A stretch of DNA of 39,316 bases from Nocardioides sp. (GTDB lineage: Bacteria; Actinomycetota; Actinomycetes; Propionibacteriales; Nocardioidaceae), in assembly GCA_017354415.1 (NCBI GenBank), contig JAFMQY010000005.1, forward strand, positions 2,221 through 41,536, in the 5' to 3' direction. This document shows positions 1 to 39,316 of this stretch, piece after piece; the stretch's first letter is position 1; each line of letters starts with the position of its first letter. The translations under genes and the position numbers were made by a program. The notes beneath the pieces are model-generated. The model had not been told where the DNA came from, made no database searches, and saw only the letters and a program-made list of their open reading frames with translations.

Positions 1-2
1 TC

Positions 3-968
3 GTCGCGGTGAGCGCGCTGACGGTGGGCAGGTACGGCGTACCGCCGGGCCATGTCGTCGACATCCTGATCGGTCGCCTTCTGCCCGGGCACCATGTCGC
101 CGACCAGACGCAGCAGAACGTCGTCCTGCTGGTGCGACTGCCGCGCGTCCTCCTCGCGATCCTGGTCGGAGGCGGGTTGGCGATCACCGGCGCCGCGCTG
201 CAGGCGACGTTCCGCAACCCGTTGGTCAGCCCCGAGATCATCGGGGTCTCGTCGGGTGCGTCGTTCGGCGGAGCGCTCGCCCTGCTGCTGGGGTTGGGAT
301 GGGCGGCCCTGGTGACCGGGGCCTTCCTGTTCGGCCTGGGCGCGCTGTGCATCCTCTTCCTGCTCACGCTCGGACGTGGGGGAGCGCCGATGCTGATGGT
401 GGTGCTGGGCGGCGTGGTCACGGGGTCGTTCTTCTCCGCGCTGGTGGCCCTCGTCACCTACCTGGCCGACCCCTACACCACCCTCCCGGCCATCGTCTTC
501 TGGCTGCTGGGCAGCCTGAGCGCAGCCAGCTACACCCAGGTCCTGGTCGCCGTGGGGCCGATCATGGCCGGTGCCGTCGTGCTGGTGCTGCTCCGCTGGC
601 GGGTCAACGTGCTCTCGCTGGGGGACGACGACGCGAAGGCGCTCGGCGTTCACCCGGCCAGGCTGCGCTGGGCGGTCCTGGTCGCCTCGGCACTCGTGGT
701 CGCGGGTGCTGTCGCGGTGAGCGGCGTGGTCACGTGGGTGGGACTGGTGATCCCACACCTCGCCAGGATGTGGGTCGGACCCGACCACCGGACCCTGCTC
801 CCCGTCTCCTTCCTGCTCGGGGGCGCCTACGTCGTGCTCATCGACACGCTCGCCCGCAGCATGACGGCGAGCGAGATACCGCTCGGCGTCCTCACGGCGA
901 TGATCGGAGCGCCGGTGTTCTTCGCGTTGTTGCGGCGCAACCGAGACAGGATCTGGGACGGTGCTTGA
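3..968 (+). CDS. FecCD-family ABC transporter permease (5' end cut by window)
   Basis: Inner-membrane permease of the BtuC/FecCD family, which moves iron-siderophore, haem, cobalamin or similar metal complexes with a binding protein and an ATPase. The product is very hydrophobic with repeated membrane segments. Family hallmarks are visible: the early motif LPRVLLAILVGGGLAITGAALQ, read here as LPRVLLAIL then GAALQ, the stretch NPLVSPEIIGVSSGA, and the late GLVIPHLAR loop that contacts the ATPase. Family members usually have one more N-terminal membrane helix, and the frame is open to the window edge, so the GTG at 9 is probably internal and the true start lies upstream. The stop overlaps the next gene by eight bases, so the two are co-transcribed. 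The substrate cannot be read from the sequence. Confidence 0.88.
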   Translation, partial: VAVSALTVGRYGVPPGHVVDILIGRLLPGHHVADQTQQNVVLLVRLPRVLLAILVGGGLAITGAALQATFRNPLVSPEIIGVSSGASFGGALALLLGLGWAALVTGAFLFGLGALCILFLLTLGRGGAPMLMVVLGGVVTGSFFSALVALVTYLADPYTTLPAIVFWLLGSLSAASYTQVLVAVGPIMAGAVVLVLLRWRVNVLSLGDDDAKALGVHPARLRWAVLVASALVVAGAVAVSGVVTWVGLVIPHLARMWVGPDHRTLLPVSFLLGGAYVVLIDTLARSMTASEIPLGVLTAMIGAPVFFALLRRNRDRIWDGA

Positions 969-1701
969 GCTCGACGGCGTCGGCTTCCACTATCCCCGGG
1001 CCGACTGGGTGTTCCGGAACGTGAGCCTCGAGGTGCCCCCGGGCTGCGTGACGGCCGTGATGGGCCCCAACGGCCGCGGGAAGAGCACCCTGCTGCGGTG
1101 TGCGGCCGGTCTGCTCTCCCCACAGGAGGGGACGGTCCGTGTGCACGGACCGGTGGGATTCGTGCCGCAGGCACACGGCACGGCGTTCGCCTACCGGGCA
1201 ATCGACATGGTGGTCATGGGCCGGGTGCGACAGATCGGCTGGTTCAGCACACCCGGGAGCGACGACTGGGTCGCCGCTCACGACGCGATGGAGCGGATCG
1301 GCATCGCCCACCTCCGTGACCGCCGCTTTCCGCAGCTCAGCGGGGGCGAGCAACAACTGGTCCTGGTCGCCCGCGCGCTCGCGTCCGAGTCCGCCGTCCT
1401 GCTCCTCGACGAGCCCACCACGGGGCTCGACCTGCACAACCAGGTCCGCATCCTGTCGCTGCTACGCAAGCTCGCGGCCGACGGGCTGGCCCTGCTGGTC
1501 AGCACGCACCATCCGGACCACGCGCTGTACCTCGCCACTTCGGTCGTCCTGCTCGACGGAAGCGGTACGGCGGTGTCCGGTCCGGCGAACCGGTTGCTCG
1601 ACGACCGCACCCTCTCGGACTTGTACGGCATCGACGTGGCCGCCGTGACCTACCCCGACGGGAACACCATGCGACGCGCCATCGTCACCCGCTACGAGTG
1701 A
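961..1701 (+). CDS. ABC transporter ATP-binding protein, FecE-like
   Basis: Cytoplasmic ATPase that would power the FecCD-type permease encoded just upstream. All nucleotide-binding signatures are present: Walker [10 protein letters not shown] near residue 37, Q-loop region around FVPQAHG, the signature LSGGEQQ, Walker [12 protein letters not shown] and the switch histidine in STHHPDH. The 246-aa length is normal for this class. The start is a GTG at 961, inside the end of the permease gene (translational coupling). The gene ends 19 bases before the convergent hypC gene, so transcription from the transporter and the hydrogenase operon meet here. The cargo (iron, nickel, cobalamin or other) is unknown; closeness to a NiFe hydrogenase operon is only suggestive. 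Confidence 0.9.
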
Positions 1702-1720
1702 CCGGCGAGGTGTCGTCGGG

Positions 1721-1948
1721 TCAGCCCGAGATCCCGAGGCTGCCGAGGATGTCGAGGGCGTCCCGGGCCTCCTCCGCGGTCATCCGCTCCAGGGCGAAGC
1801 CGCTGTGGATCAGGATGTAGTCGCCCACCGTGACGGGCTCGGGCAGCAGGCCGACGTTGATCTCGCGGGTCATGCCCGCCACGTCCACCATCGCCGTATC
1901 TCCGTCGTCGGACAGCTCGACGACGCGCCCAGGCAGGCCGAGGCACAC
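1721..1948 (-). CDS. hypC: Hydrogenase assembly chaperone HypC/HupF
   Basis: Small cytoplasmic chaperone that works with HypD in building the Fe(CN)2CO unit and delivers it to the hydrogenase large subunit precursor. The 75-aa product starts MCLGLPG, with the invariant Cys2 that is exposed after removal of Met1 and contacts the iron and the large subunit. The length and the later GDYILIHSGFA segment (typical VGDYVLVHAGFA) match the family. It is the last gene of the ten-gene hydrogenase operon, two bases after hypA. Its partners HypB, HypD, HypE and HypF are not in this window, so they must lie elsewhere in the genome. Confidence 0.95.
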   Translation of the reverse strand: MCLGLPGRVVELSDDGDTAMVDVAGMTREINVGLLPEPVTVGDYILIHSGFALERMTAEEARDALDILGSLGISG

Positions 1949-1950
1949 GG

Positions 1951-2286
1951 TCAGCCTCCTAGCTCGAGCGAGACCAGCATGAGCTCGTCACCGCCCGAGG
2001 TGTCGAGGTCGACTCCCGAGCATGCGGAGCACCGGGCGTAGGGATCCTCCGACTGCGTGGTCGCGCCACAGCCCCGGCAGGTGAGCGTCACCGGCACCAC
2101 GTCGAGCTCGACCAGGGCGTCCTGAGCGACGGTGCCGTCGGCGACCATCTGCCATGCCAGCTGCATCGACTCCGGCACGATGCGCTGGAGCACGCCGGCG
2201 CGGATGCGCACGGAGCGCACGGGTCGCCCGGCGGCGCCCTCCACCGCACCGGGGACCAGACCCTCGCACAAACCGATCTCGTGCAC
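1951..2286 (-). CDS. hypA: Hydrogenase nickel incorporation protein HypA
   Basis: Nickel metallochaperone that, with the GTPase HypB, inserts Ni into the [NiFe] active site. The 111-aa product begins MHEIGLCE, carrying the conserved His2/Glu3 nickel site. Its zinc domain shows two CxxC pairs, CRGC and CSAC, in the C-terminal half (about residues 70-90). It sits between the small membrane protein gene and hypC on the same strand with almost no spacing. No hypB is present next to it, unlike many hyp operons, so HypA here either uses a HypB encoded elsewhere or serves a second hydrogenase too (inference). Confidence 0.95.
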   Translation of the reverse strand: MHEIGLCEGLVPGAVEGAAGRPVRSVRIRAGVLQRIVPESMQLAWQMVADGTVAQDALVELDVVPVTLTCRGCGATTQSEDPYARCSACSGVDLDTSGGDELMLVSLELGG

Positions 2287-2292
2287 CGACGC

Positions 2293-2391
2293 TCACATCC
2301 TGCGCATCTCGAGGTAGCGCTTGATGTCCGGATAGCCGAGGTACAACGCCAGTACGACGCCACCGATCAGGAGCGCGAAGAACCACTTCAT
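2293..2391 (-). CDS. 32-aa membrane microprotein, DUF6893-like
   Basis: A 32-residue product with one hydrophobic segment (FFALLIGGVVLALYLG, about residues 4-19) followed by a charged tail ending YPDIKRYLEMRRM. This tail and length match, from memory, small actinobacterial proteins annotated as DUF6893. The ATG overlaps the stop of the protease gene (ATGA), and the upstream sequence on the coding strand reads GGAGGAGAGGAG, an excellent ribosome binding site at usable spacing, which makes translation credible. It probably sits in the cytoplasmic membrane with the positive C terminus inside. A role in anchoring the hydrogenase or its electron partner at the membrane is possible but is inference only. 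Confidence 0.75.
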   Translation of the reverse strand: MKWFFALLIGGVVLALYLGYPDIKRYLEMRRM

Positions 2392-2942
2392 CTCGATCGA
2401 CTCCTCTCCTCCACGATGTTGCTCACCATGTCCGCCGCGCGATCGACGCTCGTCGCCACGACCTCTGACAGGCCCATCTTCTCGACGAGTACCTGAGGCT
2501 CGCAGCCCACCAGGACGACGTCGCCGAGCTCGCCGCCGAGGCGCGGGACCAGCGACAGCACGGCAGCGGGCGTCATGTCGTGGGCATCGACCATCGCGTC
2601 CTCGTGGGCGTTCTCGTCGGCGTCTGCGGCGTCCGGCTTCACGACGTAGAGGGTGCCCGCGGGCCCGTCTCGGTGGATCGCGTCGACGAGGACGACCAGG
2701 TCGTATCCGTCCAGGAGCTCGTAGGCAAGGTGCACCCCGCGGATGCCGAAGTCCTCCACCTTCACCCCAGGCGGCCAGCTGCGCTCGACCAGTCGCTGCA
2801 GCACGGCGCTGCCGAAGCCGTCGTCGCCCTTGAAGATGTTGCCCAGCCCCGCCACCAGGATCCGGCGCGACGGAAGGGCGTCGTGTGCTTCCCCGTCGTT
2901 GAGATCCAGGGCCACCGACGGGTACGACGCGCGGTCGGTCAC
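2388..2942 (-). CDS. Hydrogenase maturation protease (HyaD/HybD/HycI family)
   Basis: Endopeptidase that removes the C-terminal peptide from the hydrogenase large subunit after nickel insertion. The 184-aa product has the family motif GLGNIFKGDDGFG at about residues 32-44, with an acidic residue in the nickel-sensing position, and the following hydrophobic strand LVVLVDAI. An N-terminal extension of about 25 residues precedes the core. Its expected substrate is the large subunit encoded in this operon, which still carries a cleavable tail after its last motif. The gene overlaps the 465-aa gene upstream by four bases and the microprotein gene downstream by four bases. Confidence 0.93.
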   Translation of the reverse strand: MTDRASYPSVALDLNDGEAHDALPSRRILVAGLGNIFKGDDGFGSAVLQRLVERSWPPGVKVEDFGIRGVHLAYELLDGYDLVVLVDAIHRDGPAGTLYVVKPDAADADENAHEDAMVDAHDMTPAAVLSLVPRLGGELGDVVLVGCEPQVLVEKMGLSEVVATSVDRAADMVSNIVEERSRSR

Positions 2943-4336
2943 GGCGCGACCTCCAGTGGCTCCACCTCGTCCGGCGCGAAGTACAGGTAGCGCCCGTGGG
3001 CGCGCACCAGGTCAGGCGCCGGGTCGTCGTCCACCACGACCGCGAGGTGGCTGCCGCCGTCCACGTCGGAGAACACCGCCGCGACTGTGGCGGCCCGGCC
3101 CGCGAGGAACATGTCCTGGGCGTCCGCGCGTCGCGCGCCCGGCCGGAGGAGGACCCGACTGCCCCGCGCGACCGGTCTGCCATCGACCAGCACCCGGTCG
3201 GTCTCGGGGGAGGCAAGGGCGTCCTGGCCGGGGTCCCACCAGGGGGTGGGCGGCGCTTCGACGGCGGGACCGGAGGATGCGTCGGCAGGGCGCACAGACG
3301 CTCCTCCGGTGACCGCTTCGAGGTAGCGGATGCTGCCGTGCAGCCGGTCGATCATGTCCGCCGGCAGGTCGGCGGTCTCGCCGAGCAGGGCCGCCACGCG
3401 CGGATCCGTGCCGCGCGCCTCACGGCGTTCCTCGTCGGTCATGGTCGACGTCCGCAAGGTCAGCATCTCGTCGATCTCGGTGCCGTCCATGAAGCTCGAC
3501 CTGCTCTCGGGCGCCACCTCTACATGGTCGTACAGGATGATCGGCGCCGACAGCACCAGATCACGGCTGCCCGGGGCTCCCGCCAGCACGGGCCACGTCC
3601 CCACGTTCTCGCACTCGTGGGCAAGGGGCCTGGCCCACTCGGGCGGGTCGAGCAGGGAGAGGAACGCGCCGTGGTCCAGCCTGAGGAGCACGTGTGTGGC
3701 CACCAGGGCGTGCCGCAGGTGGAGGCGGCGTGACCCCGGGCCGTCACCGACGGTGGCCGCCGGGGCCGAGGAGTTCTCCACGCGGACCCGAAGCCGGGCG
3801 GCGCCGTACGGGCCCGGCAGGCTCTGGGCCGACACCTCGACCCGACCCTGGAGGCTCTCCCGCCGGCGGACCAGCATGCCGACGGGCGTGCCGCCTGCAT
3901 CCACCACCGGCTCCTCGCTGGTCCCGGCGGGCATCTCGAAGCGGTGCTCATGCGGACGATCCAGAACGTCCGAGATGCGGCACTCGAGGTCGACCTCGTG
4001 CTCGAGGGCCTCGTCCCAGGGCTGGTGGACGGTGTCGCCCGCCTCGAGGCGGTCGACCCTCCGCAGACCGCCGGCGCTCGCGGCCAGCACCTCGCGGACC
4101 TGGACCTGGAGGAAGCGCACCTTCACCTGGACCGTGCCCCGGGCGCCGTCCAGCAGACAGTCGGTCTGGGACCAGGCCCGCTCCGACGGGTCGTGGTCGA
4201 CGACGGCTGCGGGCATCAGCACCCCGAACTGCCAGCGAACCGCGTTCTTGGCATCGGAGGCGCGATAGGGGTAGAGGGCGTAGCCCTCGTACATCACGGT
4301 GTCGGCCAGCGGGCGCACCTCGTCGAACGTGGTCAC
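2939..4336 (-). CDS. Conserved hydrogenase-operon protein of unknown function, 465 aa
   Basis: Not assigned to a characterised family. The start is a GTG at 4336 overlapping the stop of the DUF6084-type gene (GTGA); the open frame continues further upstream but that part is antisense-like shadow of the neighbour. The N terminus contains EGYALYPYRASDAKN, then a long mixed region, and the last 85 residues form a compact segment (VLVDGRPVARGSRVLLRPG ... VVDDDPAPDL ... YLYFAPDEVEPL) that looks like a small beta-rich domain. No signal peptide or membrane helix is seen. From memory, similar proteins occur in group 1h hydrogenase operons of other actinobacteria as hypothetical proteins. Its position between accessory and maturation genes suggests assembly or complex formation (inference). 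Confidence 0.85.
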   Translation of the reverse strand: MTTFDEVRPLADTVMYEGYALYPYRASDAKNAVRWQFGVLMPAAVVDHDPSERAWSQTDCLLDGARGTVQVKVRFLQVQVREVLAASAGGLRRVDRLEAGDTVHQPWDEALEHEVDLECRISDVLDRPHEHRFEMPAGTSEEPVVDAGGTPVGMLVRRRESLQGRVEVSAQSLPGPYGAARLRVRVENSSAPAATVGDGPGSRRLHLRHALVATHVLLRLDHGAFLSLLDPPEWARPLAHECENVGTWPVLAGAPGSRDLVLSAPIILYDHVEVAPESRSSFMDGTEIDEMLTLRTSTMTDEERREARGTDPRVAALLGETADLPADMIDRLHGSIRYLEAVTGGASVRPADASSGPAVEAPPTPWWDPGQDALASPETDRVLVDGRPVARGSRVLLRPGARRADAQDMFLAGRAATVAAVFSDVDGGSHLAVVVDDDPAPDLVRAHGRYLYFAPDEVEPLEVAP

Positions 4337-4965
4337 TCGTCCGCCTCCTTGAGGAGCCGGTCGACGGTGTCGTCCCACCCGGTGAGGCCGTGACGGCTGC
4401 GGTAGAGGTAGAGCGCGTCGAACCTCTCCCGGCTGAGCCGGAGCCACGCCGTCCCCGGGAAATGCTGCTCCATCGCACTCCGCCACACGGCGACCGGAAG
4501 ATCGAGCCTGGCCTCCTTGTGCCACGGCACCGGGAAGACCGCGATCCCCGCCGGTCCCGTGGTGAACATGGTGCCGCTGAACAGCAGCAGAAGCGGCACG
4601 GTGCCCTGCTCGAGCGCGTAGAGGTACTTGTGGGCGGCCACGTCGACGTCGTAGCTGCACGGGATCTGCAGGACCACGTCCGTCGAGTCGGTGAACCCGG
4701 GCACCATCAGGCTGACGAACGCGAACTGCAACGGCTTGAGCGTGTCTCCCCAGCGGGAACGCTCGCCGAAGAGGTCGGACAAGCGCTCGCCCTCGTCGTC
4801 GTTGTAACCACGACGTACCGGCTCGACGCGCAGCTGGCACCTCAGGGCGAGGCCGTGGATGCTCGCCCCGGTGGTCTCGGTGATGCGGACGTGGACGTTG
4901 ATCGTGGGGCCGATCGCGAAGCGGTCGGCGTCGGCGCCGAGACAGGCGAAGTCGAGGTCGGGCAT
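4333..4965 (-). CDS. DUF6084-type hydrogenase-operon protein
   Basis: A 210-aa protein starting MPDLDFACLGA, without signal peptide or clear membrane helix. The features recognised from memory of the DUF6084 family are the early FAIGPTINVHVRITE strand, RVEPVRRGYND and the central WGDTLKPLQFAF. The function is unknown; the family is known to me only from actinobacterial hydrogenase operons. The N-terminal half resembles a beta-sandwich, which could mean a scaffold or chaperone role (inference). Its start overlaps the DUF5947 gene stop by one base (TGATG) and its stop overlaps the next gene, so all three proteins are made together. Confidence 0.82.
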   Translation of the reverse strand: MPDLDFACLGADADRFAIGPTINVHVRITETTGASIHGLALRCQLRVEPVRRGYNDDEGERLSDLFGERSRWGDTLKPLQFAFVSLMVPGFTDSTDVVLQIPCSYDVDVAAHKYLYALEQGTVPLLLLFSGTMFTTGPAGIAVFPVPWHKEARLDLPVAVWRSAMEQHFPGTAWLRLSRERFDALYLYRSRHGLTGWDDTVDRLLKEADE

Positions 4966-5651
4966 CAGCCGGCCGGGGTGGTCTCGGGGCGGCCGCGGCG
5001 CCGGCTCGGCGACGGTGTGCTGTGCACCCGCAGTGCGGCGAAGAACTCGTCGATCCGCCGCCAGAGCACCTCACCGCCGGAGAAGCCGTCCCAGCTCACG
5101 CGCACGAGACCGGCGAGCTCGTAACAGACGTCGACGGGAACGACGAAGCACTCGACCGTGTCCTCGTGGCGGCGGAGGAGCACCGCCTCGACGTCGTCGG
5201 CGACGTCGTCCAGCACCGGGTTGGCCGCGACGACGTCGGACCACGCCGCCAGGTCGAGCAGCGACTCCGTCGTACCGGCAGGGCCGGGGTAGAACGCCCG
5301 CACCCGGTCGTCGTCCGACTGCCGCATCAGGAAGACCAGGTCAACCGGGATCTGCAGGCCGTCCCACTGGGCCTGCGTCATCGCGAACTCGGCCACGTGG
5401 CGGCTGGCCGTGGGCAGTGCCTTGAACCTGCCCCGTCCGGCGCCCTCGCGGGTGAACAGCAGCGAGCAGGCACGGCAGCAGCACAGCAGCCGGTGACCGT
5501 CGAGGTCGGCGACATGGCCGTGTCGCTCCTCGAGGGCGACGCTGCACATCTCGCAGCGTTCGGTCGGCGCGTCGACGGAACCCGGCGAAGATCCCTGCTC
5601 GCCGGATCCGGGCTGGGCCAGGTTCCGGATCGACCGCAACGAGGACGTCAT
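4965..5651 (-). CDS. DUF5947-type protein with cysteine-rich N-terminal region
   Basis: A 228-aa protein. The ATG at 5651 overlaps the stop of the NifU-like gene (ATGA). Near residues 33-62 it has CEMC, then CCCRACSLLF, a spacing that suggests a zinc ribbon or iron-sulfur site. The rest is acidic and globular, with ALPTASRH and RSDDDRVRAFYPGPAG type segments; the family name is assigned from memory of group 1h hydrogenase operons. No signal peptide or membrane span is visible. The function is not known; the metal-binding cysteines and place directly after the iron-sulfur protein gene suggest an assembly or electron-transfer accessory (inference). Confidence 0.82.
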   Translation of the reverse strand: MTSSLRSIRNLAQPGSGEQGSSPGSVDAPTERCEMCSVALEERHGHVADLDGHRLLCCCRACSLLFTREGAGRGRFKALPTASRHVAEFAMTQAQWDGLQIPVDLVFLMRQSDDDRVRAFYPGPAGTTESLLDLAAWSDVVAANPVLDDVADDVEAVLLRRHEDTVECFVVPVDVCYELAGLVRVSWDGFSGGEVLWRRIDEFFAALRVHSTPSPSRRRGRPETTPAG

Positions 5652-6541
5652 ACCGGCACACCTCGCTGGAGCAGCACCTTCCACCCGCTCCCCTCGGGCA
5701 ACAGGGGGACGGGCGTCAGGTGTTCGTCCTCGTTCGAGAGTGCGCGGCCCGCGGCACGCAGGTCGTAGCGCTCCCGGCAGCGGCCACAGGTGACGACTCC
5801 ATGGGACAGGCTGCCCGTCGAGAGCGCGGTCCCGCAGCCGGCGCACCGGTCGAGGTAGGCGTACGGCGTACCTCCCACGATGCAGACGCAGAGAAGGCTG
5901 CCGTCGACATCGTGCTGACGGAGCACGCCCTCGGCCAGGCCGTCGAGCGTGAGGGTGTGCTCGTCGATCGACGGGGATGCGGCGTCCGCTCCGGGGCGCG
6001 GACCGATCTGCAGCAGCGGAGGTTCGGCCACCATGCCCTGGACATCGATGGACACGACCTCCGGGGCGGCCTCCAGCACGGCCTGCTCGACGGCGCTTCG
6101 TACGGTCAGTGAGGACGACGGACACCCGTCGCAGCTTCCCTCCAGACGCAGGTGGGCCACCTGGTCCGCAGTGACCCCGTCGTAGTGGATGCCGCCCGCA
6201 TGGGACCCGAGGTAGGGCCGCACCCGGTCGAGTGCCCGCTCGATCCGGGTGTCGGTGTTGTCCGGGTGCAGGTCGTGCAGGAGCAGGAGGTTGGCGACCA
6301 CGTCGTCCTCGGCGAGCCGGCGTACCAGCGCCTCGCCGTCGGGGTGCCCGCCTCCCGGCTCGACGTCGTCGAGGATCGTCAGCAGCTGCCGCAGGCCGAC
6401 GGTGTGCAGCGCCACCACGGCACGCACCAGCTCCTCCGCCCGGTCCGATGCCTCGCGGTCGTCGGCATCGCGGAAGGCGTCCAGCAGCGTCTCGACTCGT
6501 TGGGCGTGCTCCTGGATCTCGCGCGCCTTCGATCCCGCCAT
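5648..6541 (-). CDS. NifU-domain / Rieske-like iron-sulfur protein (HhyE-type)
   Basis: A 297-aa protein with two recognisable metal domains. Residues about 98-172 form a NifU C-terminal-like domain with C137xxC140 (GSCDGCPSS), the scaffold motif for iron-sulfur clusters. Residues about 217-266 resemble a Rieske fold (C233AGC236 and C252GRC255 followed by RYDL), but the Rieske histidines are replaced, giving two CxxC pairs. The N-terminal 95 residues are helical and acidic. The start at 6541 has GGAGGAG upstream. In Mycobacterium smegmatis a genetically linked putative iron-sulfur protein, HhyE, is reported to be needed for H2 uptake by the homologous enzyme; this protein may be its counterpart and pass electrons toward the respiratory chain (inference). 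Confidence 0.85.
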   Translation of the reverse strand: MAGSKAREIQEHAQRVETLLDAFRDADDREASDRAEELVRAVVALHTVGLRQLLTILDDVEPGGGHPDGEALVRRLAEDDVVANLLLLHDLHPDNTDTRIERALDRVRPYLGSHAGGIHYDGVTADQVAHLRLEGSCDGCPSSSLTVRSAVEQAVLEAAPEVVSIDVQGMVAEPPLLQIGPRPGADAASPSIDEHTLTLDGLAEGVLRQHDVDGSLLCVCIVGGTPYAYLDRCAGCGTALSTGSLSHGVVTCGRCRERYDLRAAGRALSNEDEHLTPVPLLPEGSGWKVLLQRGVPV

Positions 6542-6558
6542 CGGCTCCTCCGCCTTGC

Positions 6559-8361
6559 TCAGTAGGGCTTGACGGCCATCGCCGGCGAGTGTGTCTGCTG
6601 CACCGTGCCCTTTCCGGTGAACATGTGCACTCCGCACGGGAGACAGGGGTCGAAGCTGCGCACGGCACGCATGATGTCGATGCCCTTGAACGACTCGGGC
6701 GGGTTCTCCTCGAAGATCGGAGTGTTCTGCACGGCGTCCTCGTAGGGCCCCGGCGTCCCGTAGACGTCGCGGACGCTTCCGTTCCACGGCGTGGGCGGAT
6801 AGGGGTGGTAGTTCGCGATCTTGCCGTCCCGGATCACCATGTGGTGGGAGAGCACGCCGCGCACCGCCTCGGTGAACCCGCAGCTGATCGCCTCCTCCGG
6901 GACGGTGAACGGCGTCCAGGTCTCGGTGCGGCCGGCGCGGACTTCCGCGAGTGCCTTCTCCACCGCGTGCAGCGCGATTCCGGCACTGTAGGCCTGGAAG
7001 TACGTCCTGGCCCGGTTGCGCTCGATCGCGTTGCTCCACTGGGGAATCTTCCACTCGAAGGTGACCTCGGGCTTCAGAGCCGTCCGCGGTAGGGTGATCA
7101 CCACGCTGTTCCCGGTGGCGCGTACGTACCCGACGTCGACCAGTCCCGAGAGCGCCGTCGACCACAGGCGGGCGATCGGCCCGCCACCGGTGTCGAGCGC
7201 GAGGTAGTCGGTGCCGTCGAACCAGCGCGGTGACATGGTCCAGCTGTAGGCATGGTCGAAGTCGCGCTTCGCCGGCTTGGGGATCGTGTGCTGGTTCCAT
7301 GGGTGCCGGCGGTCGATGGCGTTGCCGAGAGGGTCGCGCTCCACGAACACCTCGTAGTCACCTCCGTCAGCCCAGTCCTCGTAGTACGAGTGGCCGAGCA
7401 GGATCCGAAGGCCGAGGTTGATGTCGACGAGGTCGTTGGTGACGAGCTTCCCGTCGACGATGACACCGGGGGTGACGAACATCTTCCTCCCCCAGTTGCC
7501 CATGTTCCGATAGGTGAAGTCACAGTGCTCCGGGTCGTTGAGCGATCCCCAGCATCCGAGCAGCACCCGCCGTTGCCCTACCTGCTCGTAGCCGGGGAGT
7601 GCCTCGTAGAAGAAGTCGAACAGGTCGTCGTGCAGCGGCACGACCTTCTTCATGAACTCCACGTAGCGCATCAGCCGGGTCAGGTAGTCGGTGAACAGCT
7701 GGACGGTCGCCACGGTGCCGACGCCACCGGCGTAGAGCGTCGAGGGATGGACGTGCCGCCCCTCCATCAGGCAGAACATCTCCCGGGTCATCCGGCTGAC
7801 CTGCAAGGCCTCGCGGTAGAACTCGCCCTCGAGCGGGTTGAGCGACCGCATGATGTCGCCGATCGTCCGGTACCCGTGGTCGCCGGCGTGCGGCGCCTCG
7901 GTGCTGTTCGCCCGCTCCAGGACGCCGGGGTTGGTCTCCTTCACCATGCGTTCGCAGTAGTCCACCCCGACCAGGTTCTCCTGGAAGATGTTGTGGTCGA
8001 ACATGTACTCAGCGGCCTCGCCGAGGTTGATGATCCACTCTCCCAGGTGCGGCGGCGCGATGCCGTAGGCCATGTTCTGGTTGTAGACCGAGCAGGTCGC
8101 GTGGTTGTCGCCGCAGATGCCGCAGATGCGGCTGGTGATGAAGTGAGCGTCGCGGGGGTCCTTGCCCTTCATGAAGATGCTGTAGCCCCGGAAGATCGAC
8201 GAGGTGCTGTGGCACTCACGCACCTCCTTGGCCTTGAAGTCGATCTTGGCGTAGATGCCGAGACTTCCCACGATCCTGGTGATCGGGTCCCATGCCATCT
8301 CCACCACGTCGGTGGACTCGGTCTGAGCCGCGGTGTCCCGGGACTGCTTCGTTGTCGTCAT
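6559..8361 (-). CDS. hhyL: [NiFe] hydrogenase large subunit, group 1h
   Basis: Catalytic subunit that oxidises H2 at a NiFe(CN)2CO centre. The 600-aa product has both nickel-ligand motifs: L1 RICGICGDNH (C80 and C83) and L2 DPCLPCGVH (C572 and C575). After His578 a 22-residue tail starting MFTGKG remains, which the protease encoded in the same operon should remove. The form of L1 and L2 fits the actinobacterial group 1h (formerly group 5) enzymes, known for oxygen-insensitive uptake of atmospheric H2 during starvation. It follows the small-subunit gene after 12 bases. No frame damage or missing ligand is seen, so the enzyme should be functional. Confidence 0.96.
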   Translation of the reverse strand: MTTTKQSRDTAAQTESTDVVEMAWDPITRIVGSLGIYAKIDFKAKEVRECHSTSSIFRGYSIFMKGKDPRDAHFITSRICGICGDNHATCSVYNQNMAYGIAPPHLGEWIINLGEAAEYMFDHNIFQENLVGVDYCERMVKETNPGVLERANSTEAPHAGDHGYRTIGDIMRSLNPLEGEFYREALQVSRMTREMFCLMEGRHVHPSTLYAGGVGTVATVQLFTDYLTRLMRYVEFMKKVVPLHDDLFDFFYEALPGYEQVGQRRVLLGCWGSLNDPEHCDFTYRNMGNWGRKMFVTPGVIVDGKLVTNDLVDINLGLRILLGHSYYEDWADGGDYEVFVERDPLGNAIDRRHPWNQHTIPKPAKRDFDHAYSWTMSPRWFDGTDYLALDTGGGPIARLWSTALSGLVDVGYVRATGNSVVITLPRTALKPEVTFEWKIPQWSNAIERNRARTYFQAYSAGIALHAVEKALAEVRAGRTETWTPFTVPEEAISCGFTEAVRGVLSHHMVIRDGKIANYHPYPPTPWNGSVRDVYGTPGPYEDAVQNTPIFEENPPESFKGIDIMRAVRSFDPCLPCGVHMFTGKGTVQQTHSPAMAVKPY

Positions 8362-8373
8362 CGCCGCACCCGC

Positions 8374-9426
8374 CTACCAGGTCTTCTCGTATCCGGTGAG
8401 CAGCGTGGAGCCCTTCTGGCGCCAGCGCGGCTCCTTGTCGACCGTCTTCGCCGTGATCCCTCTCAACCGCCGGATGACCGTCCCGTACATCGTGCTGGCG
8501 GTCGACGAGACCCTGCTTCCCGGCGGCTCGTCCATGAACGGCATGAACTTGTCGGGGAAGCCAGGCATCGTGCACGCGATGCAGATACCGCCGACGTTCG
8601 GGCACCCGCCGACGCCGTTGATCCAGCCGCGCTTGGGCACGTTGCACTTGACGACCGGGCCCCAACAGCCGAGCTTGACCAGGCACTTCGGCGAGCCGTA
8701 GCCCTCGGCGAAGTCGCCCTGCTCGTAGTAGCCGGCTCGGTCACAGCCCTCGTGCACGGTGGCCTCGAACAGCCAGCGCGGCCGGAGTGCCTCGTCGAGC
8801 GGGATCATCGGTGCCTGCCCGGCCACCTGGTACAGCAGATAGACCAGCGTCTCGGACAGGTTGTCCGGGTGGATCGGGCAGCCCGGGACACACACGATCG
8901 GGAGCCCTGCCTTCGACGTCCACTCCCACCCGAGGTAGTCGGGCACACCCATCGCTCCGGTGGGGTTGCCGGCCATCGCGTGGATGCCGCCGTACGTCGC
9001 GCAGGTGCCGACGGCGACGATCGCGGTGGCCTTGGGGGCGAGCCGGTCGAGCCACTCGGACGTCGTCATGGGCTGTCCGGTCGCGGGGTTGTTGCCGAAC
9101 CCGCACCAGTAACCCTCCTCCTTGATCGACTCGTTCGGGATGGATCCCTCCACCACGAGCACGAACGGCTCGAGCTCGCCGCGGTCGGCCTTGTGCCACC
9201 ACTCGATGAACGTGTCGGCCCCCTGCTCGGGACCGCACTCGAAGTCGATGAGGGGCCAGTGGACTGCGATCTTCGGCAACCCGGGCAGTGCGCCGAGGAC
9301 GATCTCCTCGATGCTGGGCTGGGTCGCCGCCGTCAGGGCCACCGAGTCGCCGTCGCAGCTCAGGCCGGCATTGATCCACAAGATGTGGAGCACCGCCTGC
9401 TCGGTCTCCTCCGCAGTCGCTGTCAT
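8374..9426 (-). CDS. hhyS: [NiFe] hydrogenase small subunit, group 1h
   Basis: Electron-transferring subunit holding three iron-sulfur clusters in line from the active site. The start MTATAEETEQ at 9426 follows a GAGGTGG stretch; upstream in-frame codons would add unconserved sequence. The 350-aa product has no twin-arginine signal, so the enzyme stays in the cytoplasm. The first cluster motif reads GLSCDGDSV, where usual small subunits have CxxC; in the structurally known actinobacterial-type enzyme from Ralstonia an Asp replaces one Cys of the proximal cluster, which fits. Further ligands are seen in VGTCATYGG, VPGCPIHPDN, and the C-terminal cysteine-rich block with HEGC, GSPKC, KLGCWGP, GGCPN and CIACTMPGFPD. 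First gene of the operon. Confidence 0.95.
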   Translation of the reverse strand: MTATAEETEQAVLHILWINAGLSCDGDSVALTAATQPSIEEIVLGALPGLPKIAVHWPLIDFECGPEQGADTFIEWWHKADRGELEPFVLVVEGSIPNESIKEEGYWCGFGNNPATGQPMTTSEWLDRLAPKATAIVAVGTCATYGGIHAMAGNPTGAMGVPDYLGWEWTSKAGLPIVCVPGCPIHPDNLSETLVYLLYQVAGQAPMIPLDEALRPRWLFEATVHEGCDRAGYYEQGDFAEGYGSPKCLVKLGCWGPVVKCNVPKRGWINGVGGCPNVGGICIACTMPGFPDKFMPFMDEPPGSRVSSTASTMYGTVIRRLRGITAKTVDKEPRWRQKGSTLLTGYEKTW

Positions 9427-9715
9427 CGTCCGCACACCACCTCTGCGCTGTTGAGGCGTTGGGCGAGGCCAGTGCTCGGGACCAGGTCGTGCGGCACCGC
9501 CATCGCGAAGCGCCGAGCCGTCGTACGAGGATAGGACAGGCGCTGGACCGATGCGACACTTCTGTCCGGACACCTTTGGCGTCAATCCGGGAATCACCGA
9601 CAACGGCAGCACCCGACGCGCCGCACAACCGGTCAATGGTGTCGCTGCCGCCGCTCTGCGACTACCGTCAGGGGCGGCCCCTCATACGTACCGCGGACCG
9701 TTCGCGAGGTCCCTC
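9427..9715 (+). promoter_or_regulatory. Divergent promoter region between hydrogenase operon and HTH regulator
   Basis: A 289-base gene-free stretch. A perfect 10-bp palindrome, TGTCCGGACA, lies at 9563-9572; read toward the hydrogenase genes it follows a TTGACG hexamer (about 9579-9584), a possible -35 element. Close to the regulator start, AGGGGC G GCCCCT at 9670-9682 is a perfect inverted repeat, a candidate autoregulatory site. The short palindrome could occur by chance in so GC-rich a region. No convincing -10 box was fixed for either direction. Confidence 0.5.
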
Positions 9716-10243
9716 ATGCCGGACGAACCACTCGACCGAAGCCTCCAAGCCGACCACGACGAGGACGCCGAGCTGGTCGTGTCTCCGCTCGTCGTCGTCA
9801 GCCGGACATTCGCCGCGCGCCCGTCGGCCTGGGTGGAGGCACGTGACTTCCTCCGGGAGGTCATCGGCCCGGACGTCGACCAGGGCATCACGTCGCGCTC
9901 CCTGTACGACGCCGTCGGGGACGCGCTGCTCGCCGCGGCGCATCCCGACATCGGTGCCTTCCAGATCGTCGTCCGGATCCTTCCCGACGAGGTGGAGGTG
10001 GAGGTGCTCACACCGGAGGAGGTCTCGCCCGGCCCCCCGCCACCCGGGAGCCTCCTGATGCCGACCGAGTCGTTCGCCAACTGGTTCACCGACGTCCTGG
10101 AACGGCAGGGGCTCACCCAGGAGGCCGCCGCCCGTCAGCTGGGGGTCTCAGTCCGCACCGTGAACCGGTGGATCCGCGGGCGCACCGAACCTCGGTTGAA
10201 GGACCTGCAGCGCGTCCACTCCGTCTTCGGCCGCTCGGGCTGA
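9716..10243 (+). CDS. Transcriptional regulator with C-terminal XRE-type HTH
   Basis: A 175-aa protein divergent from the hydrogenase operon. The C-terminal 60 residues form a helix-turn-helix: LTQEAAARQLGVSVRTVNRWIRG, read as LTQEAAARQLGVS then RTVNRW, followed by RTEPRLKDLQRV. The N-terminal 110 residues have no recognised domain; they include DFLREVIGPDVD and an alternating strand region VRILPDEVEVEVL, perhaps a sensor or dimer domain. I chose ATG 9716 (GAGG eight bases upstream); the frame is open to 9551 but the extra residues look non-coding. Placement suggests it controls the hydrogenase genes (inference); no experiment or family precedent is claimed. Confidence 0.75.
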   Translation: MPDEPLDRSLQADHDEDAELVVSPLVVVSRTFAARPSAWVEARDFLREVIGPDVDQGITSRSLYDAVGDALLAAAHPDIGAFQIVVRILPDEVEVEVLTPEEVSPGPPPPGSLLMPTESFANWFTDVLERQGLTQEAAARQLGVSVRTVNRWIRGRTEPRLKDLQRVHSVFGRSG

Positions 10244-10399
10244 GACGGCTGGTCATGAGCGCGACAACGGGTCGAGGTCAACCGACCCCACGTTCTGGTC
10301 GACGGTGGCGTCACGGCCGTCTGATCATGACGGGACAGGCACGCGGAGCCGGCAGCGCACCGCGGCCGGCGCCGTTGATGGCGAGCGAAGGAGTCAGCG
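10244..10399. other. Gene-free spacer between HTH regulator and broken dehydrogenase
   Basis: A 156-base stretch. GACGGC at the regulator stop and GCCGTC near 10315 form a long-range inverted repeat, too loose to call a terminator. GAAGGAG at 10388-10393 is a ribosome binding site for the ATG at 10400. Confidence 0.3.
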
Positions 10400-11160
10400 A
10401 TGTATTCGGATCTGCGAGACCAGGTCGCCGTGATCACGGCGGGGCGGGCGGTCTGGGCGCCCCCACCGCGAAGGCGTTCCTCGCCGAAGGAGCGAGGGTC
10501 GCGATCGTCGACCTCTCGCAGGATGCGCTGGACGCAACTGCGGAGAACCTCGCGCCCGGCGAGGGCAGGCTGATCACGGTCGCCGCCGACGTCAGCAGGG
10601 ACGATGAGGTCAAGCGGTACATCGATGTGGTCGTCGAGAAGTGGGGGCGCATCGACGCCTTCTTCAACCATGCCGGCATCGAGGGCAAGGTCGCGCCGAT
10701 CGTCGACCAGGCCGTCGCCGACTTCGATCGCCTCGTGTCGGTCAACATCCGCGGCACCTGGCTCGGCCTGCACTACGTCCTGCCGGTGATGTATGCCCAG
10801 AGGTCGGGCAGTTGAATCAACAGCTCCTCGATCGGCGGCCTCTCGGCCGGGCCACTCCCGGTCTCGCCGTACGTCACCTCGAAGTTCGCGATCACCGGAC
10901 TGACTCGCATCGCCGCCGTCGAGTCCGCGCCCTACAACGTGCGCGTCAACTCGATCCACCCCTCCCCGGTCAACACTCGCATGATGCGCTCCCTCGAAGA
11001 GGGGTCCGGTGCCGCACAGGAGGACATCGCGCACTCCATTCCTCTGGGCCGCTACGCCGAGCCCGAGGACATCGCCAACCTCGTGCTCTTCCTCGCATCG
11101 AGCCAGTCATCCTTCATCACCGGCTCGCAGCACCGGGTCGACGGAGGCTCAGTTGACCCA
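10400..11160 (+). pseudogene. Short-chain dehydrogenase/reductase, frameshifted with internal stop
   Basis: A classic SDR of about 254 residues in three broken pieces. It starts MYSDLRDQVAVIT from ATG 10400 (good GGAG upstream) in frame 2. One G appears missing at about 10436-10440, where the Rossmann motif should read TGGAGGLG; the frame then shifts to frame 1 and continues GLGAPTAKAFLAEGARVAIVD, NHAG and the NIRGTW region. A TGA at 10813-10815 interrupts the GSxIN strand just before the catalytic Ser block (NSSSIGG), after which YVTSK (catalytic Tyr and Lys), VNSIHP and VDGG follow. The natural stop is also absent: the frame runs on to 11334, antisense to the luxR gene. The substrate is not predictable. 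Either a real pseudogene or several sequence errors. Confidence 0.8.
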
Positions 11161-11180
11161 TCCGCTGGCACGGTGTGGGT

Positions 11181-13754
11181 CTACGTGGGTTCCGTGCGCA
11201 GCCAGGTGGTGGCGGCCCGCGCCAGCTGCTCGCGACCGGAGGTACCGACCTTGCGGCTGATGTTGTGCACGTGGGTCTCGACGGTGCGGGTGCTCATCTG
11301 CAGGGCCTGCGCCATGGTGGCGGTGGTGAGCTGACCGGCGAGCAGGGTGAGGATCTCGAGCTCGCGCGCCGACAGAGCGACGTCCTCCTGCAGTCGCGCG
11401 AAGAGCCCCGATCGCTCGTAGCCTGCGATGGCGGAGCGACGCCATGTCTGCTCTGCCATCTCCGCGGCCTCCTCCGGCCGACCCAGGTGGCGCATCGCCA
11501 CTGCGCGCGCGACGTCCGCTCGGACGGCGTACAGGTCCGCTGTGAGGTCGGTGAAGTCATCTGCGACGGACGCCAGGGCCGCCTCGTCGTCGGTGGCGGC
11601 GGCGAGCACGTAGCGGCCGAGGGCCCGGAGCAGCGGGCTCTCGGTCTCCTGAGCCAGGTCTCGGAGCCGACGAGCCCGGTCGACGTCCTCGGTGCGCTCG
11701 ACTGCTTCGGCCGCCAGGAAGACCGCGCTGGTGAGGTAACCCCTCTCGAGGCGGCTGTCGACGAGGCGCCACAGGTCGGTGCGAGCCTCCTGTGTGGCTT
11801 CGGGGAGCAGGGCGCCCACGACGTCGGGATCCATGCCCGGGTAGGGTCCGCCTCCGACGTCGGTCGCGGTTGCCTGGGCGACGAGGGCCCGCGCGTACTC
11901 CGGGCGACCCTGGCCGATCGCGATCTCGGCGCCGAGGACCAGGATCCCGGTGTGGTAGATCTCGAGGAAGTCGGCGACCGTTGTCATCGACAGGGCCTGG
12001 AACAACAGCTGGGAGGCGTGCGCGAGGCGCCCGGAGACCCCGAGTCCGAGCACCGCGACATAGGAGTGTGCCTGCACCGAGCCAGGGCTGCGGCGAGCGC
12101 GGGCGGCCTGGAGCTGCTCGCGTGCATACGTGACGCCCGCTTCGAGGTCGCCGGCGAGGACTGCCGCCAACCCGGTGAGGATGGCCGAGTCGTGGATGAA
12201 GACGCGGTGCTCGGGCCGGAAGGACGCCAAGACGGCCCGCGCACGCTCGACATTGCCGGCGCTGATCAGCAGCTCGGCACGAACGCAGGTCAGCGCCTCG
12301 CGCACCGTGCGCTCCTGCGTCGCAGTGTCGCTCATAGCCGGCGCCACTTCGGGCGGCGCCTGAGGCACCCGGTCGCGCAGGAAGGTGAGGTGGTCGCGGG
12401 TGGCGTGCATCAGAGGGACAAACCGTGGAAACGTTCCCTCGCCCTCCTCGAGCAGTGCGAGCGCGCCGGGTAGGTCCTTCTGGTCGACGGCGCGCCACTG
12501 GGCGTGCCAGACGACCAACATCGCCGCTGCCTCGCCCTCGGGACCTGGCGGCGTGTCGCGCGCGACGTACTCGATCTCCGACGCCGGCGTACCGGCCGCC
12601 CGCATCGCGGTCAGAAGGTCGAGCGCAGTCTCCGGGGTCGGATCGAGCTGCCAGGCCTGGCGGCAACGTGAGACCTCCTCCGCGGCGTCCCGAGCGAACC
12701 GCTGGTTGAGGAGCGCAGCGTCCACCCCCGCCGCGTGTCCTGCGTCGAACAGCTCGCCAAGACCGGGCACGGCCGGCAGGAAGCCCGCACGATCGGCGAG
12801 GTCGCGCGCCTGGGCGAGCCCGAAGGGGGAGCCTTCGCGGCGAAGGTAGTCGGCCAGCAACGGCGGGAAGAGCCCGACCACTCCGCCTCCTCCATCGTCG
12901 GTGTGGTGGACGAGTCCGGAGGTGAAGAGCTGATCGAGCAGGTGGCGGTCCAGCACCTTCTCCGCCTCGTCCAGTGGCAAGGGCCCGATCAGGGCGAGGG
13001 TCGTCGCGCCGTCCCAGACCTCTTGGTCGGTGCCGGCCAGGTAGTGCGCCACCGCCGCGGCCAGGTGCTCGGACCACAAGTCGCCCGGCGCGGTCCACAC
13101 GCCATCGCGAAGGCGGAACGTGCCGGCCCGCCGGCCGACCGTTGCGATAGCGCGCACCAGGCCATGGAGGCCGCCCGACTTCATCGTGACCCTGGCCACC
13201 GTGCCGGCGTCGACGGGGCCCCCGAGGACCGAGCGACAGACACTGTGGACGGTGTCGATGTCGAGGACGGGCATGCGCAGACGTACGGCGGGCGTGAGCC
13301 CGAGCATCAGCGTGTCCCGGCGGAGCGGGAGCTGCGGGCGGCTCCCCGTGACCGCAGCGAGCCCGCGCTGCTGGTGGACCGCGAGCAAGGCGCCGACCGT
13401 TTGCAGGTCCAAGTCGTCGGCGTCGTCGCAGACGATGACGACACCACCGCGCAGCTGCTTGGAGAGCGCGACCGACATTTCACCCACCGAGCGCCGCGGG
13501 CCCGGCGCCGTCGCCGGACCGATGCCGGCCGCCACCAACGCCGCGAACGGCTCCTGTCGCCACGCGGGATTGCCGTAGAGCCGCAGCACCGTCCGACCCT
13601 CGTCGTCGAGCCGGTCGGCCACCAGCCCGAGGAGCTCACTGCGGCCAGAGCCGTGCAACCCCGCCAGATGGACGCTGAGCCCCTCGGCGACATACCCGAC
13701 CACGTCGTCCACCAGTCGGGCGAACACACCCTCGCGACCGAGATCGCCGGCCAT
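11181..13754 (-). CDS. Large LuxR-family regulator with AAA-type ATPase domain
   Basis: An LAL-like transcription regulator of 857 aa from ATG 13754; an alternative start at 13811 adds 19 arginine-rich residues that do not look conserved. The N-terminal part reads DLGREGVFARL, then a P-loop-like GLHGSGRSELL (about residues 32-42) in which the usual Lys is Arg, and a Walker B-like GGVVIVCDDADDLD. The middle 500 residues are alanine-rich helical repeats of the TPR sort. The last 65 residues are a LuxR/GerE helix-turn-helix: LSARELEILTLLAGQ and STRTVETHVHNISRK. Cytoplasmic. The target genes are unknown. It is divergent from the phosphotransferase gene and runs into the broken SDR. Confidence 0.88.
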   Translation of the reverse strand: MAGDLGREGVFARLVDDVVGYVAEGLSVHLAGLHGSGRSELLGLVADRLDDEGRTVLRLYGNPAWRQEPFAALVAAGIGPATAPGPRRSVGEMSVALSKQLRGGVVIVCDDADDLDLQTVGALLAVHQQRGLAAVTGSRPQLPLRRDTLMLGLTPAVRLRMPVLDIDTVHSVCRSVLGGPVDAGTVARVTMKSGGLHGLVRAIATVGRRAGTFRLRDGVWTAPGDLWSEHLAAAVAHYLAGTDQEVWDGATTLALIGPLPLDEAEKVLDRHLLDQLFTSGLVHHTDDGGGGVVGLFPPLLADYLRREGSPFGLAQARDLADRAGFLPAVPGLGELFDAGHAAGVDAALLNQRFARDAAEEVSRCRQAWQLDPTPETALDLLTAMRAAGTPASEIEYVARDTPPGPEGEAAAMLVVWHAQWRAVDQKDLPGALALLEEGEGTFPRFVPLMHATRDHLTFLRDRVPQAPPEVAPAMSDTATQERTVREALTCVRAELLISAGNVERARAVLASFRPEHRVFIHDSAILTGLAAVLAGDLEAGVTYAREQLQAARARRSPGSVQAHSYVAVLGLGVSGRLAHASQLLFQALSMTTVADFLEIYHTGILVLGAEIAIGQGRPEYARALVAQATATDVGGGPYPGMDPDVVGALLPEATQEARTDLWRLVDSRLERGYLTSAVFLAAEAVERTEDVDRARRLRDLAQETESPLLRALGRYVLAAATDDEAALASVADDFTDLTADLYAVRADVARAVAMRHLGRPEEAAEMAEQTWRRSAIAGYERSGLFARLQEDVALSARELEILTLLAGQLTTATMAQALQMSTRTVETHVHNISRKVGTSGREQLARAATTWLRTEPT

Positions 13755-13859
13755 GCTCCGACGATAGACCGCGAGCCCCCGGAGACCGACCGCTCTCACC
13801 TTGCGGGGCATGGAGTATTCGGTTGCCCGGTACGGCGCCCCGGCTCAGACTCTGTTCGC

Positions 13860-14786
13860 GTGTCTGACGAGGCGGTACCCGACCTTGGCCCCGTGCCGAC
13901 CAGGTTTCCCGTGAGCGAGGACCTGACGCGCCGTCTGGTGGCCGCTCAGTTCCCGCAGTGGGCGGATCTGCCCGTCCGGCGGGTCGCCGAGGAGGGCTGG
14001 GACAACCAGACCTTCCACCTGGGTGCGGAGATGTCGGTTCGGTTGCCGAGCGCCTCGCCGTATGCGCTTGCCGTCGAGAAGGAGCACCGGTGGTTGCCGG
14101 TGCTTGCTCCCCACCTTTCGTTGTCGATCCCCGTTCCGCTGGCCAAGGGCGCGCCCGGCGAGGGCTATCCGTACGCGTGGTCGGTCTACCGGTGGCTGGA
14201 CGGCGAGCCGGCAAGCCGGGCCACCATCGCCGACCTGACGGAGCTCGGGACTGCGCTGGCCGGCTTCCTCGCCGCCCTGCAACGGGTCGATGCCGGGTCC
14301 GGGCCGGGCCCCGGCCTGCACAACTGGTACCGGGGCGGGACCCTGGCGACGTACGACGAGCTGACGCGGGAGGCGCTCGCGAAGCTGGACGGCCACCGTC
14401 GCACCGATCTCGCGCGGGAGATCTGGCGGACCGCGCTGCGGTCTCGGTGGGACGGGCGGCCCGTGTGGTTCCACGGTGACGTGGCCGCAGACAACCTGCT
14501 GATCAGGGACGGGGAACTTGCCGCCGTCATCGACTTCGGGACCTGCGGTGTCGGCGATCCGGCCTGCGACCTGGCGATCGCCTGGACACTGCTCACCGGC
14601 GAGAGCCGCACCGCCTTCCGGACCGGCCTGTCCGTGGATACCGAGAGCTGGTCGCGTGGTCGGGGCTGGGCGTTGTGGAAGGCGCTCACTGCCTGCGCCG
14701 GGGCTCTGGAGCAGGGTGGTCCCGAGCTCGCCGCTGCGACCTGGGTCCTGGATCAGATCTACGAGGAGTACGAGCAGTCGAACTGA
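13860..14786 (+). CDS. Aminoglycoside phosphotransferase (APH) family protein
   Basis: Kinase-like fold protein of 308 aa (GTG 13860; in-frame GTG codons at 13893 and 13911 are alternatives, and no strong ribosome binding site decides). The catalytic loop HGDVAADNLLI supplies the base Asp and the metal Asn, and VIDFGTCGVGDPACDLA is the DFG-equivalent metal site with the following GDPxxDLA motif. The ATP-side strand is VRLPSASPYALAVEKE. Members of this chromosomal actinobacterial group are named after antibiotic kinases, but most act on unknown small molecules, so antibiotic resistance should not be assumed. It is divergent from the LuxR-type gene, about 105 bases away, and could be under its control (inference). 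Confidence 0.88.
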   Translation: MSDEAVPDLGPVPTRFPVSEDLTRRLVAAQFPQWADLPVRRVAEEGWDNQTFHLGAEMSVRLPSASPYALAVEKEHRWLPVLAPHLSLSIPVPLAKGAPGEGYPYAWSVYRWLDGEPASRATIADLTELGTALAGFLAALQRVDAGSGPGPGLHNWYRGGTLATYDELTREALAKLDGHRRTDLAREIWRTALRSRWDGRPVWFHGDVAADNLLIRDGELAAVIDFGTCGVGDPACDLAIAWTLLTGESRTAFRTGLSVDTESWSRGRGWALWKALTACAGALEQGGPELAAATWVLDQIYEEYEQSN

Positions 14787-14794
14787 AGAGCCCT

Positions 14795-14838
14795 GAGCGG
14801 GTGCGATGCGGGGTCGAGGAGAGCGACTCATCCCGCTC
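14795..14838 (+). terminator. Possible stem-loop after the APH gene
   Basis: GAGCGGG at 14795-14801 pairs with CCCGCTC at 14832-14838, and inside it GTCG (14813-14816) pairs with CGAC (14824-14827). The structure begins nine bases after the stop codon. There is no T run and the internal loop is large, so this is a weak terminator call. Confidence 0.3.
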
Positions 14839-14879
14839 CAGCCCGCACTCAGCATGTCGTCCGCCGTTTCCGCTGCGCT

Positions 14880-14929
14880 TTGTGTATAAACTAGGGTGAC
14901 ATACTTCACTTACCTACCAGGGGTAGACC
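14880..14929 (+). promoter_or_regulatory. AT-rich promoter-like patch and ribosome binding site before the amidohydrolase gene
   Basis: TATAAACT at about 14884-14891 followed by TAGGGT is unusually AT-rich for this window and could supply a -10 box for the amidohydrolase/dioxygenase pair. AGGGG at about 14917-14921 is a suitable ribosome binding site for the ATG at 14930. No clear -35 hexamer was found. Confidence 0.35.
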
Positions 14930-15892
14930 ATGGGACAACCCGACGGCGTCGATGTGCACCAACACCTGTTGCCCGACGAGCTCATCGACCGGCTCCGCGC
15001 CCGCTCACGGAGGCCGTTCCTGCGCGGCTGGACCTTGTTCACCGCCGGGGAGCCGCCGTTCGAGGTGGATCCCGAGTCGCACGACATCGACCGGCGGATC
15101 TCCGCCGACGAGGCATCCGGTGTCCGTCTTGCATGCGTCTCTCTGTCCGCGCCTCTCGGCGTGGAGTACCTGCCCCGGGCCGAGGCCGGACTGCTCCTGG
15201 AGCTGTGGCACGCCGCCGCGCTGGATCTGCCTCCCCACTTCGCGGCCTGGGCTTCGGTGCCTGCGGTCGAGCCGGATCTCGACTCGTTGGGAGATCTTCT
15301 CCGCGCGGGCTTCGTGGGCGTCCAACTTCCCGCCACCGATCTGTCGTCTCCGGCGGCCTGGCAGCGCGCTGGCGACGTGCTCCGCGTCGCCGCGGAGGCC
15401 GGCAAGCCGGTGCTGGTGCACCCGGGACCGGTCATCCGGCGACCGCTGACCGGCTGCCTCCCGGAGTGGTGGGGGCCGGTGGTGACGTACACGACTCAGA
15501 TGCAGGCCGCCTGGTGGGCCTGGGAGGCGGTACGTGGGTCGGAGCTGTTCCCGCAGCTGCGCGTGATCTTCGCGGCCGGAGCCGGGCTGGCGCCCGTTCA
15601 TCACGAGAGGTACACGACACGTGGCGGACCGAGTCATCGGGTCGAGCCGAACGTGTTCGTCGACACGTCTTCCTACGGGCCTCGGTCGCTGGACGCCTTG
15701 GTTCGGGCTCTCGGGATCGATGCCCTGGTGCTGGGTAGCGATACGCCGTACGCCGCACCGCTGCCCGACCTCGGCGGCGACGCAGCCCTGCATGCGGTGC
15801 GTGTGCGTAACCCCCAGCGGGCCCTGGGCGGCGCCGCCCCCGCAAGGAAGGGAGAGAGGAAGGAAGAGGCGACATGGCGACGGGCGAGCTGA
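14930..15892 (+). CDS. Amidohydrolase family protein (amidohydrolase_2 type)
   Basis: A TIM-barrel metal hydrolase/decarboxylase-like protein of 320 aa, cytoplasmic. Metal ligands are visible as DVHQHLLP (H10 and H12), VLVHPGP in the middle of the barrel, and VLGSDTPYA near the C terminus for the last Asp. The barrel strands FVGVQLPATDLSS and NVFVDTSSYG fit the family. The C terminus after residue 290 is basic and low-complexity and overlaps the next gene by 19 bases, so the two are translated together. The substrate is unknown. Pairing with a cysteine-dioxygenase-like gene hints at thiol or sulfur compound breakdown (inference). Confidence 0.85.
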   Translation: MGQPDGVDVHQHLLPDELIDRLRARSRRPFLRGWTLFTAGEPPFEVDPESHDIDRRISADEASGVRLACVSLSAPLGVEYLPRAEAGLLLELWHAAALDLPPHFAAWASVPAVEPDLDSLGDLLRAGFVGVQLPATDLSSPAAWQRAGDVLRVAAEAGKPVLVHPGPVIRRPLTGCLPEWWGPVVTYTTQMQAAWWAWEAVRGSELFPQLRVIFAAGAGLAPVHHERYTTRGGPSHRVEPNVFVDTSSYGPRSLDALVRALGIDALVLGSDTPYAAPLPDLGGDAALHAVRVRNPQRALGGAAPARKGERKEEATWRRAS

Positions 15893-16866
15893 CCGCGCAC
15901 GGGGCCGTCCCGGCGCAGCGGGCCACCACCTGGGCCGGACTGGCCGGGAGGATCGGTCTACAGGACCTGCCGGCTCGCGACCTCGACAGCTCGGAGCTGC
16001 AGGAACTCGTCGCGACCATCGCGTCGGACCGCGCGTCCTGGGCCGACCTGGTCGCCTTCGATGACGAACGACGTGTCTACGCCTCGATTCACCGGGACGC
16101 ACACGTCGATGTCTGGCTGCTGTGCTGGACCCCGAAGAACGACACCGGATGGCATGACCACGACACCTCCTCGGGTGCGGTCGCGGTCGTGACCGGAACA
16201 CTGACCGAGCACAACCTCCGGTTCGGCGGCGCAAGTGTGGCCACGACCGTTGAGGCAGGTCGGCTGTTCTCCTTCGGTCCGGATCACATTCACCGCCTCA
16301 CGGGGACGGTTCCGCAGTCGGTATCCATCCACGCCTACAGCCCCCCGCTGTGGCGGATGGGCCAGTACGCCGTCGGCGGGGACGGCGTCCTTCGTCGACA
16401 GTCCGTGTCATACGCCGACGAGCTCCGGCCGATCACCTCAAGAGCCGAGCAATCACATGACCGCCATGCGGTCAGATCGGCCGACGATGATGCAGGGGCC
16501 CGGCCCCCCGAGGAAGATGGCCACGTGTCCGGGCTGACAGTCGAAGAGGCGGACGCCGTACGGAGTTGGCTCGAACACCACGATTTCGAGCACGTGTCGA
16601 AGCGAGATGGTGAGTCGGCGAGTTACGGCGACCGGCAGGACGTGTGGGAACGAGCCGGCACGCTCATCCGCCTCACTCGGGATCGTGGCCAATGGTGGTG
16701 CGACCTGTCGCGCACGGGCGAGGACGTATGGCTCGACGTCGACCGCATCGCAGCGGCGATCGGCTCCGAGTCGACTGTCCCGGTCGGGCGTGTGGCCGAT
16801 GCGACAGGCTCGATGAACGCTCGGGTGTTCTGGGCGCTCAGCTCCACGCTGGATCACTCGCCCTGA
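15874..16866 (+). CDS. Cysteine dioxygenase-like cupin with extra C-terminal domain
   Basis: Residues 1-190 form a cupin of the cysteine dioxygenase type, which oxidises thiols such as cysteine to sulfinates with O2. The iron triad is seen as H94 and H96 in GWHDHDTSSGA and H140 in FGPDHIHRL; the family's usual length is about 190 aa. The frame then continues without a stop through a polar linker (about residues 190-217) into a 113-aa domain beginning VSGLTVEEADAVRSWLEHHDF that I do not recognise. A GTG at 16525 with GAGGAAG nine bases upstream could start that part as a separate protein. So this is a fusion, or two in-frame genes whose separating stop was lost. The ATG at 15874 has GGAAGAGG upstream. 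Confidence 0.8.
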   Translation: MATGELTAHGAVPAQRATTWAGLAGRIGLQDLPARDLDSSELQELVATIASDRASWADLVAFDDERRVYASIHRDAHVDVWLLCWTPKNDTGWHDHDTSSGAVAVVTGTLTEHNLRFGGASVATTVEAGRLFSFGPDHIHRLTGTVPQSVSIHAYSPPLWRMGQYAVGGDGVLRRQSVSYADELRPITSRAEQSHDRHAVRSADDDAGARPPEEDGHVSGLTVEEADAVRSWLEHHDFEHVSKRDGESASYGDRQDVWERAGTLIRLTRDRGQWWCDLSRTGEDVWLDVDRIAAAIGSESTVPVGRVADATGSMNARVFWALSSTLDHSP

Positions 16867-16920
16867 CGTTTCCGGCATGGGGTTCTCCGGTGCCCGGCAT
16901 CGGCGTGCTACGAACGTGTC

Positions 16921-17088
16921 ATGGGGAGAACGGCGACCGTCGTCACCGTGGTGCTCGCGATGGCAGCCGTCATCGTTGCGGTTGACTACTTGTTCCTCCG
17001 GCACCATTCCTGGGTGCGCCTGATCGTGAACATCGGCATCGTCCTCGTGTTCGCGGCGGTCTACCTCTGGTTCCGAGATCGTCGGTGA
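16921..17088 (+). CDS. 55-aa two-helix membrane protein
   Basis: A short protein starting MGRTATVVTVVLAM with two hydrophobic segments, about residues 6-25 and 34-51, joined by a basic/aromatic loop (LFLRHHSWVR) and ending in FRDRR. The positive loop and tail suggest a membrane hairpin, though both cannot face inside if each segment spans once. The composition and length resemble small conserved actinobacterial membrane proteins of unknown role seen before. No strong ribosome binding site is present, which lowers certainty. It ends 11 bases before the convergent ligase gene. Confidence 0.65.
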   Translation: MGRTATVVTVVLAMAAVIVAVDYLFLRHHSWVRLIVNIGIVLVFAAVYLWFRDRR

Positions 17089-17099
17089 GTCGTTCCGGG

Positions 17100-18218
17100 T
17101 CAGCGTGTGGTGTCGACCGTCCGGTCGACGAGGTCTGCTACGACACCACGGAGATCGCCGGCGCGCTCGAAGGCAGCACGCTGGCGTCGCGATCCGGTGC
17201 CGGTCGAGGCGAGGCGTGCCAGTCCCTCGTCGACGAGCCCGACATCACCTGCGTCCTCCAGCGCGTCGGCCACGGTCTCGCGCAGCGCCCGCACGGCCTC
17301 CGCAGCGCGGACGCGGGTGGCCGTGACCGGGTGCACCAGGTCGCCTGCGAGTCCGTACCGGGCGGCACGCCACCACGCCGCGCGCAACACGTCGCTTCGC
17401 CACACACTGCCCGACGGCTCGGCGTTCGCGCACGTGGCCACGAGGGCCCGGGTGAGCGCCACGTTGACCATGGCGTCGTCAACGTCGGTGCAGGTGTCAG
17501 CGACACGGACCTCGATGGTCGGGTAGCTCGCCGACAACCGTGCCTCGTAGTAGATCATGCCGGGGTCGAGCGCGGCGCCGAGATCGATGAGCTTCTGGCT
17601 GACCCGTCGGTACTCGGCTGCTGAGCCGAACGGCTCGGCGGGCCCGGCGGTCGGCCAGCGGGTCCACACCTGCTGTCGCCACGAGGCGTAGCCGGTGTCC
17701 CGGCCGGACGCGTACGGCGAGTTCGCCGACAGCGCGGTGAGGACCGGGAGCCACGGCCGGAGCCCGTCGACGACCCGGACCCCCTCCTCGTCATCGGCGA
17801 TGTCGACGTGCACGTGCATGCCGAGCGTTCCGGCTCCGCGCCCTGTGTCACCGAACTCGCCCACGATGCGCTCGTAGCGTGGATTCGTACTCACCGCGGG
17901 GTCCGCCGACCCGAGCGGGGATGTTCCGACGGCGGCCACCGCGAAACCTGACTCCTCGGCGGCGGCGACAGCCGTACGCCGTGCCAGCCGCAGCTGGGTC
18001 TCGACCTCGGCCAGATCCCGGGTGGGATCGGTGTGCGTCTCGAGCATGTGGCGCAGCAGCTCCCCCTCGAGGTCGGTCGACGCGTTCGCAGGGGGCTGGT
18101 CGTGGTGGTCGGTCCGGTGCTCGTGCAAGACGCGCCCCGCAGCATTGGCGAGCTCACCGGTCTCCGGGTCGACCAGCAGGAGCTCCTCCTCGACACCGAC
18201 CTTCCGCACTGCGGGCAT
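17100..18218 (-). CDS. Carboxylate-amine ligase, YbdK / GCS2 family
   Basis: ATP-dependent ligase of the glutamate-cysteine ligase type 2 superfamily, which joins a carboxylate to an amine such as glutamate to cysteine. The 372-aa product starts MPAVRKVGVEEELLLVDPETGEL, here seen as GVEEELLLVDP, the conserved N-terminal glutamates of the active site. Further family marks are TLGMHVHVDI (metal/ATP histidines) and YPTIEVRVADT near residue 235. The length fits the YbdK branch, whose physiological product is generally not known; EgtA-like gamma-glutamylcysteine synthesis is an alternative. Cytoplasmic. The neighbouring cysteine dioxygenase-like gene is on the other strand, so a shared thiol role is only a guess. 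Confidence 0.88.
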   Translation of the reverse strand: MPAVRKVGVEEELLLVDPETGELANAAGRVLHEHRTDHHDQPPANASTDLEGELLRHMLETHTDPTRDLAEVETQLRLARRTAVAAAEESGFAVAAVGTSPLGSADPAVSTNPRYERIVGEFGDTGRGAGTLGMHVHVDIADDEEGVRVVDGLRPWLPVLTALSANSPYASGRDTGYASWRQQVWTRWPTAGPAEPFGSAAEYRRVSQKLIDLGAALDPGMIYYEARLSASYPTIEVRVADTCTDVDDAMVNVALTRALVATCANAEPSGSVWRSDVLRAAWWRAARYGLAGDLVHPVTATRVRAAEAVRALRETVADALEDAGDVGLVDEGLARLASTGTGSRRQRAAFERAGDLRGVVADLVDRTVDTTR

Positions 18219-18319
18219 GGCTCATTGTCCCGCCAGAGCCCGGCGTCGACGGGCCGTGCTCCGCCAGTGGCCCCGGCGAACAGGCGGTGCTCGTGCGTAC
18301 GTCGGAGGACGCGGTCAGG

Positions 18320-20005
18320 TCAAGCCGGCCACGGCACCTCCGGGGACGGGTAGAAGTTGGTCCCGGCCAGTGTCAGCCGCGGGCCCTGCGCCGCCAGCCG
18401 AGGCAGGAAGTCGGCGAAGTCTCGCGCTGCCTGCGGGGTCCAGCCGACCTCCGACAGTGCGATCAGGCGCGGGAACACCATGTACTGGATCTCACTGAGG
18501 TTCCGCACGGTCTCGCCCCACATCGCACCCTCGACACCGATCACGTTCTGGTCGGTGACTCCGGTGACGTAGCTGCCCGGGTCCCAGTTGTAGAACTGGT
18601 CGACGTCGCAGCCGTTGTTGCACGCCCAGGTCAGGCCGAGGTTCGGCGGCGTGTTCGGGGCGTACTTCTGGTCGAGGTAGGCGTGGGTCGCCGGCGCCAT
18701 CACGATCTTCATGTTCTTGGCGACCGCCTCGTGCGCCGTCGCCGTGTCAGGGCTGGTGCCGGACGCGGGGTTCCAGTACTCAGCCACCGAGCCGGCGGGC
18801 GGGTTGGTGCCCGGGCCTGCGAGCTCAGCCCAGCCCATCGGCGTCTTGCCCTGTGCGGTGACGAGCGGCATCTCGGTGTTGAGGAACGCGGCGTACCGGT
18901 CCTGGCTCAGCAGTGACGAGGGCACCTCGTCGCCGCCCACGTGGTAGTTCGGGCTCGTCGACATCGCCGAGAGCTGGCTGATGATCGCCTTGTAGATGGT
19001 GAACGAGTTGTCGCTCTCCGGGCACAACGCGCTGTAGCCGACGTCGCCGGTGAAGTTCCACTGCGGCGGGTTGTTGACGCTGCAGTTGATGTCCTGCGGG
19101 TGACCGTCCAGGAGCGGATTCGCCGTGTCGTTGTACTCGGACATGATGATCGCGTTGTTGTGGCCAGGTGAGTCGACCTCGGGGACCACGGTCATGAAGT
19201 GCGCGGCGGCGTACGCGACGACGTCCCGGTAGTCCTGCTGCGTCCAGAACCCACCGGGGTCCATCGTGCGGCCATCGGTGCCGACGGATCCCTGGCTACC
19301 GATGTCGGTGAGGTTCGGGAAGCCGTTGATGACGATCCGGAAGCCCTGGTCGTCGCTGACGTGCAGGTGCAGGGTGTTGATCTTGTACGCCGACGCCTCG
19401 TCGATCAGCCGCATCACCGTCTCGGGGGTCTGGAAATGGCGGGCGATGTCGAGCATGAATCCGCGGTAGCCGTAGCGCGGGTAGTCGACGATGTGCACCG
19501 CTGGGATCGTCCACGGACCTTGGACCGTCGTCCGGCTCTCGATCCCCGACGGCAGCAGCTGCCGGATCGTCTGGATGCCGTTGAACAGGCCATGTGCCGT
19601 GCCAGCCGCGAGGTTCACACCATCCGGACCTGCGTCGAGGACGTATCCCTCGGCGGCCTGGCTCGGGGTCAGCTCCGGTGCGTCGCCGAGCTCGAGTCGG
19701 ATATCGCTGTCACGGCCGGGGCCGGACACGACCGGGAGCGGGTATCCGGTCGCGGGTCGCAGGTACGCCGCCAGATCGGCCGCCACGGCCCGGGCAGCCG
19801 ATTGCGGCTCGGCGACGATATGGGTTTGTCGGGTGATGGTGAAGTCGCCCGTGCCGACGGTCATCGAGACGGGCTTCGGCACCACGTGTGGCGTCGCGGT
19901 CGGCTGGGCCGAGGCCGGTGGCGACGAGGAGATGGCCACGACATACCCCGCGACCGCTGCGAGGAGGGAGACGATCAGACGGCTGTTGCGACGTCGCGAA
20001 GGCAT
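18320..20005 (-). CDS. Secreted GH20 beta-N-acetylhexosaminidase
   Basis: Removes terminal beta-linked N-acetylglucosamine or N-acetylgalactosamine from chitin fragments, glycans or peptidoglycan pieces. The N terminus is a signal peptide: RRR, a hydrophobic core (about residues 10-25) and an ASA cleavage site near residue 33, so the enzyme is exported. After the GH20b N-terminal domain (to about 160), the barrel begins with YRGFMLDIARHF; the catalytic pair is in HVGGDEVPS (Asp-Glu, substrate-assisted mechanism). Later tryptophans in GAMWGE and NPASGT strands shape the sugar pocket. The 561-aa length is typical. GGAAAGG precedes the ATG. It is divergent from the GH51 gene across 257 bases. 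Confidence 0.93.
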   Translation of the reverse strand: MPSRRRNSRLIVSLLAAVAGYVVAISSSPPASAQPTATPHVVPKPVSMTVGTGDFTITRQTHIVAEPQSAARAVAADLAAYLRPATGYPLPVVSGPGRDSDIRLELGDAPELTPSQAAEGYVLDAGPDGVNLAAGTAHGLFNGIQTIRQLLPSGIESRTTVQGPWTIPAVHIVDYPRYGYRGFMLDIARHFQTPETVMRLIDEASAYKINTLHLHVSDDQGFRIVINGFPNLTDIGSQGSVGTDGRTMDPGGFWTQQDYRDVVAYAAAHFMTVVPEVDSPGHNNAIIMSEYNDTANPLLDGHPQDINCSVNNPPQWNFTGDVGYSALCPESDNSFTIYKAIISQLSAMSTSPNYHVGGDEVPSSLLSQDRYAAFLNTEMPLVTAQGKTPMGWAELAGPGTNPPAGSVAEYWNPASGTSPDTATAHEAVAKNMKIVMAPATHAYLDQKYAPNTPPNLGLTWACNNGCDVDQFYNWDPGSYVTGVTDQNVIGVEGAMWGETVRNLSEIQYMVFPRLIALSEVGWTPQAARDFADFLPRLAAQGPRLTLAGTNFYPSPEVPWPA

Positions 20006-20262
20006 TGCTGACCTTTCCGCTCCGAGCAGCGGAAACGTGCACCGCCACCCGGAAGCTGTGCGTTTCCTACCGAACTCGGTCTACACCCGTGCGTGCCGCG
20101 ACGACAAGGGCGGCTCGTCATCGATCGTCGACCTCACCGACCACCTCGGTGTCGGGGCCGGCCTTCGTACGTATGCTCGCTGATCAAGCGGCTCCCTTAC
20201 GCTGCGGGGAGCAGATGGGGATTACCGAGCGGCTCCCGCTCGATCGTGCGGGGAGGAGGACC
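20006..20262. promoter_or_regulatory. Divergent promoter region between GH20 and GH51 genes
   Basis: A 257-base gene-free stretch serving both glycosidase genes. It carries the candidate arabinose operator at 20164-20177 and, at its right end, the GGGGAGGAGG ribosome binding site of the GH51 gene. No clear sigma-70 type hexamers were fixed. Nothing else was recognised in it. Confidence 0.45.
20164..20177 (+). promoter_or_regulatory. Candidate LacI-type operator, site 1 (upstream of GH51)
   Basis: TTCGTACGTATGCT. It shares the core CGTATGC, a CT at the left flank (20163-20164) and a C at 20180 with two further intergenic sites at 29244-29257 and 33516-33529. The left half is a poor match to the inverted right half. 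About 86 bases before the GH51 start. Confidence 0.45.
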
Positions 20263-21813
20263 ATGTCCGGCCGGGATCGCGTCGTGGTCAGCATCGACCC
20301 CGATGATCACCGCGGCCCGGTGGACCGCCGCCTGTTCGGCGCCCTGGTGGAGCACATGGGTCGATGCGTGTACACGGGCATCTTCGAGCCGGAGCATCCG
20401 ATGGCGGACACCGACGGATTCCGGACCGATGTTGCGGAGCTGGTCGAGGAGCTGGGGGTCACGCTGGTCCGGTACCCCGGGGGCAACTTCGTCTCCGGCT
20501 ACGACTGGACCGACGGCATCGGTCCGCGGGAGCGACGCCCCCGTCGCCTCGACCTGGCCTGGCGGTCCATCGAGACGAACCAGGTGGGCACCGACGACTT
20601 CCTCGGCTGGACCAGCAGGCTCGGGCTCGAGCCGATGCTGGCGGTGAATCTCGGGACGAAGGGTGTCACGGAGGCGGCCGCACTCGTGGAGTACTGCAAC
20701 CTGCCCGGCGGAACGGAATGGTCGGACCGTCGCCGGGCCAACGGCTCGGCCGACCCGCACCACGTCCGGCTGTGGTGCCTGGGCAACGAGATGGACGGGC
20801 CCTGGCAGCTGGGCCACACGTCGGCCGACCGATACGCCGAGATAGCCGCCCAGGCGGCGAGGGCGATGCGCATGGTCGACCCCACGGTCGAGCTGGTGGC
20901 GTGCGGCAGCTCCTTCCACGCGATTCCGACGTTCGGCTCCTGGGAGTCGACGGTGCTCGAGCGCGCAGGTGACGACATCGACTTCCTGTCGATGCACGCC
21001 TACTACGAGGAACACGACGGTGACCGCGACAGCTTCCTCGCCTCCGGCGCGGCCATGGACTCCTTCATCGACGCCATGGCCGCCACCATTGACGCGGCCT
21101 CGGCCCGGCGTCGTACCCGGCGCCGGGTGCACATCTCCTTCGACGAGTGGAACGTGTGGTACCAGAGCCGGTTCGCCGGCGCCGAGAACCTGCCGATCGA
21201 CGTGTCGGGACCACGGATCGAGGATGTCTACTCGACCGTCGATGCGGTGGTCGTGGGCGACCTCCTCTCCACGCTGCTCAACCACGCCGACCGGGTCAAG
21301 ATCGCCTGCCTGGCGCAGCTGGTGAACGTGATCGCACCGATCATGACCGAGGCGGACGGACCGACCTGGCGCCAGCCCACGTTCCATCCCTTCGCCGCCG
21401 TGGCAGCCAACGCCCACGGCGACAGCTTGGTGACCCGGACCACCGCACCCACCCTCGCCACACGTCGCCACGGCGACGTGCCGGCCGTGAACGTTGCGGC
21501 CACCCACGACGCCGAGACCGCCGAGGTGGCGGTGTTCCTGACCAACCGGGGCGCCGAGCCGCTGACCGTCGAGCTCCGACACGCCGGGTTCGAGAACTGG
21601 AGGCTCCGCTCCGTCGACCACCTTCCCGCCGACGACCTCGGTCCGCGCCCGCACGAGACCGCGTCAACGGTGCGGCTCACGCCGTTGCCGCACCACAGCT
21701 CCACCGGCCGCAGCACCGAGCTGACGCTTCCCGCGCGCAGCTGGACCAGCCTGCGCGCCGGTCTCGAGCCGGCCGCGGATGGTGCGCTCAACCCACGTGA
21801 CAGCCACCGATGA
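20263..21813 (+). CDS. abfA: GH51 alpha-L-arabinofuranosidase
   Basis: Releases terminal L-arabinofuranose from arabinan, arabinoxylan or arabinogalactan oligosaccharides by a retaining mechanism. The acid/base glutamate is in LGNEMDGPWQLGH and the nucleophile glutamate in SFDEWNVWY; YPGGNFVSGYDW is another strong family motif. The 516-aa product has no signal peptide, so it works inside the cell on imported oligosaccharides. I chose ATG 20263, which has GGGGAGGAGG directly upstream, over an ATG 48 bases earlier. The C-terminal beta domain runs from about residue 390. The arabinose genes 9-17 kb downstream and the shared operator motif tie it to the same pathway. Confidence 0.95.
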   Translation: MSGRDRVVVSIDPDDHRGPVDRRLFGALVEHMGRCVYTGIFEPEHPMADTDGFRTDVAELVEELGVTLVRYPGGNFVSGYDWTDGIGPRERRPRRLDLAWRSIETNQVGTDDFLGWTSRLGLEPMLAVNLGTKGVTEAAALVEYCNLPGGTEWSDRRRANGSADPHHVRLWCLGNEMDGPWQLGHTSADRYAEIAAQAARAMRMVDPTVELVACGSSFHAIPTFGSWESTVLERAGDDIDFLSMHAYYEEHDGDRDSFLASGAAMDSFIDAMAATIDAASARRRTRRRVHISFDEWNVWYQSRFAGAENLPIDVSGPRIEDVYSTVDAVVVGDLLSTLLNHADRVKIACLAQLVNVIAPIMTEADGPTWRQPTFHPFAAVAANAHGDSLVTRTTAPTLATRRHGDVPAVNVAATHDAETAEVAVFLTNRGAEPLTVELRHAGFENWRLRSVDHLPADDLGPRPHETASTVRLTPLPHHSSTGRSTELTLPARSWTSLRAGLEPAADGALNPRDSHR

Positions 21814-21831
21814 CGACGCCGCGCCGGGCGG

Positions 21832-22611
21832 TCACGGTGCTCCGTCGGTCGTAGCGGGTGGAGGCGGCGCCCCCACGCCCGAGGACACGGAGGAGGATCC
21901 GGCACCGACGTAGAGGCGTGCCACCTCCGGATCATCGAGCAAGCTCTTGCCGGTCGCGGCCAGTCGTACGACGCCGCCCTCGAGGACGGCCCCGAAGTCG
22001 GACGCGGCCAGCCCCGACCGCGCGTTCTGCTCGACCAGGAGCACGGTGCGCCCCGTCTCTGCCAACCGCCGAATGCTGGAGAACACGAGCTGGCGCGACT
22101 TCGGGTCGAGCCCGATGGATGGCTCGTCGAGCAGGATCAGACGGGGGTTGAGCACCAGTGTCCGAGCCAGCTCCACCTGCTTCTGCTCTCCACCGGAGAG
22201 CGACCCGGCATGATCCCGGGCGCGCCGTACACAGATGGGGAAGACCTCGGCGACCTCCTCCATGCGCTGCCGGACGGCCTTCTGGTCTCGCATCACGTAG
22301 CCGCCCATGAGCAGGTTGTCCCGAACGGTCATCGCCGGGAACAGGCTGCGGTCCTGAGGCACGTGCACCACACCCAGCAGCAACCGTGCCCGCGGGGAGA
22401 GTCTGCTGATCTCGTCGCCCCGGAACCGGACGGTCCCCGAGCTGGGCCGGATCAAGCCGCTCACGCACTTCAGGACCGTGGACTTGCCTGCGCCGTTCGG
22501 GCCGATCAGACAGGTCACGGTCCCGTCGGACACGGCCAGGTCGACCCCTTTGAGGATGTCGCCCGCGCCGTAGCCCGCGACCACACCCGTCAGCGACAGC
22601 AGCTGGTCCAT
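21832..22611 (-). CDS. livF: Branched-chain amino acid-type ABC transporter ATPase LivF
   Basis: One of the two ATPases of a Liv-type importer for branched-chain or related amino acids. Walker A GPNGAGKST is at residues 37-45, followed by VHVPQDRSLFPAMTVRDNL, seen here as the Q-loop and its LivF-typical FPAMTVRDNL stretch, the signature LSGGEQKQ, and Walker B LILLDEPSIGLD. The 259-aa product ends in a serine/proline-rich tail of about 25 residues that is not typical of the family. The ATG at 22611 lies two bases after the livG stop. Last gene of the five-gene operon, convergent with the GH51 gene 18 bases away. Confidence 0.93.
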   Translation of the reverse strand: MDQLLSLTGVVAGYGAGDILKGVDLAVSDGTVTCLIGPNGAGKSTVLKCVSGLIRPSSGTVRFRGDEISRLSPRARLLLGVVHVPQDRSLFPAMTVRDNLLMGGYVMRDQKAVRQRMEEVAEVFPICVRRARDHAGSLSGGEQKQVELARTLVLNPRLILLDEPSIGLDPKSRQLVFSSIRRLAETGRTVLLVEQNARSGLAASDFGAVLEGGVVRLAATGKSLLDDPEVARLYVGAGSSSVSSGVGAPPPPATTDGAP

Positions 22612-22613
22612 CC

Positions 22614-23345
22614 TCAGGCTCCCAGGTAGGCGTCGAGGACCAAGGGGTTCGTCTGAACGGCCTGGGGCGGTCCTGTGAAGATCTCGCGTCCCTGGTCGAG
22701 CACGACCACGGGATCGCACAGGCGCATGACCACCGGCATGTCGTGCTCCACGATCAGGAAGGTGACCCCGGCGGCGTGTCGCTCACGGATGTGCTGCTCC
22801 ATCGTGGCGATCATCACGGGGTTGACGCCGGCGGTCGGTTCGTCGAGCAGGACCAGCTTCGGTGAGCTCATGAGCACCGCCGCGAACTCGAGCAGCTTGC
22901 GCTGGCCGTAGGAGAGCTCCGAGGCGAAGAGGTCGGCGACGTGCGCCATCCGGAACTCCTCCAGGAGCCGGGCGACACGCTCGCGGTCGGCGGCACTCAT
23001 CCTCCGCCCGAACAGCTGGGCCCACGAGTAGCCCGCCGCCACCGTGAGGTTCTCCTGCACGGTGAGCTGGGGGAAGACGCGGGCCTGCTGGAACGTGCGC
23101 GAGAGACCCCGTCGGTACAGCCTCCCGGGGTTGGCCCCCGTCACGTCACGCCCGTCGAAGCGCACGTGACCGGAGTCGGGCGACAGGTAGCCCGTGATCA
23201 GGTTGAACAGGGTCGTCTTCCCGGACCCGTTCGGCCCGATCAGTGCGGTGATGCTGTGCGGCTCGACGGCCAGGGAGGCGCCGTCCACGGCACGGAGCGA
23301 TCCGAATGTCTTCGCGAGACCCTCGACCTCGAGCAGGGCGGCCAT
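22614..23345 (-). CDS. livG: Branched-chain amino acid-type ABC transporter ATPase LivG
   Basis: Second ATPase of the Liv-type importer. The 243-aa product has Walker A GPNGSGKTT (residues 37-45), the LivG-typical GLSRTFQQARVFPQLTVQEN region around the Q-loop, a LivG-style signature LSYGQRKLLE in place of LSGGQ, Walker B LVLLDEPTAGVNP and the switch histidine in IVEHDMPVV. The start MAALLEVEGL at 23345 overlaps the livM stop by one base. The open frame extends far upstream but that part is antisense shadow of livM. Confidence 0.94.
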   Translation of the reverse strand: MAALLEVEGLAKTFGSLRAVDGASLAVEPHSITALIGPNGSGKTTLFNLITGYLSPDSGHVRFDGRDVTGANPGRLYRRGLSRTFQQARVFPQLTVQENLTVAAGYSWAQLFGRRMSAADRERVARLLEEFRMAHVADLFASELSYGQRKLLEFAAVLMSSPKLVLLDEPTAGVNPVMIATMEQHIRERHAAGVTFLIVEHDMPVVMRLCDPVVVLDQGREIFTGPPQAVQTNPLVLDAYLGA

Positions 23346-24406
23346 CAGCGGGGTCCCTCGACCACGACGGCATCGCGGGTCAGCACGTCGGTGCGGTCCG
23401 AGGAGGATGCCGAGGGTGGTGGCCCCGGTGCGTCCACCACGGCGCGGCGGCGGCGCCGGCGTACGACGGACTGGATCGACGGCACGATCCCCTGCGGCAT
23501 GAGGAGCATGACGAGCAGGAACACCAGCGCATAGGCGATCAGGTAGTACTCGCTGCCGCCCAGTTCGTAGGCGAGGGTCTGTTGCGCCGTCTCGAGGATC
23601 AGGGCCCCGATCACCGGTCCCCACAGGGTGCCGCGGCCGCCGAGGAAGGTCATGAGGACCATCCCGATCGTGATCAGGGGGTCGATGGCGAACTGGGGGT
23701 AGATGAAGCTCTCGTAGTAGGCCCAGATGCCGCCCACCATCGCGGTGATGCCCACGCTGACCGAGAAAGTCAGCAGCTTGACGCCGAGCGTCCGCACGCC
23801 CACCCCCCGGGCCTTGTCCTCGTCGGCGCGTACCGCCGCGAGCGACAGGCCGAGCTTGCTGCGCATCGTGAGGTAGGTGATCGCCATGGTCGCCGCGAGG
23901 AGGGCCACCAGCACGTAGTAGAAGGGCCGCTCGAAGGTGGCGGCCGCGAACGGCGGGATGGGCAGGGCGAGACCCTGCGCGCCGTGGGTCAGGCCCCGCA
24001 GGTTGAACGCCAACGTCTGGACGACGAAGAGGAGCGTGATGGTCACGATCGCGAACACGTCGGCGCGTGTGCGCAGGGCGATGGCTCCGAGAACGACGCC
24101 GATCAGGCCGGCGAAGAGCCCGACCAGGGGGAGCATCAGGAACGGCTCGTAGCCGGTCGTGACCGCATGGTGCTCGAACCACAACCCGAGGGTGTAGGCG
24201 CCGATCCCGAAGAACGCCGCATGGCCCAGAGAGGGGTAGCCGGTGAAGCCGCCGAAGAGGTTCCAGGCGCTCGACATCACGGCGAACATCAAGGTGAAGA
24301 CCGCGATGTTGATGGACCAGTGAGCCAGGTTGAACGACGGCAGGCTGGCGAGCGCCGCGACGAAGACGACGCCGCGAATCTGGCCGGCGTACGGGATCGA
24401 CCTCAT
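23345..24406 (-). CDS. livM: Branched-chain amino acid-type ABC permease LivM
   Basis: Inner-membrane permease forming the channel with LivH. The 353-aa product is hydrophobic with about eight to ten membrane segments; the family loop GYPSLGHAAFFGIGAY and the coupling region RADEDKARGVGV (family RDDEIAARALGI) that contacts the ATPase are present, as is GGRGTLWGPVIGA near the end. A basic, proline- and serine-rich cytoplasmic tail of about 45 residues follows the last helix. The ATG at 24406 overlaps the livH stop (ATGA). Confidence 0.93.
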   Translation of the reverse strand: MRSIPYAGQIRGVVFVAALASLPSFNLAHWSINIAVFTLMFAVMSSAWNLFGGFTGYPSLGHAAFFGIGAYTLGLWFEHHAVTTGYEPFLMLPLVGLFAGLIGVVLGAIALRTRADVFAIVTITLLFVVQTLAFNLRGLTHGAQGLALPIPPFAAATFERPFYYVLVALLAATMAITYLTMRSKLGLSLAAVRADEDKARGVGVRTLGVKLLTFSVSVGITAMVGGIWAYYESFIYPQFAIDPLITIGMVLMTFLGGRGTLWGPVIGALILETAQQTLAYELGGSEYYLIAYALVFLLVMLLMPQGIVPSIQSVVRRRRRRAVVDAPGPPPSASSSDRTDVLTRDAVVVEGPR

Positions 24407-25281
24407 ATCGCCCCGCGGCCGGTGGTCCCGAAGATTCCCTGCGGACGCAGCAGCAGCACCAGGATCAGGATCACGAAGAAGGTCATCTCGGACCAGGCCG
24501 GCGAGATCGTCGCGGCCACGACGGCCGACGACGTCGACACGATGAGCGCACCCACGATCGCGCCGGCGATGCTGCCGAGGCCACCGAGCACCACGATCGA
24601 GAGCAACCGCGAGATCAGGTCGTAGTGACTGCCCGGGTTGAACGGGTAGAGAAGGCCGTAGATCGAGCCGGCGGCCGCCGCGGTGGCGGTGCCCAGCCCG
24701 AAACCGATGGCTGAGACACGGTTCGACTCGACGCCGAGCAGCCGGGCGGACTCCGGGTTCTGCACCGTGGCTCGGATGGCCCGGCCGAAGCGGGTCCGGT
24801 TGAGGAGCAGCAGGAGGACTCCCAGAGCGGCAATGCTGAGCAGGAACGCCCAGAGCCGGACCAGAGTGATCTGGTAGCCCCCCACCGACCAGCTGCTGTT
24901 CGCGTAGCTGGTGTTGATGCTGCGGTCCGTGGTCCTCCACGTGACGCTCATGAACCCCTCGATGAGCAGCGCCACGGCGAAGGTGACCAGGAGACTGAGC
25001 TCGGACCGGTCCTCGTCATGTAGGGGCCGGAGGAACGCCAGCTGGACAGCCACTCCCAGGATGAACATCGCCACGGTCGTGACCGGGATCGCCAGCAAGG
25101 GGTCGACCCCGAAGGAGGTGAAGAGACCGTAGGCGAGGTAGGCGCTGAGGATCACCATGGCGCCCTGAGCCAGGTTCACCACCTTCATCACACCGAAGAT
25201 GAGCGTCTGCCCCGAGGCCATCAAGGCGTACACCCCAGCGGTCAGCACGCCGAGGATGAGCCCCTGGATGAGTGCGTGCAC
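24403..25281 (-). CDS. livH: Branched-chain amino acid-type ABC permease LivH
   Basis: Second membrane permease of the Liv-type importer. The 292-aa product starts with GTG (MHALIQGLILGVLTAGVYALMA, here the first helix GLILGVLTAGVYAL) and has the family's GAMVILSAYLAY, FGRAIRATVQNPESARLLGV coupling segment (seen as RAIRATVQNPESARLLGV) and GGLGSIAGAIVGA near the C terminus. The start lies three bases after the stop of the binding-protein gene, so translation is probably coupled. No damage is seen. Confidence 0.94.
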   Translation of the reverse strand: MHALIQGLILGVLTAGVYALMASGQTLIFGVMKVVNLAQGAMVILSAYLAYGLFTSFGVDPLLAIPVTTVAMFILGVAVQLAFLRPLHDEDRSELSLLVTFAVALLIEGFMSVTWRTTDRSINTSYANSSWSVGGYQITLVRLWAFLLSIAALGVLLLLLNRTRFGRAIRATVQNPESARLLGVESNRVSAIGFGLGTATAAAAGSIYGLLYPFNPGSHYDLISRLLSIVVLGGLGSIAGAIVGALIVSTSSAVVAATISPAWSEMTFFVILILVLLLRPQGIFGTTGRGAI

Positions 25282-25284
25282 GCC

Positions 25285-26529
25285 TCAGCCACCCCAGTTG
25301 GGCTTGGGGAAGACCGGCTGGGCCTGCGCGACCGACGGCGGGTAGACAGGAACCAGCTTGCCTCCTTGCCACTGCACGAGGTTGAAGGACCCGTTGGGGG
25401 CGCCGTTGGCCGACCAGGAGAGGTTGCCCAGGATGGTGGGCCACGTCCCGCTGTGCAGCGTCTTGATGATCGTGGCGTTGTCGATCTTGCCCGTCTTGGC
25501 CGCCTCCTCCTGGAGGACCTGGCCGACGGCGTAGGCCTCGGCACTGCTGTCGTCCACCGTCTGCGCGGACCCGCCGTACTTCGCGATGTAGGCCGACGTG
25601 AAGGCGGCGCTGCCCGAGGCCTTCGATCCCGGGTACCAGTCTGCGGAGGAGAAGATGCCTGCGGTGTTCTGCGGCCCGACGTTCTTCGGGAACTCCAACG
25701 GGGAGTTCGCGCCGTTCGACTGGTACATGAACGCCGGGTTGTACTTCAGCTGCACCAGGCTCTTGACCTGGGAGTAGGCGTCCTCGCTCTGGGTGCCACC
25801 GACGATCACGTCGGGCTTCTTCGCCGCGACGGCAGCCATCACCGACGAGAGGTCCTGGGTCTCCGACGGGTACACCTGCTTGTAGACCGTCTTGATCCCC
25901 GCCGCCTCGAACCTTGCTCGGATGTTCTCGGCGATCGGGGCCGAGAACGGGTCGTCGAGCTCGACGTACGCCGCGGTCTTCGGGCGATCGGCCTTGCTCA
26001 GCGACAGGATGTAGTCCGCGAAGACGTCACCGGACTTGATGGTGGGCGCCGGCTGCACGAAGAAGAAGTTGTCCAGGTTCTGTGCGAACACGTCGGGACC
26101 GCCACCCGCCGGTGCGAGGAACGCATAGCCGTAGCGCTTGGCGACCTGGGACGCCGGGATGGTGAGCAGGGTGGAGAACGGCCCGAAGGTCAGGTCGACG
26201 TGGTCCTTGTTGATGAGGTTCTGGTAGTTCGTCACGACCTGGGTCGGGCTCGAGGCGTCGTCGACGATCTTCAGCTGCACCTTGCGGCCCAGGATCCCGC
26301 CGTTCGCGTTCACGGTGTCCGCCCAGAGCTGGTAGCCGCGCTGCACCGCCTTGCCCGAGTCGGCGAAGTCTCCGGTGAGCGAGACCGAGGCCCCGATGAC
26401 CAGGGGTTGGGTGCTACTGGCACTGCCGCTGCTGCTGTTGGAGGAGGCGCAGCCGGCGATCAGCAGCGCGACCGCGGTGACGACCGCAAGAGCAGAGAAC
26501 TTGCTGTGCAAACGAACGCGAAATGACAC
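25285..26529 (-). CDS. Liv-type ABC transporter substrate-binding lipoprotein
   Basis: Type I periplasmic-binding-fold protein that captures an amino acid or related solute outside the membrane. From GTG 26529 (AGGGG upstream) the 414-aa product has a lipoprotein signal: basic start, hydrophobic core and lipobox LIAGCASS with Cys27, then a serine-rich linker. The mature part begins LVIGASVSLTGDFADSGK, the typical entry of the family, seen here as VIGASVSLTGDF. First gene of the livHMGF operon. Ligand may be branched-chain amino acids, but related proteins bind amides, urea or aromatic acids, so this is open. The frame continues upstream to 26664, overlapping the radical SAM remnant, and is not needed. 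Confidence 0.92.
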   Translation of the reverse strand: MSFRVRLHSKFSALAVVTAVALLIAGCASSNSSSGSASSTQPLVIGASVSLTGDFADSGKAVQRGYQLWADTVNANGGILGRKVQLKIVDDASSPTQVVTNYQNLINKDHVDLTFGPFSTLLTIPASQVAKRYGYAFLAPAGGGPDVFAQNLDNFFFVQPAPTIKSGDVFADYILSLSKADRPKTAAYVELDDPFSAPIAENIRARFEAAGIKTVYKQVYPSETQDLSSVMAAVAAKKPDVIVGGTQSEDAYSQVKSLVQLKYNPAFMYQSNGANSPLEFPKNVGPQNTAGIFSSADWYPGSKASGSAAFTSAYIAKYGGSAQTVDDSSAEAYAVGQVLQEEAAKTGKIDNATIIKTLHSGTWPTILGNLSWSANGAPNGSFNLVQWQGGKLVPVYPPSVAQAQPVFPKPNWGG

Positions 26530-26654
26530 GCCGGGACCCCTCACTGCTTGGTCCGGGGCCGGATGGCCCCCTGACGTCGCGGATGACCGGGCATGGCCCC
26601 GTATGCCCGACCACAAACGATTGCGGCGAGCATGTACCCGTCTGCGAGGGAGTG

Positions 26655-27959
26655 TCAAGGGCATCTGCGCGACCTCGGACGCGATCGCCGCGATCTGCCT
26701 CGCCGGTACTCGTCAGCAGCCTCGTGGGGGCGACTTCTCGGTGCGAAAGTCGCGCTCTCTCCGTGACCGGCGGCGGGGGCGTAGAGGCAGGTGGGGTCGG
26801 CGGCGAGAGGATCGCCGCTGACGGCGTAGGCGTGGGACCGCGAGTCCCCGCAGATCTCGCGGAACTCACAGACACCGCATGCGCCGCCGAACCCGTTCGG
26901 ATCACGCCTAGCGCGCATGAGTGGGGCGTTGCGGTAGATCTCGACGAAGCTCTGCTCACGCACGTTCCCCACCGCTATCGGCAGGAAACCGGACGGGTAG
27001 ACGTTGCCGAGGTGGTCGATGAATGCGAAGCCTCGGCCGGCGTTGGTGTCGATCGGCGGGCGCATGGGTCGTTCGGGCAGCGTGCGACCGGCGGTGAGCT
27101 CTGCGGTCCGCGCGCTCAGCCACCGGTAGAGCGGGCCGGTGTCGAACGCCTCGACCCCGAGCCCCTCGCGCTCGGCGGCCGCGCGCTGCAGCGCGACGCG
27201 CCGGTAGTGCTGGGCCTCGGTGGTCTTGACCGCCAGGTGCCGGGCGATGTCGACCATCCAGTGGAACACGTCCTCGCACTCCTGAGGTGGCAGAGTCTGC
27301 AGACTCTGGCCGCGGCCGACCGGGACCAGGAAGAACAGGCTCCACAGGTGCACACGCAGGTCGAGCATCTGGAGGAACAGCTCGGGCAGTTCGCGCACGG
27401 TGTTCTGGGTGACGGTGGTGTTCACCTGGAGACGGAAGCCGGCCGTCGTGATCAGCGCGGCCGACGCCAGAGTGCGGCGTGGGTGCCCTCGAAGCCCCGA
27501 AACGCGTCGTGCGTCTCGGCTCGTGCTCCGTCCAGGGACAGTGACACGGCGTTCGCCCCTGCCGCCTGGAGCTCCGTCAGCCGGGCGGCTGTGATGTTGG
27601 GCGTGGCGGAGGGGCTGAGCGCCATGTGCAGACCGACCTGGGCGCCGTACGCCGTGAGCGCGGCGAGGTCGGGCCGCTCGAACGGGTCACCGCCGGTGAG
27701 GATCACGATCGGTCGAGGGGTCCCGAACGAGGCGATCCGGTCGAACAAGCGTCGCCCCTCGTCGGTGGTCAGCTCACCGGGGTTCCGGACGTGGATCGAG
27801 TCGGCCCCACAGTGCCGGCACGCCAGCTGACAGGCCCGTGTGACCTTCCCAGATCACCATGAACGGCTGTTGGTCCACATCATGCCGGATCCGGCGTACC
27901 GAACGGATCTGCGCAGGGGACATGGAGTCACCCAATGGGTTCGCAACGGAGGCGACCAC
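26655..27959 (-). pseudogene. Radical SAM/SPASM protein (TIGR04053-like), two frameshifts
   Basis: Pieces in two frames together give a full radical SAM/SPASM protein. The N terminus RHDVDQQPFMVIWE is followed by one extra base near 27847; in the shifted frame the cluster motif reads TRACQLACRHCGAD (CxxxCxxC intact), then ILTGGDPFERPD and SLSLDGARAETHDAFRG. A base is missing near 27475, after which GFRLQVNTTVTQN, FFLVPVGRGQ, KTTEAQHYRR, AGRGFAFI and the SPASM cysteines CGVCEFREICG follow in the first frame. The two shifts cancel, so all other family motifs are in place, which makes sequencing error a serious alternative. The start is GTG 27959 or ATG 27923. The family role is not established; SPASM proteins often modify peptides or act in cofactor synthesis. 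Confidence 0.8.
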
Positions 27960-28057
27960 GGCGGTTGGTCATGGTCTCAGGTGCCGTTGGTCCCGCCCGT
28001 CACGTCGTCACAGCTTGTCGCATCGGCACCCGTCGGTCGCCCGGATAAGGTCGCGAG

Positions 28058-28996
28058 GTGATACGACGGAAGGACGTCGAGGACGCCTGGCTGCGCGTGG
28101 GTCCGCTGGTCAGGCGCACGCCCGTGCTGGACATCGGCGCCGAGGAGCTTGTCGGTGACGTGCTGTTCAAGCTGGAGTTCTTGCAGCACACGAGCTCCTT
28201 CAAGACACGGGGTGCGTTGAACCGACTGCTTTCTGCACACAAGAGCGGTGAGCTGGATCACCGGCTCGGGCTGGTCGTCGCATCGGGCGGCAATGCCGGG
28301 CTGGGCAATGCCTACGCCGCCGCGCGCCTCGGCGTTCCGGCCGTCGTGTTCGTTCCCGAGACGGCCCCGGTGGTCAAGGTGGCCCGGCTCGAGGCGCTCG
28401 GGGCGACGGTGATGAAGGCCGGGTCGGAGTACGCCACCGCGTTGGCTGCGGCTGAGGAGCACGTGACGCGGACGGGGGCGCTCTACTGCCACGCCTACGA
28501 CCAGCCCGAGATCGCGGCGGGAGCCGGGACCCTCGCCCTCGAGCTTCTCGATCAGACCGTCAGACCCATCGATACGGTGCTCGTCGCTGTCGGCGGTGGC
28601 GGCCTGATGGCCGGGGTAGCCGCTGCGCTCGAGGACAGCACCATCCGCGTCGTCGGGGTCGAGCCCGTGAACGCCCCGACTCTCCGAACCGCCCTGGACC
28701 TCGGGCACCCGACTGACGTGCAGGTCTCGGGTGTCGCCGCGGACTCGCTGGGGGCTCGCCGAGTCGGTGAGATCGCCTTCGACGTGGCCCGCCGTACGCG
28801 GGTCCGCAGCGTGCTGGTCGACGACGACGCGATCGTTGCCGCACGGTCGATGCTGTGGAGCCGGTGGCGCATCGTGGTGGAGCACGGAGCCGCCACCGCC
28901 CTCGCAGCTCTGACGTCGGGCGCCTATGTCCCTCAGCCCGACGAGCGGGTCGCCGTCGTGCTGTCCGGCGCGAACACGAGCCCGACCGACCTCTGA
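28058..28996 (+). CDS. PLP-dependent threonine/serine dehydratase family protein
   Basis: Fold type II PLP enzyme of 312 aa, probably deaminating serine or threonine to the 2-oxo acid; racemase activity is an alternative in this family. The Schiff-base lysine is in SSFKTRGA (about residue 48), the phosphate loop is GGGGLMAG and the substrate loop ASGGNAGLG, where classical threonine dehydratases have S(A/S)GNHAQG. There is no C-terminal ACT regulatory domain. GTG 28058 has GAGG-type sequence just upstream. It stands alone on the plus strand, followed by strong inverted repeats. Cytoplasmic. Confidence 0.88.
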   Translation: MIRRKDVEDAWLRVGPLVRRTPVLDIGAEELVGDVLFKLEFLQHTSSFKTRGALNRLLSAHKSGELDHRLGLVVASGGNAGLGNAYAAARLGVPAVVFVPETAPVVKVARLEALGATVMKAGSEYATALAAAEEHVTRTGALYCHAYDQPEIAAGAGTLALELLDQTVRPIDTVLVAVGGGGLMAGVAAALEDSTIRVVGVEPVNAPTLRTALDLGHPTDVQVSGVAADSLGARRVGEIAFDVARRTRVRSVLVDDDAIVAARSMLWSRWRIVVEHGAATALAALTSGAYVPQPDERVAVVLSGANTSPTDL

Positions 28997-29048
28997 CATC
29001 GAGGCTCCACGAGCAGGCGCAGCACCCACATCCGACACCCGGGGCGTG

Positions 29049-29085
29049 CTGCACTGTCGGGACCACGTGGTCCCGACAAGTGCAG
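29049..29085 (+). terminator. Long perfect hairpin after the dehydratase gene
   Basis: The half TGTCGGGACCAC (29055-29066) is followed at once by its exact reverse complement (29067-29078). Outer arms CTGCAC (29049-29054) and GTGCAG (29080-29085) extend the stem past one bulged A. It lies 52 bases after the dehydratase stop. There is no T run, which is common for actinobacterial terminators, but a protein-binding site is equally possible. Confidence 0.5.
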
Positions 29086-29243
29086 TGGTCACGTGACCTA
29101 CCGCCAGTCGTGCCCCGTCGGTCCACCCCGTCTGGACCACGCCGTCGACCAGCGTCGCTCGAAGGTAAGGGAATCGACCGCCGCGACAACACTTTCGTGG
29201 TCACCGGACATACAGCCGGGCCGGATGGCCCACTAGGATTGAC

Positions 29244-29257
29244 TGCGATCGTATGCA
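29244..29257 (+). promoter_or_regulatory. Candidate LacI-type operator, site 2 (upstream of the LacI-type gene)
   Basis: TGCGATCGTATGCA, flanked by GACTGC/GCAGTC inverted arms (29241-29246 and 29255-29260). It shares CGTATGC with sites 1 and 3 and starts five bases after a TAGGAT hexamer, a position where binding would block transcription; autorepression is the natural reading (inference). Confidence 0.45.
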
Positions 29258-29299
29258 GTCGCCGATGTAGGTGTGCTCGACATCCCAGGGAGGTGTTCT

Positions 29300-30385
29300 T
29301 TGGCCGCTGAGCAGACGCCTCCCCGTCACTCGCCCGTCGGCGCCCAACCCGCCAGCAGCCACGCGCATGGCCGGCGGGTGACGATGCGCGACATCGCCCG
29401 TGCGACCAACCTCTCCCAGAGCACGGTCTCCCGGGTGCTGAACCGGACGGCGACCGTCGTCCCGATCGCAGAGGAGACGCGCGAGCGCGTCTTCGCAACC
29501 GCCAGGGCGCTCGGCTACCGGCCCAATCCGCTGGCCCGAGGCCTGCGGGGCGCCAGCACCATGTTGCTCGGCGTGATCGTCCGAGAGATCACCGACCCGT
29601 TCTTCGCGGGTGCGATCGAGGCGGTGACAACGGCTGCCGGTGCACGCGGCTACAACGTCGTGCTCGGCCATGCCCACGCGCGGGCCGAGGAGGCCATCAC
29701 GCTGTGGGGCGTCCTCGAGGCGCGGCACTGCGATGCGATCCTGTTGATGGGCGACATGCGTGACCAGCCACGCCTGCTTCAGGATCTACGCACGGAGCAC
29801 GTGCCCGTGGTCGCGCTCTGGCACGGGGCTCAGACGGATGTGCCGTGCGTGGCCGTCGACAACCACGCCGGTATCCGACGCGTTCTCGACCACCTCACCG
29901 GACTCGGGCACCGCCGGATCGCCTTCGTCGGTCCCCGCCGGCTCGGTGACATCGAGGAGCGGGAAGCGGCCTTCGTGCAGTACTTCACCGGCATCGACGA
30001 GCCGGTGCGCGCCGGCTACGTGGAGCACGTCCCGAACGATCCGAGCGGCGCCATCGACGCACTCTCACGCCTGGTCAAGGTTCCTGAGCCACCCACCGCC
30101 ATCGTGGCGGCGACGGACGTCCTCGCGATCGGGCTGCTCCACGCCGCCCACGCTCACGGGCTGCGCGTGCCCGGGCAGCTGTCGATCACCGGCTTCGACG
30201 ACATCTCGATGGCCGCCTACACGGTCCCGGCGCTGACCACGATGCGGATGCCGATGGGCGAGATGGTCGATCAGGCGTTGCGCCTGGCCTTGGGCGACAC
30301 CGAGGCCGGTGTTGACCAACCCCTTCCGGTGCTGCAGCCCTCCTTGGTCGTGCGGGAGTCGACGGGCCCAGTCGGCCACGACTGA
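29300..30385 (+). CDS. LacI-family transcriptional regulator, probable arabinose regulator
   Basis: Sugar-responsive repressor of 361 aa. I chose the TTG at 29300 because AGGGAGG lies seven bases upstream; a GTG at 29273 has no such site. After a 30-residue unstructured N-terminal stretch the LacI helix-turn-helix reads TMRDIARATNLSQSTVSRVL, here MRDIARATNLSQSTVSRVLN in the first 20, and the hinge helix is ARGLRG. The sugar-binding domain starts LLGVIVREITDPFFAG and ends with the family's ITGFDDISMAAYTVPALTT region. It lies convergent to a sugar ABC transporter and 3 kb from araBDA; the operator-like motif upstream of itself, GH51 and araB points to L-arabinose as inducer (inference). Confidence 0.92.
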   Translation: MAAEQTPPRHSPVGAQPASSHAHGRRVTMRDIARATNLSQSTVSRVLNRTATVVPIAEETRERVFATARALGYRPNPLARGLRGASTMLLGVIVREITDPFFAGAIEAVTTAAGARGYNVVLGHAHARAEEAITLWGVLEARHCDAILLMGDMRDQPRLLQDLRTEHVPVVALWHGAQTDVPCVAVDNHAGIRRVLDHLTGLGHRRIAFVGPRRLGDIEEREAAFVQYFTGIDEPVRAGYVEHVPNDPSGAIDALSRLVKVPEPPTAIVAATDVLAIGLLHAAHAHGLRVPGQLSITGFDDISMAAYTVPALTTMRMPMGEMVDQALRLALGDTEAGVDQPLPVLQPSLVVRESTGPVGHD

Positions 30386-30424
30386 CGCCGGCGAGGCTGA
30401 CGAGTCCAGAGGGTCGGCAACCGC

Positions 30425-30460
30425 AGGAGCGTTGACGTCAAGGCAAGGTCGGACGCTCCT
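30425..30460. terminator. Possible bidirectional terminator between lacI-type gene and permease gene
   Basis: AGGAGCG (30425-30431) pairs with CGCTCCT (30454-30460) across a 22-base loop that itself contains the palindrome TTGACGTCAA (30432-30441). It lies between two convergent genes. There is no T run, so this is tentative. Confidence 0.35.
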
Positions 30461-30469
30461 CGGCGTGGG

Positions 30470-31476
30470 TCATCGTGCGAACCTGCGCTGGAGGAGGGCA
30501 TGGGTCGTGACTGCGCCGAGGACGATGGCGCCGTAGATGACCTGGGTCCAGAAGTCCTTGAGCCCCACTGCCACGGCGCCCGCATCGATGCCGCCGATCA
30601 GGAACGCCCCGACGGCCGTGCCCCAGATGGTGCCCCGACCACCGAACACGGACGTTCCGCCGACGAAGACCGCCGCGAGCGCAGGCAGCAACGTGCTCCC
30701 GCCCTGGTTCGGGTAGAAGTTGATCACCGCGAAGCTGTTCATCATGCCGGCCAGCGCGGCGACGACGCCGGTGAGGATGAACAGGATCATCCGGGTGCGC
30801 ATGATCGGGATGCCCATCAGGCCGGCTGCCTGCTTGTTGTCGCCGATGACGTGCGCGTTCTGGCCGAGCCGGTGCCGGAACAGCAGCACCCACGAGATGA
30901 CCGCCAGTACGACGAACCACACGAACTGCATCGGGAGACCGAGGAACCGTCCGGTGAGGAGTCGTCCCGGGATGCTGCCGTCCGTCTCGAGCAGTGTGTA
31001 GCTCTTGCCGTTGACGAGGACGAGGGTGAGGCCGCGGTACAGGAACTGCGTTCCGATCGTCACGACGAGCGCCGGGATGGCGACGACACAGACGAAGAAC
31101 CCGTTCACGAATCCGGCGATGGCGCCCATCAGGAGGGTGGCGAGCACGCCGAGGGTGATGCTGTGGGTGGTGTGCTCGACGGCGATGTACCCGACCATGC
31201 CGAGTGCGAACACCGACGGGAACGAGAGGTCGATCTCACCGGCCACGATCAGCATGGTCAACGGGAGCGCGATGAGTCCGAAGTAGGGCACCGTCTGGGC
31301 GTAGGACACGTAGATCCGGCTGCTCAGGAAGGTCTCGGGCGCCATGACCGTGAAGACGAGCCACACCAGGATGAACGCGGTCGTGATGCCGATCTGCGAG
31401 GCATACCTGATGCTGAAGGACTTGAGGGTCCATTGCCGCGGGCCGAGGAACTGTCGGGCCCGCTCCGCCGCTGCGG

Positions 31477-31480
<4 letters not shown>
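30470..31480 (-). CDS. Sugar ABC transporter permease, RbsC/FrcC-like
   Basis: Membrane permease of the ribose/fructose/arabinose importer group (BPD_transp_2 family), 336 aa with about eight to ten hydrophobic segments. The conserved GEIDLSFPSVFALG stretch near residue 83 is the family's GGIDLSVGS motif, and VFVGGTSVFGGRGTIWGTAVGA near the C terminus (seen as GGTSVFGGRGTIWGT) is typical. The ATG at 31480 overlaps the ATPase stop (ATGA), with GGAGG upstream. It probably carries L-arabinose, from its place beside araBDA; other pentoses are possible. Confidence 0.92.
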
Positions 31481-32271
<791 letters not shown>

Positions 32272-32365
32272 CGGCTGGCTCCTCCATCGGCTCACGTGGT
32301 GAGACGCGGGCGGTCGGTAAGCATCGTGCTCGCCGACCGCCGCGTCCATCCCTCGCTGTCGATCG

Positions 32366-33409
32366 TCAGCGAATCTGCTTCTCCACAAGTGGTGCGACCT
32401 GGTCGATGTTGGACTTGTCGACGAAGCCGCCTCCCGTGTCGATGTGCAGTCCGCTGAACCCGTACGCATGGCTCAGACACAGCTGCTGGATGCCCTCATA
32501 ACCCTGCAGCCACTCCTGCTGGTCGATCACCAGGCTGATGTAGCCCTTCTGGATGCCCTCCACGGTCGCCGGTGACATGTCGAAACCCGCGGCGTAGACC
32601 GACCCGGGGTCGAGGTTGGCGGCCTTCATGAAGGTCGGGATCGTCGAGGTGAGGTTGCCGTGGTCGATGAAGATCGCCTTCACGTCCGGGTGCTTGGAGA
32701 CGTATCCGGTGAAGATCGGGACGCCGGCCGACGGGTCGGCGTTCGTGGCGTCATTGATCTCCAGGTAGTCGACCTTCATACCGGCCTTGGCCAGCGTGTC
32801 GGTGATGCCCTTGGTGCGCTCCCCACGGCCCGGCTGCGACTTGAGCCCCCAGACGAACACCCGGCTACCGGGCTGGAGGTGGTCACGCGCGATCGCCTCG
32901 TTGGCGAGGGCGGCGCCGGCGTCATAGAGCGTGGCGCCTGCATAGCCGGTGCCCTGCGCGGCGTACTTCGCCTCGGCCTTGGGCAGCTCGGTGTTCATGA
33001 CCGTCACGAGGATGCCCTGGCTGCGGGCCTGGTCGATGAGCGGGTCGAAGGCGGCGTCGCCCGGGTGACCCATGATCGCGATGCCGTCGGGCTTGGTGGC
33101 CATGGCCTGCTGGAACTGGGTGATCATCTTGTTCGGATCCCAGTCCGACCACTGGTAGGTGACGTCCGGGCCCAGCTGCGCTGCGGCAGCCTTCGCCCCG
33201 TTGTAGACCACCGTTTCGAATCCACCGCCCGCGGTTCCGCCGGGGAAGAACACGATCTTCATGCCCTTGCAGAACTGTGCCCCGCTGGGCACTGCCCCGG
33301 CCTGTGACTCCGAACTGTTGCCACCGCCGCCGCATCCGGCCAACGCCAGAGCCGCAACGGCCAGCACTGCACCGGTTCGCCGCGCAGCGGACCAGCTCCG
33401 TCCTCTCAT
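32366..33409 (-). CDS. Sugar ABC transporter substrate-binding lipoprotein
   Basis: Periplasmic-binding-protein family 1 type (ribose/arabinose group) lipoprotein of 347 aa. The signal region is basic (MRGRSWSAARR), then hydrophobic, with lipobox LALAGCGG and Cys26, followed by a glycine/serine linker. The fold marks are IVFFPGGTAGGGF at the start of the first lobe and the later FDMSPATVEGIQKGYISLVIDQQ, seen as ATVEGIQKGYISLVIDQQ. ATG 33409 has GGAGGA upstream at good spacing; an ATG 36 bases earlier is less likely. First gene of the transporter operon and divergent from araB, sharing the 193-base promoter region with operator site 3. L-arabinose is the probable ligand (inference). Confidence 0.92.
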   Translation of the reverse strand: MRGRSWSAARRTGAVLAVAALALAGCGGGGNSSESQAGAVPSGAQFCKGMKIVFFPGGTAGGGFETVVYNGAKAAAAQLGPDVTYQWSDWDPNKMITQFQQAMATKPDGIAIMGHPGDAAFDPLIDQARSQGILVTVMNTELPKAEAKYAAQGTGYAGATLYDAGAALANEAIARDHLQPGSRVFVWGLKSQPGRGERTKGITDTLAKAGMKVDYLEINDATNADPSAGVPIFTGYVSKHPDVKAIFIDHGNLTSTIPTFMKAANLDPGSVYAAGFDMSPATVEGIQKGYISLVIDQQEWLQGYEGIQQLCLSHAYGFSGLHIDTGGGFVDKSNIDQVAPLVEKQIR

Positions 33410-33515
33410 CGGTGTTCCTCCTTCTCCGCGAGACGCTCGACGCAACCGGGTGCCTCACCGTGACCACGCCGTGCCTGGGCAGCCTGGCATCAACGTGAAG
33501 CAGCATTCGAGTGGC

Positions 33516-33529
33516 TGCATGCGTATGCT
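33516..33529 (+). promoter_or_regulatory. Candidate LacI-type operator, site 3 (between transporter and araB)
   Basis: TGCATGCGTATGCT, the most symmetric of the three sites: GCAT and ATGC pair around a central CG. It sits in the 193-base region (33410-33602) between the divergent sugar transporter and araB genes and could control both. The rest of that region shows the AAGGAG-type ribosome binding site of araB near 33590 and no other clear element. Confidence 0.5.
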
Positions 33530-33602
33530 TGCCCTGTCGAGCCGAGATTGCAAGGCCCACACCCTCGATCTGACCGCTCGTCTTCGAGCAAGGAGTGAGA
33601 CA

Positions 33603-35312
33603 GTGCCAGCACGCGACACCCCTCGGTACGTCGTCGGTGTCGACTTCGGAACCCTCTCCGGCCGTGCGGTGGTCGTACGCGTCGAAGACGGCCAGGAGAT
33701 GGCCAGTGCCGTCACCGACTTCAAGCACGCGGTCCTCGATCACTCCCTGCCCAACGGTGGCCGTCTGCCCCCGGACTGGGCTCTTCAGGTTCCCGAGGAC
33801 TACCGAGACGTGCTGCGAGACGCGGTCCCCACAGCGGTGGCGGCCGCCAACGTCGATCCCGCAGACGTCATCGGCATCGCGACGGACTTCACCGCCTGCA
33901 CCATGATTCCGGTCCTCGACGACGGCACCCCCCTCTGCGAGCTCCCCGAGTACGCCGATCGACCGCACGCCTACGTCAAGCTCTGGAAGCACCACGCCGC
34001 GCAGAGCCAGGCCGACCGGATCAACCAGTCCGCCGCCCACACCGGGGAATCCTGGCTCCCCAGGTACGGCGGCTTCATCTCCTCGGAGTGGGAGTTCGCG
34101 AAGGCCTTGCAGGTCTTCGAAGAGGACCGGGCGCTGTACGACGCCATGGACCGCTGGGTCGAAGCCGCGGACTGGATCGTCTGGCAGCTCACAGGCACCT
34201 ACAGCCGTAACGCCTGCACCGCCGGCTACAAGGGGATCCTCCAGGACGGGGCCTACCCGACCGGCGACTTCCTCGAGCGGCTGGCCCCGGGCTTCGGAAG
34301 CTTCGTGGACGACAAGCTTCGCCACGACCTGGCGCCGCTCGGGTCGCGGGTCGGCAGTCTCACCGATCAGGCGGCCAGATGGACGGGTCTGCCCGTGGGT
34401 ATCGCTGTCGCCGCCGGCAATGTCGACGCACACGTCACGGCGCCCGCGGCTCAGGCGGTGGAGCCGGGCCAGATGGTCGCGATCATGGGGACCTCCACCT
34501 GCCATGTCATGAGCTCGTCGGAGCTCCGCGAGGTGCCCGGCATGTGCGGTGTCGTCGACGGCGGCATCATCGACGGGCTCTACGGATACGAAGCCGGACA
34601 GAGCGGGGTCGGTGACATCTTCGGCTGGTTCGTGGACACCTCCGTCCCGGCCGGCTACGCGAACGCGGCGTCCGCGGCCGGCGTCTCGGTCCACGACTAC
34701 CTGACGGACCTCGCGGCGGGGCAGGCAGTCGGAGAACACGGGCTCCTTGCCCTCGACTGGCACAGCGGCAACCGTTCGGTTCTCGTCGACCATGAGCTGT
34801 CCGGACTCATCGTCGGCCTCACGCTCGCGACGCGTCCGGAACACCAGTACCGCGCTCTCCTCGAAGCAACGGCGTTCGGCACCCGAGTCATCGTCGAGAC
34901 CTTCAGAGCCTCGGGCATCCCGGTCGATGAGCTCATCGTCGCCGGCGGCCTCGTGAAGAACTCCCTGCTCATGCAGATCTACGCAGACGTCCTCCGACTT
35001 CCCCTCAGCGTCATCGGCTCCGATCAGGGGCCGGCGCTCGGCTCCGCGATCCACGCCGCGGTCGCAGCCGGTGCCTACCCGAACGTGGCGGCGGCGAGCG
35101 CGGTGATGGGCAAACGCCACGTCGCTGCCTTCGAACCCGACCCCCACAGAGCAGACGAGTACGACGAGATGTTCAGCGACTACCTCGCCCTGCACGACCA
35201 CTTCGGTCGTCGCCCGACCATGATGCGCCGCCTCAGAGAGCGTCGCCGCCGCGCACTCGACCGGGCGGTCTCGGACCCCGTCACCGACATCCAGGCCGGC
35301 CAGCGCTCATGA
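33603..35312 (+). CDS. araB: Ribulokinase AraB
   Basis: Phosphorylates L-ribulose to L-ribulose 5-phosphate with ATP, second step of bacterial arabinose use. FGGY-family kinase of 569 aa, the usual AraB length. The N-terminal phosphate motif is VVGVDFGTLSGRAVVV, an AraB hallmark (DFGTLSGR); GNVDAH carries the catalytic Asp region, and the ATP-side motifs are MGTSTCH and VAGGLVKNSLLMQIYADV, seen as AGGLVKNSLLMQIYADV. The GTG at 33603 has AAGGAG about nine bases upstream; the frame extends to 33261 but that part overlaps the divergent promoter. It overlaps araD by four bases. Cytoplasmic. Confidence 0.97.
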   Translation: MPARDTPRYVVGVDFGTLSGRAVVVRVEDGQEMASAVTDFKHAVLDHSLPNGGRLPPDWALQVPEDYRDVLRDAVPTAVAAANVDPADVIGIATDFTACTMIPVLDDGTPLCELPEYADRPHAYVKLWKHHAAQSQADRINQSAAHTGESWLPRYGGFISSEWEFAKALQVFEEDRALYDAMDRWVEAADWIVWQLTGTYSRNACTAGYKGILQDGAYPTGDFLERLAPGFGSFVDDKLRHDLAPLGSRVGSLTDQAARWTGLPVGIAVAAGNVDAHVTAPAAQAVEPGQMVAIMGTSTCHVMSSSELREVPGMCGVVDGGIIDGLYGYEAGQSGVGDIFGWFVDTSVPAGYANAASAAGVSVHDYLTDLAAGQAVGEHGLLALDWHSGNRSVLVDHELSGLIVGLTLATRPEHQYRALLEATAFGTRVIVETFRASGIPVDELIVAGGLVKNSLLMQIYADVLRLPLSVIGSDQGPALGSAIHAAVAAGAYPNVAAASAVMGKRHVAAFEPDPHRADEYDEMFSDYLALHDHFGRRPTMMRRLRERRRRALDRAVSDPVTDIQAGQRS

Positions 35313-35986
35313 GTGCCACCACCGACGTCGACGCGACCATCCGCGGCCTCCGCGAGACCGTCGCCCACCTCCATTCCGAGCTCACGCGCTACCACCTGGT
35401 GGTCGGGACCGCGGGAAACATCTCCGCCCGTGTCCCGGGACGCGACCTCATGGTGATCAAGCCCTCGGGCGTCGAGTACGACGAGCTCACTCCCGACAAC
35501 ATGGTCGTGTGCGATCTCCACGGCACCGTCGTCGACGGTGAGCACGCACCGTCCTCGGACACCGCAGCCGAGGCATACGTGTACCGGAACATGCCACGTG
35601 TCGGAGGCGTCGTACACACGCACTCGACGTATGCGACTGCGTGGGCCTCACGCGCGGAACCCATCCCGTGTGTCCTCACGATGGTGGCGGACGAGTTCGG
35701 GGGCGAGATCCCGGTCGGCCCCTTCGCGATCATCGGCGACGACTCCATCGGACGCGGCATCGTCGAGACCCTCCGAGACCATCGCTCACGCGCCGTACTC
35801 ATGCAGAACCACGGTGTGTTCACCATCGGACGTGACGCCCGAGACGCCGTCACGGCAGCGGTCATGTGCGAGGACGTGGCGCGAACGATCCACATCGCCC
35901 GGCAGCTCGGCACTCCCGCCCCCATTCCGGACGAGGCTGTGAACGCCCTGTTCGAGCGCTACCAGAACGTCTACGGCCAGCACTGA
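35309..35986 (+). CDS. araD: L-ribulose-5-phosphate 4-epimerase AraD
   Basis: Converts L-ribulose 5-phosphate to D-xylulose 5-phosphate, feeding the pentose phosphate pathway. A class II aldolase-fold enzyme of 225 aa. The zinc histidines are seen in VVHTHSTYA and [10 protein letters not shown], the phosphate site in GTAGNISAR and [10 protein letters not shown], and the C terminus ends YGQH, like the YGQ end of the E. coli enzyme that completes the active site of the next subunit. The start ATG overlaps the araB stop (ATGA). araA follows after 47 bases, giving the order araB-araD-araA. Confidence 0.96.
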
Positions 35987-36033
35987 CTGGCCAAGACCGG
36001 CCCCCCGAACGCCGAGGACGAAGGAGAACCGAC

Positions 36034-37536
36034 GTGACCCCTCACTCTCCCGAGGTCTGGTTCCTCACGGGCAGCCAAGCCCTGTACGGACCGGAGACTC
36101 TCGAGCAGGTCGCCGCTCAGTCGACCCGGGTGGCACAGATGCTGCAGCAGTCCGGCGAACTTCCCGCCCAGGTCGTCTGGAAGCCGGTCCTCCTCGATGC
36201 TGCCGCGATCCGCGACGTCATGCTCGCCGCGAACGCAGATCCCAGCTGTGTCGGCGTCATCGCCTGGATGCACACGTTCTCGCCGGCCAAGATGTGGATC
36301 GCCGGCCTCGAGGCCCTCCAGAAGCCGCTGCTGCACCTGCACACCCAGGCGGAGATGGAGCTTCCGTGGAGCACCATCGACATGGACTTCATGAATCTCA
36401 ACCAGTCGGCGCACGGCGACCGCGAGTTCGGCCACATCCAGTCGCGCGTCCATGTCAGACGTAAGACGATCTCCGGTCACGTCGACGATCCGCACGTCCG
36501 GCACCGGATCGCCGCGTGGACTCGCGCGGCGCTCGGCGTCGCTGAGCTTCGCAACCTCCGCCTCGCACGCTTCGGCGACAACATGCGCGATGTCGCAGTC
36601 ACCGAGGGGGACAAGGTCCAGGCGCAGATCCAGTTCGGCGTCTCCGTCAACACCTACGGTGTGAACGACCTCGTGGCCCACGTGGAGGCCGCCGACACCA
36701 CCTCGGTCCAGCACCTCGTCAACCAGTACCTGGACGAGTACGACGTCGCGGCCGCCCTGCGCCCGGGCGGCGACCGCCACGACGCTCTTCTCTACGGTGC
36801 GCGCATCGAGCAGGGACTCCGCGACTTCCTCGGAGGGGGCGGCTTCGCCGCCTTCACCACGAACTTCGAGGACTTGGGAGGCCTCAAGCAGCTGCCCGGC
36901 CTGGCCGTCCAACGGCTGATGGCAGACGGCTACGGGTTCGGCGCAGAAGGTGACTGGAAGACGTCGGTCCTGGTTCGCGCGTGCAAGGCGATGGCCGCCG
37001 GCTTGCCCGGCGGCACCTCCTTCATGGAGGACTACACGTACCACCTCGTTCCCGGGCAGCAGAAGATCCTGGGCGCCCACATGCTCGAGGTGTGCCCGAG
37101 CCTGACGACAGGCAAGCAGTCGTTGGAGATCCATCCTCTCGCCATCGGCGGCCGTGAGGACCCCGTCCGGCTGCGCTTCACCGCAGACCCCGGGGCGGGT
37201 GTCGTCATCGGACTGTCGGACATGGGGGATCGTTTCCGGCTCACCGCCAACGTCGTGGAGGTCGTCGAACCCGATGAGCCCCTTCCTGCGCTGCCGGTCG
37301 CCTGCGCCGTCTGGGAGCCCGAGCCCTCGCTGGCGACATCGGCAGAGGCATGGATCATGGCGGGGGCGCCGCATCACACGGTTCTCACCCAGGCACTGGA
37401 CCGTGAGGTCATCGAGGACTTCGCGGACATGGTCGCCGCCGAGCTCCTGGTCATCGACCGCGACACCACCGTCAGGAGCTTCGAGAAGGAGCTTCGCTGG
37501 AATGCGGCCTACTACCGGCTGGCGGAGCGGCTCTGA
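36034..37536 (+). CDS. araA: L-arabinose isomerase AraA
   Basis: Converts L-arabinose to L-ribulose, first step of the pathway, with a divalent metal such as Mn. The 500-aa product starts [20 protein letters not shown], within which [13 protein letters not shown] is the family's opening strand. Other marks are [21 protein letters not shown] with a metal-ligand glutamate, [10 protein letters not shown] with the second, and the downstream histidines HMLEVCPS and APHH. GTG 36034 has AAGGAG eight bases upstream; the open frame further up overlaps araD and is not used. A stem-loop follows at once, so the araBDA unit ends here. Confidence 0.97.
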
Positions 37537-37538
37537 GC

Positions 37539-37559
37539 CCCGACGTGTGAACCGTCGGG
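37539..37559 (+). terminator. Stem-loop after araA
   Basis: CCCGACG (37539-37545) pairs with CGTCGGG (37553-37559) around a 7-base loop, three bases after the araA stop codon. A second small inverted repeat, CGTCGT/ACGACG, follows at 37560-37572. There is no T run, but position and symmetry fit a terminator for araBDA. Confidence 0.5.
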
Positions 37560-37591
37560 CGTCGTCACGACGTTGACCGATGGGAGGCGCG

Positions 37592-38029
37592 ATGAGGGCG
37601 GTTGTCCACGACAGGTACGGGCCACCGGATGTCCTGCACCTGGAAGAGGTAGCGCGGCCTGTCCCCGGCCCCGGGCAGGTGCTGGTCGGGGTGCGTGCCA
37701 CCACCATGAACAGGACCGATTGCCACCGCCGTGCGGCCGAGCCCTTCGCATGGCGCCTGGTGGCGGGGCTGCGACGGCCGAGGCGGCCCATCCTGGGCAG
37801 CGAGCGGGCCGGAGAGGTGGCGGCCGTCGGGCCCGCAGTCACCGAGTTCGCGGTCGGTGACCAGGTATTCGGCCTCAGCCAGTGGGCGTTGGGCGCGCAT
37901 GCCGAGTTCGTCTGCCAGGATGCCGGCGGCCTGATCGCGCACAAGCCCGTGGGTGTCGGCGTCGAGGTGGCCCGATACGTCGAGACGCAGCAGAAGACCG
38001 GCAACGTCGTCCTGATCGGCGACTGCTGA
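37592..38029 (+). pseudogene. Zinc-type alcohol dehydrogenase/quinone reductase relative with internal deletion
   Basis: An open frame of 145 codons that contains only the two ends of a medium-chain dehydrogenase, which is normally about 320-340 aa. Residues 1-115 are the GroES-like N-terminal part: MRAVVHDRYGPPDVL, ILGSERAGEVAAVG and VFGLSQWALGAHAEFV, ending GLIAHKPVG. This is joined directly to the usual last residues, ARYVETQQKTGNVVLI. The whole NAD(P)H-binding Rossmann domain is missing; the in-frame seam lies at about 37945-37970. ATG 37592 has GGGAGG upstream, so a small product might still be made, but it cannot bind the cofactor. The function is most likely lost. Confidence 0.8.
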
Positions 38030-38077
38030 CCGACGCACGCCACGCCCATGGCCGTCCGAGCTCATCGATAGCCTCGG

Positions 38078-38587
38078 ATGGTGCCCGAGCTACAGCCTCT
38101 GCGAGCCGACCACGCTGACGCGATCCTGGCTTTCGAGACGCGGAACCGTGCCTACTTCGCGGCCTCGATCTCCGATCGTGGCGACGCGTTCTTCGAGCAC
38201 TTCACCGAGTGGCACAACGCCCGCCTGGCGGAGCAGGAGTCCGGCCTGGGGGCCTACTACGTGCTCGTGGCCGAGGATGGGACGGTCCTGGGTCGGTTCA
38301 ATCTCGTGTTCGCCGATGACGACGTTGCCGTGCTGGGGTACCGCGTCGCGCAGGATGTCGCCGGGCGCGGCGTCGCGACTGCGGCGGTGCGCGACCTGTG
38401 CGGGTTCGCGGCTTCGCGACACAGGGTCCGCACGCTGCGAGCCGCCACCTCCCGCGGCAACGCAGCGTCGCAGAGGGTGTTGCTCAAGGCCGGCTTCGTT
38501 CCGGTCGGGCCCGCCGACCCGGCAGACATCGGCGGGAAGGAGGGCACCTGGTACGAGCTGAACGTAGCCGCCGGGGGAGGGGCGTGA
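38078..38587 (+). CDS. GNAT-family N-acetyltransferase
   Basis: Acetyl-CoA-dependent acetyltransferase of 169 aa, RimJ/RimL-like. The N-terminal part ELQPLRADHADAILAFETRN fits the opening of this group (seen here as LRADHADAILAFE); the acetyl-CoA loop is YRVAQDVAGRGVATAAV, with the family pattern Q/RxxGxG/A, and the C-terminal NAASQRVLLKAGFV is the standard RimJ/RimL end motif (NxxSxxVLxKxGF). The substrate could be a ribosomal protein, an amino acid or a toxin-like amine; sequence does not decide. ATG 38078 or GTG 38081 may be the start; no strong ribosome binding site is seen. Cytoplasmic. Confidence 0.87.
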   Translation: MVPELQPLRADHADAILAFETRNRAYFAASISDRGDAFFEHFTEWHNARLAEQESGLGAYYVLVAEDGTVLGRFNLVFADDDVAVLGYRVAQDVAGRGVATAAVRDLCGFAASRHRVRTLRAATSRGNAASQRVLLKAGFVPVGPADPADIGGKEGTWYELNVAAGGGA

Positions 38588-38609
38588 CGGCTGTCGGCGG
38601 GCTCCCTGG

Positions 38610-38914
38610 TCAGGGGCTACCCGACGGATGGAGACGCCTGCGGCGAGGAAGGACGACCCGGCGCTGGATGCGCCAGCCCTCCTGACACACACGAGCGTGT
38701 CCACGTAGGTCACGGCTCCGACCGACCTGTCCGACATGACCGCCAGGCCCTTGGACCGCACCGTGGCGTGATGTCCGTCCTGCGCCTCCACCACGACGTT
38801 GGTGACCAGATGCGCAAGCGGATTTCGATCGGCGAGCCGACGTGCGGCGTCGACGATCTCGTCGATCCCCGCGAGGGTTCCTCCGCCGAGCGCGGACAGG
38901 TCGTACTCCGCCAT
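38610..38914 (-). pseudogene. NTF2/SnoaL-like protein remnant, frameshifted and lacking its N terminus
   Basis: From MAEYDLSALGGG (38914) the frame gives the central and last part of an NTF2-like alpha+beta barrel protein: GIDEIVDAARRLADRNPLAHLVTN, seen as IDEIVDAARRL and NPLAHLVTNVVVE, then SVGAVTYVDTLV. At the ACACACAC run (about 38685-38692) the frame shifts, and the expected end EGWRIQRRVVLPRR continues in another frame to the stop at 38610. The usual first 40-50 residues (helix pair) are not found upstream in any frame. The parent protein's function is unknown; the fold includes enzymes and binding proteins. Confidence 0.65.
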
Positions 38915-38949
38915 CGGTGATGTCCAGCACGGCAGGTCTCGTCCACCGG

Positions 38950-39176
38950 GGTCGGCGCCCACCTATGGACTCGACCTCGAGGCGCTGCTCACGGGCCGGC
39001 CTGCCGGCCCGGCGGTCGCCGAGCAGGAAGACACGTCGTGCGAGGACGGCGCGAACGGAGCGACCGTGCTCGAGATGCCGCTCATCAGGGTCGGATCGCC
39101 ATCTGTGGAGTTCGACGACGCCACCATCCCCTCGCGAGTCACGACGACCCCGGCTCAGGAGGCAGCCCTTGCATGA
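38950..39176 (+). pseudogene. Doubtful 3' gene fragment
   Basis: An open frame ending at TGA 39174-39176 gives a protein-like stretch, YGLDLEALLTGRPAGPAV and later VLEMPLIRVGSPSVEFDDA, with mostly G or C at third codon positions. There is no good start or ribosome binding site, and upstream the same frame is antisense to the NTF2-like remnant. It may be the C-terminal end of a gene cut at about 38930-38950, or chance. I do not recognise it. From 39177 to the window end nothing was recognised. Confidence 0.2.
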
Positions 39177-39316
39177 CTCGGAGGTGTGGAAGGTCCCCAT
39201 CGGGCGAACAGAAGTGACCTGACGACTGGCCACCCGAAGCGCGGCGCCCGCTGGTCCCCCGACAGAACTCACGGTTCGCCGAGTTTTCAGGTGCGTTTCA
39301 TGTCCGACGTTCTATC

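Follow-up and report, generated by a model that had tools for sequence, protein, structure and literature searches.

HhyE of a Nocardioides group 1h hydrogenase operon joins a NifU domain to a predicted Rieske-fold domain with a putative single-metal four-cysteine site

Group 1h [NiFe]-hydrogenases help remove H2 from air, and HhyE is a helper protein needed for such H2 use by soil bacteria. HhyE and HucE were described in 2019 (PMC6883350, cited here, like most papers below, from partial text). Both carry a NifU-type CxxC, which is accompanied in HhyE by two C-terminal CxxC motifs likened to rubredoxins and in HucE by a Rieske motif, and truncated versions of HhyE with the NifU part alone were noted as well. 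Whether HhyE acts as a wire or as a builder is stated in that paper as an undecided question. NifU/Rieske genes beside hydrogenases also appear in tables of PMC12727194 and PMC12976888, and HhyE is not mentioned in PMC13098282. Among the papers listed by literature searches, which covered mainly open-access main text, none gave a metal-site report for HhyE or HucE.

We analyzed a 39,316-nucleotide stretch of Nocardioides DNA (contig JAFMQY010000005.1; hereafter the window), in which a reading frame of 297 aa is open on the minus strand of positions 5648 to 6541, while the plus strand of this interval is broken by a stop. The gene lies in a compact operon, whose features, with the parts of hhyE indicated, are as follows.

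8374-9426, minus strand: hhyS, hydrogenase small subunit (Pfam PF14720 and PF01058)
6559-8361, minus strand: hhyL, group 1h [NiFe]-hydrogenase large subunit
5648-6541, minus strand: hhyE, 297 aa plus stop, ATG at 6541
6047-6244, minus strand: NifU C-terminal (Nfu) domain of HhyE, residues 100-165 (PF01106, 65.5 bits, E 4.7e-18, cut-off 27)
6122-6133, minus strand: C137xxC140 of the NifU domain
5651-5971, minus strand: predicted Rieske-fold C-terminal domain of HhyE, residues 191-297
5834-5845, minus strand: first predicted metal loop, C233-A-G-C236 (CxxC)
5777-5788, minus strand: second predicted metal loop, C252-G-R-C255 (CxxC)
4965-5651, minus strand: DUF5947 protein (PF19372, 223.9 bits), with a 4-base overlap at the 3' end of hhyE
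4333-4965, minus strand: DUF6084 protein (PF19562, 294.1 bits)
2939-4336, minus strand: 465-aa protein without a Pfam match
2388-2942, minus strand: hydrogenase maturation protease (PF01750, TIGR00072)
2293-2391, minus strand: DUF6893 protein of 32 aa (PF21833)
1951-2286, minus strand: hypA, nickel metallochaperone (PF01155)

The hhyL product scored 1068.7 bits against 5aa5 (HofG), which we take to be the R. eutropha group 1h hydrogenase, the next distinct sequence reaching 152.5 bits. Because it is so much closer to 5aa5, we assigned the window hydrogenase to group 1h. A group 1h hydrogenase gene thus stands next to hhyE, as expected of HhyE, and judged by sequence the hhyE product is the HhyE of this high-affinity hydrogenase operon; its combination of a NifU domain with four C-terminal cysteines is that of an already published family, rediscovered here. 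The two best named relatives, among the best 80 of 500 confirmed matches, come from Nocardioides. Across the loci of these 80 relatives, hhyL adjoins hhyE in all 80, DUF5947 and DUF6084 were found in 77 each, and the 465-aa protein was found in 69. DUF5947 has a conserved metal-like pattern of its own (C33xxC36, H44xH46, and C57xC59xxC62), each residue of which is kept in 83 to 87 of 88 rows of an alignment that left out matches of 100 bits or less; the pattern is also kept in eight loci that pair DUF5947 with an HhyE lacking the C-terminal domain. On the plus strand, at 9-1701 beside hypA, two overlapping frames resemble by eye an ABC permease and its ATPase.

The original prediction had placed a NifU-type CxxC at residues 137 to 140 and, in the same chain, a Rieske-like site with cysteines at 233, 236, 252, and 255 followed by RYDL. 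All of these residues are present in the minus-strand translation. In an alignment of 81 rows (the window protein and 80 relatives, a set that leans to close relatives as the best 80 of 500 confirmed matches), C137 and C140 are cysteine throughout, and together with the Pfam match this bears out the NifU-type site; among 146 distinct proteins of a wider set, C137 is cysteine in 144 and C140 in all. The C-terminal cysteines are conserved as well, as the comparison of homologues proposed with the prediction would have them, with 80 rows for C233, 80 for C236, 81 for C252, and 79 for C255. All four are kept in 79 of the 80 domain-bearing proteins, or 79 of 81 rows when L085 is included. The exceptions are L085, which has no C-terminal domain and whose cysteine in column 252 is coincidental, and L040 (Nocardioides ungokensis), which lacks the fourth cysteine and reads CPSGH for the second CxxC. 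The hhyL gene of L040 is spread over several frames, and with this gene frame-broken we did not rely on L040 as a true loss.

The proposal that cysteines replace the Rieske histidines holds for the second histidine, which is replaced in place. The place of the first is occupied by G235, with the cysteine at 236; column 235 is variable (12 residue types in 81 rows), and histidine occurs there in just three rows, each time beside C236. A direct His-to-Cys swap at both positions was therefore ruled out for the first histidine. The protein reads CxxC...CxxC rather than the CxH...CxxH of Rieske ligands; it has the four cysteines as two CxxC expected of a rubredoxin, and its first loop is not the CxH of HucE. 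The spacings between neighboring cysteines are 3, 16, and 3, with 19 from first to third, which gives offsets of 0, 3, 19, and 22. The C233-C252 distance is 19 in 82 of the 108 four-cysteine members of the wider set and 18 to 27 in the rest, and 7 of the 108 have one CxC loop.

As a single sequence, HhyE matched the Pfam Rieske family over residues 203-269 below the cut-off of 20.3 (14.7 bits for the whole protein, 17.5 as a domain). The family is matched at E 0.1 or better by 63 of 66 members retained when the alignment of 81 rows was reduced, and a profile of the C-terminal domain matched Rieske ferredoxins by sequence in a PDB profile search (E 4.5e-9). From these 66 sequences, AlphaFold2 modeled whole HhyE with a mean pLDDT of 89.3 and a pTM of 0.62, a value that leaves the mutual placement of the domains uncertain, and the C-terminal domain alone with a mean pLDDT of 92.6 and a pTM of 0.83. 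With both models, Foldseek returned Rieske-fold proteins among the 50 matches listed for each, ferredoxins first, and VIA-align placed the C-terminal model on 2qpz with a Z of 15.7 and an rmsd of 2.0 Å over 101 aligned residues (target length 103). Since fold, profile, and family Pfam matches all point to Rieske proteins, the C-terminal domain is, by these sequence and model comparisons, a Rieske domain by descent; the structure prediction named in the original prediction thus returned a Rieske fold and not an unrelated one. Rubredoxin ancestry of the tail is not the best reading, as Rieske ferredoxins lead the profile and fold searches. No rubredoxin was found among the matches listed by the profile, Foldseek, and VIA-align searches, whose upper rows are Rieske folds, although this is not proof of absence. 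Zinc ribbons appear lower in the PDB profile list (the LysW-like chain 5k2m, at E 0.014), and a LysW-like zinc ribbon profile was matched by 23 of the 66 members.

What metal site to expect in HhyE follows directly from an engineered Rieske protein. The H44I/K45C/H64C mutant of S. solfataricus ARF forms a thermostable, rubredoxin-like mononuclear Fe(Cys)4 site (PMC2946596), and its cysteines 42, 45, 61, and 64 are in the register of HhyE 233, 236, 252, and 255. When cysteines were placed at both histidine positions (H44C/H64C), cluster assembly was largely impaired; the H64C mutant shows that a Rieske-like site can take [2Fe-2S] with mixed ligands, and mononuclear sites of the triple-mutant type are marked Fe/Zn (PMC2946596). 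Because the register of HhyE gave Fe(Cys)4 and H44C/H64C largely failed, we infer by analogy that the C-terminal site would hold one metal ion, as Fe(Cys)4 or Zn(Cys)4, rather than [2Fe-2S]. A zinc or rubredoxin-like center, offered in the original prediction as the alternative, is the better reading of the two. The site may work like a rubredoxin, with no claim to membership of that family. On the features tested, in sequence and model, the protein is a member of the HhyE family that is Rieske by fold yet lacks the ligands of a Rieske cluster.

We then considered the family more widely. After frames of <100 aa, matches of <90 bits, and copies sharing the same 100-aa stretch were dropped, 227 loci yielded the 146 distinct proteins, the window protein included. 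By their loops, 108 are four-cysteine proteins, 12 have CxH and CxxH, 9 read C...CPWH(G/N)C, 16 are NifU-only (one of them, L148, at a contig end), and one, L040, has three cysteines. The nine (L031, L032, L033, L034, L037, L141, L145, L212, and L213) represent a third ligand set, which lacks the first histidine and carries an extra cysteine at +5 in all nine. In operons of this kind (L121, L122, L124, L238, and L239), the group 1 hydrogenase resembles HhyL only about half as closely; its large subunit has 5aa5 as the nearest match (517.9 bits) and scores 172 bits against E. coli Hyd-1. We suspect that this enzyme belongs to group 1l. Its subgroup was not settled from the part of PMC10305171 consulted, and none is claimed.

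The neighboring hydrogenases differ with the ligand set. In seven of eight C...CxxHxC loci the adjoining large subunit scored 292 to 525 bits against HhyL, the eighth (L120) ending too early for a call, and DUF5947, DUF6084, and the 465-aa protein were not found in any of the eight. All eight CxH/CxxH loci adjoin a large subunit of 46 to 65 bits; the assignment of these HucE-type loci to group 2a rests on the published association and the low HhyL scores, not on a classifier. HucE-type and HhyE-type operons occur together in the genome G095 (L243 and L244). The 11 NifU-only genes whose neighborhoods were read (L085, L131, and L228-L236) adjoin a large subunit of 427 to 1240 bits, the lowest-scoring of which, at L235, is cut by a contig end.

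A tree was built from the N-terminal and NifU columns only, with the ligand loops left out, for 84 of the 146 rows (thinned at 62% identity for four-cysteine rows and 90% for the rest). One branch (96/99) set the CxH/CxxH rows apart and a second branch (95/25; weak by SH-aLRT) the C...CxxHxC rows, and the 46 four-cysteine rows, the three-cysteine row, and 15 of the 16 NifU-only rows fell together (100/98). As the tree is midpoint-rooted, it was the Rieske descent of the domain that gave the direction of ligand change. Some of the NifU-only branches arise close to the base of the group 1h side, so the C-terminal domain may possibly be a late gain on this side instead of having been lost. As the tree requires at least five changes of the NifU-only label, and DUF5947 lies downstream in 9 of the 11 loci (L085, L228, and L230-L236), we rejected the explanation of truncated HhyE as assembly artefacts in general. 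Of the remaining two, L229 stops at its contig end, and in L131 (G099, 6412-7818) the NifU-only frame continues into DUF6084 and DUF5947 was not found, possibly a deletion or an assembly fault.

Three observations stand apart. Stand-alone matches to the C-terminal domain at L246 (G474) and L247 (G452), with no hydrogenase match nearby, are perhaps ordinary Rieske ferredoxins; both score <90 bits and enter no count. A four-cysteine NifU-Rieske fragment in G028 (L006, L125) lies beside a run of N, and no hydrogenase subunit was found within reach or by a search of the genome. The genome of L075 (G355) is titled Candidatus Melainabacteria, but the places returned by a search of its phylum coincided with those sampled from the phylum of the window, and the title looks wrong.

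Because the first surveys used NifU-like or whole-protein queries, which could not show the NifU half kept with the other half lost, we made an unanchored search with HhyL across 386 genomes from the phylum of the window (53 with a match) and 151 from that of the L118 genome (22 with a match). Fifty of the 52 matches listed at about 800 bits or more were read (G987:C321 and G144:C8 were left out). Beside hhyL, 31 loci have NifU plus the C-terminal domain, 16 have NifU only (including L270 and L286, which lie where a contig ends), 3 have neither within 1.5 kb (L259, L260, and L296), and in no case does the C-terminal domain stand alone. A degenerate NifU-like match (L036) was found elsewhere in the L259 genome. 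A NifU domain therefore lies near 47 of the 50 group-1h-type large subunits and a C-terminal domain near 31, and all 31 of these domains have the four cysteines (the window's own included, its loops read from the translation). A contig-end fragment, L304, has a four-cysteine domain without a NifU match. Near large subunits of about 290 to 545 bits, any C-terminal domain found is of the C...CxxHxC kind (L305, L310, L315). In the stretch read, many large subunits of about 370 to 545 bits lack a NifU-Rieske gene (e.g., L309, L316, and L319), so the link between the third ligand set and its hydrogenase type runs one way only. Large subunits of about 470 to 530 bits occur two or three to a genome in G346 (L316, L319, L320) and G197 (L309, L312), several with no NifU-Rieske gene nearby. 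Among 59 genomes of the window's genus, any NifU domain was found in 8, and the genome of the window (90.6% complete) has that of HhyE only; a close HhyL was found in 2 of the 59, each with an adjoining NifU domain, and the other 6 NifU-bearing genomes have no close HhyL.

We give an even chance to the reading that HhyE works mainly in hydrogenase assembly and carries a single-metal four-cysteine C-terminal site. Nfu domains in general carry an Fe-S cluster. That of HhyE would carry its cluster via C137/C140 and pass it on to HhyS, and the C-terminal domain would dock to the target, or supply electrons or structural support, and by its help let clusters be built in air, a role comparable to that of the rubredoxin-like maturase HoxR. 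HhyE may additionally be a bound electron relay. Several findings lead us to favor aerobic Fe-S assembly, at these even chances, over an obligatory relay, which we consider less likely: the Nfu half is kept oftener than the Rieske-fold half beside group-1h-type subunits; 11 NifU-only loci adjoin hhyL, 9 of them with DUF5947; only 8 of the 59 genus genomes have any NifU domain, and that of the window has only the one in HhyE; menaquinone is reduced directly by purified Huc (HucL, HucS, and HucM), and HucE goes unmentioned in the part of PMC10017518 consulted; and HoxR, associated in air with the proximal cluster (PMC10583674), sets a precedent. Assembly has evidence against it, too. Native gels are cited for co-localization of HhyL, HhyS, and HhyE (PMC6883350), and hhyE lies inside the structural operon. 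The NifU part is not universal, as 3 of the 50 loci have neither domain, and NifU domains are not confined to the Hhy system, given that only 2 of the 8 NifU-bearing genus genomes have a close HhyL. Huc is a group 2a enzyme, so its independence of HucE need not extend to Hhy, and HucE is required in the cell (PMC6883350). The possible late gain of the C-terminal domain also counts against the overall reading, as do, for its single-metal site, the CxC loops, the missing fourth cysteine of L040, and the mixed-ligand [2Fe-2S] that Rieske-like sites can take.

The nature of the metal leaves room for a structural zinc without a redox role, which would make the domain a docking module; we regard this as a sizeable possibility that still falls short of an even one. 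The CxC loops in 7 of 108 members and the one loss of a fourth cysteine are consistent with it, as are the 19 of 50 hhyL loci in which the C-terminal domain was not found, the LysW-like zinc ribbon matches, and the Fe/Zn label of such mononuclear sites in PMC2946596. However, the Rieske ancestry and the redox setting favor iron, and sequence alone cannot separate Zn from Fe.

That HhyE is the electron relay of the hydrogenase would fit its conserved metal motifs, its essentiality, its position in the structural operon beside HhyL in 80 of 80 loci, and the cited native-gel co-localization. The authors of PMC6883350 favor electron transfer, with the acceptor role a hypothesis and assembly named as the alternative. 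In M. smegmatis, however, deletion of hhyE abolishes Hhy activity, which is missing as well from gels stained with NBT, an artificial acceptor, and complementation restores it (PMC6883350); the failure of NBT to bypass the deletion speaks against a relay, as do the 16 of 50 group-1h-type operons with the NifU part alone and the direct reduction of menaquinone by the sister enzyme Huc. We find the relay doubtful for these reasons.

A low-potential all-cysteine [2Fe-2S] cluster in the Rieske fold, the main case of the original prediction, concerns the site and not the role, and appears improbable. The predicted Rieske fold and the mixed-ligand [2Fe-2S] of ARF H64C speak for it, but cluster assembly was largely unsuccessful in the H44C/H64C mutant, and the register of HhyE itself gave mononuclear Fe(Cys)4 (PMC2946596), which leaves this part of the prediction unsupported. 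Incidental cysteines or an artefact gene, for which only the weak single-sequence Rieske score speaks, are refuted almost beyond doubt by the conservation of the four cysteines (79 of 80 domain-bearing proteins, 31 of 31 domains beside hhyL) and the confidently predicted fold.

With assembly and a single metal as the preferred reading for HhyE, we tentatively propose, at somewhat less than even chances, that one hydrogenase-assembly family re-ligated its Rieske fold, with three ligand sets by hydrogenase type: 2Cys-2His with HucE-type operons, four Cys in the ARF triple-mutant register with group 1h, and C...CxxHxC with another group 1 hydrogenase. Among the loci read, every set forms a single clade, and the ligands follow the hydrogenase type wherever the C-terminal domain is present, the domain itself being often absent; the site may match the enzyme served. 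The natural NifU-only versions of HhyE provide a ready domain-deletion comparison.

Compared with known systems, HhyE shares its fold over about 100 residues with Rieske-type dioxygenase ferredoxins (2qpz, 5bok, and 3gce), which have 2Cys-2His ligands and no NifU domain, whereas HhyE has four cysteines and a NifU domain. Rubredoxins have about 28 residues between their two CxxC, against 15 in HhyE, which has its motifs on a predicted Rieske fold; two CxxC are common to HhyE, rubredoxins, and HoxR, and a part in hydrogenase assembly would be common with HoxR (PMC10583674). HucE of group 2a likewise joins NifU to a Rieske-derived domain beside a hydrogenase, but the 12 HucE-type proteins with CxH and CxxH form a clade separate from HhyE; the HucE motif is printed as CxH(x15-18)CxxC in the text of PMC6883350, whereas the proteins classed here have CxxH. 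The engineered ARF triple mutant has its cysteines at +0, +3, +19, and +22 on a Rieske fold, as HhyE does, but is a man-made, free-standing domain, whereas that of HhyE is natural and joined to NifU. The published HhyE (MSMEG_2718 type), compared by description, has in common with the window protein the NifU CxxC, the two C-terminal CxxC, and the hhyL neighbor; in the part of PMC6883350 consulted, its motifs are likened to rubredoxins with a Rieske fold unstated, and no essential difference from the window protein was found. Relative to that paper and the others cited, as far as their consulted parts go, three points are new: a predicted Rieske fold for the tail of HhyE, the correspondence of its cysteines with those of the ARF triple mutant, and a third set of ligands.
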